Of a DNA stretch of 47,148 bases, positions 1 to 47,148 are shown piece after piece; within the stretch, counting starts at the first letter, position 1, and each line of letters starts with the position of its first letter. The position numbers and the translations under genes were made by a program. The DNA is from a virus: positions 1-47,148 of the IMG/VR virus record IMGVR_UViG_3300033148_004586, one strand, 5' to 3'. Below the pieces are notes generated by a model that was not told where the DNA came from, made no database searches, and saw only the letters and a list, made by a program, of their open reading frames with translations.

Positions 1-2003
1 GTTATAGCAACTCCGGCAGTCCCGCCTATTTGTAAATCATCTTCATAAGCTCGGACATAGTAGGACTCTATTGTATCATCGTGCTCTGCTCCTGTGTGTA
101 GCGATAAGGTTCCACCATAAACCCCTGTACTTGGGCCATAAGCAGTTATCACCCCTCTGGTGGTGTCATCAACACCAAGATTAAGATTACCCCCCGCAGC
201 AACAACAGTACCGGCAAAAGTAGCTACTGTGCTGGAAAGAGATAACTGTGGGGTTCCACCAATTTCTAAAGTTAGCGTCCCTGTTGCTCTGTTTATACTC
301 CCACAAGTTACTTCGTGAGCACTTAAATTAAGGCTTGTTCCAGTTATACCCGCAAACTCAACATTGTTTGCTGTGCCTAAACCTAATGAGGTTCTTACGG
401 TAGCTCCTGATTCCGTAACCCAAGTAGCCCCGTCTCCTACAATAAAGTTCCCGTCTGTAGGAGTAAGTGCCGTTATTGCAGCACCTAACGTGTGCTCCGC
501 AGCGGTAAGATGATAATACTCATTTGCCGTACCACCTTGCAATCCAGCTAACTCATTGTGGTCAACTGTAATATCCCGCTCAAATGTAAAATACTCTAAA
601 TTTTCTACGATAAGTGTATCTGAACCTTGCCGGATTATAACCTTAGCTAACAAACAACCCATCTTGTCTATAATAGGGGGCAAGTTTGCTGGAATATCGT
701 CATTCTCTGCGTCTGTCAAAGTGCTGTTAATTTGACCATACACTACTATAATATGCCCGTCATCTGGATGAACAAATATCCAGTTGGTTGTATATTTATT
801 TACTGTAAGATTTGCTAAACCTGTACCAGCTTCTACATTGTTATACTGAACATTATCTAATGCAGTATAATGAGCACCGCCATTGTTATCTTTAACCCAA
901 GCAGAAGTTGTTGGGTTATAGTAAAAATAGTCAAATGTATCGGTATCAGAGGTGTCTTTTTCTGTAAATGAATACTGGTTTATTCCACGATAAAAATAGC
1001 CTGAACTAATTGTAAAGTTTCGTGTTCCTGTACTCGCTACTGCACAACCAGAACTTTTTTCAATATTGCGTAATTTACTGGCCCTGTGGTGTAGTTTTCT
1101 TACACCGTCATTAAGTCTTAATCCCGCAATAGAGTAGTGTAAGGTATCATTGGCTTCTTTAAGACAATGGCCTATACCTATTTCATTGGTTCCGGTAGCA
1201 CTACTTTCAGAAGTCGCTATTGTGCAAGGTGTCCCGTATGTCAGTATGATATTATAAAAGATGTCCGCAGCAGCAAGAGTTATATTATCCTGCTCGGCTA
1301 ATGTTATTCTTGTGAGTGTGCCTGTTTCAGAATCAGTAGTTCTGAGCATTGCTGTCAAAGCACCAACTTTGACCGTACCAGCGTTTGTGCCTTCTGATAT
1401 TTCACCACCTGTCATAATCATCGGAGACAACGCTGTGTTGGTATTTATAAACACCGGATATGAGTCTGTGTCTATGTCCTGCGGGGTTGAAAGTGTGATT
1501 GAGCCAGCCCCATTTGTTACTAAGACTTGTTTAGCTGTTTCAGTTAATATAGCAAGCACAGGGTCAGCATCGGTACTGCCAATAGGTAACTGCCCGTTTG
1601 CAGCAACCCCCAAAGGGGTGATTGCATCTGCTCCTGAGCCTAATAAAATTCCGTGGTCTGTTAAAGTGTCTGTGCCCGTACCACCCTTACCAACTATCAA
1701 AGGGTTGACAATCCCTACTGTAATTGTACCATCACCGTCATCAGTGATGTCTATTTCGTCAGCAGTTCCGGCTACCCACTGTGTGAGGTCTGAAACTGAT
1801 GTTACTTCTTTGCTTGCATTGGATTGAACTAATCGAGTCGCAGTAAGCCCGTCTAATGTCAGACTCTCGAACGTAGGTGTAGAGTCCACACCAAGACGCA
1901 GATGAGCTAATTGCTGTAGAGCTTGCCTTACTCTTTTGCTAAACTCAACAGCAGATTCCCAATTTTCTTTTTTTATAATTGGTGGTGAGTCTATTAAAGA
2001 CAC
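1..2003 (-). CDS. Tail fibre protein, N-terminal part (runs off window start)
   Basis: The frame is open from a GTG to the window edge, about 667 codons. The GTG lies 1 nt after the stop of the upstream gene, behind a strong GGAGGGG Shine-Dalgarno. The first ~40 residues (VSLIDSPPIIKKENWESAVE) are a short helical leader. The rest is low-complexity Gly/Thr/Ser-rich beta sequence (LLGSGADAITPLGVAANGQL, NELAGLQGGTANEYYHLTAA), typical of trimeric phage fibre shafts. It has no stop at the edge, and the piece at the far right end of the window continues in the same style and ends in an S74 chaperone domain, so the two are inferred to be one ~1170-residue receptor-binding fibre. Translational coupling to the gene before it is likely. 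Confidence 0.85.
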   Translation of the reverse strand, partial: MSLIDSPPIIKKENWESAVEFSKRVRQALQQLAHLRLGVDSTPTFESLTLDGLTATRLVQSNASKEVTSVSDLTQWVAGTADEIDITDDGDGTITVGIVNPLIVGKGGTGTDTLTDHGILLGSGADAITPLGVAANGQLPIGSTDADPVLAILTETAKQVLVTNGAGSITLSTPQDIDTDSYPVFINTNTALSPMIMTGGEISEGTNAGTVKVGALTAMLRTTDSETGTLTRITLAEQDNITLAAADIFYNIILTYGTPCTIATSESSATGTNEIGIGHCLKEANDTLHYSIAGLRLNDGVRKLHHRASKLRNIEKSSGCAVASTGTRNFTISSGYFYRGINQYSFTEKDTSDTDTFDYFYYNPTTSAWVKDNNGGAHYTALDNVQYNNVEAGTGLANLTVNKYTTNWIFVHPDDGHIIVVYGQINSTLTDAENDDIPANLPPIIDKMGCLLAKVIIRQGSDTLIVENLEYFTFERDITVDHNELAGLQGGTANEYYHLTAAEHTLGAAITALTPTDGNFIVGDGATWVTESGATVRTSLGLGTANNVEFAGITGTSLNLSAHEVTCGSINRATGTLTLEIGGTPQLSLSSTVATFAGTVVAAGGNLNLGVDDTTRGVITAYGPSTGVYGGTLSLHTGAEHDDTIESYYVRAYEDDLQIGGTAGVAI

Positions 2004-2004
2004 T

Positions 2005-2937
2005 TTAACCCCTCCAACCCATTCCTTTTAACTTACTAAAAGCCCCTTGCTGTGATAACTTTTCTCCGGTCTGTCTGTACAGGGTGCTCGCATAGTTGTA
2101 GTAGTCCTTAAAGCCTTGAACATGTGGTGGACCCCCTCCTGTAGTTCCGCCAGCTCCCATAGCTCCTGCGGCAGGTTGTACACCAAGTTTCACAGCAGTG
2201 GCATAGTCTAACATCCCCATTGTGGGGTCAAACTGCTTTCCACCAGCCCCAGGCTGTTTTGCTAACAGGGCCTGTAATTCTGCATTAGTCATCTGCATAC
2301 CAGAAGTTCCAGTTTGTGTTGTACCTTGCCAGTATTCTTGAGGAGTTTGAACATTGGTTGGAGTAGCCAAACCACTTGGAGTAGATGGACCATAACCTGC
2401 TGGTCTTGCTGGCGTAGAAGGTCGTCCGCCAAAGGGGCTTTTTGCACCCCACCAATCAGGGTCAGGAGGAATTTCCCAATCATCTTTAGCCACAGGCTGC
2501 TGATAAATCCTTGAAGGTCTCGAAGCAGCTTGTTGGGATAATGCAGCTATCGTAGCATAATCAGGCCCAATATCTTCACGTCTTTCAATAGCCCCCGCCT
2601 TGGCCCCTAAAGCCTGAGCAAGCCTTCCCATACGAACATCCTCAAGTTTTAATCTCGCAGGTTGGCCGACCTCCGCTTCCCACTTAGAGCCTAAACCCGC
2701 TACTGTTGATGTGCCAAACAAGCCGGAACTAACTAACTTTTGCTCTTGGCCTGCCACAGTTCTGGTTTTTTCTCTACCAAGTTCGGCCTCAGCCCCTTTT
2801 AGAAAACCGCCTTCTGGTTGGTATTGTTTTATTATCTCATCATACAACTTTAAAGATTCTGCATATCTTGCTTCATTCGCTACTCTGGCAGCTTCTTGCT
2901 GCTGTTGAAAGTTTGCAATAATATCCTGGTAACTCAT
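2005..2937 (-). CDS. Virion-associated protein, N-terminal coiled coil and Pro/Gly-rich middle
   Basis: This 310-residue protein has no recognised catalytic motif. Residues 1-45 are Gln/Ala/Glu-rich and helical (NFQQQQEAARVANEARYAES), followed by more helix to ~135. The middle (about 150-210) is Pro/Gly/Thr-rich and probably disordered (PSTPARPAGYGPSTPSG), and the end is Gly-rich then helical. It sits between a tail protein and the fibre gene, whose GTG follows its stop by 1 nt. That position and composition suggest a minor or internal virion protein, possibly ejected with DNA. This is inference from context. Confidence 0.6.
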   Translation of the reverse strand: MSYQDIIANFQQQQEAARVANEARYAESLKLYDEIIKQYQPEGGFLKGAEAELGREKTRTVAGQEQKLVSSGLFGTSTVAGLGSKWEAEVGQPARLKLEDVRMGRLAQALGAKAGAIERREDIGPDYATIAALSQQAASRPSRIYQQPVAKDDWEIPPDPDWWGAKSPFGGRPSTPARPAGYGPSTPSGLATPTNVQTPQEYWQGTTQTGTSGMQMTNAELQALLAKQPGAGGKQFDPTMGMLDYATAVKLGVQPAAGAMGAGGTTGGGPPHVQGFKDYYNYASTLYRQTGEKLSQQGAFSKLKGMGWRG

Positions 2938-2947
2938 TTTAATCCTC

Positions 2948-4615
2948 TTATTTAAGTTTTCCTGCTGGAACTACTTCACCAGCCATTGCTTCTATAGCCC
3001 AAGTCTCATCAGCAGTTGAATTAGATAACTTGACTCCAAGATAAGCTCCACGTATTCTTTTACGTATTCTCTCTTTTCTTCCTGTACCACTCAAAGTCCC
3101 ACTCTCCAAAGCAGCGGCCCCATCTATTATATCTTCAAGAACTGTCTCAGCGTTATCCCCTTTGTGCAAAGCATAGCTTACGCCATCTGTATCACTAAAA
3201 TCACCACCCGCAGCCCCACCAGCGGTCGTTATTGTAAGAGAAGTAAGTTTGCCTTCGTGGTCTCCGTCTGCTGCCAGAGGTTGTATTGGTAAAGTACAAT
3301 AACTATTTATTGCAGTATCACTTGCTCCTGAATCGTCATCTTTTGCTGTGTCATCAAATTTCCTAATATAACCATCCTTACAGCCTAATAACAAATCCTC
3401 GTAATCTTTATCATTTGCTGCATAATGGAATACAGAATAAACACCACAAGCTGCCGGATATGTTTCTGGAAAAAACCCACCTGTTCTTAAATCATACCAA
3501 TAATTTGAATTTGTACCGTCTGATAATTTTGTGATGCAAACTAAAATACCTCTTCTTTTCCTATCATACCCCATTGTTATTCTATGTGTTGAGGGGTCCG
3601 CCGCTTCATCCGTAACAATCGCAGGTAAAGTGTTCTCTGTCAAACATTTTACAGAACCAAACCCAGGAGGCATCACATACACCCCGTTTGTTCCCCAAAA
3701 ATATAAATTACCGTCTCCATCAAAACACCAACTATTAGCTCCAAAAATACCAACAGTTAAGTCCACCTCATCCAGAGAGCCACCAGCCGCAGGGTCTCCC
3801 CTCAAGGCCCAGATTGTTGAAGCACAGCCAAATATAAGATAATCATCTTTATACGAAATCAAACACCGAATTATATCCCCAACCTCACCTGCATCAGTAT
3901 TATTACCAACAACAGGAGACTGTGCATCATTAGCAAGATAAGCGTAGTCCCAAATGTCCGCTTGTCTTGACATATACCATTGATGGGGATAATTTGGATT
4001 CCCCGCCAACACAACCCTACCTCGATATAAGCAACCAAGATAAGCCTTGGCGGGCAAAGAACCAAAAGAGTACGTAGCATCTTCCGCCCCACCATACTTG
4101 TTGTTTGCTGCCAAAACAATATCTGGGTATGCTGTGTAGTCATACCAACGAGGAGTTGTAGATGCTTCTGTTACCACATCGGGAGTAAACGTTGCTCCGT
4201 CCATTTTTCCTGTTGCATCATTAGAGCTTACAGTGTTTGTTGTATTAAAGGCAGTAGCCGTTGTAGTATATCCATAAATATACCTCTTAGTTGAATCTAC
4301 AAAATCAACTATCATTGATGCCTCGCTTGTTGCCTGGGTTAAAACATCACCTTTTGCAGGTGGAGAAGTAAGCTCACTACCGGCCCCCAAATCAAGTTCG
4401 GTATTTATAAAATCGGCAACTTTTAAATTTGCACCATTAACTACTACAACCTTTTGGTACGCTTCAAACGCTACCAACTGGTCTGTAGTATCTATATCTG
4501 CATCAGACGCAGCCAATTCTGTCATTGTTCCAGCCACAGATTCATACCTCAATAAATTATTTGCAATGGCTATCAATTTTTTAGTAACTACGTTTTCGGT
4601 AAGAGTAACAGCCAT
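2948..4615 (-). CDS. Tail protein, large C-terminal part
   Basis: This 555-residue protein resembles the beta-rich tail proteins of marine and metagenomic podophages, with stretches such as NPNYPHQWYMSRQADIWDYA and GGFFPETYPAACGVYSVFHY. Family resemblance is from memory and no domain name is claimed. The start has no good Shine-Dalgarno (ATG 2 nt after the preceding stop). Its first residues, NVVTKKLIAIANNLLRYES, are nearly repeated at the C-terminus of the preceding gene. Together with the short gene beyond that, this suggests an ancestral single tail protein that has been split by an inserted module. Probably part of the short tail tube or nozzle. Confidence 0.7.
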   Translation of the reverse strand: MAVTLTENVVTKKLIAIANNLLRYESVAGTMTELAASDADIDTTDQLVAFEAYQKVVVVNGANLKVADFINTELDLGAGSELTSPPAKGDVLTQATSEASMIVDFVDSTKRYIYGYTTTATAFNTTNTVSSNDATGKMDGATFTPDVVTEASTTPRWYDYTAYPDIVLAANNKYGGAEDATYSFGSLPAKAYLGCLYRGRVVLAGNPNYPHQWYMSRQADIWDYAYLANDAQSPVVGNNTDAGEVGDIIRCLISYKDDYLIFGCASTIWALRGDPAAGGSLDEVDLTVGIFGANSWCFDGDGNLYFWGTNGVYVMPPGFGSVKCLTENTLPAIVTDEAADPSTHRITMGYDRKRRGILVCITKLSDGTNSNYWYDLRTGGFFPETYPAACGVYSVFHYAANDKDYEDLLLGCKDGYIRKFDDTAKDDDSGASDTAINSYCTLPIQPLAADGDHEGKLTSLTITTAGGAAGGDFSDTDGVSYALHKGDNAETVLEDIIDGAAALESGTLSGTGRKERIRKRIRGAYLGVKLSNSTADETWAIEAMAGEVVPAGKLK

Positions 4616-4617
4616 GA

Positions 4618-5196
4618 TTAAGTTTCATAAAATAGTTTATTGTTAGCAAAAGCTATTAGTTTTTTTACAGTTACTTTATCAGCAGGTGGAGCAAACGCCT
4701 CCTCTGTTAAATCCCCATAACACTCAAACATAAAATCATTTTGTGGGGGTTCGCCAGCAAAATCCCAAGTGCTGCCACCATCATTACTTACTACGTAAGA
4801 CCCGTCAGCATACGCCTCATTTGTATCTGTCCTCCAATAAACACTGTTTGTCCCCGTTTGTGGGATAAAAACAATGGCGTATTTACTTCCATCTGCCAAA
4901 GCAACGGGTATAACAAAATCACAACGTACCCAAGCAGCAGCATCGGGCAAATCAGCAATAGTCCCCGTGGCTATCGCTGAACCATCCGGTTTATCATTTT
5001 CGTCAACCCCTTGTATTTCTATAACTACATCATTGCCTGAACCCGCATCCTCAAATACTTTTAGTTTAACATATTTTATGGTATATGCAGCAGTTGTGGT
5101 AAAAGTTTGAGCAAATTGTCTGTCATCAGTAGGTGGGGGGTTAGCCCCCGCTTCGCTGTTATCTCCGGTATTGTGGTAGTCATATAGAGTTGCCAT
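4618..5196 (-). CDS. Beta-sandwich-like module inserted in the tail protein
   Basis: The ATG (MATLYDYHNT) overlaps the preceding stop as TAATG, giving 192 residues; longer upstream starts would overlap the neighbour. Residues ~25-165 look like a jelly-roll or carbohydrate-binding type repeat found on surface proteins (FAQTFTTTAAYTIKYVKLKV, WRTDTNEAYADGSYVVSNDG). The last ~22 residues switch to tail-protein sequence (VTVKKLIAFANNKLFYET), which closely matches the N-terminus of the next gene. This fits a mobile domain captured by the tail gene that duplicated its junction. A role in surface attachment is inferred only. Confidence 0.65.
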   Translation of the reverse strand: MATLYDYHNTGDNSEAGANPPPTDDRQFAQTFTTTAAYTIKYVKLKVFEDAGSGNDVVIEIQGVDENDKPDGSAIATGTIADLPDAAAWVRCDFVIPVALADGSKYAIVFIPQTGTNSVYWRTDTNEAYADGSYVVSNDGGSTWDFAGEPPQNDFMFECYGDLTEEAFAPPADKVTVKKLIAFANNKLFYET

Positions 5197-5426
5197 TAAT
5201 CCACCGTAGAAACTATACAAATTGCAACTACAGGCAACTCTGCCCCACCTATTTGGTCTCCATCGCCCCACTTATCCAAACCTGGGCGTTGACCGATACG
5301 CACTTTATTCTCAAGAACATCGCGTGCACGGCAATTGTTCATATAACCACTCGTCATCGCCGGACTCTGCTCTACTGCACCGCCTTTATGTAAACCTTTG
5401 ACCGGCAATTGGAAATTGATATGCAT
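5196..5426 (-). CDS. Tail protein, N-terminal part
   Basis: This 76-residue frame starts MHINFQLPVKGLHKGGAVEQ and contains NNCRARDVLENKVRIGQRPG then LDKWGDGDQIGGAELPVVAI. In related podophages, as I recall them, this type of sequence is the N-terminus of the same long tail protein whose C-terminal part is encoded further on. Here it stops after VSTVD, and TAATG leads into the inserted module. It may be made as a separate subunit that reassembles with the large part, or the gene may be broken. Confidence 0.6.
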   Translation of the reverse strand: MHINFQLPVKGLHKGGAVEQSPAMTSGYMNNCRARDVLENKVRIGQRPGLDKWGDGDQIGGAELPVVAICIVSTVD

Positions 5427-5439
5427 TATTTTGCCTTTC

Positions 5440-5955
5440 TCATATTTTCATTTGCCCTATATTGTGCAAGAAATAATCGACAAATTTTACTTGGCACAAT
5501 AAACGTAAATTTCCCCAACGATTAAATATACCGCAGCCAGAATCGCCTGGATTACCGGCAATGTCCAACTGAACCAATCTCTTATTACCAAACAAAAAAG
5601 CATTGACACGTTTCTTCCCAACAGCTCCCACAAAAAAACTATTTTTCAGACCAAATCGACTACCAATACCAAATACCTTCTGAGAAACAAAAGTTGGGAA
5701 CCAGCTTAACTTAGTTGGGGAAATACAATCATTACAGTCAAAGATAATCAAACCAAGGTCGGTGTCATCAGCTTCAATAAATCTGGTAGCGTGTATCTTT
5801 GTGCCGTCATCGGTCGTGATATATGCGTCCTCTGCATTTTCAACAACGTGTCTGGCTGTTAATATAACCCCATCATCTATAACTACACCTGAACTCCGCC
5901 ACGCGGGATAACCGCCAATCTCAATATGCACCATCACTACGGAGTCTCTAACCAT
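5440..5955 (-). CDS. Trypsin-like serine protease
   Basis: The three motifs of chymotrypsin-fold proteases appear in order: His in VILTARHVV (about residue 35), Asp in ADDTDLGLI (about 66) and Ser in AGNPGDSGCGI (about 137), where GDSG is the classic nucleophile motif. At 171 residues it is a minimal catalytic domain. It lies within the head-tail cluster, so it may process virion proteins or act on the host surface; neither is shown. The start has no clear Shine-Dalgarno; a membrane-segment ORF with a strong one overlaps its 5' end in another frame and may supply coupling, or a signal anchor if the two were once fused. Confidence 0.8.
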   Translation of the reverse strand: MVRDSVVMVHIEIGGYPAWRSSGVVIDDGVILTARHVVENAEDAYITTDDGTKIHATRFIEADDTDLGLIIFDCNDCISPTKLSWFPTFVSQKVFGIGSRFGLKNSFFVGAVGKKRVNAFLFGNKRLVQLDIAGNPGDSGCGIFNRWGNLRLLCQVKFVDYFLHNIGQMKI

Positions 5956-6020
5956 ACTATAAGGAAAAGAAGAATAGCAAGCAGCCCAGCCTTTACAGCC
6001 CTCTTACTTCGCTTGCACAT
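5937..6020 (-). CDS. 27-residue membrane peptide overlapping the protease start
   Basis: An AAGGAGAGAAA Shine-Dalgarno, perfectly spaced, precedes ATG. The peptide is Lys/Arg-rich at its N-terminus (MCKRSKRAVK) followed by a hydrophobic helix (AGLLAILLFLIVWL), as in a signal anchor. Its stop lies just inside the protease gene in a different frame. Either it is a genuine micro-protein that couples protease translation, or it is the signal anchor of the protease separated by a frameshift. Confidence 0.5.
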   Translation of the reverse strand: MCKRSKRAVKAGLLAILLFLIVWLETP

Positions 6021-6029
6021 TTTCTCTCC

Positions 6030-6347
6030 TTATTTCAGGTATAAAATATCTACGGTATCACCATTCGTCCCCGAATAAAAATACAGCATATTTACATCAG
6101 CAATGTTTAATTCAAGAGGGGGTTGTTCCCCAGGACCATTAGCTGCGTTTGTCGCACCTTTTGGCACTTTAATACCAAGAGTATTAGAAGCAGCGGCACT
6201 TACATTCATCCGTACTTGACCAGTATTACTGGCGTCCTGTGTAATGAAAACCTTACGACACGGTATAGAGGTTCCACCATTTCCTTGACCAACATTGGCA
6301 GCAATTGTTACACGGACAGAGCCACCAGCATCAGATACTTGCCATAA
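6030..6347 (-). CDS. Small virion protein with disrupted start
   Basis: A frame of about 105 codons reads WQVSDAGGSVRVTIAANVGQ and ends TVDILYLK. It is clearly protein-like, but has no in-frame ATG, GTG or TTG at its 5' end. An ATG with an excellent GAGGAG Shine-Dalgarno lies at the right place, but in the frame that stops after four codons (MASI). A one- or two-base indel near the start would repair it. It is probably a structural protein given its place between the fibre-associated and connector genes. The given start is only the beginning of the plausible coding stretch. Confidence 0.5.
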   Translation of the reverse strand, partial: LWQVSDAGGSVRVTIAANVGQGNGGTSIPCRKVFITQDASNTGQVRMNVSAAASNTLGIKVPKGATNAANGPGEQPPLELNIADVNMLYFYSGTNGDTVDILYLK

Positions 6348-6360
6348 GTATTCTCCTCTA

Positions 6361-6825
6361 TTAACTATGATATTTCTTTGGGTATCCTTTCGATAATTCG
6401 AGGTTGGTTGTAAGGTAATACACCTCTACCAGAGCCTTACCAGCAGTAATATCCCCCCAATCTGTGCCCTCATCTATCCGTAAATAAACAGTTGTTTCTG
6501 ATGCAAGAAACTCAAGAGGGTCCTCTGGGGAATCGCCAACCACACCAATAGTACCAAGGTCAAGGTTTGCACCATCACAAAACTCGTCCTCACCACTTGA
6601 CTTACCAACCTTTAAATTATTAGTTCCGCCATCAAAAGCTTCTGTAATCTTAACCCGTGTACCAAGAACAAAACTACCTGCCGGAATCTTTGGGGTCATT
6701 GTAAGTGTACCATACTGGCCACCCCCATCAGTAAAATCACTATGGTCAACCCACTGAGCCACTTTGTCAATACCCAGGCCGACTGGGCCGTTCACCATTT
6801 CAAACAAGACATTTGCTTGCGACAT
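6361..6825 (-). CDS. Structural protein, function unknown
   Basis: The ATG (MSQANVLFEMVNG) is preceded by AAGGTGA at good spacing and is preferred over a GTG three codons upstream. The 154-residue product is acidic and beta-rich (GTLTMTPKIPAGSFVLGTRV, TVYLRIDEGTDWGDITAGKA), like small decoration or head-tail proteins. It lies immediately downstream of the connector gene. No family is recognised. Confidence 0.65.
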   Translation of the reverse strand: MSQANVLFEMVNGPVGLGIDKVAQWVDHSDFTDGGGQYGTLTMTPKIPAGSFVLGTRVKITEAFDGGTNNLKVGKSSGEDEFCDGANLDLGTIGVVGDSPEDPLEFLASETTVYLRIDEGTDWGDITAGKALVEVYYLTTNLELSKGYPKKYHS

Positions 6826-6848
6826 TTTACTCACCTTTCTTTAAATAA

Positions 6849-7016
6849 TTATTCATAAGCAACATCTATTTCTTTTAATTGCCTAATAATACTATAATCC
6901 ACTCTACGCAAACCGCCATCAAACACTTTCCCAACCGTCTTGGGAGTATTTTGAAGGTCTGTCTGGATAAGTCCCTGAATTAACCTCTCCGCTTCCTGGT
7001 TATGTACTCCTATCAC
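6849..7016 (-). pseudogene. C-terminal fragment of head-tail connector
   Basis: A 55-codon frame starts at GTG overlapping the preceding stop and reads VIGVHNQEAERLIQGLIQTD, then NTPKTVGKVFDGG. In podophage connector/adaptor proteins this type of HxQEAERL helix forms the C-terminus of the same polypeptide whose N-terminal part is encoded immediately before. The segment normally between them (a YPTP/YRY-type strand and an acidic helix, from memory of the family) is absent. It could be expressed as a separate peptide, but a deleted connector is the simpler reading. Confidence 0.6.
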
Positions 7017-7017
7017 A

Positions 7018-7443
7018 TCATACCTCTTTCAGTGTGCCAATTTCTTTAATATACTTACCATTTCTAATAGCAAAGATGTAAGGGTACGATGTTGACGAAA
7101 TAACCGTCCGAGCCTCCATCACCTGACCAACAGTCCGTTCTTTCATTGGGGGCAAACCCTTCCCCTCAGCAAAACTAAATGGACGTGTTAAATAACCGAA
7201 ATCCGCAGGAAGGTCATATTGCCATTGTCCCGAAACTGTGATGATTGTACCGTGTTGCTTCAGAAATGACCACACGTGGGGCTTTCCGTTACGAAGATTT
7301 ATTGGCTGCAAGAAACGCCGATAGCCTCTATAAACAAGGTTCTTGGCTTTTGTAACATCCCCCGCTGCCGGACTCGACCCCCATCCCACAAATTCACCGA
7401 CTAAATCATACACGGTTTCAAATGTTTGCTCAAGTGTACTCAC
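7018..7443 (-). CDS. Head-tail connector (adaptor), N-terminal part
   Basis: GTG start; 141 residues. Helical N-terminus (MSTLEQTFETVYDLVGEFVG), then the conserved core YRRFLQPINLRNGKPHVWSF and GQWQYDLPADFGYLTRPFSF. This pattern (VWSFL…Y.LP.DFGYLTRPF) is that of gp4-like adaptor proteins below the portal in podophages. It ends abruptly after KEIGTLKEV, where relatives continue for tens of residues; the family C-terminus follows in another frame. Two hairpins lie between it and the gene upstream. Confidence 0.7.
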   Translation of the reverse strand: MSTLEQTFETVYDLVGEFVGWGSSPAAGDVTKAKNLVYRGYRRFLQPINLRNGKPHVWSFLKQHGTIITVSGQWQYDLPADFGYLTRPFSFAEGKGLPPMKERTVGQVMEARTVISSTSYPYIFAIRNGKYIKEIGTLKEV

Positions 7444-7463
7444 TAAATACCCCTTTAAGATTA

Positions 7464-7492
7464 GGTAAGCCGGAGGGTTACTCCGGCCTACC
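7464..7492 (-). promoter_or_regulatory. Strong hairpin in connector 5' leader
   Basis: GCCGGAG pairs perfectly with CTCCGGC around a 5-nt loop, extended by GGTA/TACC across one mismatch. It sits about 20 nt upstream of the connector GTG and downstream of a terminator-like hairpin. It may protect processed mRNA or modulate translation. Confidence 0.5.
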
Positions 7493-7499
7493 CACTATA

Positions 7500-7529
7500 A
7501 AAAATAACAAAGGAGACAGGCCTGTCCCC
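7500..7529 (-). terminator. Rho-independent terminator (leftward)
   Basis: On the minus strand GGGGACA-GGCC-TGTCTCC (7-bp stem with one G-U pair) is followed by TTTGTTATTTTTT. It lies just after the stop of the preceding head gene, so it may partly terminate the head transcript before the tail genes. Confidence 0.65.
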
Positions 7530-7538
7530 CTGTAAAAA

Positions 7539-7913
7539 TCAAACCTCCTCTGCTTGAAAAACCCGCCGAATACAAACCTCATGCATCTTACCCCCAAGTG
7601 GTCTTACACCTCTGACAGGGTCAGGTTTCTGGGAAATTAAAGCATCCATTGCTTTCCTAATTAAGCCTATTTCCTTCTCATCAACAATAATCTCATCCCC
7701 AGCAGCCGCAATCTGTTTTGACAAATCATAGGCAGCACAACACTCCATCCCGCCTTTGAATATCCCTTCTATTGTCAAGCAATTAAAAAGGTTTTCCTTG
7801 ATAGGATAAGGCACTTTCTCGGTTACTAACTCAATTTGTTTAGTTTCTTCATTTCTTTTGTTGACAGTAACCTCTATACTGTATTCAGATAAATCAATTT
7901 TGTAACGTTTCAT
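7539..7913 (-). CDS. Hypothetical head-region protein
   Basis: 124 residues, intact. It begins MKRYKIDLSEYSIEVTVNKR, charged and mixed alpha/beta, with a helical C-terminal half (EKEIGLIRKAMDALISQ) and a pair of adjacent Cys (ECCAAYDL). No domain recognised. It lies between the decoration proteins and the connector and ends before a good terminator, consistent with an assembly or minor head role. Confidence 0.6.
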   Translation of the reverse strand: MKRYKIDLSEYSIEVTVNKRNEETKQIELVTEKVPYPIKENLFNCLTIEGIFKGGMECCAAYDLSKQIAAAGDEIIVDEKEIGLIRKAMDALISQKPDPVRGVRPLGGKMHEVCIRRVFQAEEV

Positions 7914-7983
7914 ACTAACTGTCTCCTTGAAACTTTAAAGAAAAGGAAAGGGGCACTGTGCCCCAATCCCATTAAATCAAATC

Positions 7984-8583
7984 TTATGCATCTGCAACAC
8001 CTTGGACAGCTTCACCTGCAAGAATATAATAAGTCGTTCCGCCAATTATAACAGGGAACTTGAGCGTAGTAGAATCGCCGTCAAAGCCAATAACGTGAGC
8101 CGCCTCATCTGCACCACAAGCTGTGGCTTTCATTGCAGCAGCACTTTCTGCTATAATAAATGCGTCTAACGCCTGGGCACCATCGTTACGACAATAAATC
8201 TGACAAAAACCAGTACCAGGGTCAGTGGCAACATTAACTGCTAAAGACAACGCGGCAAGAGTAGCAAGCGAGGTCATCGTGCAATCGCCACCCTCATAAA
8301 TGCCCGCACGTAAAGCAGAGTAATGTCCGCCATTACAGGTGCCAGCCCCCATATTCAACCAATGGCCAGAAGCATTAAACCCAGCCGTAAGGGTTCCACC
8401 AGCAATGTCAGCACTAACATTTAATGCCAAACCATAATCCCATGAGCTTGGATTACCAGCAGTTACATACGCTTTAATCTGCAACGCAGAAAATAAACCA
8501 GAAGCTTGACTTGTACCAACAATAATCTGGTTTACCATCATATTGCCAGCATCTTCATCATCAACTTCCAACGGTAGTAGCAC
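7984..8583 (-). CDS. Capsid decoration-like protein, start unclear
   Basis: A 199-codon frame rich in Ala/Gly and beta strands (NMMVNQIIVGTSQASGLFSA ... VIIGGTTYYILAGEAVQGVA), typical of phage surface or decoration proteins. The only early start is a GTG inside the upstream gene, without a Shine-Dalgarno, and the overlap is in a different frame. It may once have been joined to the upstream protein or have lost its own start. Confidence 0.55.
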   Translation of the reverse strand: MLLPLEVDDEDAGNMMVNQIIVGTSQASGLFSALQIKAYVTAGNPSSWDYGLALNVSADIAGGTLTAGFNASGHWLNMGAGTCNGGHYSALRAGIYEGGDCTMTSLATLAALSLAVNVATDPGTGFCQIYCRNDGAQALDAFIIAESAAAMKATACGADEAAHVIGFDGDSTTLKFPVIIGGTTYYILAGEAVQGVADA

Positions 8584-9031
8584 AGTCCACTGTCTCCCAA
8601 GCTACTGCAACTGCACGACCCGCAACCTCAAACGGGGCTGTTAAAAACTGCTCGGCAGTATGTACCGCAAGAATCGTTTTTCCTACTGTACAGTTTTGGT
8701 CAGTACGCACAGGAACAACCGCTCCGTTGGGCACATAAATGTCTAACCAGCAAGGTCCAGTTGAGCCTTCTTTATCCGAACCGGCAACAACACCCGCAAA
8801 ACCGCAGATATTATCAGCATCGGGGTCCTCAACACGAACAAACTTACCTTCGTTGTGATGGCCTTCGTCAGTTGTAGTACCCGCTCCGTCCGTGTTGTCA
8901 TAGCCGTCTACGTTAGTAGTCGCGTCAAACTCGTAACAAACAGGCATACCCTCATAAATCGTGCTTTCTTCTGTGTAATACACCCTCTGCCTCTCAGCAT
9001 TGGGGTTTACCGTTGAAAATCTTGGTAACAT
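8561..9031 (-). CDS. Head decoration protein
   Basis: 156 residues starting MLPRFSTVNPNAERQRVYYT, behind an AAGAGGAG Shine-Dalgarno. The middle (GKFVRVEDPDADNICGFAGV, then CWLDIYVPNGAVVPVRTDQN) resembles the small barrel proteins encoded directly after major capsid genes. The C-terminus ETVDCATTVGS ends early inside the overlap with the next frame; relatives of this type usually run a little further, so a local frameshift is possible. The role is inferred from gene order. Confidence 0.65.
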   Translation of the reverse strand: MLPRFSTVNPNAERQRVYYTEESTIYEGMPVCYEFDATTNVDGYDNTDGAGTTTDEGHHNEGKFVRVEDPDADNICGFAGVVAGSDKEGSTGPCWLDIYVPNGAVVPVRTDQNCTVGKTILAVHTAEQFLTAPFEVAGRAVAVAWETVDCATTVGS

Positions 9032-9057
9032 TTTAAACTCCTCTTATTAAAGTTAGT

Positions 9058-9092
9058 CGAAAAGACAGTGTACGTTGCTCCTTATCTTTTCG
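9058..9092. promoter_or_regulatory. Inverted repeat between capsid and decoration genes
   Basis: CGAAAAGA and TCTTTTCG form a perfect 8-bp stem around 19 nt. In the leftward transcript the loop holds an AAGGAG that precedes no good start codon. It may be an RNA-processing or stability hairpin after the highly expressed capsid gene, or a relic of a lost small gene. Confidence 0.4.
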
Positions 9093-9151
9093 TTAAAGCC
9101 TCCTGGCATCCACCAGAAAAGCTAACATCAAAAACTATTAGTCCCTATTGC

Positions 9152-10192
9152 TCAATGGAAGCAAAAACTCAAATCAAGATATATCGAAAGAATGTTATGG
9201 TTGGGGTCTCTGACTTTCGGCCCCAGAGTAGCAAAGTTATTCGCTTTGCTAACATACGTTTTGATATAATCCATGTTCACGCCGTACAACGGGTCAGCAT
9301 CCCAACGGTGAGCCTGGTCTGTATCCAAGGGTTCAACGTATATAATCGGAATCCCCTGATAAAAAGGCACGCCACTGTACTTAGCTAAGTCTGAACCTAT
9401 TCTGTCATCACTTTTTCGCAGCAAACCATTGATATTCCTGCGAATTTTAGCATTGGTGAAAAATCGGAAGTTGTGCATATTTGTATCTTTATCAAGCTTC
9501 TGCGGAATAGCTGGAGTATGAAATTTAGTTTTCATCATAGCATAATCAATCAAGTCAATAAGATTATCGCCCAACTCACCGTTATGATTTCCGTAAAAAG
9601 AAGCCCAACGGGGCTTATCCGTAGCAGAACAACTTACGCCACCAATGTCGTATAGCCCACCAGCACCAGAATACTGAGCCTGATAACCGGTAAAGCCACC
9701 TTCCGTATCCGTACCCATTGAAAGCCACCCTGCAATACCACAAGGATTTAATACATCAGCCGCATTTACAGGAGTAGTCCAAATTTTCTCATAAAGCTTA
9801 TCGGCAAACTCACGGAACATGTTTAACTTCTTGCCCTGCAAATAGCGATAAGTTCTTAGCTTATCATCCTGAGTGTAGCCAAGTTCAATTCTTGAATAAT
9901 CCATATTCGTAGTAGCCTGACACCAATCACTGACAACTTCTGAATCCGTGTTGACAGTATTGTGGGAATCCTCTTCCCAACCAGTACCAACCATCTTTGC
10001 ATTACCTGTGTCTTTTAAAGTAACCCAACTTTTTATCCGGTCGCCACCAGACAAAATCATTTTGTCTTTACCAAAACAATCGTTTAACGCCTGATAGTTG
10101 GAACTTGCAAATGTCATTTGAAGGTCATCCTTCTTATGAGCTTCAAACACACTCTGACCAACATCAATGGCGTTTCTAATCGTAATAGCCAT
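9152..10192 (-). CDS. Major capsid protein
   Basis: 346 residues starting MAITIRNAIDVGQSVFEAHK. The length, position directly after an acidic scaffold-like gene, and motifs such as DRIKSWVTLKDTGNAKMVGT, KLYEKIWTTPVNAADV and GVPFYQGIPIIYVEPLD fit the major capsid proteins of metagenomic podophages; an HK97 fold is expected but not visible from sequence. The start has an AAGAGGG Shine-Dalgarno. The last residues (YLDLSFCFH) end slightly abruptly, so a C-terminal frame error cannot be excluded. Confidence 0.8.
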   Translation of the reverse strand: MAITIRNAIDVGQSVFEAHKKDDLQMTFASSNYQALNDCFGKDKMILSGGDRIKSWVTLKDTGNAKMVGTGWEEDSHNTVNTDSEVVSDWCQATTNMDYSRIELGYTQDDKLRTYRYLQGKKLNMFREFADKLYEKIWTTPVNAADVLNPCGIAGWLSMGTDTEGGFTGYQAQYSGAGGLYDIGGVSCSATDKPRWASFYGNHNGELGDNLIDLIDYAMMKTKFHTPAIPQKLDKDTNMHNFRFFTNAKIRRNINGLLRKSDDRIGSDLAKYSGVPFYQGIPIIYVEPLDTDQAHRWDADPLYGVNMDYIKTYVSKANNFATLGPKVRDPNHNILSIYLDLSFCFH

Positions 10193-10219
10193 CTTAAACC
10201 CTCTTATCTTTTAGCCAAT

Positions 10220-10236
10220 CCTACCATCCTGGTAGG
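10220..10236 (-). promoter_or_regulatory. Hairpin between scaffold and capsid genes
   Basis: CCTACCA and TGGTAGG form a 7-bp stem with a 3-nt loop in the 44-nt gap upstream of the capsid Shine-Dalgarno. There is no downstream T-run on the minus strand, so it looks like an mRNA stability or processing hairpin rather than a terminator. Confidence 0.45.
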
Positions 10237-11316
10237 TTACTTTTTGTACGCCCTCCCGACTATGTGTACACCTTCGTCTTCTCTCGACTTAAACGCTTGT
10301 TTGGTTTTCTTAGAAGTCGGTCGAGGAGAAAACTTTTTCTTTCGGCTATTCAAGTCCTTAACTATTTTTCTCTCTAAGGACTTTTCGACATGTCCGCCTT
10401 TATACCACTGTACCGCCTGTTTTAAAGAATCTGTCCAACTCATCCCCGAAGCCTGAAAAGCAGTTGCAACCTTAAATACTTCCTCTCTTGCCTGTATCGC
10501 AGGGGAATTGACATTATAAGTTCCATCGGCCAATCTGGGTAACTCATCCGTTTTCCCAAAGACCTTGAAAGTTTCTGCCAAACCATCAAATACAGCGTTA
10601 GCTTCGTCAAAATTCCTCTTAGCTTGGTTTGCTTGGTTGGTCTGTTCTACGCCATTGACCTGGCCCCGCAGGGCCTCTAATTGGTCAATCGTTGTGTTCA
10701 AACCCCCCACAAGTGGTAAAATAACCGAATCTACAACCTCATCACCATAACTCTCTTTCATCTTTTTAAGGGCTTCGGCATCTAACTCAACCTTATCTAC
10801 GCCCTGTACTTCCCGCTTCTCTTTAGGTGCGGTTTCAACCTTTGTCTCAACTTGGGGCTGTATGGTTTGTTGGCCAGCTAAAGCTACCATATCTTCCAGA
10901 ATTTCTGGATGTTTCTCGGCAATTTCAACTATCATTTCATCGGACCAACCACGCCGCCTTGCAATATTTACTTGTTCTTGAGGAATAGGCTCAGTATCCT
11001 CGGAATCCCCGCTGGCTTCGCTGTCCGCCACCGAGTCTCCAGTTCCCTCATCGTCTCCCTTATCATCTGCGACTTCAACTCCAGCATCCGCCTTTCCAAT
11101 ATCTTCCGTACCGTTTGTGCCATCTTGATTGTCCCCAATAACATTTACTTCTGTTTCAGTGTCTCCAGTATCATCTTCTATTTCGGTATCTCCAATACCA
11201 GACTTACTCATTACATCTAAAACTTCCGCAGGGATATTATTTTCTTCCGTCCCATACGCACTCTCGTCATACACCGTTTTACCGTTCACATCGCCATCTG
11301 AATTTTCTATAGCCAT
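10237..11316 (-). CDS. Scaffolding protein
   Basis: 359 residues. The first ~120 are extremely acidic (Asp/Glu/Gly/Thr: GDTEIEDDTGDTETEVNVIG), followed by a helical, coiled-coil-like body (about 180-300, QLEALRGQVNGVEQTNQANQ) and a basic C-terminus (KDLNSRKKKFSPRPTSKKTK) that could bind capsid. This acidic-helix-basic layout directly before the capsid gene is characteristic of phage scaffolds, which guide procapsid assembly and leave before packaging. Confidence 0.75.
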   Translation of the reverse strand: MAIENSDGDVNGKTVYDESAYGTEENNIPAEVLDVMSKSGIGDTEIEDDTGDTETEVNVIGDNQDGTNGTEDIGKADAGVEVADDKGDDEGTGDSVADSEASGDSEDTEPIPQEQVNIARRRGWSDEMIVEIAEKHPEILEDMVALAGQQTIQPQVETKVETAPKEKREVQGVDKVELDAEALKKMKESYGDEVVDSVILPLVGGLNTTIDQLEALRGQVNGVEQTNQANQAKRNFDEANAVFDGLAETFKVFGKTDELPRLADGTYNVNSPAIQAREEVFKVATAFQASGMSWTDSLKQAVQWYKGGHVEKSLERKIVKDLNSRKKKFSPRPTSKKTKQAFKSREDEGVHIVGRAYKK

Positions 11317-11329
11317 TTTGTCTCCTTGT

Positions 11330-11689
11330 TTAAAGCTCGTTTAACGGAACGCCTACTGCTTTACTCTTTTCTTTTATACGCTTCAACTTCTCTCTTCTAT
11401 CGTGAATCACCATCGGGCACATCCCAGCCTTATTGGGTTTCCCCCAGTTAGCCCCAGGGTGTATTTCAAATGCTTTCCCACTTTTTAAGTCCGTTACCGA
11501 CATTGCTAAATTTCTCGATTCCCTTATATTCTCCCCTGGCTTCATCACGGTAGCTCTACACTCTGCCTCGATATTTCTGCTTAAAACACCACCACACTTA
11601 CAAGTTCCTGGTTTATTTCGGTCAGCAATAAGTCTGATTTCATCTAATATAGTACCACAGTTATCACATTTATAATAAAAGCGAGGCAT
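11330..11689 (-). CDS. FmdB-like zinc-ribbon protein
   Basis: 119 residues with two Cys pairs near the N-terminus: YYKCDNCG and CKCGG, the layout of the FmdB/regulatory zinc-ribbon family. The remainder is basic (DRREKLKRIKEKSKAVG) with KPGENIRESRNLAMSV in the middle. Similar genes lie between portal and scaffold in many phages; the function is unknown. Its start overlaps the stop of the gene before it. Confidence 0.65.
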   Translation of the reverse strand: MPRFYYKCDNCGTILDEIRLIADRNKPGTCKCGGVLSRNIEAECRATVMKPGENIRESRNLAMSVTDLKSGKAFEIHPGANWGKPNKAGMCPMVIHDRREKLKRIKEKSKAVGVPLNEL

Positions 11690-11886
11690 TATTTACTCCC
11701 CAATAAATTTCTCAAATAATCATTTTCTCTTCGGGTAGCTTCTAAATCAAACCTTTGATATTTTAACAAAACCCGCAAATGTTTTAACCCATCAAGAACA
11801 TCTATATCAGTACCTTCATACGCAAAGAAAATTAGTTCGCCTAATTCTTTCAGAGTCTCCTTTTCTTTTGCTCCCACTTTTTTCAT
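11689..11886 (-). CDS. Small helical protein
   Basis: 65 residues, charged and predicted helical throughout (EKETLKELGELIFFAYEGTD, FDLEATRRENDYLRNLLGSK), with a leucine-rich C-terminal helix that could form a coiled coil. No family recognised. Its stop overlaps the ATG of the next gene, so the two are co-translated. Confidence 0.6.
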   Translation of the reverse strand: MKKVGAKEKETLKELGELIFFAYEGTDIDVLDGLKHLRVLLKYQRFDLEATRRENDYLRNLLGSK

Positions 11887-11894
11887 AATAACCC

Positions 11895-12260
11895 CTATGT
11901 TGTGCCAACAAGAAGATATTCAATTGAATCGTCAGCCCCGTCTCCCTTCCAATAAACCGTACCAGCAGGTTGGGGAATGATGGTCGATTTTCCTTCGGGA
12001 ATTGTTAGGTCAACATCAAAAGAACCCACGTCTGCACAATCCAAGTCAACTTCAATATCGCCACTTATAGCTTTAATAACTAACAACTCCTCAGTAGCCA
12101 CGTCCCCTAACACCAAAGCCTGTGCGGTATCCGCCGCATCTATAACTGCGTAATGTTTTATAGACCTCGCAGGGGTATCTGTGGTAAAGGATTCAGCAAA
12201 TGTCTCATCCTCACCAAGACCGGTAAGCTCAACAATAAATTTCACTGAACAACTTGCCAT
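11895..12260 (-). CDS. Putative structural protein
   Basis: 121 residues, acidic and beta-rich (VKFIVELTGLGEDETFAESF ... PAGTVYWKGDGADDSIEYLL), the look of a small capsid-associated or decoration protein. The ATG overlaps the preceding stop as TAATG. Family not recognised. Confidence 0.6.
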   Translation of the reverse strand: MASCSVKFIVELTGLGEDETFAESFTTDTPARSIKHYAVIDAADTAQALVLGDVATEELLVIKAISGDIEVDLDCADVGSFDVDLTIPEGKSTIIPQPAGTVYWKGDGADDSIEYLLVGTT

Positions 12261-12349
12261 TATTTACAACCTCCCTTTCTTCGCCCACCCTTACGCTTAC
12301 TTGGACGTGGGGACCTCTGTCTTGGACCTTTTCCATCACGATTTGGCAT
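12260..12349 (-). CDS. 29-residue basic peptide (MPNRDGKGPR type)
   Basis: The peptide starts MPNRDGKGPRQRSPRPSKRK and ends in a Gly/Lys/Arg tail. The NRDGxGPR opening recurs in small phage and bacterial proteins. Shine-Dalgarno AAAAGGAGAAAAC precedes the ATG and the stop overlaps the next start as TAATG. The very basic charge suggests nucleic-acid contact; function unknown. Confidence 0.6.
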   Translation of the reverse strand: MPNRDGKGPRQRSPRPSKRKGGRRKGGCK

Positions 12350-12524
12350 TTTGTTTTCTCCTTTTAAGGCTACTTTTCTTTTTTCGTAAAGGTCTTTTCT
12401 TAGACCCTGAAAGATATTCCACTAACTGAGCCTCCGTCATACCTGTTCGGGTTTTCTTCCCCGCTCTGGCACGTGCAAGGTCAGCCCCCATCATTCTTCT
12501 CTGACGTTCCGATACTGTTGGCAT
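12336..12524 (-). CDS. Small basic head-cluster protein
   Basis: 62 residues: MPTVSERQRRMMGADLARAR then KTRTGMTEAQLVEYLSGSKK and a Lys/Arg tail. This MPxVSxxQRRxMGA-type protein is widely conserved in phage head clusters (recalled family pattern) but has no known function. It overlaps the following basic peptide gene by 14 nt. Confidence 0.65.
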   Translation of the reverse strand: MPTVSERQRRMMGADLARARAGKKTRTGMTEAQLVEYLSGSKKRPLRKKKSSLKRRKQNAKS

Positions 12525-12632
12525 TACTTCTTCTCTCTAAAATAAGTACATTGAAACATGAGCCATTGTCTTCTCTCTTTCGCAGACAACAGCCTTATCT
12601 TTCGTTTTGTGGGACAGTAAGATACTCGACAA

Positions 12633-13034
12633 TTATTGCACAGACTTTGCATCACGCTCCCGCTTATACTCCACCGCCTTATATATTACAACAATCAACG
12701 CGATTGCCAACACCCCAAAAGCAATCCAATCAGCCCACTTGGTAAATACTATGATAAAAACAATACCCCCTATCACACTGGCAGGCACTACCCAACCATA
12801 GCGACTTCTTGTAAAACCCCAAAACGCTAATCCACCAATCAAAATAAACGTAAGTGTTGGAACCACTTCATTAAGTTTAGCACTTGTGGGCTTTAATGCT
12901 TCAACATAATCAACCGCAGCCTGACCAGTAATAATCTTCACCCCATCACCAGGAATAGGAATCTCTACTCTTGATGTTGCCTGACATCCGGTTAATAAAA
13001 ATAAAATTACAAGAAGTATTAAACTACTTTTCAT
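12633..13034 (-). CDS. Lipoprotein with membrane segments
   Basis: Start ATG behind AAGGAAAC gives MKSSLILLVILFLLTGCQAT: a lipoprotein signal with lipobox LTGC. Three further hydrophobic stretches follow (LTFILIGGLAFWGF, VIGGIVFIIVF, IAFGVLAIALIVVIY), then a charged tail. At 133 residues it could be a lysis-related (holin or spanin-like) or superinfection membrane protein; context, next to another membrane protein and the portal, does not decide. Confidence 0.65.
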   Translation of the reverse strand: MKSSLILLVILFLLTGCQATSRVEIPIPGDGVKIITGQAAVDYVEALKPTSAKLNEVVPTLTFILIGGLAFWGFTRSRYGWVVPASVIGGIVFIIVFTKWADWIAFGVLAIALIVVIYKAVEYKRERDAKSVQ

Positions 13035-13275
13035 AAGTTTCCTTGTTTGGAAAAAGAACATGTCCAGCGAACATCCCAATTATTACTTTCAATCGCCAAT
13101 CTACCCACATAAAACCTGTCAACAACACATAAAGTGTGATTCCAAATATAATCATATCAAACCATTTTGGAAACAATCGTTGATACTGTTGAGACAAGGT
13201 AGGGTGTTTTTTAAAAACCAAATATAAATCATATACCCCTGTCGCTATAAGCATTGTCAATAATATATAATTCAT
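13024..13275 (-). CDS. Small membrane protein
   Basis: 83 residues with hydrophobic segments at about 1-20, 43-57 and 60-75 (MNYILLTMLIATGVYDLYLV, FDMIIFGITLYVLLTGFMWV). It overlaps both the portal C-part stop and the lipoprotein start, so it is translationally coupled. Possibly holin-like; not assignable. Confidence 0.6.
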   Translation of the reverse strand: MNYILLTMLIATGVYDLYLVFKKHPTLSQQYQRLFPKWFDMIIFGITLYVLLTGFMWVDWRLKVIIGMFAGHVLFPNKETYEK

Positions 13276-14375
13276 TACTCTACCGGCTTTGAACTCTGTT
13301 GGAAAGCCCTACTTTGCTGTTGGCCCATATTGCTTTCACGTGAACCTTTATCATTATCCCCAAACCTACCATCCTGTACCCCACTGGCTTTCGGAACGAC
13401 TGCACCAGACATCGGCTGGTACGGCCCCATGCCTATATTTGCGGGTACAGCACTTTTCCACCATTGGTCAATATTTTCAATATCAAGGTATCTGGCTAAA
13501 TCTTTTGTTATTACATCAATATCCAAAGATATTCCCTGTTGACTCGCCATCTGTGAAATAGGAAGTACCCATTGGGTAAGAAACTGCAATGTCTTAGAGT
13601 ATTCAAGCGTGGGAGAATAACGCTGCATACTATAAGGCTCTATACTAAACGAAAAATCTTGGAAATCCCCTTCTTTAGCCGCCTGGTCAAACACAACATC
13701 TAAATCTACTACACCTGGAATACGCTTAACTTCCGGCATACTTATCAGAGGGTCGGTCCAAAGCCGCCAAGCCCATTTTCTCATTATTGACTCTGTAAAG
13801 TCGTGAACTTGTGCAACCATGTCCTCTAAAATTCTTGACGCATTGGATTGTAGCATCTGCTCTTGGCCAAGCGTTTTGGCTTGTACCCCGCGGCCACCTA
13901 TCGTATAAAGATTTCCCCCACTAATAGAAAACTGACTCTCAAGATAACCTACCCAGTCATAACTATCGGGGTTTATTCCGCCAAATTTAATTTGCTGCAT
14001 TGCTGTTACATCATTGACCCTAACGCTTTCTCTATCAGCCGCCTTAGCAACATTTTCCATATCTTCTGCCGCTTCACCAGAATAGGCATTGACTGTCTTT
14101 TCGTTCTCAGCCTGAGTCCTCATTTTGTTTGCAAGGACGTTCACAGCAGTATCATAATCTGTCCAGCCCCAAGCTGGGGGTATCGGTATGGGAGAATTTG
14201 GAAAATGCTTATATGATAATACATCAAAAGGCCCACCTTCGGGACCATCACACTCAACAGTCCGCAAAATATGCCTATACCCTTCCGGTAAAATAGTAAT
14301 CACTACATCTTCATCTGGAAGCCATATATCTATAAACCTTGTCCATTCCCGCAGAGTATGAAAATCACTTGACAT
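13275..14375 (-). CDS. Portal protein, C-terminal part
   Basis: 366-codon frame with the portal core: FIDIWLPDEDVVITILPEGY, CDGPEGGPFDVLSYKHFPNS, PIPPAWGWTDYDTAVNVLAN, GGRGVQAKTLGQEQML and the C-terminal SIEPYSMQRYSPTLEYSK. This is the podophage-type portal that forms the dodecameric DNA gate. The frame begins inside the 3' end of the N-terminal portal frame, shifted by -1. Its own ATG has no Shine-Dalgarno, so a fusion by frameshift or a sequence indel is likely. Confidence 0.8.
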   Translation of the reverse strand: MSSDFHTLREWTRFIDIWLPDEDVVITILPEGYRHILRTVECDGPEGGPFDVLSYKHFPNSPIPIPPAWGWTDYDTAVNVLANKMRTQAENEKTVNAYSGEAAEDMENVAKAADRESVRVNDVTAMQQIKFGGINPDSYDWVGYLESQFSISGGNLYTIGGRGVQAKTLGQEQMLQSNASRILEDMVAQVHDFTESIMRKWAWRLWTDPLISMPEVKRIPGVVDLDVVFDQAAKEGDFQDFSFSIEPYSMQRYSPTLEYSKTLQFLTQWVLPISQMASQQGISLDIDVITKDLARYLDIENIDQWWKSAVPANIGMGPYQPMSGAVVPKASGVQDGRFGDNDKGSRESNMGQQQSRAFQQSSKPVE

Positions 14376-14974
14376 AAAGATATTGTGTCAGGACTTTCGT
14401 CCCCGTGTAACTTATGTGTTGGTTGTATTGCGTCCGCGTGTTTGCTCCTAAAAAACTCCTTTGCATAAGCTGTCGGCAGATGATAGTAATGCCCTTCTAT
14501 CTCAAAGTTCTCTCTGTTTCTGGCAGACACATCACCAATATAATCGGAGTCATCTATTACGTCTGTATAAATCTGGCCTATATCGTGCAAATACCCGTTA
14601 AACTCTACTTCTTCAGCTTTCATTATCCCTGTTTTTGTAATACCCATGCCAAACATAGAGTTAAAAATTGCAGGACGTAAACAATATTTTGCAAACCTGA
14701 TTTCAGTCATCAAATGGTTTATCGCCAATTCTGTTGTGTACGCCCATGGACGTAACTGTGGTATTTTACTCCGCACCAAAACTTTGGGATTATTCATAGA
14801 AAGGTACGGTACAATAATGCTAACAGCCCTATCTGTAAGATTTAGCAAATGCCCCTCAACTTTATCTTTGGCATAAAAATTTGAGGCCCATTGGTCCAAC
14901 ATCATCTTTCTATGTTGTAGAGGGGTCTTCACTATAAAAGGTCTTGTATTATTTGTATTTTGCAGTCTCTCCAT
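14330..14974 (-). CDS. Portal protein, N-terminal part
   Basis: 214 residues: MERLQNTNNTRPFIVKTPLQ, then a helical region (MLDQWASNFYAKDKVEGHLL) and HLMTEIRFAKYCLRPAIFNS, typical of portal N-terminal wings. It runs out of meaningful sequence after HGDESPDTISL, exactly where the next frame picks up with the portal body. The intact protein would be ~560 residues. The switch must happen between a TGA in the -1 frame and the TAG here, a window of about 60 nt, around TATCTTTATG; no classic slippery heptamer is present. Confidence 0.75.
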   Translation of the reverse strand: MERLQNTNNTRPFIVKTPLQHRKMMLDQWASNFYAKDKVEGHLLNLTDRAVSIIVPYLSMNNPKVLVRSKIPQLRPWAYTTELAINHLMTEIRFAKYCLRPAIFNSMFGMGITKTGIMKAEEVEFNGYLHDIGQIYTDVIDDSDYIGDVSARNRENFEIEGHYYHLPTAYAKEFFRSKHADAIQPTHKLHGDESPDTISLCQVIFILCGNGQGL

Positions 14975-15223
14975 TTATTTCAGCTTCCGAATTTTTTTTA
15001 CCATACCCAGAGGAATCACTGTACTTGAACGTTCTTTGCAATTATTCCAATCAGGACTTACTACAATAGCTACCTTATTGTGTGTAACATAATAGCCAAT
15101 ACTGTAGCAAATAGCCGGAACATCTTTTTCTACTTTCTTCTCATTTCTCCAACCACTGTCAGATGTTGCATCAAGCCAAACTATCTCAACAATGTCATTG
15201 TAAGCCAGTCTTGGTACTTTCAT
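14975..15223 (-). CDS. Conserved small protein between terminase and portal
   Basis: 82 residues, predicted beta-rich (DIVEIVWLDATSDSGWRNEK, HNKVAIVVSPDWNNCKERSS, VIPLGMVKKIRKLK). The fold looks like a small barrel that ends in a basic tail. It overlaps the large terminase stop (ATGA) and touches the portal start, so it belongs to the packaging operon. No known function. Confidence 0.65.
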   Translation of the reverse strand: MKVPRLAYNDIVEIVWLDATSDSGWRNEKKVEKDVPAICYSIGYYVTHNKVAIVVSPDWNNCKERSSTVIPLGMVKKIRKLK

Positions 15224-17253
15224 ATCAAGAATTTCCTGTTATAATCCGGTTGATTCATTGCTCGTTCACGCTGTTTGGCACGATAAGCAAAACAATTCTT
15301 TGGAATTTTTTTTACCTCCACAGCAGCCGCTTTTGGTTGTTCCTTCATAGCTAAAATTGTTAAACCTAAAGCAATAACCCTGTCCCCGTGCGAAGCCTCC
15401 GCACCAGAATCCTCGTCCTCAGATAGCCCCGATGGACCTATTTTCTTATTTTCAAAAGTAATATAAGTCTCAAGCTCCGTTAAAGTTTTCCCATCGTGCA
15501 AAACTATATACTTGCCGTCTGGCTTTGTTTGCAAACCCTTGGCTAAAGCTAAATTTAAATCTTCAAGTAAATCAAACTTCTCATCTGGAGAACTGTGCCA
15601 ACCAAAAGTTTGTTTCTTTTTTCTTGTTCTTGCTCTTTCATTTTTACGGGTATAAACAAAAGTATAACCCAACCTCCTCCGCCTTTGGTCGAAAGCCCCA
15701 CCAGGACCGTTTTCTTCCCATATTAAAAAAGCTTGTCGAGTAAGGCCACCACACCACATACAAATTGCTACAGCTTGGTCCGCAAAAGAATCTGGTGTAG
15801 TATTTGGACAAACCCATATACCAACCTGCTCACTTGTATTAACGTCCACAATTTGAGCCACAGAGTTTGATGCCCCCATGCCCCTCGCTATGTCGCACGC
15901 TACTATATAGTTGTGAGTTTGGTCCGGTCTTCCTTTAATTAGCTTGCTCCACCATCTAAATCTCCCGCGTCCCCCTTCTTTGAAATAAGGTTGTGATATT
16001 CTGGGCACATGGTTTTTACCCCTTGTTTTTAACGTAAATTGAATCTCACCTTTATACTTCGCAGGAAAAATAGTATCTAACCGTATTCTCCGCAGGGTTG
16101 CTGGGGAAAAGAACATTGCACCTGACCCCATCGGATTTCGGTCCACATTCTGAGCCATCCCTCTTGGTGTTCTTTTTTCTTCTTGGATGTCATACCATTT
16201 GCTCCTCCAACCTCCCTCGTTCGCGTCTCCTCCATCAGCTATAAAGCTTATGTTTTTAAGTTTTTTTGCAGCTTCCTCTGGAAGAGTGAGCATTTCCTTC
16301 GTAAAGGTGCTTAATTTAAAAGGCTTCATTGCTTCTATATTTTCAAAAGCCTCTGGAGCAAGGGCTTTATAATAGTCAATATCTTTAATCTCAATTATGT
16401 CATAGGATGGTGAGCGATATAGCCCCTCGTTTTTTTCGGGGTTCCTTTCCCAAGGTAAAGTAATAACATCCATTTTACCACTTGATAACAATTTATTATA
16501 AGGATGTCCAACACCGTAAAAGTGCGTAGAATTGACAATAATACAATCTGTTACATCTGGCAGATTGTCTATAATTGAAGCAGCTATCCTGGGGTCCGTA
16601 CGCCCATGCTCATCAACCATTGTGGCCCTTGTTCTATCACCTGCTCCGAAATTTTCATTACAAGACTGCCCATATATAACGCTACCATTGTCTAAATTTT
16701 CTGTACGCATATAAGTTTTAAGAAAATTTGGTTGCATCCACAAGGGCCAATGGATAATTGCATAAACTAATTTGTGCATTAAACATTTATGCACCCCCGT
16801 CAACTTCCCTTTCGATACTTCCACACCCGAATCTACGAACTCCGCAGCACGTGAACCTACCAAAAAAGACTCTTGTGGAAAAAGCCTCCAATATAGAGCA
16901 AATAATTTAATAATAAGCTCTGTTGCTCCCTCTTCTCTGGATTTGTCTATAAGTTTGTTTTTCCCCTCATCAATACCTGATTTCAATTCATTGACCGCCT
17001 CAACCTGAGCCTCTCTTAAAATAAAAGGACGGTTCACACAACCGCGTGGCTGTCGGGGGTCATAAGTAAAACAACATAAATCAAAGTACAATTGCGGTTT
17101 TTGAAAACACATTTCCAGAAAGATTTTCTGCATACTTTGGTCTGTTGCCAATAGCTTATGAAAGTCCATTCTAAATTGTATGTTTTCTGCAACAGTTCTG
17201 GGAACTATTTCTAACAAAGTCTCTGGCGTATCAAAGGCTTTTAGTTTCAACAA
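15220..17253 (-). CDS. terL: Terminase large subunit
   Basis: 677 residues, full length and intact. The ATPase half shows a Walker-A-like DKSREEGATEL (about 102-112) and a Walker-B-like ATMVDEHGR (about 210-218). The nuclease half shows IVACDIARGMGASNSV (first catalytic Asp), LIWEENGPGG and a late GDRVIALGL, consistent with the RNase-H-like fold that cuts concatemers. It pumps DNA through the portal. It follows the small terminase with a short overlap and is the clearest hallmark gene in the window. Confidence 0.9.
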   Translation of the reverse strand: MLKLKAFDTPETLLEIVPRTVAENIQFRMDFHKLLATDQSMQKIFLEMCFQKPQLYFDLCCFTYDPRQPRGCVNRPFILREAQVEAVNELKSGIDEGKNKLIDKSREEGATELIIKLFALYWRLFPQESFLVGSRAAEFVDSGVEVSKGKLTGVHKCLMHKLVYAIIHWPLWMQPNFLKTYMRTENLDNGSVIYGQSCNENFGAGDRTRATMVDEHGRTDPRIAASIIDNLPDVTDCIIVNSTHFYGVGHPYNKLLSSGKMDVITLPWERNPEKNEGLYRSPSYDIIEIKDIDYYKALAPEAFENIEAMKPFKLSTFTKEMLTLPEEAAKKLKNISFIADGGDANEGGWRSKWYDIQEEKRTPRGMAQNVDRNPMGSGAMFFSPATLRRIRLDTIFPAKYKGEIQFTLKTRGKNHVPRISQPYFKEGGRGRFRWWSKLIKGRPDQTHNYIVACDIARGMGASNSVAQIVDVNTSEQVGIWVCPNTTPDSFADQAVAICMWCGGLTRQAFLIWEENGPGGAFDQRRRRLGYTFVYTRKNERARTRKKKQTFGWHSSPDEKFDLLEDLNLALAKGLQTKPDGKYIVLHDGKTLTELETYITFENKKIGPSGLSEDEDSGAEASHGDRVIALGLTILAMKEQPKAAAVEVKKIPKNCFAYRAKQRERAMNQPDYNRKFLI

Positions 17254-17629
17254 CTTTACTCTCTACTTTCTTTTTCTTGTCTGCGGCATCTGCTTGGGCA
17301 AGAAGCTTACCTGCGAAATCCCGAATAGTGTCAGACTCAATCTGGCCAGTTATCTGAACATCGAGGTTCTTTCTGGTTTCTTGGATATTTATATTTTTAG
17401 TGTTTGTAAACTCATTTGACATATTTATCAAAAAGAACTGGAGTAAACTGGCGTCCGGTTTTTGGTGTTTCTTAGTTTTTTTAACACATTCCATTTCCCA
17501 AAAAGGGTTGCCATGCTCATCCTCCTTTTTCTTTCTTTCCCAAATCTCTTCCTCATAATCATAACCACAGGCTGCTTTCAACCCGCTTGATATTAAGTAA
17601 TTCTTTGCAATGTCTCTACCATTTTCCAT
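17231..17629 (-). CDS. Terminase small subunit, C-terminal part
   Basis: 132-codon frame: MENGRDIAKNYLISSGLKAA, CGYDYEEEIWERKKKEDE, QKPDASLLQFFLINMS. The GxxxAxxxL…GYDYEEE pattern is that of small terminases immediately after the DNA-binding helix-turn-helix and linker. The helix-turn-helix itself is in the upstream frame, -1 relative to this one. About eight residues usually found at the junction (a hydrophobic PEF-like turn) are absent, so a short deletion is suspected. Confidence 0.65.
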   Translation of the reverse strand: MENGRDIAKNYLISSGLKAACGYDYEEEIWERKKKEDEHGNPFWEMECVKKTKKHQKPDASLLQFFLINMSNEFTNTKNINIQETRKNLDVQITGQIESDTIRDFAGKLLAQADAADKKKKVESKVVETKSL

Positions 17630-17832
17630 TTAGCAATTGTACTTGCCCGCACCCCCAAAACATAACCCAAATCTTTCTCAGAGTGCCCAGAAGCCACCAA
17701 TCGAGCAGCTATTTTCACAAACTTATAATCCCACTTGACACGTTTCCGCGTTTTATACACCTTAACGTCATCATTCCAATTCTTATAATCTTTTTTAACT
17801 GCCTCTTTTTTGTTAAGTGGTTTACGAGCCAT
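17593..17832 (-). CDS. Terminase small subunit, N-terminal HTH part
   Basis: 79 residues: a basic N-terminus, then KFVKIAARLVASGHSEKDLG and YVLGVRASTIAKWK, a clear helix-turn-helix used for recognising packaging sites. After IAKWK the frame runs for nine unrelated residues and stops, while the expected continuation is in the -1 frame. The ATG overlaps the stop of the small zinc protein upstream (TAATG). Confidence 0.7.
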   Translation of the reverse strand: MARKPLNKKEAVKKDYKNWNDDVKVYKTRKRVKWDYKFVKIAARLVASGHSEKDLGYVLGVRASTIAKWKMVETLQRIT

Positions 17833-18005
17833 TAATGTAAATACCCTTTCTCACATTGCAGTTTGCTATATTTTGTCTCGGCTATTCTGCCCTCTTGTTT
17901 GCAACAACTGATACACCAGGCATACTCACTTTGACCAACTCGGTCCTCACGTTGGTAGAATGCTGATTTTGGCTTTGGCAATCCGCAACGCTCACAACGT
18001 TTCAT
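17832..18005 (-). CDS. Small zinc-finger protein heading the packaging operon
   Basis: 57 residues with MKRCERCGLPKPKSAFYQRE and WCISCCKQEGR, i.e. CxxC near the start and CxxC about 27 residues later, the compact zinc-binding layout seen in small phage HNH-like or ribbon proteins (no HNH catalytic residues seen). AAAGGGAT precedes the ATG. It is the first full-size gene of the leftward transcript, so a regulatory role is possible. Confidence 0.7.
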   Translation of the reverse strand: MKRCERCGLPKPKSAFYQREDRVGQSEYAWCISCCKQEGRIAETKYSKLQCEKGYLH

Positions 18006-18033
18006 AGCATCCCTTTGGAAAATGTTAAGATTT

Positions 18034-18084
18034 GGCCTGGGGGAAGCGACACTTCTTTTCCGGTCTGCTATCCCCCATTTGGCC
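18034..18084 (-). promoter_or_regulatory. Long hairpin in the leftward leader RNA
   Basis: Reading inward, GGCC/GGCC, GGGGG/CCCCC, AGC/GCT and GAC/GTC pair around a 12-nt loop, interrupted by small bulges. It lies 30-80 nt after the predicted leftward start point and before the first full gene. Candidate functions are attenuator or a put-like antitermination RNA for the ~25 kb structural transcript. Confidence 0.55.
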
Positions 18085-18109
18085 TTTTAAAAATATAAAT
18101 TTTGTTCAT
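18068..18109 (-). CDS. Leaderless 13-residue leader peptide (leftward)
   Basis: ATG lies 5 nt after the leftward -10 box, so the mRNA would start at or next to it. The peptide is MNKIYIFKRPNGG and stops inside the 5' arm of the leader hairpin. A translating ribosome would open that hairpin, as in attenuation. The reading frame is too short to judge by itself. Confidence 0.35.
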   Translation of the reverse strand: MNKIYIFKRPNGG

Positions 18110-18114
18110 ACTCT

Positions 18115-18143
18115 ATTATACCATATTTCAACACAAAAGTCAA
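18115..18143 (-). promoter_or_regulatory. Leftward sigma-70 promoter (structural block)
   Basis: On the minus strand TTGACT, 17 bp, then TATAAT preceded by TGG (extended -10). It is the only promoter of this type seen on the minus strand and sits upstream of all leftward genes. Confidence 0.8.
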
Positions 18144-18358
18144 GAGAAATCTTTGTAAATTCTTAATATTTTGTAAATATTTTAAAACACTAATCGCTAT
18201 AATCGCTAATATTGTTATTACTGTTATAATCTTATCTTTGTCTTAATACAATTTTAATATTCTCTTAATACTTAAAACCTCGTTTTTAGCCCAAAAACAC
18301 CTGTTAGATATTTATCTAACTTTTATGGTAGTATGATATGCCCTATAACAAAACCCAT
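18144..18358. other. AT-rich intergenic segment with short repeats; possible origin
   Basis: A very AT-rich stretch without plausible genes. It holds repeated CTTAATA(C/T) words (three here, one more in the rightward leader), a tandem AATCGCTA pair, and ends near a perfect palindrome. Origin-like composition between two divergent promoters is the basis for the suggestion; no initiator protein was recognised. Confidence 0.35.
18303..18320. promoter_or_regulatory. Perfect 18-bp palindrome, possible operator
   Basis: GTTAGATATTTATCTAAC reads the same on both strands. It lies midway between the leftward and first rightward promoters, where a dimeric repressor would be expected to bind. A short T-run follows on the plus strand, so a weak terminator is the alternative. 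Confidence 0.5.
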
Positions 18359-18359
18359 T

Positions 18360-18423
18360 TTCCGTGGGCAGTCTGTAACGATTATCCGTTTGTAGGGTTT
18401 AGCCCTGAGTAGTTTCCACGGAA
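18360..18423. ncRNA. Predicted three-way-junction structure
   Basis: An 8-bp outer stem TTCCGTGG/CCACGGAA encloses two short hairpins, AACG-ATTATC-CGTT and AGGG-TTTAG-CCCT. It fits no riboswitch or ribozyme that I recognise. The first rightward promoter starts downstream of it, so if it is RNA it needs a separate promoter; if DNA it could be a replication or packaging structure. Confidence 0.35.
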
Positions 18424-18458
18424 TCTGCTATTTTGGACAGATTTATTTTACTTTTTAC

Positions 18459-18488
18459 TTGACAAGAGGGGGTCAAATATGGTATAAT
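18459..18488 (+). promoter_or_regulatory. First rightward promoter
   Basis: TTGACA (full consensus), 18 bp, TATAAT with a TGG extension. It opens the rightward block. The next ATG is only 5 nt beyond the -10 box. Confidence 0.8.
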
Positions 18489-18493
18489 AGAAT

Positions 18494-18556
18494 ATGAAAG
18501 ATATTCCATTGAAGTACAGGATGTACGCTGGGAGCAGGATGCGACCAAAATCTTAA
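18494..18556 (+). CDS. Leaderless 20-residue leader peptide (rightward)
   Basis: Peptide MKDIPLKYRMYAGSRMRPKS, starting 5 nt after the -10 box and mirroring the leftward leader arrangement. It is followed by a second copy of TACAGGATGT (53 nt after the first) and a GCAGGG/CCCTGC hairpin, and then by another promoter. It may be a regulatory leader rather than a functional protein. Confidence 0.35.
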   Translation: MKDIPLKYRMYAGSRMRPKS

Positions 18557-18721
18557 TATTATCACTTTACAGGATGTGTACGAAAGCCCGCAGGGAAAAG
18601 GGCTTGAATACTATCCCCCTGCCTTATATATGAGTACACACAATGACAGACACACAATCACTCCTCTGCGAAAGTTTATAAATATATTTACAGTTTTTTA
18701 AACAATTTATGGATTTTTTAC
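18557..18721 (+). other. Untranslated rightward leader between two promoters
   Basis: No convincing gene. It contains TACAGGATGT repeated from inside the leader peptide and a hairpin with arms GCAGGG (18590-18595) and CCCTGC (18617-18622). The last 80 nt are AT-rich and run into the next -35 box. Confidence 0.4.
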
Positions 18722-18750
18722 TTGACTTTGACTTCCGATTATGGTATAAT
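18722..18750 (+). promoter_or_regulatory. Rightward promoter for the polymerase operon
   Basis: TTGACT, 17 bp, TATAAT with TGG extension. The first codon of the next gene lies 6 nt after the -10 box, so a leaderless transcript is predicted. Confidence 0.8.
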
Positions 18751-18756
18751 GTGTTT

Positions 18757-18957
18757 ATGATGACAGATAAAGAAATAGCAAGAGCATTAGGGAAAATGGT
18801 GCACGAGACCAAACCTCTGACTTGTCCTGTGTGTGCTCAATTTTTTACTAAGGATTTGCAAGAAATGGCTTCTGATGGGGACGAGAGAGAGTTTTTGTTT
18901 TGTCCACATTGTGATTTGAGTGTTAAATTAGTAGTATTATATAATCCAGGGTGGTAA
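18757..18957 (+). CDS. Leaderless zinc-ribbon protein
   Basis: Start at the ATG 6 nt after the -10 box gives MMTDKEIARALGKMVHETKP and 66 residues; longer upstream starts would lie inside the promoter. Cys pairs CPVCAQF (about 23-26) and CPHC (about 50-53) make a zinc ribbon. Its stop abuts the next ATG. Role unknown; as the first gene of the replication operon it may be a regulator. Confidence 0.65.
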   Translation: MMTDKEIARALGKMVHETKPLTCPVCAQFFTKDLQEMASDGDEREFLFCPHCDLSVKLVVLYNPGW

Positions 18958-19149
18958 ATGATTAGAGACGATGGTTTAATGAACTGCCAGGAGTGTAGAG
19001 AAGTGCTTCCTTTATCAGAGTTTCCTTATGATAAAAATTATCCAAGGTATAAATTTCCAATATGTGTATATTGTTTAAGAGAAATCAGAAATAAAAAAAG
19101 AAAAGCTTCAATAAGATTAAGGGGGTATGCGTACCACTTATCATGTTAA
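18958..19149 (+). CDS. Small HNH-like zinc-finger protein
   Basis: 63 residues: MNCQECREVLPLSEFPYDKN then PICVYCLREIRNKKRK. Two CxxC pairs about 33 residues apart resemble the zinc cradle of small HNH proteins, but no catalytic His-Asn-His is evident. ATG directly follows the previous stop, and the C-terminus overlaps the polymerase ATG. Confidence 0.65.
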   Translation: MIRDDGLMNCQECREVLPLSEFPYDKNYPRYKFPICVYCLREIRNKKRKASIRLRGYAYHLSC

Positions 19150-20612
19150 GAGAGTACATCACAACTTATAATCAGTTTGCTCTTTGGGTAGGAGCTATTA
19201 GGTCAAATAAGTTGTCTCTGGATACTGAGACCACCGACCTGAGTTATTGCAAACTGGACCTTATAGGTTTTAGCCTTTGTGATGGTAAGCGAGCTTGTTA
19301 TGTGAATGTATGGGAAAACCCTGAACGTGATGCTATTTTAACTTGCTTAAATGTGCTTTTACTTTCACACCCCGCTTTTCAAAAACTTATATTTCATAAT
19401 GCTCCTTTTGACCTAAAAGTATTGCACAAAACAGTTTGTACTAAAGTAACTCCTGATATTTTTTGTACTATGACAGCCGCCCACCTTATTAATGAGAACC
19501 TTCCTGTTGGTTTAAAGTATTTAGCAAGAAACTATTTGAACGAGATAAACACAAAAACTTACGAGCAAGCTTCAAGACGTGGTTTTGATACACCTGAGTT
19601 TATTGAGTATGCCACAAATGATGCAATTTGGACATGGCAGTTGCACGAGATATTTAACAAAAAATTATATCAGCAGAAACTTGATAAGCTTTTCTTTGAG
19701 ATTGAAATGCCTTTCCAGTTTGTTTTGATGGACTTAGACATTAACGGGGTGTTATTTAATCCACAAGAGGTTGAAAAACTGAAAATTAAAGTCATGGAAG
19801 ATATTTATAATATGGAGTTTAAACTAAGAGATTATGCAGGGGTAAAGTACCAAACACAAAACATGCTCTTTACAGATAAAAAGGAAATCCTTTCAGGTAT
19901 AAAAATGACCAGCCCCGATGATTTGGTGGACATTATCCAAAAAAGACTTGGTCTTGTTATTGAAGACTATACCAAAGGGGGAAAGAAAAGTTTACCAAAG
20001 CCAAGTTCGGGTAAAGCTACAATACTCAAATTAAAAGGTAAGCATAAGTTTATTGACTTATTAGAACAATATAAAATAGCCTCAAAATTATACAATGGTT
20101 TTCTTAACCCTTTTCAGAATTTTGTTGATATTGACGGTAGGGTCCATTCCAGCTTCCACAATTGTGTAGCCAGAACAGGAAGACTAAGTAGTAGTTCTCC
20201 AAATCTCCAGCAATCTCCAAAAGAGCGGAAAGAGTATCCTGTAGATTTTAGGGGAACAATCATCGCTCCAGAGGGTAAGTCTCTTATTGTAGCAGATTAC
20301 TCAGGGCAAGAGCTAAGAGTACTTACAGAGGTATCTAAAGACCCCGGATTGATTGATGCTTTTAAAAATGATAAAGACATTCACCTGGAAACAACTAACC
20401 GGTCTTTTGAGTTAAGTATCCCAGATGAGCAGTTGTACACAAAACATCCAAAGTACAAAAGTCTTAAAAAGAAGTATAAAAAAGAGCGTGATCTATGGGG
20501 GTGTCGAAAAGTCGTGGTGTCAGTGAGAAAATTGCTCAGAAATACATTGACGATTTTCTTGACCTGTACCCCTGCGTGCGTAAGGCTATTGAAAGATGTA
20601 GTAATTTTTTGA
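19143..20612 (+). CDS. DNA polymerase family A, N-terminal part (exonuclease plus palm start)
   Basis: The frame carries the 3'-5' proofreading motifs LDTETTDL (Exo I, ~27), FHNAPFDL (Exo II, ~94) and YATNDAIWTW (Exo III, ~160). It then has polymerase motifs HSSFHNCVARTGRLSSSSPN (~333-352) and motif A VADYSGQELRVL (~381). It should next contain motif B (RxxxK…FGxxYG). Instead the frame drifts into unrelated residues after KKKYKKERDLW and stops. The remaining C-terminus is in the -1 frame. It would replicate the phage genome if intact. Confidence 0.85.
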   Translation: MLREYITTYNQFALWVGAIRSNKLSLDTETTDLSYCKLDLIGFSLCDGKRACYVNVWENPERDAILTCLNVLLLSHPAFQKLIFHNAPFDLKVLHKTVCTKVTPDIFCTMTAAHLINENLPVGLKYLARNYLNEINTKTYEQASRRGFDTPEFIEYATNDAIWTWQLHEIFNKKLYQQKLDKLFFEIEMPFQFVLMDLDINGVLFNPQEVEKLKIKVMEDIYNMEFKLRDYAGVKYQTQNMLFTDKKEILSGIKMTSPDDLVDIIQKRLGLVIEDYTKGGKKSLPKPSSGKATILKLKGKHKFIDLLEQYKIASKLYNGFLNPFQNFVDIDGRVHSSFHNCVARTGRLSSSSPNLQQSPKERKEYPVDFRGTIIAPEGKSLIVADYSGQELRVLTEVSKDPGLIDAFKNDKDIHLETTNRSFELSIPDEQLYTKHPKYKSLKKKYKKERDLWGCRKVVVSVRKLLRNTLTIFLTCTPACVRLLKDVVIF

Positions 20613-20956
20613 AACATTATAAGTATGTTTACACGCTTTCTGGTCGCAGAAGAAGGTTATATGACGACCTAACGCCAAAGGCTTATCGCCAAGCTTTCAA
20701 TTTTCTTATCCAAGGTTACTCGGCTGACATGACCAGATGTGCTGCAATAAATGTGCGTAATCTGGGACTGTCTCATCCAGAGTGGGGGTTGAAGTTGGTC
20801 TTGATTATTCACGATGAGTTAGTGCTGGAGATTAAAGATGATTATCTTGAAGTCGCAATTTGCGATGTCAAAGAGGCTATGGAAAAAGCCGTGTCTATGT
20901 GTGTTCCTTTGGTTGTTGATATAGGTTCGGGAAAACGTTATAGTGAGGCAAAATGA
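20495..20956 (+). CDS. DNA polymerase family A, C-terminal part
   Basis: 153 codons: MGVSKSRGVSEKIAQKYIDD and FLDLYPCVRKAIE, the helices that follow motif B, then YTLSGRRRRLYDD and motif C with catalytic HDE in VLIIHDELVLEI. The GVSK would normally follow the Tyr-Gly that ends motif B, so the fingers O-helix with its essential Lys and Tyr is missing from both frames. An internal TATGG microrepeat at the junction could explain a ~35-nt deletion. There is no Shine-Dalgarno for this ATG. Confidence 0.8.
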   Translation: MGVSKSRGVSEKIAQKYIDDFLDLYPCVRKAIERCSNFLKHYKYVYTLSGRRRRLYDDLTPKAYRQAFNFLIQGYSADMTRCAAINVRNLGLSHPEWGLKLVLIIHDELVLEIKDDYLEVAICDVKEAMEKAVSMCVPLVVDIGSGKRYSEAK

Positions 20957-21042
20957 TGGGATATGTACCAAATGCTTATTTTGTGTATTTTAAGGATAAT
21001 GGTATTTGTAGTTGGAGACTAAAGAATGAAGACAATTCTTAA
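20953..21042 (+). CDS. 29-residue peptide after polymerase
   Basis: ATG overlaps the polymerase stop (ATGA), giving MMGYVPNAYFVYFKDNGICS, and the end overlaps the next gene. The tight coupling favours a real micro-gene; there is no recognisable motif. Confidence 0.4.
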   Translation: MMGYVPNAYFVYFKDNGICSWRLKNEDNS

Positions 21043-21349
21043 TTTACCCGATTCTTTTTATGAAAAGTATTTTAACTCAGAAAAATATAAAATTCAAGAA
21101 AAAATTGAGAGCTCTTACTGGGGTATAGACAATTATTTACAAGTGTCTTTAATTCCAGACATAAACTTGGGCTTTACTGTGCGAAAATGGGGCAGATGTT
21201 TTTGGATAAAGCCTGAAGATGTGAAAAACAAAGAAGGTGTTGAGTTTGAAAGTTTTCTTTTAGAATGTTATCGGAATTTTTTAGTTGATTTTCAGGGCAA
21301 GGTCAGACAAGCTCTTATTGATATTGAAAAAAAATTAGGAACTGAGTAA
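21026..21349 (+). CDS. Hypothetical protein
   Basis: 107 residues, mixed charged and aromatic (SSYWGIDNYLQVSLIPDINL, VRKWGRCFWIKPEDVKNKEG), with a C-terminal helix (FQGKVRQALIDIEKKLGTE). Not recognised. It overlaps its neighbours at both ends, so it is part of the polymerase operon. Confidence 0.6.
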   Translation: MKTILNLPDSFYEKYFNSEKYKIQEKIESSYWGIDNYLQVSLIPDINLGFTVRKWGRCFWIKPEDVKNKEGVEFESFLLECYRNFLVDFQGKVRQALIDIEKKLGTE

Positions 21350-21447
21350 TGCCTAAATGGGATTTGGCAATTTTGTTTTGGTTAGGTTCTAAACTTGTTA
21401 TAGATGTATTTACTTATATTTATATTATTTACAGGTTGATGAAATAA
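21349..21447 (+). CDS. 32-residue membrane peptide
   Basis: The ATG starts inside the previous stop (TAATG). The sequence MPKWDLAILFWLGSKLVIDV is followed by FTYIYIIYRLMK: one or two hydrophobic segments. One of several tiny membrane peptides in this block. Confidence 0.5.
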   Translation: MPKWDLAILFWLGSKLVIDVFTYIYIIYRLMK

Positions 21448-21462
21448 TTAAGGAGACTGAAG

Positions 21463-21627
21463 ATGAAACTTAGAAAATCAACTGAGACAACTTCTTGGAT
21501 AGTAACAGAAACAGTATGTCCATATTGTAACTTTATCAATACCTATCATTATCGCTGGAAAAACCATAAGGTATTTTGTAAAGGCGAAGGCTGCGGAAAG
21601 AAATTTATTATAGGTGAAGGAGATTGA
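21463..21627 (+). CDS. Small zinc-ribbon protein
   Basis: 54 residues behind AAGGAGACTGAAG: ETVCPYCNFINTYHYRWKNH then CKGEGCGKKF, i.e. a CxxC/CxxxxC ribbon. Function unknown. It belongs to a run of genes with almost identical ribosome binding sites. Confidence 0.6.
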   Translation: MKLRKSTETTSWIVTETVCPYCNFINTYHYRWKNHKVFCKGEGCGKKFIIGEGD

Positions 21628-21629
21628 AG

Positions 21630-21902
21630 ATGAATGAAAGCTTTGGAAGTCATTCAGGAATAACAACTTTACGTTTAAGTAGAAAGCAGGTAGATAGGTT
21701 AGTTGGTTTTATTGTATTTGATTACGGAGTTTCTGATTATTACTGGGAGAATTTTGAAAAAATAAGCGTTTGGCTTAATGATAATTCTCGATTTCAGGTT
21801 ACAAGGACCGAGATTAGTATTGCTTTAGTGTCAGGGGGGGTTCCACAAATACGAAAATTTATTGAAAAAAGAATTAAGGAGCTTGAAAATGAAACTACCT
21901 AA
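21630..21902 (+). CDS. Hypothetical protein
   Basis: 90 residues from the ATG after GAAGGAGATTGAAG. It contains TTLRLSRKQVDRLVGFIVFD and SVWLNDNSRFQVTRTEISIA with a charged C-terminal helix. No family recognised. It overlaps the next gene by 14 nt. Confidence 0.55.
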   Translation: MNESFGSHSGITTLRLSRKQVDRLVGFIVFDYGVSDYYWENFEKISVWLNDNSRFQVTRTEISIALVSGGVPQIRKFIEKRIKELENETT

Positions 21903-22179
21903 AATATCAAAGTATTTTTATTACAACAAAGAAACAAAAGAGTTGGTATTTAAAATAAACAAAATAAGTTTTCTTTGTTTTAATGTGGATTTTTTTAGGT
22001 GGGCTATTCCTCTTTATGTTGCAGTACATTGGAAAGGCTTAACTTGGAAGAATTTTCGAGACCCCCTCAAACGAGAGGTTATTATAAAAATACTGTGTTT
22101 AAACATTGAGCACAATTGTTTTGGACCGATAATTCAAGATAACAATAAAAAAGCTGATGATTTTTTTAGAATTTGGTAA
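21889..22179 (+). CDS. Hypothetical protein
   Basis: 96 residues starting MKLPKISKYFYYNKETKELV behind AAGGAGCTTGAAA. Aromatic-rich with a central hydrophobic stretch (FFRWAIPLYVAVHW) that may be a buried core or membrane segment. Not recognised. Confidence 0.55.
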   Translation: MKLPKISKYFYYNKETKELVFKINKISFLCFNVDFFRWAIPLYVAVHWKGLTWKNFRDPLKREVIIKILCLNIEHNCFGPIIQDNNKKADDFFRIW

Positions 22180-22190
22180 GGAATTTGAAA

Positions 22191-22496
22191 ATGACTGAAC
22201 AACAAATAATAAAACTTATAGAAAAAAACAAACCTAAATCAAATAAGGCCGGAGTCTATTATTGGTACTTAAATGAACCAGACAACCCCTTAGATTTTGG
22301 TTGTAGTATAGGGTGTGGCATATGTAGGGTTCCTTTTGACAAAAGGGAATTTAATATTTCACAAAACCAGGGAAAGCATAAGTTGCTTATTAAACAGAAA
22401 TTTAAAAACGCTTTGCGGGAAATAAAAGAGCTTATTGAAGATATAATTAACGAAGCTATAAAGAGGGTTGAAAAGGAGATTGAAAATGAAAATTAA
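22191..22496 (+). CDS. Hypothetical protein with Cys cluster
   Basis: 101 residues: MTEQQIIKLIEKNKPKSNKA, then GCSIGCGICRVPFD with three closely spaced Cys, then a long charged C-terminal helix (LREIKELIEDIINEAIKRVE). Possibly a metal site plus coiled coil. It overlaps the next start. Confidence 0.55.
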   Translation: MTEQQIIKLIEKNKPKSNKAGVYYWYLNEPDNPLDFGCSIGCGICRVPFDKREFNISQNQGKHKLLIKQKFKNALREIKELIEDIINEAIKRVEKEIENEN

Positions 22497-22680
22497 ATTA
22501 TTTTTTGTTTTAAATAAACTACTCAAAGTTTTAAGACGCTCTTTTGTTTGCGGAGACTGTTGTTACTTAAATAAGGATATTTATACGTGTTTTGGTCCAA
22601 AACGCACGAGGGGTTTTATCTGTGGTGGAAAATCTCCTGCTTGTGCGGATTTTTGGCCCAAGCTTAAGAAAAACAAATGA
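22486..22680 (+). CDS. Cys-rich small protein
   Basis: 64 residues from ATG after AAGGAGATTGAAA. A basic hydrophobic N-terminus (MKIKLFFVLNKLLKVLRR) is followed by CGDCCYLNKDIYTCFG and CGGKSPACADFWP. The CxxC-Y…C…C-x-DF pattern recurs in several other small proteins of this genome. Confidence 0.55.
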   Translation: MKIKLFFVLNKLLKVLRRSFVCGDCCYLNKDIYTCFGPKRTRGFICGGKSPACADFWPKLKKNK

Positions 22681-22732
22681 AACTGCTTAGTCTTGATAAG
22701 GTTGTTAAGCTGAATGATTAAGGAAATTGAAA

Positions 22733-22885
22733 ATGAAAAGAATTGATTTAGAAAACACTGTTTCTGAGTATACCCCTGAGATTTTACCTCTTATGGCCAA
22801 GGCTATAAATGAAATTATGGATTATCTGGAACAAATACACAAGAAAGATGAAATGATTAAGGAGATTGAAAATGAAAAGAATTGA
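22733..22885 (+). CDS. Tandem paralogue 1 (MKRI family)
   Basis: 50 residues: MKRIDLENTVSEYTPEILPL then INEIMDYLEQIHKKDEMI. Its last 17 codons contain the ribosome binding site and start of the second copy. It shares a 74-bp perfectly repeated 3' segment with copy 2. Small, helical, no known function. Confidence 0.6.
   Translation: MKRIDLENTVSEYTPEILPLMAKAINEIMDYLEQIHKKDEMIKEIENEKN
22812..22885 (+). repeat. 74-bp direct repeat, copy 1
   Basis: Identical to the segment at 22957-23030. It covers the conserved IMDYLEQIHKKDEM coding part, the AAGGAGATTGAAA ribosome binding site and the start of the following paralogue. Confidence 0.9.
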
Positions 22886-23030
22886 GATAAAAGACCCTTC
22901 TGTTAAACTTAGTCTAACTGATTACCAACTTTTGATGATTTCAGTAGGTATAAACCAAATTATGGATTATCTGGAACAAATACACAAGAAAGATGAAATG
23001 ATTAAGGAGATTGAAAATGAAAAGAATTGA
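22872..23030 (+). CDS. Tandem paralogue 2 (MKRI family)
   Basis: 52 residues: MKRIEIKDPSVKLSLTDYQL then GINQIMDYLEQIHKKDEM. Identical to copy 1 over its C-terminal part at DNA level, divergent in the first half. Overlaps copy 1 and copy 3 by 14 nt each, so the unit duplicated together with its translation signal. Confidence 0.6.
   Translation: MKRIEIKDPSVKLSLTDYQLLMISVGINQIMDYLEQIHKKDEMIKEIENEKN
22957..23030 (+). repeat. 74-bp direct repeat, copy 2
   Basis: Exact copy of 22812-22885, 145 bp downstream. Perfect identity implies a recent duplication or ongoing conversion. Confidence 0.9.
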
Positions 23031-23241
23031 TTTGGACCAAGTAAACTATCTTCGGAAAAATGAACCAAATTTATTGTTTGAAGTTTTTGCACATGGTATA
23101 AACGAAATCATGGACTATTTGGAACACATGACCAGAACAAATGGAAAAATTTGGACTTGTGTAAATTGTGGCCATGCTACTGGTTGGGTTGGTGATTTAG
23201 GCAAGTGCTGTGATAATCCACTTTATGAGGTTTCGGGTTGA
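23017..23241 (+). CDS. Tandem paralogue 3 with C-terminal zinc ribbon
   Basis: 74 residues from the ATG after AAGGAGATTGAAA. It opens MKRIDLDQVNYLRKNEPNLL and has GINEIMDYLEHMTR as in the other copies, then a ribbon WTCVNCGHATGW…CCDNP that copies 1 and 2 lack. This is probably the full-length ancestor, with the others truncated duplicates. Confidence 0.65.
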   Translation: MKRIDLDQVNYLRKNEPNLLFEVFAHGINEIMDYLEHMTRTNGKIWTCVNCGHATGWVGDLGKCCDNPLYEVSG

Positions 23242-23366
23242 TTGACAATTTTTGGGACAAACTAATAATCGAGTTACCCCTCTATACCTTGATTATTGAG
23301 GATGATATTGGCTATGCTTTTATAGAACAAAACTATTTGTATTTTAGGTACTTTTGTCCAAATTAA
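23238..23366 (+). CDS. Possible TTG-started small protein
   Basis: TTG overlaps the previous stop; 42 residues (LIDNFWDKLIIELPLYTLII, then EDDIGYAFIEQNYLYFRYFC). The stop is embedded in the next ribosome binding site. Coupling and composition suggest a real gene, but the start is weak. Confidence 0.4.
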   Translation: MIDNFWDKLIIELPLYTLIIEDDIGYAFIEQNYLYFRYFCPN

Positions 23367-23376
23367 GGAGATTGAT

Positions 23377-23598
23377 GTGAGTGTTTCAAAAACAATAAAG
23401 TTGCTTAAAGAAATCGAGAAAAAATATGGAGATATAGACGTATGTTTAGAAGTTGAGGGGTACGCCTCTAAGGAGTCTTGCGAAGGCTCATCATTTAGAA
23501 GTGTGTCAGGGATACTCGACAAGGTCGGGACTATAAAATTATGTGATGGAACTGCTAATGGGAAAAGGTGTGTTTGGTTACAAGGAATACGAAATTAA
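23377..23598 (+). CDS. Hypothetical protein
   Basis: GTG start behind AAGGAGATTGAT; 73 residues. MSVSKTIKLLKEIEKKYGDI then DVCLEVEGYASKESCEGSSF and VGTIKLCDGTANGKRCVWLQ. The KLLxxIxxKYGDIDV opening is common in small phage proteins of unknown function. Confidence 0.6.
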   Translation: MSVSKTIKLLKEIEKKYGDIDVCLEVEGYASKESCEGSSFRSVSGILDKVGTIKLCDGTANGKRCVWLQGIRN

Positions 23599-23608
23599 GG
23601 AGATTGAC

Positions 23609-23806
23609 ATGAGTCTTAAGAAAGAAAATGAAGTCTTCCGAAAAGTTTTGAGAAACATTGCACAGACGCCAAGAACGTACCCTTGGATGTGTACTGCTTG
23701 TAATAGGGCCAGAATGATTTTGGAAGAATATCCTGAAAAACGCCCCAGTAAGTGTTACTACGTTATTGCTTATTATTTACGGAAAATTTATAATAAGTTT
23801 TTTTGA
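23609..23806 (+). CDS. Hypothetical protein with CxxC
   Basis: 65 residues from ATG after AAGGAGATTGAC. Helical start (LKKENEVFRKVLRNIA), then WMCTACNRARMILEEYPEKR and a hydrophobic basic tail. Only one clear Cys pair, so metal binding is uncertain. Confidence 0.55.
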   Translation: MSLKKENEVFRKVLRNIAQTPRTYPWMCTACNRARMILEEYPEKRPSKCYYVIAYYLRKIYNKFF

Positions 23807-23818
23807 AAGGAAGTGGTT

Positions 23819-24066
23819 ATGTTAAGTGAAGAAAATGTGAGACGTAACAAAAAAACGCTATAGAGCAGTTGGGCAAAGATATACAAAATCAGATTGACAA
23901 GGCAGTACGGGAAGTAACTTGTGGAGCTTATCAGGATTTGCAAGACCGTTTAATAACTCTGTTTTCTAATTTAGATGTAAATTATGAGGCACGTTTTAGT
24001 CCTTCTGAGGATTTGTTCCTATATTCTGTTAATATATCAATTCCCAGGATTAAGTTAATCAAGTAA
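23819..24066 (+). pseudogene. Helical protein split at an A7 run
   Basis: The frame from ATG (MLSEENVRRNKKTL) stops after 14 codons just past seven consecutive A's. In the -1 frame, sequence continues NAIEQLGKDIQNQIDKAVRE and on for ~65 residues to KLIK. A single -1 slip on the A-run, or one missing A in the sequence, joins them into a coherent ~82-residue product. A7 is a classic slippery tract, so programmed frameshifting is possible; a homopolymer error is the simpler view. Confidence 0.5.
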
Positions 24067-24078
24067 GGTTAGGGTAAC

Positions 24079-24288
24079 ATGAAAATACTATATGAAGAGA
24101 TACAGTTTTGTGGAAGATGCCCTTACTGTAAGTATGACAGAGACTATGAGGAATATGAGTGTATAAAAGACCGAAACACAATAGACAATAGGCTTGGAGA
24201 TTCCTGTGTTGATATTATGAAACTAACACCCCCTAAATGGTGTCCCTTGCCGGATGAAAAAGATTGGTGTATAGTGTATCTCCTTTAA
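24079..24288 (+). CDS. Cys-rich protein with WCPLP motif
   Basis: 69 residues: FCGRCPYCKYDRDYEEYECI, later CVDIMK and PPKWCPLPDEKDWC. This CPYC…C…C…PxWCPL layout is widespread in phages as a small zinc-binding protein of unknown function. Confidence 0.65.
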   Translation: MKILYEEIQFCGRCPYCKYDRDYEEYECIKDRNTIDNRLGDSCVDIMKLTPPKWCPLPDEKDWCIVYLL

Positions 24289-24630
24289 TTGTATATGTAG
24301 AAAAGCTTTGGCACGAGTATAAGGCACCAAATAAGTAAATATACTTATACGTGTATTTTTATGAAAAAATTATATATTATTTTTCGCTGACTACTAACCC
24401 GCGCGGACCCCGTCCGATAATACTTGTAGGCCACCTACACCCCCCAGGCCTGTTTGGCCCCCCGCCTTATTGGCCCCCTGCCTTACGAGGTTGGCTTGTG
24501 TTGACCGATGTATCTATCATCCCTGCGATAGTGCCGGCAATTGCTTAGAATGGCACACAAAGGCTATATTAAATACATACGCAAAGGATAGAGTATGATA
24601 GCTCTATTTGATAAAATCCAGATATTTCAC
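24289..24630 (+). other. Gene-poor stretch with GC-rich hairpin island
   Basis: No convincing gene. The middle holds two adjacent perfect hairpins, CGGAC-CCC-GTCCG and TGTAGG-CCA-CCTACA, then a 16-bp tandem repeat. A long open frame across it (24351-24548) is Pro/Gly/Ile-rich without a ribosome binding site. The composition contrasts sharply with the AT-rich surroundings. Confidence 0.5.
24454..24485 (+). repeat. 16-bp tandem repeat, two copies
   Basis: TTGGCCCCCCGCCTTA is followed directly by TTGGCCCCCTGCCTTA, one mismatch. It is part of the GC-rich island. Confidence 0.85.
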
Positions 24631-24659
24631 TTGACTTTGCTTATTAAATGTGTTATACT
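24631..24659 (+). promoter_or_regulatory. Rightward promoter
   Basis: TTGACT, 17 bp, TATACT with a TGT extension. A gene starts 6 nt after the -10 box. Confidence 0.75.
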
Positions 24660-24665
24660 TTATGT

Positions 24666-24809
24666 ATGAACAAGACTAAGACATTAGAATATGAAAAGAG
24701 ATATGCTGACGTAAAGCGTAAGCTGCACGCTGTCGTCTATGGCGGCACAGAATACAAAGCAATGCGTCAATTGCTCGACTACTACTATGTTAAGAAGCAA
24801 GGACAATAA
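24666..24809 (+). CDS. Leaderless small basic protein
   Basis: 47 residues, MNKTKTLEYEKRYADVKRKL then AVVYGGTEYKAMRQLLDYYY. Charged, helical, possibly nucleic-acid-binding. The ATG lies 6 nt after the -10 box and has no ribosome binding site; a nearer ATG opens only a 5-codon frame. Its stop overlaps the next start. Confidence 0.55.
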   Translation: MNKTKTLEYEKRYADVKRKLHAVVYGGTEYKAMRQLLDYYYVKKQGQ

Positions 24810-24964
24810 TGAAGTTTCGCACAATTGTAAGTCTAATATCTACGAGGTATGGTATCTCGGCGGCCTTAGCCGCTGAAACGGCCAAACAGGTATTGTCTGA
24901 CCGAAAATTTGATACACTTGCAGAACTTAAAGAATATCTGACTAAAACTGAAAAAAAGACTTGA
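24809..24964 (+). CDS. Small hypothetical protein
   Basis: 51 residues: MKFRTIVSLISTRYGISAAL then LSDRKFDTLAELKEYLTKTE. TAATG coupling with the gene before. Its stop codon TGA lies inside the -35 box of the next promoter. Confidence 0.55.
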   Translation: MKFRTIVSLISTRYGISAALAAETAKQVLSDRKFDTLAELKEYLTKTEKKT

Positions 24965-24989
24965 CTTTGCTTGTCATTTATGCTATACT
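24961..24989 (+). promoter_or_regulatory. Rightward promoter
   Basis: TTGACT, 17 bp, TATACT with a TGC extension. Its -35 box overlaps the 3' end of the previous gene. Confidence 0.75.
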
Positions 24990-24995
24990 ATGACT

Positions 24996-25076
24996 ATGAA
25001 TGAGATACAGACAATATGTTTGTTGATGTTGATAATGGCCATAAGCGGTTTAATCGCCGCGATGTTAGGGGATTAA
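24996..25076 (+). CDS. Leaderless 26-residue membrane peptide
   Basis: Starts 6 nt after the -10 box: MNEIQTICLLMLIMAISGLI then AAMLGD, a single transmembrane helix. Its end contains the TTAGGGGATT ribosome binding site of the next gene. Confidence 0.5.
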   Translation: MNEIQTICLLMLIMAISGLIAAMLGD

Positions 25077-25078
25077 AT

Positions 25079-25246
25079 ATGTTAGACTTGAAAAACACTG
25101 TGAAAATCGAGATAGACTGGTTAAGTGAGGAATCTATCGAACTGGCCGAAAAAGCGAAGCTCAATCTTGAAAATGACGGCTGGACTTTGATTAAAAGCAT
25201 AAACGCAACAACGGCGTCAATGCTATTTTATGCAAAAGAGAAATAA
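25079..25246 (+). CDS. Hypothetical protein
   Basis: 55 residues from the ATG after TTAGGGGATTAAAT: MLDLKNTVKIEIDWLSEESI, AEKAKLNLENDGWTLIKSIN. It reads like a compact alpha/beta domain. Longer upstream starts run into the membrane peptide and are less likely. Confidence 0.55.
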   Translation: MLDLKNTVKIEIDWLSEESIELAEKAKLNLENDGWTLIKSINATTASMLFYAKEK

Positions 25247-25266
25247 ACCTTGTTGGGAGATTGACC

Positions 25267-25431
25267 ATGGATAAACAAGTGTGTACAGAAGTTTATTGTA
25301 TTGCATGTGGTGAACCTATACAGATGGTTGACGTTATTCGTGAGGGAGGCTATAACTGGCACGCCGAGTGCTTAGATAAAGAAAAAGGTTCACACTTGTG
25401 GACAGGTTCATACGAACCCGATTTGGCCTAA
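25267..25431 (+). CDS. LIM-like zinc protein
   Basis: 54 residues from ATG after GGGAGATTGACC. CIACGEPIQMVDV…WHAECLDK gives the C-x2-C…H-x3-C arrangement of a single LIM/treble-clef zinc site. Directly followed by a conserved hairpin. Confidence 0.6.
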   Translation: MDKQVCTEVYCIACGEPIQMVDVIREGGYNWHAECLDKEKGSHLWTGSYEPDLA

Positions 25432-25438
25432 ACCTTTC

Positions 25439-25502
25439 AACCTTGCACCGCCTCTTATGACCCTGTGTTTTAAGCTAAAGCGGTGCTCGGTTAAGTGGTT
25501 TT
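25439..25502 (+). ncRNA. Conserved hairpin element, copy A
   Basis: AACC-TT-GCACCGC pairs with GCGGTGC-TC-GGTT around a 28-nt loop, then AAGTGGTTTT. A second copy 1.37 kb downstream keeps the shape with compensatory base changes. Both lie between a stop and the next gene. Confidence 0.5.
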
Positions 25503-25516
25503 AGATAAAGGAAATA

Positions 25517-25720
25517 ATGATGAAAACCAGAATAAGACGATTACAATGTAATATATACGTAATTGACGAGCAAGTGGTGCCAGTAAGTAAACACTGGGCG
25601 TCCGGTTCGTATATTACGTGGAGCGGTAGTTTCAGTACTTATGAAAAGGCTGAAACATATCTGAATACCATCTTAAGGAAGAAAAACAATGAAAAACCTA
25701 ATCACAAAACTAATCGGTAG
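25517..25720 (+). CDS. Hypothetical protein
   Basis: 67 residues behind AAAGGAAATA: MMKTRIRRLQCNIYVIDEQV, ASGSYITWSGSFSTYEKAET. Basic at both ends; not recognised. Confidence 0.55.
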   Translation: MMKTRIRRLQCNIYVIDEQVVPVSKHWASGSYITWSGSFSTYEKAETYLNTILRKKNNEKPNHKTNR

Positions 25721-25865
25721 TGAATGGTATGAGATTTTAGACTTGACTTTTTCTTTCAGATATGGTATAATGCTCTTTTTAAGAACGTTCGTTAAGTGTG
25801 TGTTTTGGGGCTTTTCAAGGCTTTTTAGTAGTGCCCTGATGGGCTTGCAAAATGTATCCTGTTAA
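25689..25865 (+). CDS. Doubtful 58-residue frame across a promoter
   Basis: An open frame beginning MKNLITKLIGSEWYEILDLT runs through the promoter at 25743-25771 and ends NVSC. It overlaps the end of the previous gene. It may simply be read-through of the promoter and its leader. Confidence 0.25.
   Translation: MKNLITKLIGSEWYEILDLTFSFRYGIMLFLRTFVKCVFWGFSRLFSSALMGLQNVSC
25743..25771 (+). promoter_or_regulatory. Rightward promoter with long leader
   Basis: TTGACT, 17 bp, TATAAT with TGG extension. The first likely gene start is ~160 nt downstream, unlike the other promoters here. Confidence 0.75.
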
Positions 25866-25920
25866 GCCTCATGACGTGTGCTTAGTGAAGGACAAAAGAA
25901 TTAAAATAAATGTTTGAAAC
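25778..25920 (+). ncRNA. Leader RNA, possibly structured
   Basis: Follows a good promoter and holds no convincing gene on its own. It contains AACGTTCGTT and GCCC-TGAT-GGGC pairings and several short G/C blocks. Could be a regulatory RNA or only an untranslated leader. Confidence 0.3.
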
Positions 25921-25932
25921 AAGGGTTTGAAA

Positions 25933-26019
25933 ATGGACAATGGGCTTTATTTTATGATTAGTCTTATACTGACAATAACAGTGTTATATGGTTGTTGTTG
26001 GTTATTAAGATTGTTATAA
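25933..26019 (+). CDS. 28-residue membrane peptide
   Basis: MDNGLYFMISLILTITVLYG then CCWLLRLL: one hydrophobic helix. Ribosome binding site AAGGGTTTGAAA. Similar tiny membrane peptides occur throughout this block. Confidence 0.5.
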   Translation: MDNGLYFMISLILTITVLYGCCWLLRLL

Positions 26020-26091
26020 GTGCAGGTAAGAGGGTTTTAGCTTTATCTGCGATTTAAGGTAGCTAATACTCAAAGATTAGGGGATTAGATT

Positions 26092-26544
26092 ATGAAAACA
26101 TTAAAACGGATTCGATATTACACAATGAACAGTTGGAATAAGTCCAAAGCACCCGCATATAATCTTAAAGTCTATAATGTTATAGACAATGAATTGCAGG
26201 ACAAAGTTTATGAGTTATTAGAGGTTGATGAGTTTTGGCAAGAAATAAGTCGCCTTGTCGAGTGTTTTGGTAGAGAAAATGATTATCAATGGCAAGCCGG
26301 TTTTAATGGCAGAAGTGGGGGCTATCTCGTTTTATATCGTGGTGGCAAATATGAAAATGGACAAGTGTATTCTCAACCAGGGCGAAATATAGAAGATACA
26401 GAAGTGCCTGTCGATGTTCTACGAGCTTTTAGGCGACTTGCTATAAATGTTGTGAAAACAACCGAAAATCTTGCAAAGAATTATAAAATACAAAATGAAA
26501 ACTACCAAATAACAAAAACCCGTAAAGTTTTAGCACAAAACTAA
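26092..26544 (+). CDS. Conserved hypothetical phage protein
   Basis: 150 residues: an N-terminal helical half (DKVYELLEVDEFWQEISRLV), a central YQWQAGFNGRSGGYLVLYRG motif seen in other phage proteins of unknown function, and a helical tail. TTAGGGGATTAGATT precedes the ATG. Confidence 0.65.
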   Translation: MKTLKRIRYYTMNSWNKSKAPAYNLKVYNVIDNELQDKVYELLEVDEFWQEISRLVECFGRENDYQWQAGFNGRSGGYLVLYRGGKYENGQVYSQPGRNIEDTEVPVDVLRAFRRLAINVVKTTENLAKNYKIQNENYQITKTRKVLAQN

Positions 26545-26568
26545 TACTCAAAAATAAGGGGATTGACA

Positions 26569-26784
26569 ATGGTAATGAAAAAAGACTTAAGATGTTACGA
26601 AGAGAAGGATTACGAAAGTCGAAAAGGCGAGTTTATATATTGCCCTCGCTGTGGGGCTGAAACGAGTGGCGAACGAGGGGACTATTTTAGCTTACCCAAT
26701 GAGTATGTTTTCAAGTGTGAATGTGGTTGTGCTGATTTAGCCCTTGTGGTGCGTAGAACTGAATTGCAAGTGGTAAAACAATAG
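26569..26784 (+). CDS. Zinc-ribbon protein
   Basis: 71 residues from ATG after AAGGGGATTGACA. YCPRCGAETSGERGDYFSLP and FKCECGCADLALVVRR give two Cys pairs. The stop is followed immediately by 11 consecutive G's. Confidence 0.6.
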   Translation: MVMKKDLRCYEEKDYESRKGEFIYCPRCGAETSGERGDYFSLPNEYVFKCECGCADLALVVRRTELQVVKQ

Positions 26785-26806
26785 GGGGGGGGGGATGAAA
26801 CTGCTC

Positions 26807-26868
26807 AACCTTGCACTGTTACGTAGAGAAGTTGATTTGTCCGTTTCAGTGCTTGGTTAAGTGGTTTT
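26807..26868 (+). ncRNA. Conserved hairpin element, copy B
   Basis: AACC-TT-GCACTG pairs with CAGTGC-TT-GGTT around 28 nt, then AAGTGGTTTT. Relative to copy A, a C-G pair is replaced by T-A, which preserves pairing. A 21-codon frame overlaps it (26795-26860) but looks incidental. Confidence 0.5.
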
Positions 26869-26902
26869 GTAAACTATGGCAACGAAATTAAGGGGATAAA
26901 GC

Positions 26903-27091
26903 ATGTTGTACAAAAAAGACTTTAAGATAATAGCGAAGATACTCAAAAAGGCCAACGAAAGTTGGCGAGCATGTGGAACTCCTACATCTATGATATTAAG
27001 TACAATCGAAGATGAGTTAGCGGACTATCTATCAACAAAAAATCCAAACTTTGACCGCGGGAAGTTTTTACGGGCTTGTGATATAAGCTAA
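26903..27091 (+). CDS. Hypothetical protein
   Basis: 62 residues: MLYKKDFKIIAKILKKANES, STIEDELADYLSTKNPNFDR. Helical; ribosome binding site AAGGGGATAAAGC. The pattern (…FKIIAKILK…F…L…YLSTxNPxFDRxxFLxAC) resembles small phage proteins of unknown function. Confidence 0.6.
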   Translation: MLYKKDFKIIAKILKKANESWRACGTPTSMILSTIEDELADYLSTKNPNFDRGKFLRACDIS

Positions 27092-27108
27092 GATTAAGGG
27101 GATTAGCT

Positions 27109-27375
27109 ATGAAAGACCAATATGGCAATGATGTGCCGGATGATTTAGTGAGTTTGTCTTGTGGGCCGGATAGGTTCGATGTGGACAAATTAGCTATTAT
27201 TGATGATGCTCGCTGGTATGAAGTAGCCTACGCTTGGGGGCAAGATTTAGCTGTATCTTATACAGAAGTAAATGGTTTAATTGATGAGCCTTTGGAGGAT
27301 ACCCCAATTAGTGTTCAACTTATAGGACGTGTTTTACATCGCTATAATAATGAAGACGGTTTTTATCACGCTTGA
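27109..27375 (+). CDS. Hypothetical protein
   Basis: 88 residues, acidic: MKDQYGNDVPDDLVSLSCGP, DARWYEVAYAWGQDLAVSYT. Not recognised. Ribosome binding site AAGGGGATTAGCT. Confidence 0.6.
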   Translation: MKDQYGNDVPDDLVSLSCGPDRFDVDKLAIIDDARWYEVAYAWGQDLAVSYTEVNGLIDEPLEDTPISVQLIGRVLHRYNNEDGFYHA

Positions 27376-27390
27376 TTAAGGGGACTACTA

Positions 27391-27612
27391 ATGGCAAATT
27401 GTTGGTGGACACTATTTGATGCAGCTTGTGGTATTATTGATGACTACGAAAGATATGGGGAAGTATTACAAGTTGACGCAAACGGAGAGTATGAAGAAAC
27501 AACTGCAATTTTCAAGTTACAAGAAGCTGTTGATAATATTATTGAAATAGTAAAAGATAAAGGGATTAATTATGTGGATATGCCTGAATTGTGGGATAAC
27601 AATGACAGATGA
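27391..27612 (+). CDS. Hypothetical acidic protein
   Basis: 73 residues: MANCWWTLFDAACGIIDDYE, ETTAIFKLQEAVDNIIEIVK. Helical, no recognised domain. Overlaps the next start by 11 nt. Confidence 0.6.
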   Translation: MANCWWTLFDAACGIIDDYERYGEVLQVDANGEYEETTAIFKLQEAVDNIIEIVKDKGINYVDMPELWDNNDR

Positions 27613-27718
27613 TGAAGCCGATAACCAAATGGCCGAGTACGACACAAACGCCCCGTGCTGTTGTGGCGGTGCGATGGTAAAAGAAGACCAAGAAAATATG
27701 GACGAATATGTAATGTAA
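27602..27718 (+). CDS. 38-residue acidic peptide with CCC
   Basis: MTDDEADNQMAEYDTNAPCC then CGGAMVKEDQENMDEYVM. Coupled by overlap to the gene before; its stop TAA forms part of the next ribosome binding site. Function unknown. Confidence 0.45.
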   Translation: MTDDEADNQMAEYDTNAPCCCGGAMVKEDQENMDEYVM

Positions 27719-27729
27719 GGGGATTAGCT

Positions 27730-27951
27730 ATGAATTGTATATATCGAGAGTTTAATGGCGAAACGATTGCATTATGGCCCGATACCATAGCAGATATACA
27801 AGGGAACTGTATGTCTTATTTGCATGTCGGGCAACACGGAGCGGCGAACTATAAGCATGTAATGAAAAACTCGATACCGGCCAAAGCTAAGGATATTAAA
27901 GTCCTGAGAGAAGAGCTATTGGCAAGAGGTTACACTAAAAAGGAATGCTAA
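27730..27951 (+). CDS. Hypothetical protein
   Basis: 73 residues from ATG after AAGGGGATTAGCT: MNCIYREFNGETIALWPDTI, MSYLHVGQHGAANYKHVMKN, VLREELLARGYTKKEC. Resembles small phage proteins with an SxxHxGQHxxA motif of unknown function. Confidence 0.6.
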   Translation: MNCIYREFNGETIALWPDTIADIQGNCMSYLHVGQHGAANYKHVMKNSIPAKAKDIKVLREELLARGYTKKEC

Positions 27952-27960
27952 GGGGATAAG

Positions 27961-28167
27961 ATGAGAAAGTCAAAATCCAGCCTAATCAATCGCTCTGCGG
28001 TTAAGAAGTACATACTAAACAAATTTGCAGAAGATAGGCCACATTTGAATTTTACAAGGGTGTCAGAAGCAGCGTTACTGTTACTTGAAGCCAAAATACA
28101 GAATATGCTTGACAGGGCGGTACACACTCATAGTAGTAGCGGGAAAACTTTTAGAGATTTAGCTTAG
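27961..28167 (+). CDS. Histone-fold-like small basic protein
   Basis: 68 residues: NRSAVKKYILNKFAEDRPHL, TRVSEAALLLLEAKIQNMLD, HTHSSSGKTFRDL. The order of helices and the VSxxAxxxLExxIxxML pattern recall histone-fold or NF-Y-like domains seen in some phage proteins; this is a tentative comparison. Confidence 0.5.
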   Translation: MRKSKSSLINRSAVKKYILNKFAEDRPHLNFTRVSEAALLLLEAKIQNMLDRAVHTHSSSGKTFRDLA

Positions 28168-28173
28168 GGGAAT

Positions 28174-28251
28174 ATGATGGATACTATATTATTGCAAATA
28201 TTACTTGGAACTATTTTTGGTATAATGTTTTGGATGTTATTTTTTTCTTGA
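28174..28251 (+). CDS. 25-residue membrane peptide
   Basis: MMDTILLQILLGTIFGIMFW then MLFFS. Its TGA stop lies within the next promoter's TTGACT box. Confidence 0.5.
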   Translation: MMDTILLQILLGTIFGIMFWMLFFS

Positions 28252-28276
28252 CTTTCACGGTAAAATATGGTATAAT
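28248..28276 (+). promoter_or_regulatory. Rightward promoter
   Basis: TTGACT, 17 bp, TATAAT with TGG extension. Here the transcript has a normal leader with AAGGAGATTGACA. Confidence 0.8.
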
Positions 28277-28297
28277 GTGATTTTAAGGAGATTGACA

Positions 28298-28438
28298 ATG
28301 TATTTGAAAAAAATACACTGTGTGTTAGAGTTAGACTTATTGAACTGGACAATTGGTATTCGATTTCAACGTTTTATGGGAAGTAAGAACTGGTATGAGT
28401 TTCAAATACTATGTTTTATTTTCTACTGGATTTGGTAG
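28298..28438 (+). CDS. 46-residue hypothetical protein
   Basis: MYLKKIHCVLELDLLNWTIG then GSKNWYEFQILCFIFYWIW: hydrophobic and aromatic, possibly membrane-associated at the C-terminus. Own promoter and ribosome binding site. Confidence 0.5.
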   Translation: MYLKKIHCVLELDLLNWTIGIRFQRFMGSKNWYEFQILCFIFYWIW

Positions 28439-28446
28439 CTTTTTTC

Positions 28447-28475
28447 TTGACTTTTGTACCGAAATATGGTATAAT
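28447..28475 (+). promoter_or_regulatory. Rightward promoter
   Basis: TTGACT, 17 bp, TATAAT with TGG extension. It closely matches the promoter 200 bp upstream, including downstream TGTGATTTTAAGG. Confidence 0.8.
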
Positions 28476-28495
28476 GTGATTTTAAGGGGATTAAA

Positions 28496-28654
28496 ATGGA
28501 AAATCGTTGTCCTGAATGTGGTAGCCGTCAAATTAACTATGATGCCTTAGAGATACACGATAATCAGGCGTGCTATCCTTGTGTGTGTAAGGATTGTGGT
28601 CAAAACTTCAAAATGTGGTATAGGCTGGTATATGAAGAAACCGTAAAAGATTAA
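28496..28654 (+). CDS. TFIIS-like zinc-ribbon protein
   Basis: 52 residues: MENRCPECGSRQINYDALEI, CYPCVCKDCGQNFKMWYRLV. CPECGS near the start and CKDCGQNF near the end give the classic C2C2 ribbon. Function unknown. Confidence 0.65.
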   Translation: MENRCPECGSRQINYDALEIHDNQACYPCVCKDCGQNFKMWYRLVYEETVKD

Positions 28655-28664
28655 GGGGATTATT

Positions 28665-28892
28665 ATGTCATTGTACCGTGTAGTTATAAAAGAGGTTCAT
28701 AATCAGTTTATTTGGGTTGAAGCCAATAGCGTTAATGACGCTGTAAAGAAAGTAGAGAGGTTTGACGGTCAAGATTTTGGAGATGGGCCGGAATATGCCT
28801 ACACTCTTGATTCTGATGAATGGGGGGTGGACGAAGAAACTGAACAAAGTATGATTGACAGATACAAGGAGTGGCAAGGATGGGAAGGTTAG
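28665..28892 (+). CDS. Hypothetical protein
   Basis: 75 residues: MSLYRVVIKEVHNQFIWVEA, NSVNDAVKKVERFDGQDFGD. The opening matches a DpnD/PcfM-like or antirestriction-like beta-beta-alpha pattern (V.V…I.V.A.s..dA), but this is only suggestive. Overlaps the next gene by 13 nt. Confidence 0.6.
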   Translation: MSLYRVVIKEVHNQFIWVEANSVNDAVKKVERFDGQDFGDGPEYAYTLDSDEWGVDEETEQSMIDRYKEWQGWEG

Positions 28893-29050
28893 TTAATAAT
28901 TTGACATTTAACTCAAGAGCATCATTGGACCGTCCGGCTTGGACACAATATGACCTTGAGGCGTATAAGCATAAACACTGTATTATTAACGGCAGGTTTA
29001 TTATATTAAAAGACTATTTTATAAAACCGAGGCACAATAAAAACGTTTAA
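28880..29050 (+). CDS. Hypothetical basic protein before terminator
   Basis: 56 residues: MGRLVNNLTFNSRASLDRPA then HKHCIINGRFIILKDYFIKP. Last gene before a good terminator. Not recognised. Confidence 0.5.
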   Translation: MGRLVNNLTFNSRASLDRPAWTQYDLEAYKHKHCIINGRFIILKDYFIKPRHNKNV

Positions 29051-29064
29051 TCCTCTTATCTTTT

Positions 29065-29098
29065 AGCCCACGGATGGGCTTTTCTTTATTTTTTTGAA
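29065..29098 (+). terminator. Rho-independent terminator (rightward)
   Basis: AGCCCA-CGGA-TGGGCT forms a 6-bp GC-rich stem with a tetraloop, followed by TTTCTTTATTTTTTT. It ends the small-gene transcript before the next block. Confidence 0.8.
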
Positions 29099-29109
29099 AA
29101 GGTTTGAAA

Positions 29110-29403
29110 ATGATTACACAAGGCAAATGGGAACTAATAACAAGCACTGGTGATATAGTTGTTAAAGATGAGACAGGACAAACAAGAATATGTAATATGA
29201 TAGAGCACGCTCCTAAATATATTGATGAAGATATGTCAAACGCTGCTCTCATTGCAGCCGCACCTGAACTGTTGGCAGCGTGTAAGAGTGCTCTGCAAGC
29301 AGCTACCATAAAACTTGACACTTACGCAAAAAGTGCGGAAAAACAAGCCGAGGTTGTATCACAACTTAAAGCCGCCATACAAGCAGCAACGGGGGTTTTA
29401 TGA
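29110..29403 (+). CDS. Conserved phage protein (NAxLIAAAPELLxAC type)
   Basis: 97 residues: MITQGKWELITSTGDIVVKD, SNAALIAAAPELLAACKSAL, then a helical tail. The NAALIAAAPELLAAC motif marks a very common small phage protein of unknown function. Starting ATG after AAAAGGTTTGAAA. Confidence 0.7.
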   Translation: MITQGKWELITSTGDIVVKDETGQTRICNMIEHAPKYIDEDMSNAALIAAAPELLAACKSALQAATIKLDTYAKSAEKQAEVVSQLKAAIQAATGVL

Positions 29404-29573
29404 CTGACGAACATGAACAACTCTTAGAAATGGTAAAAAATTTAATGTATTTGAGAAAAATGTGCGAAGCTATTGTTAAGTATAACGAGCTTCGAGACGA
29501 AAAAAATGACCAGTTTTTAATCCGTCATGATGTATTTATAAGAATTAAGCGTAAATTAGAAGAAATGTCTTGA
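29400..29573 (+). CDS. Small helical protein
   Basis: 57 residues: MTDEHEQLLEMVKNLMYLRK, VFIRIKRKLEEMS. Coiled-coil-like. Its TGA stop sits inside the -35 box of the next promoter. Confidence 0.55.
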   Translation: MTDEHEQLLEMVKNLMYLRKMCEAIVKYNELRDEKNDQFLIRHDVFIRIKRKLEEMS

Positions 29574-29598
29574 CTTTTGTTGTCAAATATGGTATAAT
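29570..29598 (+). promoter_or_regulatory. Rightward promoter for the nuclease-GroES-helicase operon
   Basis: TTGACT, 17 bp, TATAAT with TGG extension. The next ATG is 9 nt after the -10 box. Confidence 0.8.
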
Positions 29599-29607
29599 GA
29601 GGGTACT

Positions 29608-29754
29608 ATGAAACGAAAACCAAAGATAAATGAAATAATTGACAGAATATATGATTTCGTTAGAGACGAAAACATTGAATTAGAAGATTTGTTGGATGTT
29701 TATAATTATATTTTTGGTGATTTGACAGTAAATGACGTAGATAATACAATATGA
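29608..29754 (+). CDS. Nearly leaderless small protein
   Basis: 48 residues: MKRKPKINEIIDRIYDFVRD, NIELEDLLDVYNYIFGDLTV. Only a few nucleotides of leader are expected. The stop overlaps the next ATG (ATGA). Confidence 0.55.
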   Translation: MKRKPKINEIIDRIYDFVRDENIELEDLLDVYNYIFGDLTVNDVDNTI

Positions 29755-30590
29755 GAATAATACAAAATATACCAGACGGGATTTATCAGAGGGTTTTGGC
29801 AAATGTTCAGAAACCTGACCCAGATATTTTGAGGGTAACTGAACTTATCAATCCGCCTTTGATTAAAAAGCTGACCTTAGAGCACTGGGACGAACTTAGA
29901 CCTTTAGCTTCTGATTTTTTATGGAGTATACTTGGTTCTGCAATACACGCTGAATTAGCTCAAGCTTCTGACGGAGTGCTTATTGAGCAAAGAATTACAA
30001 AAGAGTTTTTTGGTATTACTTTATCGGGGCAGGTCGATAGATATGAGACTGGCACTAAAACTATTGCAGACTATAAAAGCACGTCTGTCTGGTCTATTTT
30101 GTTGGGATTAAAACCCGAATGGGAAGCCCAACTCAATATTTATAGTTTTTTGTTGGAAGAAGAAGGCTACCCTGTTTCAAACTTAAAAATCCACGCTATT
30201 TTGCGGGATTGGCAAGTTGGTAAGTCTGTGCAAAAAGACTACCCCATTATACCTTTTATGACTCTTGATGTACCAAAGTGGGGGGCTTTCAAGACGGCAG
30301 AATATATCAAGAAACGTGTTGAGATACACAAAGCTGAGCCTTTGCCCTGTACTGCTGAGGAAAGATGGGAACGTGCTCCCACTTTTGCCGTGATGAAAAC
30401 CGGAAGAAAATCAGCAGTAAGGGTAAAAGATACAAGAGAAGAAGCTGAGATTTATCTTAATACAAAAGTCAAGTCCACCGATAAACCAAAATGTGAAATT
30501 GTAGAACGCAAAGGAGAGGCAATAAGGTGTAAAAATTATTGCTTAGTTCGGGACGTGTGCAAATATAATCCTTATAATGAGGAAAAATAA
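29751..30590 (+). CDS. PD-(D/E)XK nuclease, RecB/Cas4-like
   Basis: 279 residues with the core ordered as in this family: LGSAIHAELAQASDGVLIEQ (~61, catalytic His/Glu region), SGQVDRYETGTKT (Asp at ~95), IADYKSTSVW (Asp…Lys at ~106) and EWEAQLNIYSFLLEE (QxxxY). The C-terminal CKNYCLVRDVCKYN provides three Cys that, with another nearby, could hold an Fe-S cluster as in Cas4. It is likely a DNA end-processing exonuclease for phage recombination, working with SSB downstream. Confidence 0.75.
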   Translation: MRIIQNIPDGIYQRVLANVQKPDPDILRVTELINPPLIKKLTLEHWDELRPLASDFLWSILGSAIHAELAQASDGVLIEQRITKEFFGITLSGQVDRYETGTKTIADYKSTSVWSILLGLKPEWEAQLNIYSFLLEEEGYPVSNLKIHAILRDWQVGKSVQKDYPIIPFMTLDVPKWGAFKTAEYIKKRVEIHKAEPLPCTAEERWERAPTFAVMKTGRKSAVRVKDTREEAEIYLNTKVKSTDKPKCEIVERKGEAIRCKNYCLVRDVCKYNPYNEEK

Positions 30591-30730
30591 TGGTTCTAAA
30601 ATGTAGCTGTCAGCACGCTTATCAAGATAAAAAATATGGAAAAGGGTTAAGGGTTCATAATCCGGTAAAAGGTCAAGCAGATAAACCTGATTGGCGTTGT
30701 ACCGTTTGCAAGAAAGTTAGAGGAGAATAA
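30590..30730 (+). CDS. Small zinc protein
   Basis: 46 residues: MVLKCSCQHAYQDKKYGKGL, RVHNPVKGQADKPDWRCTVC. The CxCxHxxQDxxYGxGxRVxN…RCTVC pattern is a small conserved phage zinc protein. Start overlaps the nuclease stop. Confidence 0.65.
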   Translation: MVLKCSCQHAYQDKKYGKGLRVHNPVKGQADKPDWRCTVCKKVRGE

Positions 30731-30733
30731 GTA

Positions 30734-31066
30734 ATGAGTTATAAAAAAACTCCAGCAGAACAGTTACGCATTGTTCGTCAAAGCTCTTTAGAAAGAGCCA
30801 CACAACTTTACATTGCTGGACATATAGATGCAGGTAAACTTGAACAAACTGCAGAAAACTTTGTTAAGTGGGTTTATAATAAATTAGGTGTGCTTGTTGG
30901 AGGATATTTAACTGATGCTCAAATAGGTGGTATAATCGTATTACAAAGCACTCTACATAGAACAGTGGAAATGGCTCTTGCAGGAAAAATTGATGTGTTA
31001 GATATATTTACCGCTGCGGAGCCTCTTAGCAAGTATATATATGAGGGCTGTAATGCAAAAAGTTAA
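30734..31066 (+). CDS. Hypothetical helical protein
   Basis: 110 residues: SSLERATQLYIAGHIDAGKL, FVKWVYNKLGVLVG, LHRTVEMALAGKIDVLDIFT. All-helical. Located between a recombination nuclease and a NinB-like gene. No known family claimed. Confidence 0.55.
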   Translation: MSYKKTPAEQLRIVRQSSLERATQLYIAGHIDAGKLEQTAENFVKWVYNKLGVLVGGYLTDAQIGGIIVLQSTLHRTVEMALAGKIDVLDIFTAAEPLSKYIYEGCNAKS

Positions 31067-31457
31067 GTTCTATGGCGAGATTACAGAGGTTGGCTTGGTA
31101 ATGGATAGAATTGGTGTGTTTTCAAAATATATAGAAAGCCTGCCAAAAGGAACAAGACTTGAGATTACTCTTAAAAAAGAGTCTGAGAATAAAACCGCAG
31201 AACAGTTAGCTTACTACTTTTCTTGCGTAGTACAGCCTCTTGCTGACCATTTAGGTTATACAAAAACAGAATGTGATGGGGTTCTTTGTAAGTATTTGCT
31301 AACAGAAAACCCTGGGACTAAAAAAGAATATGTAAAATCCAAGTCTGACCTGAATCGTGCGGAGTTGGCAAAGTTTATTGATAACGCTATTATCCTTGCA
31401 GCACAAAGTGGGGTAGTAGTGCCGCCCCCGAACAAAGCATGGAAGGACTTGAAATGA
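31053..31457 (+). CDS. Conserved protein, possibly NinB-like
   Basis: 134 residues from the ATG after GAGGGCTG: KVKFYGEITEVGLVMDRIGV, then RLEITLKKESENKTAEQLAY (~45-64) and HLGYTKTECDGVLCKYLLTE. The KTxEQLAYYF and HxGYTxxE motifs recall NinB and similar recombination-associated proteins. The assignment is tentative. Confidence 0.5.
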   Translation: MQKVKFYGEITEVGLVMDRIGVFSKYIESLPKGTRLEITLKKESENKTAEQLAYYFSCVVQPLADHLGYTKTECDGVLCKYLLTENPGTKKEYVKSKSDLNRAELAKFIDNAIILAAQSGVVVPPPNKAWKDLK

Positions 31458-32110
31458 GAGCGTGTAAAGACTGCAAGTGGTACTCAAAACGGGATTATCA
31501 TCTACACGATGAGTTTGCTTGTGTCTTTCGCGGGGTGATAAACCCAGAGTGCATTAAACCGTGTAAGAATTTTGAAAGGAATCAAGTGTTTGAAATAAAA
31601 AGAACATGCGAAGACTGTAAGTACTTTGGTGGCTACACTGGGCAAAAGGGGGTTGCCGTGCAAACATATTTTTGTAATTACCCCTTTTCTGCGATTGTGT
31701 ATCGGCATTATAGCCCAAAAGATATTTGTGGGTATTTTGAAGAAAGGAAAACTATGGTTGAATTAAAGACACTGGAAAAAGCATATAAAGTTATGCAAGC
31801 AGCTTGGGTTGAATTACATCATGTAGAAGTTGGTGATACAGTTAAGATACTGAGGGGTATGGGACATAATGAGTTAGGGAGCGTAGGGGAAAGTTGTAAT
31901 TGGATGACTGGAAAAGAATGCCGAGTTTCAGCTATTAAGGACAACTATATTGCTTTAGAACAAACGGGGTATTTCCCCTTCTTTTGTCTTGAGGTTGTCA
32001 AAAAAGCTGAACCTAAAATCGAAGTTACCTGTAAAATTAACGGTGAAACAATGCCTTTGAGTACACTAAGCGAAGAAACAATACTCAATATAAGAAGGAG
32101 TTCAGAATGA
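31454..32110 (+). CDS. Two-Cys-cluster protein with C-terminal NGE module
   Basis: 218 residues from ATG overlapping the previous stop. Two tandem units, CKDCKWYSKRDYHLHDEFAC…CKNF (~4-40) and CEDCKYFGG…CNYP…CGYF (~50-92), each CxxCxxF/Y…C…CxxF, look like small zinc sites. A central segment (VEVGDTVKILRGMG) is unrelated. The C-terminus IEVTCKINGETMPLSTLSEE matches a module in another gene of this window. Function unknown. Confidence 0.6.
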   Translation: MRACKDCKWYSKRDYHLHDEFACVFRGVINPECIKPCKNFERNQVFEIKRTCEDCKYFGGYTGQKGVAVQTYFCNYPFSAIVYRHYSPKDICGYFEERKTMVELKTLEKAYKVMQAAWVELHHVEVGDTVKILRGMGHNELGSVGESCNWMTGKECRVSAIKDNYIALEQTGYFPFFCLEVVKKAEPKIEVTCKINGETMPLSTLSEETILNIRRSSE

Positions 32111-32424
32111 GTAGATACTTAGAGCCAATCAGAGGTCGCATTATTGTAAAGCGGATAAAGAGAAATGTATCCCCAGGAGGACTTACGCTTCCAGAGAGTA
32201 GAGAGCAACCTACTGTCGAGGGTGAGGTTATTGCAGTTGGGCCAGGTTTAATGGCCTTAATGAACGGAGAACATATTACTCCACAAGTAAAGGTCGGTGA
32301 TATTGTTCTCTACTGGTCCAATGACCCTGGTTTAATTGCTTTTGATTTTGAAGGTGAAAAGTATGACGCAATAACTGATGAACAAAGTATTATTACAAAA
32401 ATTAAGGAGACAAAAGATGAATAG
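32107..32424 (+). CDS. GroES-like co-chaperonin
   Basis: 105 residues. MSRYLEPIRGRIIVKRIKRN, GGLTLPESREQPTVEGEVIA, VGPG and KVGDIVLYWSNDP follow the Cpn10 order: barrel core with GG-x-x-x-P near residue 26 and VGPG. Phage co-chaperonins such as T4 gp31 replace host GroES to fold capsid protein. No GroEL is present, so it must work with the host chaperonin. It lies just before SSB in the early operon. Confidence 0.85.
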   Translation: MSRYLEPIRGRIIVKRIKRNVSPGGLTLPESREQPTVEGEVIAVGPGLMALMNGEHITPQVKVGDIVLYWSNDPGLIAFDFEGEKYDAITDEQSIITKIKETKDE

Positions 32425-32815
32425 ATGGATTGGAATGGGGAACCTTACGAGAGACCCTGAGTTTAAGAACATAGGTACTACTAATGTTTGTAACTTTGGT
32501 ATTGCCTTAAATCGTCAAACAAAAAACGGAAAAGAGACGACCTTTATAAATATCGAGGCTTGGGGAAAAACCGCAGAGAACATTACCAAGTATTTTACCA
32601 AAGGTAAGCCAATTTTGATTGAGGGCAGACTGAAATTGGATGAGTGGGACGATAAAACCACACACCAAAAACGAAGTAAACTAAAAGTGATTGCGGAGAG
32701 GTTTGAATTTGTTGGCGGAAATCAGCAGGTACAAGGCCCGCAACCGGCAGCACCACCATATAACTCGACACCCGCTCCGGCGGCTCCCACGGCTCCGGCT
32801 TCACCGTTTGTTTGA
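32417..32815 (+). CDS. ssb: Single-stranded DNA-binding protein
   Basis: 132 residues from ATG behind AAGGAGACAAAAG. The OB fold is clear: MNRWIGMGNLTRDPEFKNIG, TTNVCNFGIALNRQTKNGKE, FINIEAWGKTAENITKYFTK, GKPILIEGRLKLDEW. The tail is Pro/Ala/Gln-rich and ends SPFV rather than the acidic DDIPF that binds host partners. It should coat single-stranded DNA in replication and recombination. Confidence 0.9.
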   Translation: MNRWIGMGNLTRDPEFKNIGTTNVCNFGIALNRQTKNGKETTFINIEAWGKTAENITKYFTKGKPILIEGRLKLDEWDDKTTHQKRSKLKVIAERFEFVGGNQQVQGPQPAAPPYNSTPAPAAPTAPASPFV

Positions 32816-32907
32816 TGAAATTTAGCCAATAGGCAGGATTAGGTTTGGCCAACCGTGGTAAACGGCGGCTTAGCCCTGCCCACTAATTTTTATTTGGGAG
32901 ATTTGAT
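32816..32907 (+). other. Intergenic segment with GC-rich foldable sequence
   Basis: GGCAGG (32832-32837) pairs with CCTGCC (32875-32880), enclosing alternative stems GGTT-TGGCC-AACC and CCGT-GGTAA-ACGG. An AT-rich run follows, so it could act as a weak terminator or leader fold. No gene seen. Confidence 0.4.
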
Positions 32908-33174
32908 ATGAAGAAAAAAGCAACAACAAGTGAAAGATTAGATATTTTGGAGAGAACATCTATACGAATAAAGAGAGGGTTAATACAAGCTACTTGTAAC
33001 CACGAGAGATTAGAGATTGTAATAGACGTTCAGGGGCACGTGCAAACATATGCCGTGTGTTCTATATGTGGTAGAAGTTTTAATAGTGTTAAGATGTTAG
33101 GGGGAGCCGGTTTGAAAAAACAAATAAAAAAAATCTTTCAAAACTTTATCCCCAGCCACTTACGGGATTGGTGA
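32908..33174 (+). CDS. Hypothetical zinc protein
   Basis: 88 residues: a helical start (SERLDILERTSIRIKRGLIQ), then CNHERLEIVIDVQGHVQTYA and VCSICGRSF, a His/Cys ribbon, and a basic C-terminus. Function unknown. Confidence 0.55.
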   Translation: MKKKATTSERLDILERTSIRIKRGLIQATCNHERLEIVIDVQGHVQTYAVCSICGRSFNSVKMLGGAGLKKQIKKIFQNFIPSHLRDW

Positions 33175-33236
33175 AAATTTCAACATGGAAGCGTTTTTTC
33201 GGAAAACGGTAGATGTATATTTTTTAGAAGATTGAT

Positions 33237-33416
33237 ATGATAGGCTCATGTAAACACAATGGTTTTGTAGTCGTATATGTTTTAACAAACCACCCAGGTA
33301 GTGATTCTCTTGAATGTCCAGTGTGTAAAATGGAAAGGAAAATAAAAGACCTTGAAGACGAAGTAGAAAACCTTAGATATGAGATATTATATGCGGGAGA
33401 AAGAGAAGATGTCTAA
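33237..33416 (+). CDS. Small zinc plus coiled-coil protein
   Basis: 59 residues: CKHNGFVVVYVLTNHPGSDS then LECPVCKMERKIKDLEDEVE and NLRYEILYAG. Cys/His site followed by a short coiled coil. Overlaps the next start. Confidence 0.55.
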   Translation: MIGSCKHNGFVVVYVLTNHPGSDSLECPVCKMERKIKDLEDEVENLRYEILYAGEREDV

Positions 33417-33675
33417 AAAATTTATAAAACCTACGCCGAAACAAGTAACAGAGTATGCTCAAAGCATAGGTTATAACCTTGATGGTGAAGCATTTTGCGA
33501 CCATTATGAGTCTAAAGGTTGGATGATTGGGCGAAGCCCCATGAAATCGTGGCCTGCTGCGGTAAGGACTTGGAAGAGAATGGATAAAAAGAAATACGGG
33601 CAGCCCACCCCTTCTGCCAAAGTTGGCGGGAAAACATTAAAGGAAAAATATCTGGAGAATCGGGATTGGAGTTAA
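33409..33675 (+). CDS. Putative replication accessory (helicase-loader-type) protein
   Basis: 88 residues from the ATG inside the previous gene. KFIKPTPKQVTEYAQSIGYN, FCDHYESKGWMIGRSPMKSW and AAVRTWKRMDKK match a common phage domain found at the C-terminus of replication/helicase-loading proteins (FxxPTxxEVxxY…FxxHYxSxGWxxGxxPMKxWxAAVxxW). Placed directly before the DnaB-type helicase, which supports such a role. Confidence 0.65.
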   Translation: MSKKFIKPTPKQVTEYAQSIGYNLDGEAFCDHYESKGWMIGRSPMKSWPAAVRTWKRMDKKKYGQPTPSAKVGGKTLKEKYLENRDWS

Positions 33676-33827
33676 GTTGGAATAAAATTTGGAAAAGGTA
33701 TGACATTGAGTACCTGCGGATATTAAAAGAACTTGGAGAGGTTCCCTTTCCTACGCAGAGGGCAATGATAGAAGAATTTGTTGAGGACCAGTTAGAATTC
33801 GATAAGGAGAAACAAAGTGGACTCTGA
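33666..33827 (+). CDS. Small TTG-started protein
   Basis: 53 residues: LELSWNKIWKRYDIEYLRIL then KELGEVPFPTQRAMIEEFVE. GGAGAATCGGGA precedes the TTG, which overlaps the previous gene. It couples on to the next two genes. Confidence 0.5.
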   Translation: MELSWNKIWKRYDIEYLRILKELGEVPFPTQRAMIEEFVEDQLEFDKEKQSGL

Positions 33828-33903
33828 AGATGCAAAATTTGGGGAAACTTATTTTTTTGTTGTTGAGTGGGATGGCAATGATGATTCAAGCATATCCCGT
33901 TGA
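33817..33903 (+). CDS. 28-residue GTG-started peptide
   Basis: MDSEDAKFGETYFFVVEWDG then NDDSSISR, behind AAGGAGAAACAAA. It overlaps the helicase start in another frame and may control its translation, or be a displaced N-terminus. Confidence 0.4.
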   Translation: MDSEDAKFGETYFFVVEWDGNDDSSISR

Positions 33904-34720
33904 AAGCCAAAACTTTGATGATATTGTTGCGAATATCGGACAAGAGCCTTTTGGTTTAAGAACTGGTTTTACAGAATTAGATAACATGACAAGGGGGCTA
34001 CACCCTGGCGAGCTAACTATTCTTGCGGGCCGTAGCTCAATGGGTAAAAGTGCTTTTATGCTGGATGTTGCGTTACACCTCGACTGCTCCGTTGCTATAT
34101 TTTCTTTGGAAATGGGGTATATTACATTGTGCGAAAGATTGGTTGCAAACTACACGAATACTAATTACCACTACTTAAAGTCGGGCAAAATCGCCCCCCC
34201 TGATGTGAGTGAACTAAAATCAAAAAACATTACAATTTTGGATAATTCTTATCTAACCCCTGCGAAATTTCATCAACAGCTTGTTCAATTAAAAGCCGAA
34301 CAAGGTATAAAGTGTGCTATGGTTGATTTTCTACAACTGGTGAAACCTGATTTATCAACAGGCAGCAGATACCAGGACATTGATGCAATATGCCAGAGTT
34401 TGAGGGCAACTGGAAAAGAGTTGGGTATTGCTATAGTAGTTTTGGCACAACTTAACAGAGAAATAGAAAAGAGAGAAAACCATGAACCAAAACTAAGTGA
34501 TTTAAGAGAGTCCGCCGGAATTGAACAGTCTGCCGATGTTGTTTTAATGTTACATAGACCAGATTATTATCAAATTAAAGAAATTGACCTTGAAAGTGAG
34601 GATGGGGGAGAAGCCTATATTTATATCTCGAAACAAAGAAATGGCCCCGTAGGAAAAATACCCCTTGTTTGGTTAAGTGAGTTTATGAGTTTTAGAGAGA
34701 TTAAACCGGAGACTTTTTGA
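33872..34720 (+). CDS. DnaB-type replicative helicase (C-terminal domain)
   Basis: About 282 residues from the chosen ATG; no DnaB N-terminal domain. It shows FGLRTGFTELDNMTRGLHPG, Walker A GRSSMGKSAF, FSLEMGY, Walker B CAMVDFLQL, sensor region VVLAQLNREIEKRENHEPKL and DLRESAGIEQSADVVLMLHR, ending with the KQRNGPVG motif. It is a RecA-fold 5'-3' helicase of the DnaB/phage T7-like group. The primase follows two genes on, so the two probably act together at the fork. Of three nearby ATGs the first is chosen; an earlier one is possible. Confidence 0.85.
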   Translation: MAMMIQAYPVESQNFDDIVANIGQEPFGLRTGFTELDNMTRGLHPGELTILAGRSSMGKSAFMLDVALHLDCSVAIFSLEMGYITLCERLVANYTNTNYHYLKSGKIAPPDVSELKSKNITILDNSYLTPAKFHQQLVQLKAEQGIKCAMVDFLQLVKPDLSTGSRYQDIDAICQSLRATGKELGIAIVVLAQLNREIEKRENHEPKLSDLRESAGIEQSADVVLMLHRPDYYQIKEIDLESEDGGEAYIYISKQRNGPVGKIPLVWLSEFMSFREIKPETF

Positions 34721-34977
34721 TGAAACTTTTTGAATGGACAAAAGAAAAACATGACGGTATGATTACTTGTGGGGTAGATTGGAAGGAGTGGGGACTTCCT
34801 TTTTCAGTGCACCTCCACTTTGATAAGTTCAATAAGGGTCTGTTTATGCTTCCAGATGGAGAAACAAAAAAGAAACCTACCGGTTGGTGTAGCGAAATTA
34901 TAATAAGTTTTCTTTGTTTTTATTTATATGTTGAGTTTGATTATTGGTATTCAGAGGGCGGCAATGGAAAGAACTAA
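34720..34977 (+). CDS. Hypothetical protein
   Basis: 85 residues: MKLFEWTKEKHDGMITCGVD, WGLPFSVHLHFDKFNKGLFM, then a hydrophobic end. Overlaps helicase stop (TGATG) and primase start. Not recognised. Confidence 0.55.
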   Translation: MKLFEWTKEKHDGMITCGVDWKEWGLPFSVHLHFDKFNKGLFMLPDGETKKKPTGWCSEIIISFLCFYLYVEFDYWYSEGGNGKN

Positions 34978-35326
34978 TTATCGGCATCTGTGCCCCATTT
35001 GTTCAAAACCTGACGGCTGTTTGTATGCCAAAGACGGAACTGCTGCAATATGTAGTCGAATTCAGGAAGGTTCTGTTAAAACTGTGGGCGAAGGTCCATT
35101 TAGCGGGGGCTATCTCCATATCCTCAAACCAGGGAATTTCAAACCCAAACCCGTTACAGTAAAAAAACAAGTGATTACAATTGCCTGGGGGAAACTCAAT
35201 GATGCTTATATGAATAACCTGAGCTATTTTTATGAAGACAGGTTAAATATCGGGCACTCTGTTGTTGATAGTTTGTGTGAGGAATGGAAACAAACCTATT
35301 GGCTTGCAACGACTTTACCCAGATAA
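34964..35326 (+). CDS. DNA primase, N-terminal zinc part
   Basis: 120 codons. MERTNYRHLCPICSKPDGCL then CSRIQEGSVK form the zinc site that reads the priming signal. The next segment (NNLSYFYEDRLNIGHSVVDS) is the linker to the catalytic core. The frame goes off after CEEWKQ and ends in PR, while the TOPRIM core continues in the +1 frame. The stretch expected at the junction appears shortened. Confidence 0.7.
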   Translation: MERTNYRHLCPICSKPDGCLYAKDGTAAICSRIQEGSVKTVGEGPFSGGYLHILKPGNFKPKPVTVKKQVITIAWGKLNDAYMNNLSYFYEDRLNIGHSVVDSLCEEWKQTYWLATTLPR

Positions 35327-35717
35327 TTCTAAAAGATTAGACAAACACAGCCAAGTGGGTATTTTAATCCCTCGGCTTAATTGGGATAACCTAAAGATTT
35401 TATTTATCTGCGAAGGGCTTTCGGATACCGCCACGGCTTTGGATATGGGCCTCTATGCGATTGGTAGATTAAGTTGTGGCACAGGCAAGGACCATATTGT
35501 AAGCTTTTGTCTGAAAAAGAAGCCATCACGAATTGTGATAGTTGCAGACCGAGACGCTCCTGGAGTAGCAGGGGCTGAAAAGCTTAGAATAAAGCTATCA
35601 GAAAAAGCTTTTAATGTGGGGACCTTGCTGTCAGAATATCAAGACCTCCGCGAATGGGTAAAAGAAAAAGGCCAGGTATTTGTGCGAAATAAAATTATTT
35701 CTTTAACAAAACCCTAA
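35262..35717 (+). CDS. DNA primase, TOPRIM catalytic part
   Basis: 151-codon frame: RNGNKPIGLQRLYPDNSKRL, then TOPRIM LFICEGLSDTATAL (catalytic Glu) and IVIVADRDAPGVAGAEKLRI (DxD), with a basic C-terminal helix. TOPRIM makes RNA primers for the fork. It is out of frame with the zinc-binding N-terminus. No Shine-Dalgarno serves its own ATG, so the gene is split or mis-sequenced. Confidence 0.75.
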   Translation: MLIVCVRNGNKPIGLQRLYPDNSKRLDKHSQVGILIPRLNWDNLKILFICEGLSDTATALDMGLYAIGRLSCGTGKDHIVSFCLKKKPSRIVIVADRDAPGVAGAEKLRIKLSEKAFNVGTLLSEYQDLREWVKEKGQVFVRNKIISLTKP

Positions 35718-35725
35718 GATTTTTC

Positions 35726-35754
35726 TTGATTTTTAATGCAAAATATGGTATAAT
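35726..35754 (+). promoter_or_regulatory. Rightward promoter
   Basis: TTGATT, 17 bp, TATAAT with TGG extension. The next ATG is 6 nt after the -10 box. Confidence 0.8.
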
Positions 35755-35760
35755 GTGATT

Positions 35761-35949
35761 ATGAAAATAATAATTATAGGTGTTCTAATATGGGGTCTTT
35801 TATGGGGGTTTTTGGGAGCAGCCGCTTATTTTCATGCGACACAAAATAGAAAAAGGTTTAATATAAAACCTCGCCCTTTTTTCTTAAAAGACTCTTGGTT
35901 TTATGACTCGTTATTACACGGTTTGATAGCATTTTTATTTGAGTTTTAG
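35761..35949 (+). CDS. Leaderless small membrane protein
   Basis: 62 residues: MKIIIIGVLIWGLLWGFLGA then AAYFHATQNRKRFNIKPRPF and a hydrophobic end. One N-terminal transmembrane helix and possibly another at the C-terminus. First gene of the last rightward promoter. Confidence 0.55.
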   Translation: MKIIIIGVLIWGLLWGFLGAAAYFHATQNRKRFNIKPRPFFLKDSWFYDSLLHGLIAFLFEF

Positions 35950-35976
35950 CGATTTCTAAAGTATGAGGCTAATAAT

Positions 35977-36144
35977 ATGGAAAAATTAAAACAAACAAAA
36001 CTAAATCAGGATGATATTGAAGAACATACTTTTTGGTTACTTTATACTGCTAATGATTATGGGCGAACTAAGCGTGATAAAAATGTCCACAATCAGATGA
36101 AAAAAAGATTTGAAAAAACTTTTGGGGATGATAATGGAAACTGA
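35977..36144 (+). CDS. Hypothetical protein
   Basis: 55 residues: MEKLKQTKLNQDDIEEHTFW, LLYTANDYGRTKRDKNVHNQ. Charged, helical. Overlaps the next start. Confidence 0.5.
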   Translation: MEKLKQTKLNQDDIEEHTFWLLYTANDYGRTKRDKNVHNQMKKRFEKTFGDDNGN

Positions 36145-36328
36145 CCAAGAAAGCAGGCTTAGATTATTTTTAGAAGAATATGAAAGATTGTGTAAAAAAT
36201 ATAGTTTATATATTGATGTAAGATATACTATTGTTGGTGAAAGAGTATATGAACGCATAAATGAGTCTGGGGAAGACTGTTTGCCAGAACACATGGCTTT
36301 CCTCAAAAAAGATGGAATAAATCCATGA
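36134..36328 (+). CDS. Hypothetical protein
   Basis: 64 residues: METDQESRLRLFLEEYERLC, KKYSLYIDVRYTIVGERVYE. Helix then beta hairpin. Overlaps NinG start (ATGA). Confidence 0.5.
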   Translation: METDQESRLRLFLEEYERLCKKYSLYIDVRYTIVGERVYERINESGEDCLPEHMAFLKKDGINP

Positions 36329-36735
36329 AAAAGCAAAAAACAAAAAGACAGCTTATTAAAATAGCAGATAAATGGTTTAGTTTACTTGTTCGGTTGACTG
36401 CTGCAACAGACGAGGGGTACTGTGTCTGTGTTACGTGTGGTAGTGTCAACTTTATGTCAAGTACTGACGCTGGCCATTGGATAAACAGAGATAAGTGGGG
36501 TACTCGTTTTGAACCCCACAACTGCCACCCTCAGTGTATTTCATGTAATCGTTTTAAATCTGGTAGAGGGGCAGAGTACTCCGAGTATATCATAAACACC
36601 TATGGTAAAAAAGAATTCGACAGATTACTTAAATTGTCTCGTGAAAAAACAACGCTTACCAGAGAAGAGTTGGAAAAAATAATTGAGCTATGTAAAAAGG
36701 GTGTAAAAGTATTGAGGAAAGAAAAGGGGCTATAA
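36325..36735 (+). CDS. ninG: NinG-like recombination protein
   Basis: 136 residues. KIADKWFSLLVRLTAATDEG, CVCVTCGSVNFMSSTDAGHW, TRFEPHNCHPQCISCNRFKS and GRGAEYSEYIINTYGKKEFD follow lambda NinG (Rap): CxxC…GHWInR…N…QCxxCN, an HNH-like zinc endonuclease core acting on recombination intermediates. The C-terminal helices (TREELEKIIELCKKG) are also typical. Confidence 0.85.
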   Translation: MKKQKTKRQLIKIADKWFSLLVRLTAATDEGYCVCVTCGSVNFMSSTDAGHWINRDKWGTRFEPHNCHPQCISCNRFKSGRGAEYSEYIINTYGKKEFDRLLKLSREKTTLTREELEKIIELCKKGVKVLRKEKGL

Positions 36736-36848
36736 TGGAACCTGAATTATTTTCAAAGATGATAACGGACATTTGTGTAACGGCTGGTTTTATAACTATG
36801 TGGGTTTGTGTAACAGTTTTTTTAATTTATTGGATAAAAAATGGTTGA
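36735..36848 (+). CDS. 37-residue membrane peptide
   Basis: MEPELFSKMITDICVTAGFI then TMWVCVTVFLIYWIKNG: one membrane helix. Coupled by TAATG to NinG. Confidence 0.5.
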   Translation: MEPELFSKMITDICVTAGFITMWVCVTVFLIYWIKNG

Positions 36849-37071
36849 CGGTAACGCGGGAAAAGGGGATGGTATCAGAGACGGTTTTAATAAAGCAGAA
36901 TTTGACAAAGGCTATAAGAGGGCATATTATTCTTGTACCAACAATGACTGCCCGATGAGATACAAATGCTTTCGTTTTTTGCGTACGCCTCTGTTTATAG
37001 GAAACCGTGAAAGGTTCATACCCCAAGGAAACAAGTGTGAGTGGTTTGTTCCAGATAGAAAGGAGATTTAA
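36841..37071 (+). CDS. NAGKGD-motif protein fused to Cys cluster
   Basis: 76 residues: MVDGNAGKGDGIRDGFNKAE then FDKGYKRAYYSC, CPMRYKCFRF and NKCEWF. The NAGKGD…FDKxY opening is a very common small phage protein; here it continues into a Cys-rich domain rather than ending. Function unknown. Confidence 0.6.
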   Translation: MVDGNAGKGDGIRDGFNKAEFDKGYKRAYYSCTNNDCPMRYKCFRFLRTPLFIGNRERFIPQGNKCEWFVPDRKEI

Positions 37072-37437
37072 ATGCAGGATTCTGGTAAAAAAAATGACCA
37101 AGAAAAAAATAGATTGGACCTTATACACCCTGCTGTAATTTTAGAATTAGGAAAAGTACTTACATATGGTGCAAATAAGTATGGGGAACGAAATTACCAA
37201 AAAGGGCTTGCCTACCATCGTGTATATGGTGCTGCCCTTCGTCATTTAGTTGCTTGGTGGAACGGCGAAAACAATGACCGCGAAAGTGGACTTTTACATC
37301 TTAGCCACTGTCTTTGTAACATTGCATTTCTTATAGAGTTTGAAAGCAATCGAGAAAAATATGCAAACTCTGATGATAAGCCTCAATCAAAAATACGAAA
37401 TTATTTAGGAGAAACTAATGCTGAAAAAACCAATTAA
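37072..37437 (+). CDS. dATP/dGTP diphosphohydrolase-like (MazG-type) protein
   Basis: 121 residues. RLDLIHPAVILELGKVLTYG, ANKYGERNYQKG, RVYGAALRHLVAWWNGENND and ESGLLHLSHCLCNIAFLIEF match the DUF5664 pattern (LDLIxPxxLxxxAxVxxYGAxKYxxxNW…ALRHxxAxxxGExxDxESGxxHLxHxxxN), related to nucleotide pyrophosphohydrolases. It may alter dNTP pools. No purine-modifying partner (PurZ) was seen, so a modified genome is not claimed. Confidence 0.75.
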   Translation: MQDSGKKNDQEKNRLDLIHPAVILELGKVLTYGANKYGERNYQKGLAYHRVYGAALRHLVAWWNGENNDRESGLLHLSHCLCNIAFLIEFESNREKYANSDDKPQSKIRNYLGETNAEKTN

Positions 37438-37831
37438 AGCATATCTCAGCCACTACGTGCGTGGTAAAGATGGGAACAAGGCTACTGAAGAAACAGTAGA
37501 AGCCAACTGTGCAAAGGCTATTGAGTGGTCTAAAAAATTGCGGGTGTATTTTGGAAGCAACCTTGACCTCTACGTCCCCGCAGCAATGGACCTTTTTCCT
37601 CGTATTGCATTAAGGAAAGGCTACTTAAATGTTGACCAGATTCTTGACATTGATTGTACAATTGTTTCTCAATGTGATATTTTATTGATAGCAAATTGGG
37701 GGGACTGTATTAGCGAAGGAATGAGGCGAGAACTTAACACAGCCAAACAGCTTGGAATTCCGTATAGGGTTTTTACAGATATTGAATATATTGATTTAAA
37801 AGCACTTGAGATATGGTTAGAGGGGCTGTAG
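37418..37831 (+). CDS. Nucleoside 2-deoxyribosyltransferase-like protein
   Basis: 137 residues: KKPIKAYLSHYVRGKDGNKA, TEETVEANCAKAIEWSKKLR, YVPAAMDLFPRIAL, DCTIVSQCDILLIANWGDCI and EGMRRELNTAKQLGIPYRVF. The order (early strand, VPA-like middle, CDxLL…SEGMxxE…A…GIP) is that of this Rossmann-like family. It would move deoxyribose between bases. Overlaps the nucleotide hydrolase gene, supporting a nucleotide-metabolism pair. Confidence 0.7.
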   Translation: MLKKPIKAYLSHYVRGKDGNKATEETVEANCAKAIEWSKKLRVYFGSNLDLYVPAAMDLFPRIALRKGYLNVDQILDIDCTIVSQCDILLIANWGDCISEGMRRELNTAKQLGIPYRVFTDIEYIDLKALEIWLEGL

Positions 37832-38337
37832 TGGAAACCTGTAAAGATTGTGTATATTTTAGATGTCTTGGTGCAGTAGGCTGGAACCCAAATCTCACAC
37901 CTCATCCTAAAAAGGGTTATAACGAGTTTACTTGTAACTACCGAAGTTCGAGTGGCTTAACAAAGGATAACTGGAAAATACCATGTGGGCATTTTAGGAG
38001 AAAACAAATGTCAGATAAAATAGAGATTGATGTTAGAGTTAATGGTGAGCCTGCCAAACTGTCAGATATTAGTGATGAAACTATCGCTAATCTCAAAAAA
38101 TCAGAAAAAGTAAAACAGGTTAAACACGGAGACTATGGTTTTCTTACCTCTGAGAAACAAGCCCCTCGTTTTTTCTTTGAAGTCAATGGGGCTGTCGGGT
38201 CCTATGATAAATACGGGGAGATGGTTGCACCTGACGCCAACAAAGTGGATAGGCTTGTTTATAATCCTTGCTATAAGTATCTTGTTACCGGCAATGTGTT
38301 TGAAGACATGAGAAACGGAAAATTTAAGGACATGTAA
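37831..38337 (+). CDS. Cys-cluster protein with NGE module
   Basis: 168 residues from GTG overlapping the previous stop (TAGTG). One CKDCVYFRC…CNYR…CGHF unit, then DVRVNGEPAKLSDISDETIA, which matches the C-terminal module at the end of the protein encoded at 31454-32110, then a separate C-terminal domain. It appears to be a reshuffled paralogue. Function unknown. Confidence 0.55.
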   Translation: METCKDCVYFRCLGAVGWNPNLTPHPKKGYNEFTCNYRSSSGLTKDNWKIPCGHFRRKQMSDKIEIDVRVNGEPAKLSDISDETIANLKKSEKVKQVKHGDYGFLTSEKQAPRFFFEVNGAVGSYDKYGEMVAPDANKVDRLVYNPCYKYLVTGNVFEDMRNGKFKDM

Positions 38338-38338
38338 T

Positions 38339-38533
38339 ATGCGAAGGCCAAGAATTAAGTGTGCTTTATGTGGAAAACGAAGAGTTGCCCCGCATGGAAT
38401 AGAATCAGTGAGGTGGCTTGCGGGGCACAAAATACACATGCACATTAAGTGGACAGTGGACCGCTGGATATGTGAAAAGTGCAACAACAAACTTGGACAA
38501 CTAATGTTTGCTGGTTTGTGGGAAAAGATATAA
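38339..38533 (+). CDS. Small zinc protein
   Basis: 64 residues: KCALCGKRRVAPHGIESVRW, AGHKIHMHIKWTVDRWICEK, CNNKLG. C-x2-C and C-x2-C with His between. The stop overlaps the next start (TAATG). Confidence 0.6.
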   Translation: MRRPRIKCALCGKRRVAPHGIESVRWLAGHKIHMHIKWTVDRWICEKCNNKLGQLMFAGLWEKI

Positions 38534-38727
38534 TGTGTATTCTACAAGTAATCTTAAAAGTTTTTGGGTTCATTGTTTTAAGTGTTGTCCTTCTTTTAGT
38601 TGAGATAGCAAAACCTCTTTTACAAGTAGTTCTGGGAATTTTTGGACTTGTTGTTTTAAGTCTTGTTTTTCTTTGTCTGATAGTTGCTCGATTTTGTTTG
38701 TTTATTTGGGATAAACTAACACATTAA
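38533..38727 (+). CDS. Membrane protein with internal repeat
   Basis: 64 residues: VILKVFGFIVLSVVLLLVEI then KPLL QVVLGIFGLVVLSLVFLCLI. Two near-repeats of ~24 residues (V-L…F-G…VLS-V…) make two similar transmembrane helices. Possibly holin-like, but context is early. Confidence 0.5.
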   Translation: MCILQVILKVFGFIVLSVVLLLVEIAKPLLQVVLGIFGLVVLSLVFLCLIVARFCLFIWDKLTH

Positions 38728-38759
38728 GTACTTTAATCTAATATATAAAAGGTTATAAC

Positions 38760-39461
38760 ATGGCAGGAAACAGAAAATTGATAATACCGGACTTACATGA
38801 GCCTTGTAGCCGTAAAGGTGCCTTAGAATTTTGTCGGGATGTTCGCAGGAAGTACAGAACCAACCGCACAATTTTCATAGGAGACATAACGGATTGGCAT
38901 AGTATTAGTTTCCACGCCCATCATCCAGAAATGCCTGGTCCCAAAGATGAGCATGAATTAGCTCACAAAGCTATCCAAAAATGGTATAAGGCTTTCCCTA
39001 AAGCTACTGTTATACTGGGGAATCACGATAGAAGAGTTATCCGATTAGCAGAAACTGTCAATATTCCTGCGAAGTTCTTACGAGATTACAAGGATATATG
39101 GAATACGCCGAATTGGGATTGGGTTGATGACCTTCTTGAAGATGATGTATATTACAATCACGGAGACGGCAGTACTTCTGGCCTATACCCCGCTTATACT
39201 CTTGTACGTAAAATGGGGTTGTCTTGTGTTGTTGGGCACTTTCACTCCGCAGCAGGTGTGAAATACTTGGTAAACCCCCTGCATCGTATGTTTGGCATGG
39301 ACACGGGTTGTTTGATTGACGACAAGGCTATGGCGTTCGCCTACGGTCTGCGTACAAAGATACGTTCAATGTTATCAGTGGGGATTATAATTGACGGGGT
39401 GCCTCAAGTAATTCCAATGCCAGTAGGCAAGGGGGAAAAATACCATGATTCAAGGTTTTGA
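38760..39461 (+). CDS. Calcineurin-like metallophosphoesterase
   Basis: 233 residues with all metal motifs: IIPDLHEP (D-x-H, residue ~10), FIGDITDWH (GD, ~40), ILGNHDRR (GNHD, ~87), YNHGD (~133) and VVGHFHS (GHxH, ~157). Likely a phosphodiesterase acting on nucleic acid or nucleotides; some phage relatives remove end modifications. Start ATG; upstream spacing is weak in Shine-Dalgarno. Confidence 0.85.
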   Translation: MAGNRKLIIPDLHEPCSRKGALEFCRDVRRKYRTNRTIFIGDITDWHSISFHAHHPEMPGPKDEHELAHKAIQKWYKAFPKATVILGNHDRRVIRLAETVNIPAKFLRDYKDIWNTPNWDWVDDLLEDDVYYNHGDGSTSGLYPAYTLVRKMGLSCVVGHFHSAAGVKYLVNPLHRMFGMDTGCLIDDKAMAFAYGLRTKIRSMLSVGIIIDGVPQVIPMPVGKGEKYHDSRF

Positions 39462-39472
39462 AGGAGAATGTA

Positions 39473-39652
39473 ATGTCCAAAATTAAGCAATATTTATTTA
39501 TTAAAATCTTTAAGAAAGTTTTTAAACTTAAAGAAAAAATGTTAAACATTTTTTATCCACCATCTTGTTGTGTAAAAGCTGGACGAAGTTTTAAAACAAA
39601 ACCTGAATACAGAGCCTGTTCTGAGTTTTATCCCAAGTTTTGTCCTAAATAA
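39473..39652 (+). CDS. Cys-rich basic small protein
   Basis: 59 residues from ATG after AAGGAGAATGTA: MSKIKQYLFIKIFKKVFKLK then CCVKAGRSFKTKPEYRACSE, FYPKFCPK. Same Cys style as other small proteins here. Confidence 0.5.
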   Translation: MSKIKQYLFIKIFKKVFKLKEKMLNIFYPPSCCVKAGRSFKTKPEYRACSEFYPKFCPK

Positions 39653-39667
39653 AATTAGGAGAATAAA

Positions 39668-39820
39668 ATGTTTTGGTATATAGCGGCTTCTTTATACGCA
39701 ATTTTAGGGGTAATGTGGGGAATTTGTGGTTTTATAACAGAAACAGAGTGTATAGTTGAAATGAATACCACATTTTGTATTGCCTTACTGTGTGGAATTA
39801 TTGCGAAGTTAGGAGAATAA
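39668..39820 (+). CDS. Small membrane peptide
   Basis: 50 residues, MFWYIAASLYAILGVMWGIC then FCIALLCGIIAKLGE: two membrane helices. AGGAGAATAAA before ATG; its end codes for the next ribosome binding site. Confidence 0.5.
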   Translation: MFWYIAASLYAILGVMWGICGFITETECIVEMNTTFCIALLCGIIAKLGE

Positions 39821-39821
39821 A

Positions 39822-40001
39822 ATGTCAATACAAACACCTGTACATAAAGACAGCGGTAAGTGGTACTTTTGGGAAGAAACCTGGGCAGAACGCCAAGGCC
39901 CGTTTGATACTGAGAAAGAGGCTATGAACGCCTGTAATAAATATTGTAAAGAGTGTCTTGGTCTAAGCTTGCCGGACAGTCATGTGATTAAGGGAGAATG
40001 A
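39822..40001 (+). CDS. Hypothetical protein
   Basis: 59 residues: MSIQTPVHKDSGKWYFWEET, WAERQGPFDTEKEAMNACNK. The WYFWDETWxxxxGPFxTxxEA pattern is a small conserved phage protein. AGGAGAATAAA precedes it. Confidence 0.6.
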   Translation: MSIQTPVHKDSGKWYFWEETWAERQGPFDTEKEAMNACNKYCKECLGLSLPDSHVIKGE

Positions 40002-40002
40002 T

Positions 40003-40158
40003 ATGATATGCCTTATGATATATATCTTGAGTATAATAATGAGTATTGGAATACTTTGTCTTGTTGGAATCGGAACCGAATTAGAGCAAATGAATCGCAC
40101 TCTGCGGGGTATTCACAACCGTCTTGATGAGATATGCTCAAACGGAATACCTAAATAA
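40003..40158 (+). CDS. Membrane-anchored small protein
   Basis: 51 residues: MICLMIYILSIIMSIGILCL then a helical TELEQMNRTLRGIHNRLDEI. An N-terminal membrane helix plus coiled coil. AAGGGAGAATGAT provides the ribosome site. Confidence 0.5.
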   Translation: MICLMIYILSIIMSIGILCLVGIGTELEQMNRTLRGIHNRLDEICSNGIPK

Positions 40159-40184
40159 AAAAGACTCAGACCAAGGCAAGGATA

Positions 40185-40373
40185 ATGGCTAAAATGAATA
40201 AAACTCGTGCTAAGATTAAAAAGATTGTGTCTAATAATGAGCCATTTTGTACCGTACCTAATAAGCTTATGAAAGCTGCCTTTAGTCTGTGGCAAGATGT
40301 CTTAGATGAGTGCGAGAATGAGAGTAACAACCATCCCCCCAAGGGTAATGACCAAGCCGCCGACAAAAGATAA
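40185..40373 (+). CDS. Small basic protein, last rightward gene
   Basis: 62 residues: MAKMNKTRAKIKKIVSNNEP, LMKAAFSLWQDVLDECENES. AAGGATA precedes ATG. Its 3' end overlaps the converging holin-like gene by 72 bp. No terminator is visible between the two blocks. Confidence 0.45.
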   Translation: MAKMNKTRAKIKKIVSNNEPFCTVPNKLMKAAFSLWQDVLDECENESNNHPPKGNDQAADKR

Positions 40374-40520
40374 CAGAATATAAGTTGCTCTCCGATGGTG
40401 TAACAAGTGGTTCGATAACATTGTCTTAACCCAGCCCATGTCTGTTTTTAGTTCTGTTAGGTTTGTGCTCAAACCCATTAGAATTTCGCGGTCTTTATCT
40501 TGCACGTCTTCCCCTCCCAC
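40302..40520 (-). CDS. Holin-like / XhlA-type protein
   Basis: 72 residues: an N-terminal amphipathic stretch (MGGEDVQDKDREILMGLSTN LTELKTDMGWVKTMLSN) and one C-terminal transmembrane helix (RATYILLSFVGGLVITLGGM…). This coiled-coil-plus-helix layout is that of hemolysin XhlA/holin accessory proteins used at lysis. Last gene of the leftward block, where lysis genes are expected. No endolysin was recognised nearby. Confidence 0.65.
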   Translation of the reverse strand: MGGEDVQDKDREILMGLSTNLTELKTDMGWVKTMLSNHLLHHRRATYILLSFVGGLVITLGGMVVTLILALI

Positions 40521-43500
40521 GTCCCCTCTTTCTACGCCTTAACACGGGGCGTTTGGTAGTTGGCTTTTCCCGCTCTTGAAGCATATATTTAGACCAGACT
40601 AATCTACGATAGTCTGTATCTTCTTTATTGAAAAGGTCTAAAGCCCCCTCCATTGAACGAATAGGCTGATTGAGGGGTAAGCCAAAACCCCTGCCCGTGG
40701 CCCTTAGTCCTGCTTTAATCTTAGAACGCCACCCTTTATACTCTTTTATATCCGCAATATCATCATACACCTGCAAAGGTAAGGTTTCTCGTCCACCGTA
40801 TCCTTGGATAATGTTGTTTATTAAACTTCCGAAAAAATATAAGGGCATTATGAAATAACCTGCTTGGTCTGTAAGGATTTCTTTTTTATCTGGAAGTCTC
40901 CCTCTACTAACAAGGCCCATTATAAACGCAGGAATAATGTGTCCTACCATAACTCGCCAAGCCAATTCAAGATTATTTATTCTGCCTTTTCTTTTAGCTT
41001 GGATAACATCATAAGCCCAGAAATTATATTGCTGGTTTATCTGATTCTGAAAAGCTGTAAACATTTTTGCAAAAGTGCCCCCCCTAAAAATATCCGGTAA
41101 ATCCTCTAAGCCCCCCATTGGTTGAGTAGTGGTAATAATACTGTCAGCATATTGAGCAGCATCTACTGGGGTCATCCCCCTTTGTTGCCCCGCTTGGTAA
41201 GCCCCTTGCCACACGGCAGTTACAGTAGTTTTATCCATAGCCCTAATAAAAGCAAAAGCGTTTTCTCGACTTAGTTTTTTTCCTAAAACTTTCTTGGGGG
41301 ATTTTAACATTGCCAGTTCTTTTAACTCACGTTCCATAAATCGGGCTTTTAATATATTGCTTTTCTCGAAAGCTTCTTTAGAGTATTTATTATAATTCGT
41401 AGAAAGCTTATGTGCGTGTGTAAGAGAATTTACTAAAACGAGGGGGTCTTTTGCAGAGGCTAACCAAAAAGATATAGGTTGACGCATAGTTGTTACCAAG
41501 TTAAACCCCAAAGCATACGTAACATAATTACGTCTCATTCCGCTCATAAATTTATTGAACCAGTTACTTATTTCTTCTGTCTGTTCAGTCGCCGCGTCAT
41601 TAACCCATTTTTTTAATATATTATTATAGGACACCCCAGTTGTGTTGTTCATTCTTGAAGATAGTTTAGGGTCATTTATCAGTTGTAAAACATCTTTGGC
41701 ATTTAATTCTACTGCATTATAATGTCTCCGCTTTAGTTCGTGGTCCACAAATGCAGATAAAGCGTCTCTCAATCTCAAAGGAGCGTTACTTCGTGTTCGT
41801 TCTTTAGTCATTCCTCTTGGAGGCTTCCGGCTAATTTTTTTCCTACGTGTAATGGTCTCCTCTTCCAAGTCCTGTTGAAAGTTTATAAAGTCTTTTTCTA
41901 CATCTATGTGAACATAATTATCTAATTGTTCTAATTCCTGACCAGTGGACTGTTTATACACATTTGCGGTTTCATTATAGCCCTCAGAATACTTATCCAA
42001 TAACCATTGAGCAACAGTAAGCTCTTCTTCGGTCATAGAGTTTACAAGATTGTCGATATTTTTTTGAGACAAGGTATTCTGTAAATGTCTAAGGTTGTTT
42101 GGGTTTAGTGTATTAAGGTATACTTGTATTTTTTGTAAAGGGCTTATCTTAAAGGTCTTCCCACCTTCAGCAATTTTACCAGTAGCCTTGAATAACTTAG
42201 TGAGATTTATATCATTTTCTACAAAAAAACTAAGAATCTCTGGTTGCAAATTATTGCGGTCAATATGACTTTGAACAAGAGCGTTTTTGAGAGGCTTGTA
42301 AATTGTATTTATTAGTGGACCCTCATTTCCACCATCCATGTCTTTGAGAACCTGATAAATCCGAGCCATAGAATAATGGTAGGTTTTTAAACCTTTGAAA
42401 GTTTTATTATAAACATCCTTAAAGAAACCCTGACTTAAACGAGGCGTAGGGTTTTCCTTTTTCAAATGAACACTGAGAGCGTCAACAAGAGACCGAGCTT
42501 TCTTTTTATTCAAACCCCTTTTACTGGTATCATTTATATCCGTGTATAGTTGATAAGCATCGTCATAGGTTATTTCCGCAGCAAGAGCTAACTGTTCTAC
42601 TTCTGGGATATTATAAATGCCTGGGTCATAACCTAAAGTACCCTCTGCGGTTTCAATATAAGTAGGTACATCTGAGGGAGGCTCTTTATAATAAGACTCT
42701 TCTGGTAAGACTGCCGGTTTCTTTCCGTCCTTAGTCATTTTAACTATTTCTATAGTGCCCCGCTCTTTTGCTGGCAGCATTCGTTCTGCTCCCTGTTTAT
42801 ATAAATGGGCTTCTTCTTCTGTTTCAAATCTGCTCTCAAAAATAACGTTTCCCTCTTTGTCGGTTTGCTTTATAAGATACCGGCCTTTTGGTTGTTCAAG
42901 CTTATATGTCCACTCCCCCCTTTTTAGCTCCTCTTCTTTTCTTCTTTCTTCTGCCTCATAAGCTTCTTCTGCCGTACCGGTTTCATCATAAGTTCTTGGC
43001 TTTCTAAGAGACTCCCCAGGTTCTCTTATTTCATACTCAATTTTGTTATATCTGTCATCTGGTGTAACTTTTTCTTTTACAGCATCATAAGCAGTTAAAG
43101 CAGAATCATACTTTCCTTCTTGACTAATAACTTTTCCCGTGTCAGTGTTTACTTTAACCACAGTAAACTCAGGCAAAGCTTGCCCTTTGCTAAGCAGAAA
43201 ATTAGTGCCTCTTGTTATTGTTCCTGGGACAGAAAAGGCAATAAACTCTGCTGGCAGATTTTCTATATCCTGAGCTAAACCCGCTTTTAACCTATCTCCT
43301 ATCTTTGAGTTTTTTCCCGCACCGTAATCTTCTATATTGAGAATTGCACGAGAAATCCAACCAATGTCCTCTTCCCCAATCTCAGCAAGAACACCGTGAA
43401 ACCCACCTTTACGATACAGCTTTTTCAGAAAATCACCGGCATTTTTATTTGGAAATTTTCTTAACCAAGTATGTTGCAATGCTCCAGTAAATTTTCCAAT

Positions 43501-44379
43501 AAAAGGTAATCTACCTACAATATGCTTATTAATGACGGGACCAAGGTATTCACCAGCCTGCTCAGAAGCAATCTCTATATAATGGTCTAAAGCTCCTTTC
43601 CATATTGAAGTCCAGACCTTTTCATCCGGCTTTGTAATATGTATGTTACCAAGTTCGTCAAAAGAAACACCTTTAGGTAAGCGTCTTTTTAGTATTGACT
43701 CTGCTCCACGGTGGGGCATAGCTAAAGCTCTTGCACCAGTACTTGCAGCAAACTTAGATAGCCCAACAACCGCTTTTTCTAATCCTTTTTTAGCTGCCCT
43801 GTTTAACAGTTTTTCACCAAATTCCTGTGCCGTCTTAGAACCAAGTTTTGCGACACCGCCCGTTGCTAAGAACTCTACTGCAAATCCTGGCATAGCGCTG
43901 GTAATCTGACCAACACGGCCCATCACAGTATATCCTCTGCGTTCTTTTTCAGCCAAATCTTCAAAGTAATCTGTAAGCAACTTTGTATCAGCAGCACGTA
44001 AAGACTCTGGTGTAATTTCTGGAACTTGAGCGTACCCAGGAAAAAACCCGCCTCTGGCTACTTGTGCACCGGTCATCACACGTTCCGCAGCAAGGTCGTA
44101 TCTATCTTCCTGCAATCTCATCCCCGCTGTTATAAGAGCACCGGTTTCAGCAGCAGCCATAGGACTGAAGGGTATTTTAGTAAGGGGGTCCTCGATGAAC
44201 GCCTCAGCAAAACCTATTTTTTCCAACTGTTCAGGTGTAGTTTCTACTATGTCAGCGAACATACCAGCAGATAATGTCCTCTGTGTTTCAAGACTCTCTA
44301 AATATTCTGGAGTAGCCCCTACAATATCAGAAAACATGCCCTTTGGCTTATCTTCAACTAAGTCGTCAAACATTGCCAT
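40495..44379 (-). CDS. Large internal virion / DNA-ejection protein
   Basis: 1294 residues, intact, the longest gene. The N-terminus has two copies of an MFxDIVxxTPExLE motif. A membrane-active-looking region follows (about 145-185). A long charged helical middle precedes a C-terminal half with MRRNYVTYALGFNLVTTMRQ, FIRAMDKTTVTAVWQGAYQA, FAKMFTAFQNQINQQYNFWA. These features recur in the giant internal proteins of podophages that form the ejection channel. The end is highly basic (RRRKRGRGRGRRAR). Overlaps the holin start. Confidence 0.75.
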   Translation of the reverse strand: MAMFDDLVEDKPKGMFSDIVGATPEYLESLETQRTLSAGMFADIVETTPEQLEKIGFAEAFIEDPLTKIPFSPMAAAETGALITAGMRLQEDRYDLAAERVMTGAQVARGGFFPGYAQVPEITPESLRAADTKLLTDYFEDLAEKERRGYTVMGRVGQITSAMPGFAVEFLATGGVAKLGSKTAQEFGEKLLNRAAKKGLEKAVVGLSKFAASTGARALAMPHRGAESILKRRLPKGVSFDELGNIHITKPDEKVWTSIWKGALDHYIEIASEQAGEYLGPVINKHIVGRLPFIGKFTGALQHTWLRKFPNKNAGDFLKKLYRKGGFHGVLAEIGEEDIGWISRAILNIEDYGAGKNSKIGDRLKAGLAQDIENLPAEFIAFSVPGTITRGTNFLLSKGQALPEFTVVKVNTDTGKVISQEGKYDSALTAYDAVKEKVTPDDRYNKIEYEIREPGESLRKPRTYDETGTAEEAYEAEERRKEEELKRGEWTYKLEQPKGRYLIKQTDKEGNVIFESRFETEEEAHLYKQGAERMLPAKERGTIEIVKMTKDGKKPAVLPEESYYKEPPSDVPTYIETAEGTLGYDPGIYNIPEVEQLALAAEITYDDAYQLYTDINDTSKRGLNKKKARSLVDALSVHLKKENPTPRLSQGFFKDVYNKTFKGLKTYHYSMARIYQVLKDMDGGNEGPLINTIYKPLKNALVQSHIDRNNLQPEILSFFVENDINLTKLFKATGKIAEGGKTFKISPLQKIQVYLNTLNPNNLRHLQNTLSQKNIDNLVNSMTEEELTVAQWLLDKYSEGYNETANVYKQSTGQELEQLDNYVHIDVEKDFINFQQDLEEETITRRKKISRKPPRGMTKERTRSNAPLRLRDALSAFVDHELKRRHYNAVELNAKDVLQLINDPKLSSRMNNTTGVSYNNILKKWVNDAATEQTEEISNWFNKFMSGMRRNYVTYALGFNLVTTMRQPISFWLASAKDPLVLVNSLTHAHKLSTNYNKYSKEAFEKSNILKARFMERELKELAMLKSPKKVLGKKLSRENAFAFIRAMDKTTVTAVWQGAYQAGQQRGMTPVDAAQYADSIITTTQPMGGLEDLPDIFRGGTFAKMFTAFQNQINQQYNFWAYDVIQAKRKGRINNLELAWRVMVGHIIPAFIMGLVSRGRLPDKKEILTDQAGYFIMPLYFFGSLINNIIQGYGGRETLPLQVYDDIADIKEYKGWRSKIKAGLRATGRGFGLPLNQPIRSMEGALDLFNKEDTDYRRLVWSKYMLQEREKPTTKRPVLRRRKRGRGRGRRAR

Positions 44380-44396
44380 TTATATTTCCTTTATAT

Positions 44397-45398
44397 TTAT
44401 CTTGAAAAAGATGGAGGTCCGCCTGGAAACGCAAACCAGTGGCCACGTTTACTTTTTTCTGTCCTTAATGGCTCAGGAGCAGCAGATGTTTCAGGAACTG
44501 TTTCTTTAATTCTACTAAAAGCAACTCTAATCTTTACAGGATTGCCCTCTGTTATGATATTTCTTAATTGAGTTTGAGACTTTGTGTCTAAGCTTGGCAA
44601 GGCTTGTTCTAAAGTTTTCACCATTTCCGGTATTTCTACGGAAGGCTGTGTTACCTGACGCGGTATCTCTTGACCTGTTCTTCTCCCCGCAGGAAAACCG
44701 CCCCCTCTCATTTGTGAAGCTAAAGCTTCCAATCTGTCCTCAGCATATTCTAACTGAGCCTCTTCCGCCGGAGTCGCCTCTCTGGTTACTTTCCCTTCTT
44801 TATCTAAAACGCCCACACCTAAACGTTGGCCTGGTCCCCATTTAAAATCATGTCCTTTTTTATATTGTGCTACTGTATCAAGATAATATTGATAGTCCTG
44901 TTCAATTTTCCGAAAATCATTATCGGTTCTTTTTGGTGCCCAGCCCGTTTCAATTTTCATAACCCCATCTTGATATTGTTGAGCAGTCAAATAACCGTCC
45001 CCGCCCATTTCCACAGGGGCTTTTTCTGCCAAAGCCTTGAGCTTAACCTCTACTTCTTGTTGCTTTCTCATTTCACGTTGCACCTGGTTCTGAAAATCCA
45101 ATTCCCGTTTAGCTTCAATCATTTCAAAATCGTGCCGAGACCGTAACTCCATCTTCTCAAGTTCCCAGGCTTCCGCAGATTGGTATCGTATATTGTCCAT
45201 ATAAGCATCAAACTCAGCCATTTCTTTTTGATGGGCCTGGGCTTGTATTTGACTTGCTTGTTGAGCTTGTATCTGCATTACCTGCCTGTCGATAGCGGCT
45301 TGACGTGCAGCAGCCTCACGTGCCGCCGTAGCTTTACCGGCCAAAACGCCGAGTCTTGCGTAGTCAGCAACTTGTCCGTGTTCAATTCTTATTGCGAT
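44397..45398 (-). CDS. Coiled-coil internal virion protein, apparent AUC start
   Basis: Coding sequence extends upstream of the first TTG as IAIRIEHGQVADYARLGVLA, typical of this protein type. The only start in register with the perfect AAAGGAGG Shine-Dalgarno is an ATC (AUC), six bases after it; one base change would make ATG. The first ~130 residues are Ala/Gln/Glu-rich coiled coil (AAREAAARQAAIDRQVMQIQ), the rest Gly/Pro-rich. Sits before the giant internal protein, so probably an ejection partner. Confidence 0.65.
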   Translation of the reverse strand: MAIRIEHGQVADYARLGVLAGKATAAREAAARQAAIDRQVMQIQAQQASQIQAQAHQKEMAEFDAYMDNIRYQSAEAWELEKMELRSRHDFEMIEAKRELDFQNQVQREMRKQQEVEVKLKALAEKAPVEMGGDGYLTAQQYQDGVMKIETGWAPKRTDNDFRKIEQDYQYYLDTVAQYKKGHDFKWGPGQRLGVGVLDKEGKVTREATPAEEAQLEYAEDRLEALASQMRGGGFPAGRRTGQEIPRQVTQPSVEIPEMVKTLEQALPSLDTKSQTQLRNIITEGNPVKIRVAFSRIKETVPETSAAPEPLRTEKSKRGHWFAFPGGPPSFSR

Positions 45399-45410
45399 GA
45401 GACACCTCCT

Positions 45411-45632
45411 TTAACTTATAATATCTTCATCTATAACCGCATTTTCTTCGGCTAATTTTATTTTACCTTTTCGGTATTCCCGCATAACCCGCTGTTTAAT
45501 CCAGTGTTTAATCCACTGTAACTCAGTCATTTCAGGACTCCCTTCATCATCCAACGGAACCGGTATTTTTTTCAAAAATCCCTTTTTAAGCTCACTTACT
45601 TTTTTGTCTGGAACTGTAAGAGTTATATCCAT
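45411..45632 (-). CDS. Small tail-associated protein
   Basis: 73 residues: MDITLTVPDKKVSELKKGFL, KKIPVPLDDEGSPEMTELQW, IKHWIKQRVMREYRKGKI. Short protein seen next to fibres in similar phages. Its ATG lies 1 nt from the fibre stop. No known function. Confidence 0.6.
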   Translation of the reverse strand: MDITLTVPDKKVSELKKGFLKKIPVPLDDEGSPEMTELQWIKHWIKQRVMREYRKGKIKLAEENAVIDEDIIS

Positions 45633-45633
45633 T

Positions 45634-47148
45634 TTAATTACTCTCTAATACTTTAATTTTTTCTTGTAATTCTTTTATTGCTTTAATTAAAACAGGAACC
45701 ATTGCACTATACTCAACCGCCCAACCAACATCTTCTTCGTTCTCTGGTTTTTTGACATACTGTGGGTATATTTTATCAACTTGTTGGGCTATTAATCCGG
45801 TCATTCTTCCTTTTCTTGTTTGTTCTGATTTCCAATCAAAATCTACAACTTTCAAAATATCCAAAAAACCAAGTGCGTCAAGTTCGCTATCAACAATATT
45901 TATTTTCATTCTTTCATCAGAAACTTCTGTAGTTATTACCCGATTTCCTATATACATAGTTGTACTGCTACTCCCAGAAGTAGTGGTGCCAAACAGATTA
46001 GAGCCTGATACGCCTCCGATTCCCAGCTTGCCATTAGTGTAAACATAGCCCGAATCACTTTCAAGCTGTAAATTACCGGTTGCTTGGATTTTAAGGTTCC
46101 TATCACTACCCGTACCTGATTTACCCGCTTGGATTTGAAATATACTATACGTAGAGTTCCAACCCATTCTAAGCCACTGAGCGTTTGCAACAGCACCAGG
46201 TGCCCCATCTGTATAAATCTCGTAAAAAATATCGTCTGTCTCATCACCGTCTTTGGAATAAAGTTGAAACCTTGTTGCCGTTGCAGACGTTTGTGCTTGA
46301 AGGCTAAGGCTTGCCCAACTGCTCGTAAACAACCAATCCTGAGTAGCAGTGGTAAGAGTTAGTTCATTACATTCTATGTCTCCTGTAGTTGTAAGGTTCT
46401 CGTTATCAAAACTTATCTCACCCCCACTGTCTGTAATTCCGCTACTGCCAACAGTTAAAGTACCAAGAGTCAAATCATTGTTTGTCTTATTCCAGGTAAA
46501 GTCTGCGTCCGCCCCCATACTTCCAGTGTCGTTAAACTGAACTTCGGTGTCCGCACCTGCAACTCCACTACCCCCCCCCGCAGTTAGCTGATGGGATGTC
46601 CCCCCGTCATCTGTGAACCAAAGCGTATTTGGCGTAGTGTTTTTAATCCATATCTGACCGTAACCAGCAGTACTTCCATCCGCCGCAGCTTGTTCTTTTA
46701 ATGTAAGAGCACCTTCCACTGTTAATTTTGTCTTAGGGTCAACAAGACCAATACCAACTCTGCCGTTATCAAGAATTACCAAGTCTTTCCCGACTTCCAT
46801 CCCAGCGTGGTCTATAATAAACCTATCAGCAGCAAAAGGCACGCCAAAAGTCCACCAATGATTTGCACCCGCCGCACTCTTAGCTTGAAAAATAAACTCA
46901 ACATGCCCTGAATTTATGGTTGTTTCTGCGAATACCGCGACATGCTCAGCTTTTTGAATATGTAATGTTCTTGTAGGATTAGCTAAACCTATGCCAATTT
47001 TATCTCCTGTATCCTCCCCCAATTGCATTTTAGCACCAAGGAGGGAAAAGAAATTATTGGTATCATCAAATGTCATTAGTGGCCCATCTGTCTGCCCAAC
47101 CGTACCACCGTCAGGAATAAACAGGTTCCCACCTAAAGTTACTGCAGT
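45634..47148 (-). CDS. Tail fibre, C-terminal part with S74 chaperone domain (enters from window end)
   Basis: 504 codons, open at the right edge: NLFIPDGGTVGQTDGPLM precedes the first internal ATG, so the true start lies outside. Beta-rich repeats (GLANPTRTLHIQKAEHVAVF) lead to the last ~115 residues: TEVSDERMKINIVDSELDAL (cleavage Ser before Asp), GLIAQQVDKIYP, and YSAMVPVLIKAIKELQEKIK. This is the peptidase S74 domain, which helps the fibre trimerise and then cleaves itself off. Confidence 0.9.
   Translation of the reverse strand, partial: TAVTLGGNLFIPDGGTVGQTDGPLMTFDDTNNFFSLLGAKMQLGEDTGDKIGIGLANPTRTLHIQKAEHVAVFAETTINSGHVEFIFQAKSAAGANHWWTFGVPFAADRFIIDHAGMEVGKDLVILDNGRVGIGLVDPKTKLTVEGALTLKEQAAADGSTAGYGQIWIKNTTPNTLWFTDDGGTSHQLTAGGGSGVAGADTEVQFNDTGSMGADADFTWNKTNNDLTLGTLTVGSSGITDSGGEISFDNENLTTTGDIECNELTLTTATQDWLFTSSWASLSLQAQTSATATRFQLYSKDGDETDDIFYEIYTDGAPGAVANAQWLRMGWNSTYSIFQIQAGKSGTGSDRNLKIQATGNLQLESDSGYVYTNGKLGIGGVSGSNLFGTTTSGSSSTTMYIGNRVITTEVSDERMKINIVDSELDALGFLDILKVVDFDWKSEQTRKGRMTGLIAQQVDKIYPQYVKKPENEEDVGWAVEYSAMVPVLIKAIKELQEKIKVLESN

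Follow-up and report, generated by a model that had tools for sequence, protein, structure and literature searches.

The window (the whole 47,148-base stretch, an IMG/VR virus record) carries on its plus strand, at 19143–20956, a family A DNA polymerase gene that is read as two ORFs, the first at 19143–20612 (489 aa) and the second at 20495–20956 (153 aa), offset in frame by −1. The N-terminal part of the gene (19143–20492, +) begins with a Pfam DNA_pol_A_exo1 match, the 3'-5' exonuclease domain (about 19155–19667, +), and continues as thumb and palm with motif A, found in the ORF sequence at 20289–20318; its DNA_pol_A match reaches profile position 199, it is 77–78% identical to the intact homologues L027 and L028, and it ends at the opening Arg-Asp of motif B (CGTGAT, 20487–20492). 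The C-terminal part (20495–20956, +), in frame −1, comprises the remaining fingers and the palm, including motif C (CACGATGAG, 20810–20818), covers DNA_pol_A profile positions 225–380, and is 73–81% identical to L003–L005. The preliminary description of this DNA had placed the exonuclease motifs, motif A, and motif C in two halves lying in frames 0 and −1, and it was right on both counts. Judged by its sequence, the polymerase is of a known kind, with the exonuclease domain (PF01612) and motifs A and C of family A (PF00476) and about 25–30% identity to cultured phages; what it lacks of that kind is a single continuous ORF and motif B (RxxxK...YG, the O-helix), of which the Arg alone is left.

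Nucleotide alignment with relatives (L003–L006) locates the loss at 20492/20493, where GAT (20490–20492) is followed directly by CTATGGGGGTGTCG and 46 nt are absent between the two (net −46 in 36 of 41 supporting comparisons), more than the roughly 35 nt first suggested. The lost stretch amounts to 15 codons of motif B and the O-helix plus one base, so the frame downstream changes by −1 and the gene reads as two ORFs. To the right of the join the downstream frame reads (A)-M-G-V-S-K, which fits the A-I/Y-G-V-S-K of the relatives; TATGG, earlier suggested as one of two flanking microrepeats, can therefore be assigned to the right flank alone, with no need for a repeat. Because these ordinary Ala-Met-Gly-Val codons also account for the five Gs, neither microrepeats nor an inserted G need be assumed there, and we rejected both. 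Motif B had been described as absent in every frame, and this holds for its Lys...Tyr part, which tblastn with the motif B segments of four relatives and six-frame pattern scans found nowhere in the window; the Arg survives (as RD), and Lys, Phe, and Tyr are gone. Among viral contigs that may not include the records closest to the window, scans for exact matches to 18–20 nt from each side of the join returned none, and no identical intact partner contig for the window was found.

The closest relatives (L003/L027, 3300035698_015672; L004/L028, 3300033141_003411; and L005, 3300033148_004295) share 73–81% aa identity with the window polymerase over the C-terminal half and 67–78% over the N-terminal half, and each encodes it as one ORF of 615–630 aa with the sequence RDxxKNxVVFPxxYGTTAxGVSK. 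Alignment to the closest polymerases, one of the checks named in the preliminary description, sets a continuous ORF with motif B in the relatives against a window copy without the 46 nt. We checked 46 relative records for motif B; three stop before the spot, and the motif is kept in all the remaining 43 (some of them from the same phage), one having His in place of Arg and one being interrupted by an intein-like insert. No shortened motif B and no shortened polymerase was seen among the relatives checked. Motif B in 14 relatives reads R-x(3)-K-N-x(3)-F-P-x-x-Y-G (alignment A2, residues 454–468 of L038:2122-3990:-). The motif first expected at this place, FGxxYG, takes the form KNxxxFPxxYG in this group, and a search for FGxxYG would miss an intact copy as well.

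We compared selection on the two halves by pN/pS, a rough measure here, with synonymous sites near saturation, and obtained 0.199 and 0.161 between the window and G001 vs. 0.202 and 0.221 for the intact pair G001–G002. The values of the window halves equal those of intact relatives, which argues that selection acted on the gene up to now or until very recently, and neither half shows another small frameshift or an in-frame stop. Real pseudogenes are usually rich in 1–2 nt indels and stop codons. Long-standing decay, one of three readings offered at the outset, would be expected to show relaxed selection or additional 1–2 nt frameshift or nonsense lesions, and we found none of these.

Another of the three readings was a split with replacement. 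We weighed it in the form of a shortened or split polymerase that still functions, made by −1 frameshifting on GGGGG or by internal initiation at the ATG at 20495, while a different protein provides the helix. In its favour, the frame after the join is open and begins with ATG, the overlap contains a GGGGG run, and natural two-ORF family A polymerases occur among the relatives (L121–L123). Against this, the catalytic Lys and Tyr would remain missing, the two pieces together do not hold all catalytic motifs, the window contains no motif B segment elsewhere that could act as a replacement, none of the relatives checked shows a shortened motif B, and the natural splits fall between thumb and motif A with motif B kept. 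We regard this reading as almost certainly wrong. That the phage truly makes a two-part polymerase devoid of its own O-helix, borrowing the function from another protein, is scarcely conceivable; a working polymerase of that sort would, if true, contradict known family A catalysis, and nothing supports it. As for the natural splits themselves, the polymerase of L121 (IMGVR 3300024433_000030, about 7000–7800) is divided after LPK, between thumb and motif A, around an insert that by eye resembles an HNH homing endonuclease, those of L122 (3300024262_000176) and L123 (3300009149_000116) are divided at the same site (about 7050) without an insert, and motif B is intact in all three.

Lesions of this kind are not confined to the polymerase. 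Comparison of the relatives' ORFs with the window brought out comparable damage in other genes of the contig that are unrelated to it, all on the minus strand. The terminase small subunit-like gene (17231–17832, −; phrog_309), one ORF in relatives, carries a 34-nt out-of-frame deletion at about 17621–17623 (four-relative alignment; net −34 in 19 of 27 supporting comparisons). A conserved gene of ~585 aa in the portal position (13275–14974, −), which adjoins the terminase, has no family match, and is a single ORF in relatives, carries a 10-nt out-of-frame deletion at about 14375 and possibly a second, in-frame deletion of 39 nt at about 14940, near the gene start. A protease-like gene (5440–6020, −), also a single ORF in relatives, probably lacks 28 nt at about 5945, again out of frame, as judged against one reference. 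The terminase large subunit (15220–17253, −), which we used to gather relatives, is intact. Further possible lesions lie at about 7021 (158 nt, which may be a gene boundary instead) and at about 5515 (from one reference). The load of about 4–6 lesions in 47 kb is above that of most contigs, and no 1–2 nt frameshift was called in the broadly conserved window genes, nor was any nonsense lesion seen in the broken ones.

Two side observations concern the same contig. The primase-like gene (34928–35717) is present as two overlapping ORFs where relatives have one of 260–281 aa, and the region may hold a lesion at about 35215, with a deletion length of 38–62 nt on which the references disagree. In the relatives G006 and G013, a single ORF has matches to both contig ends (1–2027 and 45634–47148), each end aligning to a separate part of it. 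The probable reason is a circularly permuted genome whose contig begins and ends within a tail-fibre-like gene.

The same class of lesion recurs in other records. A scan of 52 contigs of relatives revealed clear deletions in 3300033141_003411 (40 nt), 3300033144_004517 (37 nt), 3300033153_002911 (12, 54, and 56 nt), and 3300047201_000037 (35 nt), with 3300009506_000138 as a possible further case; most of the other scanned contigs had no such site, or just in-frame length differences relative to distant relatives. One pair of contigs is particularly telling: across 5,962 aligned bases, 3300047201_000037 and 3300047202_000007 show no mismatch, and all that separates them is one 35-nt out-of-frame deletion, which hits a conserved gene in 3300047201_000037 (L102 1280 vs. 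L101/L053) and is the sole indel of at least 10 nt in 10 near-identical contig pairs (96–100% identity). Although a genuine variant is conceivable, a contig error is far likelier than a phage population differing only by a broken conserved gene.

Clear lesions measured 10, 12, 28, 34, 35, 37, 40, 46, 54, and 56 nt, with 39 nt as a possible addition, and about two thirds of them are out of frame, as expected without selection on the reading frame. Their junctions, where they could be judged, are close to blunt, with about 0–1 nt of microhomology. We considered whether all deletions were of length 3n+1 (10, 28, 34, 37, 40, 46), and rejected this, as 35 and 56 are 3n+2 and 12 and 54 are in frame; likewise, the joining of contig ends through a sequence overlap is unsupported as a cause, the overlap at judgeable junctions being 0–1 nt. 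Two points count against a contig-level origin: the high lesion load of the window, and the fact that the textbook errors of k-mer assembly do not include small, nearly blunt deletions. A literature search found no papers on these metagenome numbers or on this deletion artefact.

The spread of the lesions bears on two ways in which the loss could be genuine. If the deletions were real, the window would represent a defective phage or prophage genome with several very recent small deletions, one of which destroyed the polymerase. Genes that are essential (small terminase, portal position, polymerase, and probably the protease-like gene) are broken together in one contig, and the indifference of the lesions to reading frame is what an absence of selection would produce; however, the lack of 1–2 nt frameshift and nonsense lesions in these genes and the undisturbed pN/pS mean that every one of the deletions would have to be very recent, and lesions of the same class also turn up in other samples and distinguish contigs that are otherwise identical. 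We consider this account unlikely. An imprecise loss of an intein or intron from motif B, leaving a scar that took flanking polymerase codons, is suggested by L119 (5989–8748; IMGVR 3300005613_000134), in which the motif B lysine of a 920-aa family A polymerase is immediately followed by an intein-like insert of roughly 300 aa (NKAK/CFHPNTEV...TITGQ/TINFGIAYG), a site therefore used by such an element. Pfam lists no intein domain in that insert at E 0.001. No element remnant is present at the join in the window, though, and the same deletion class affects the small terminase, portal-position, and protease-like genes as well as other contigs, which makes a scar of this kind highly improbable.

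What has to be explained is directly observed: the deletion and its size, the similar lesions in other genes and contigs, and the near-identical pair. The occurrence of one lesion class in several genes, in other contigs, and in one otherwise identical pair points to a contig-level error and not to a new kind of polymerase, and we infer a technical cause: a deletion introduced when the library was made or the contig assembled is, with good probability, the best explanation of the split polymerase. The polymerase gene of the actual phage would then most likely be intact, and the window contig would carry one example of several small (10–56 nt), nearly blunt deletions that recur in IMG/VR contigs and most likely arise in library preparation or assembly and not by gene evolution; in the polymerase, the 46-nt deletion would simply have happened to take the Lys...Tyr part of motif B and to shift the frame by −1. 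Of the three readings first offered, it is accordingly sequence collapse that retains support, as a sequence- or contig-level deletion, whereas decay and a split with replacement do not. Public virus contigs can carry frame-breaking deletions of tens of bases in conserved genes, and such deletions mimic decayed, split, or recoded genes; the 3300047201_000037/3300047202_000007 pair illustrates this cleanly, and the window adds a set of broken genes that can serve as a further test set.

The E. coli Klenow fragment has the same domain order and motifs, and the profile of the intact relatives aligns with it over nearly its full length. In this alignment four conserved residues of motif B (Arg, Lys, Phe, and Tyr) pair with RRSAK-AINFGLIYG, where they are Arg754, Lys758, Phe762, and Tyr766 in the usual numbering. 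Klenow has K...FGxxYG where most intact relatives have KN...FPxxYG; in the 14 relatives aligned, the Klenow Gly is replaced by Pro and there is one more residue between Lys and Phe. Unlike Klenow-like phage PolA proteins (PF00476, PF01612), the window copy is without the Lys...Tyr part of motif B. Polymerase ORFs are likewise interrupted in the homing-element cases (the inserts of L119 and L121 and the splits of L122 and L123), but those keep all catalytic motifs, whereas the window has a deletion in motif B and no element. The precedent pair 3300047201_000037/3300047202_000007 differs in having an identical intact partner, the window deletion being judged instead against relatives of 73–81% identity; in both, the deletion is tens of bases long, nearly blunt, indifferent to reading frame, and set in otherwise undisturbed sequence.
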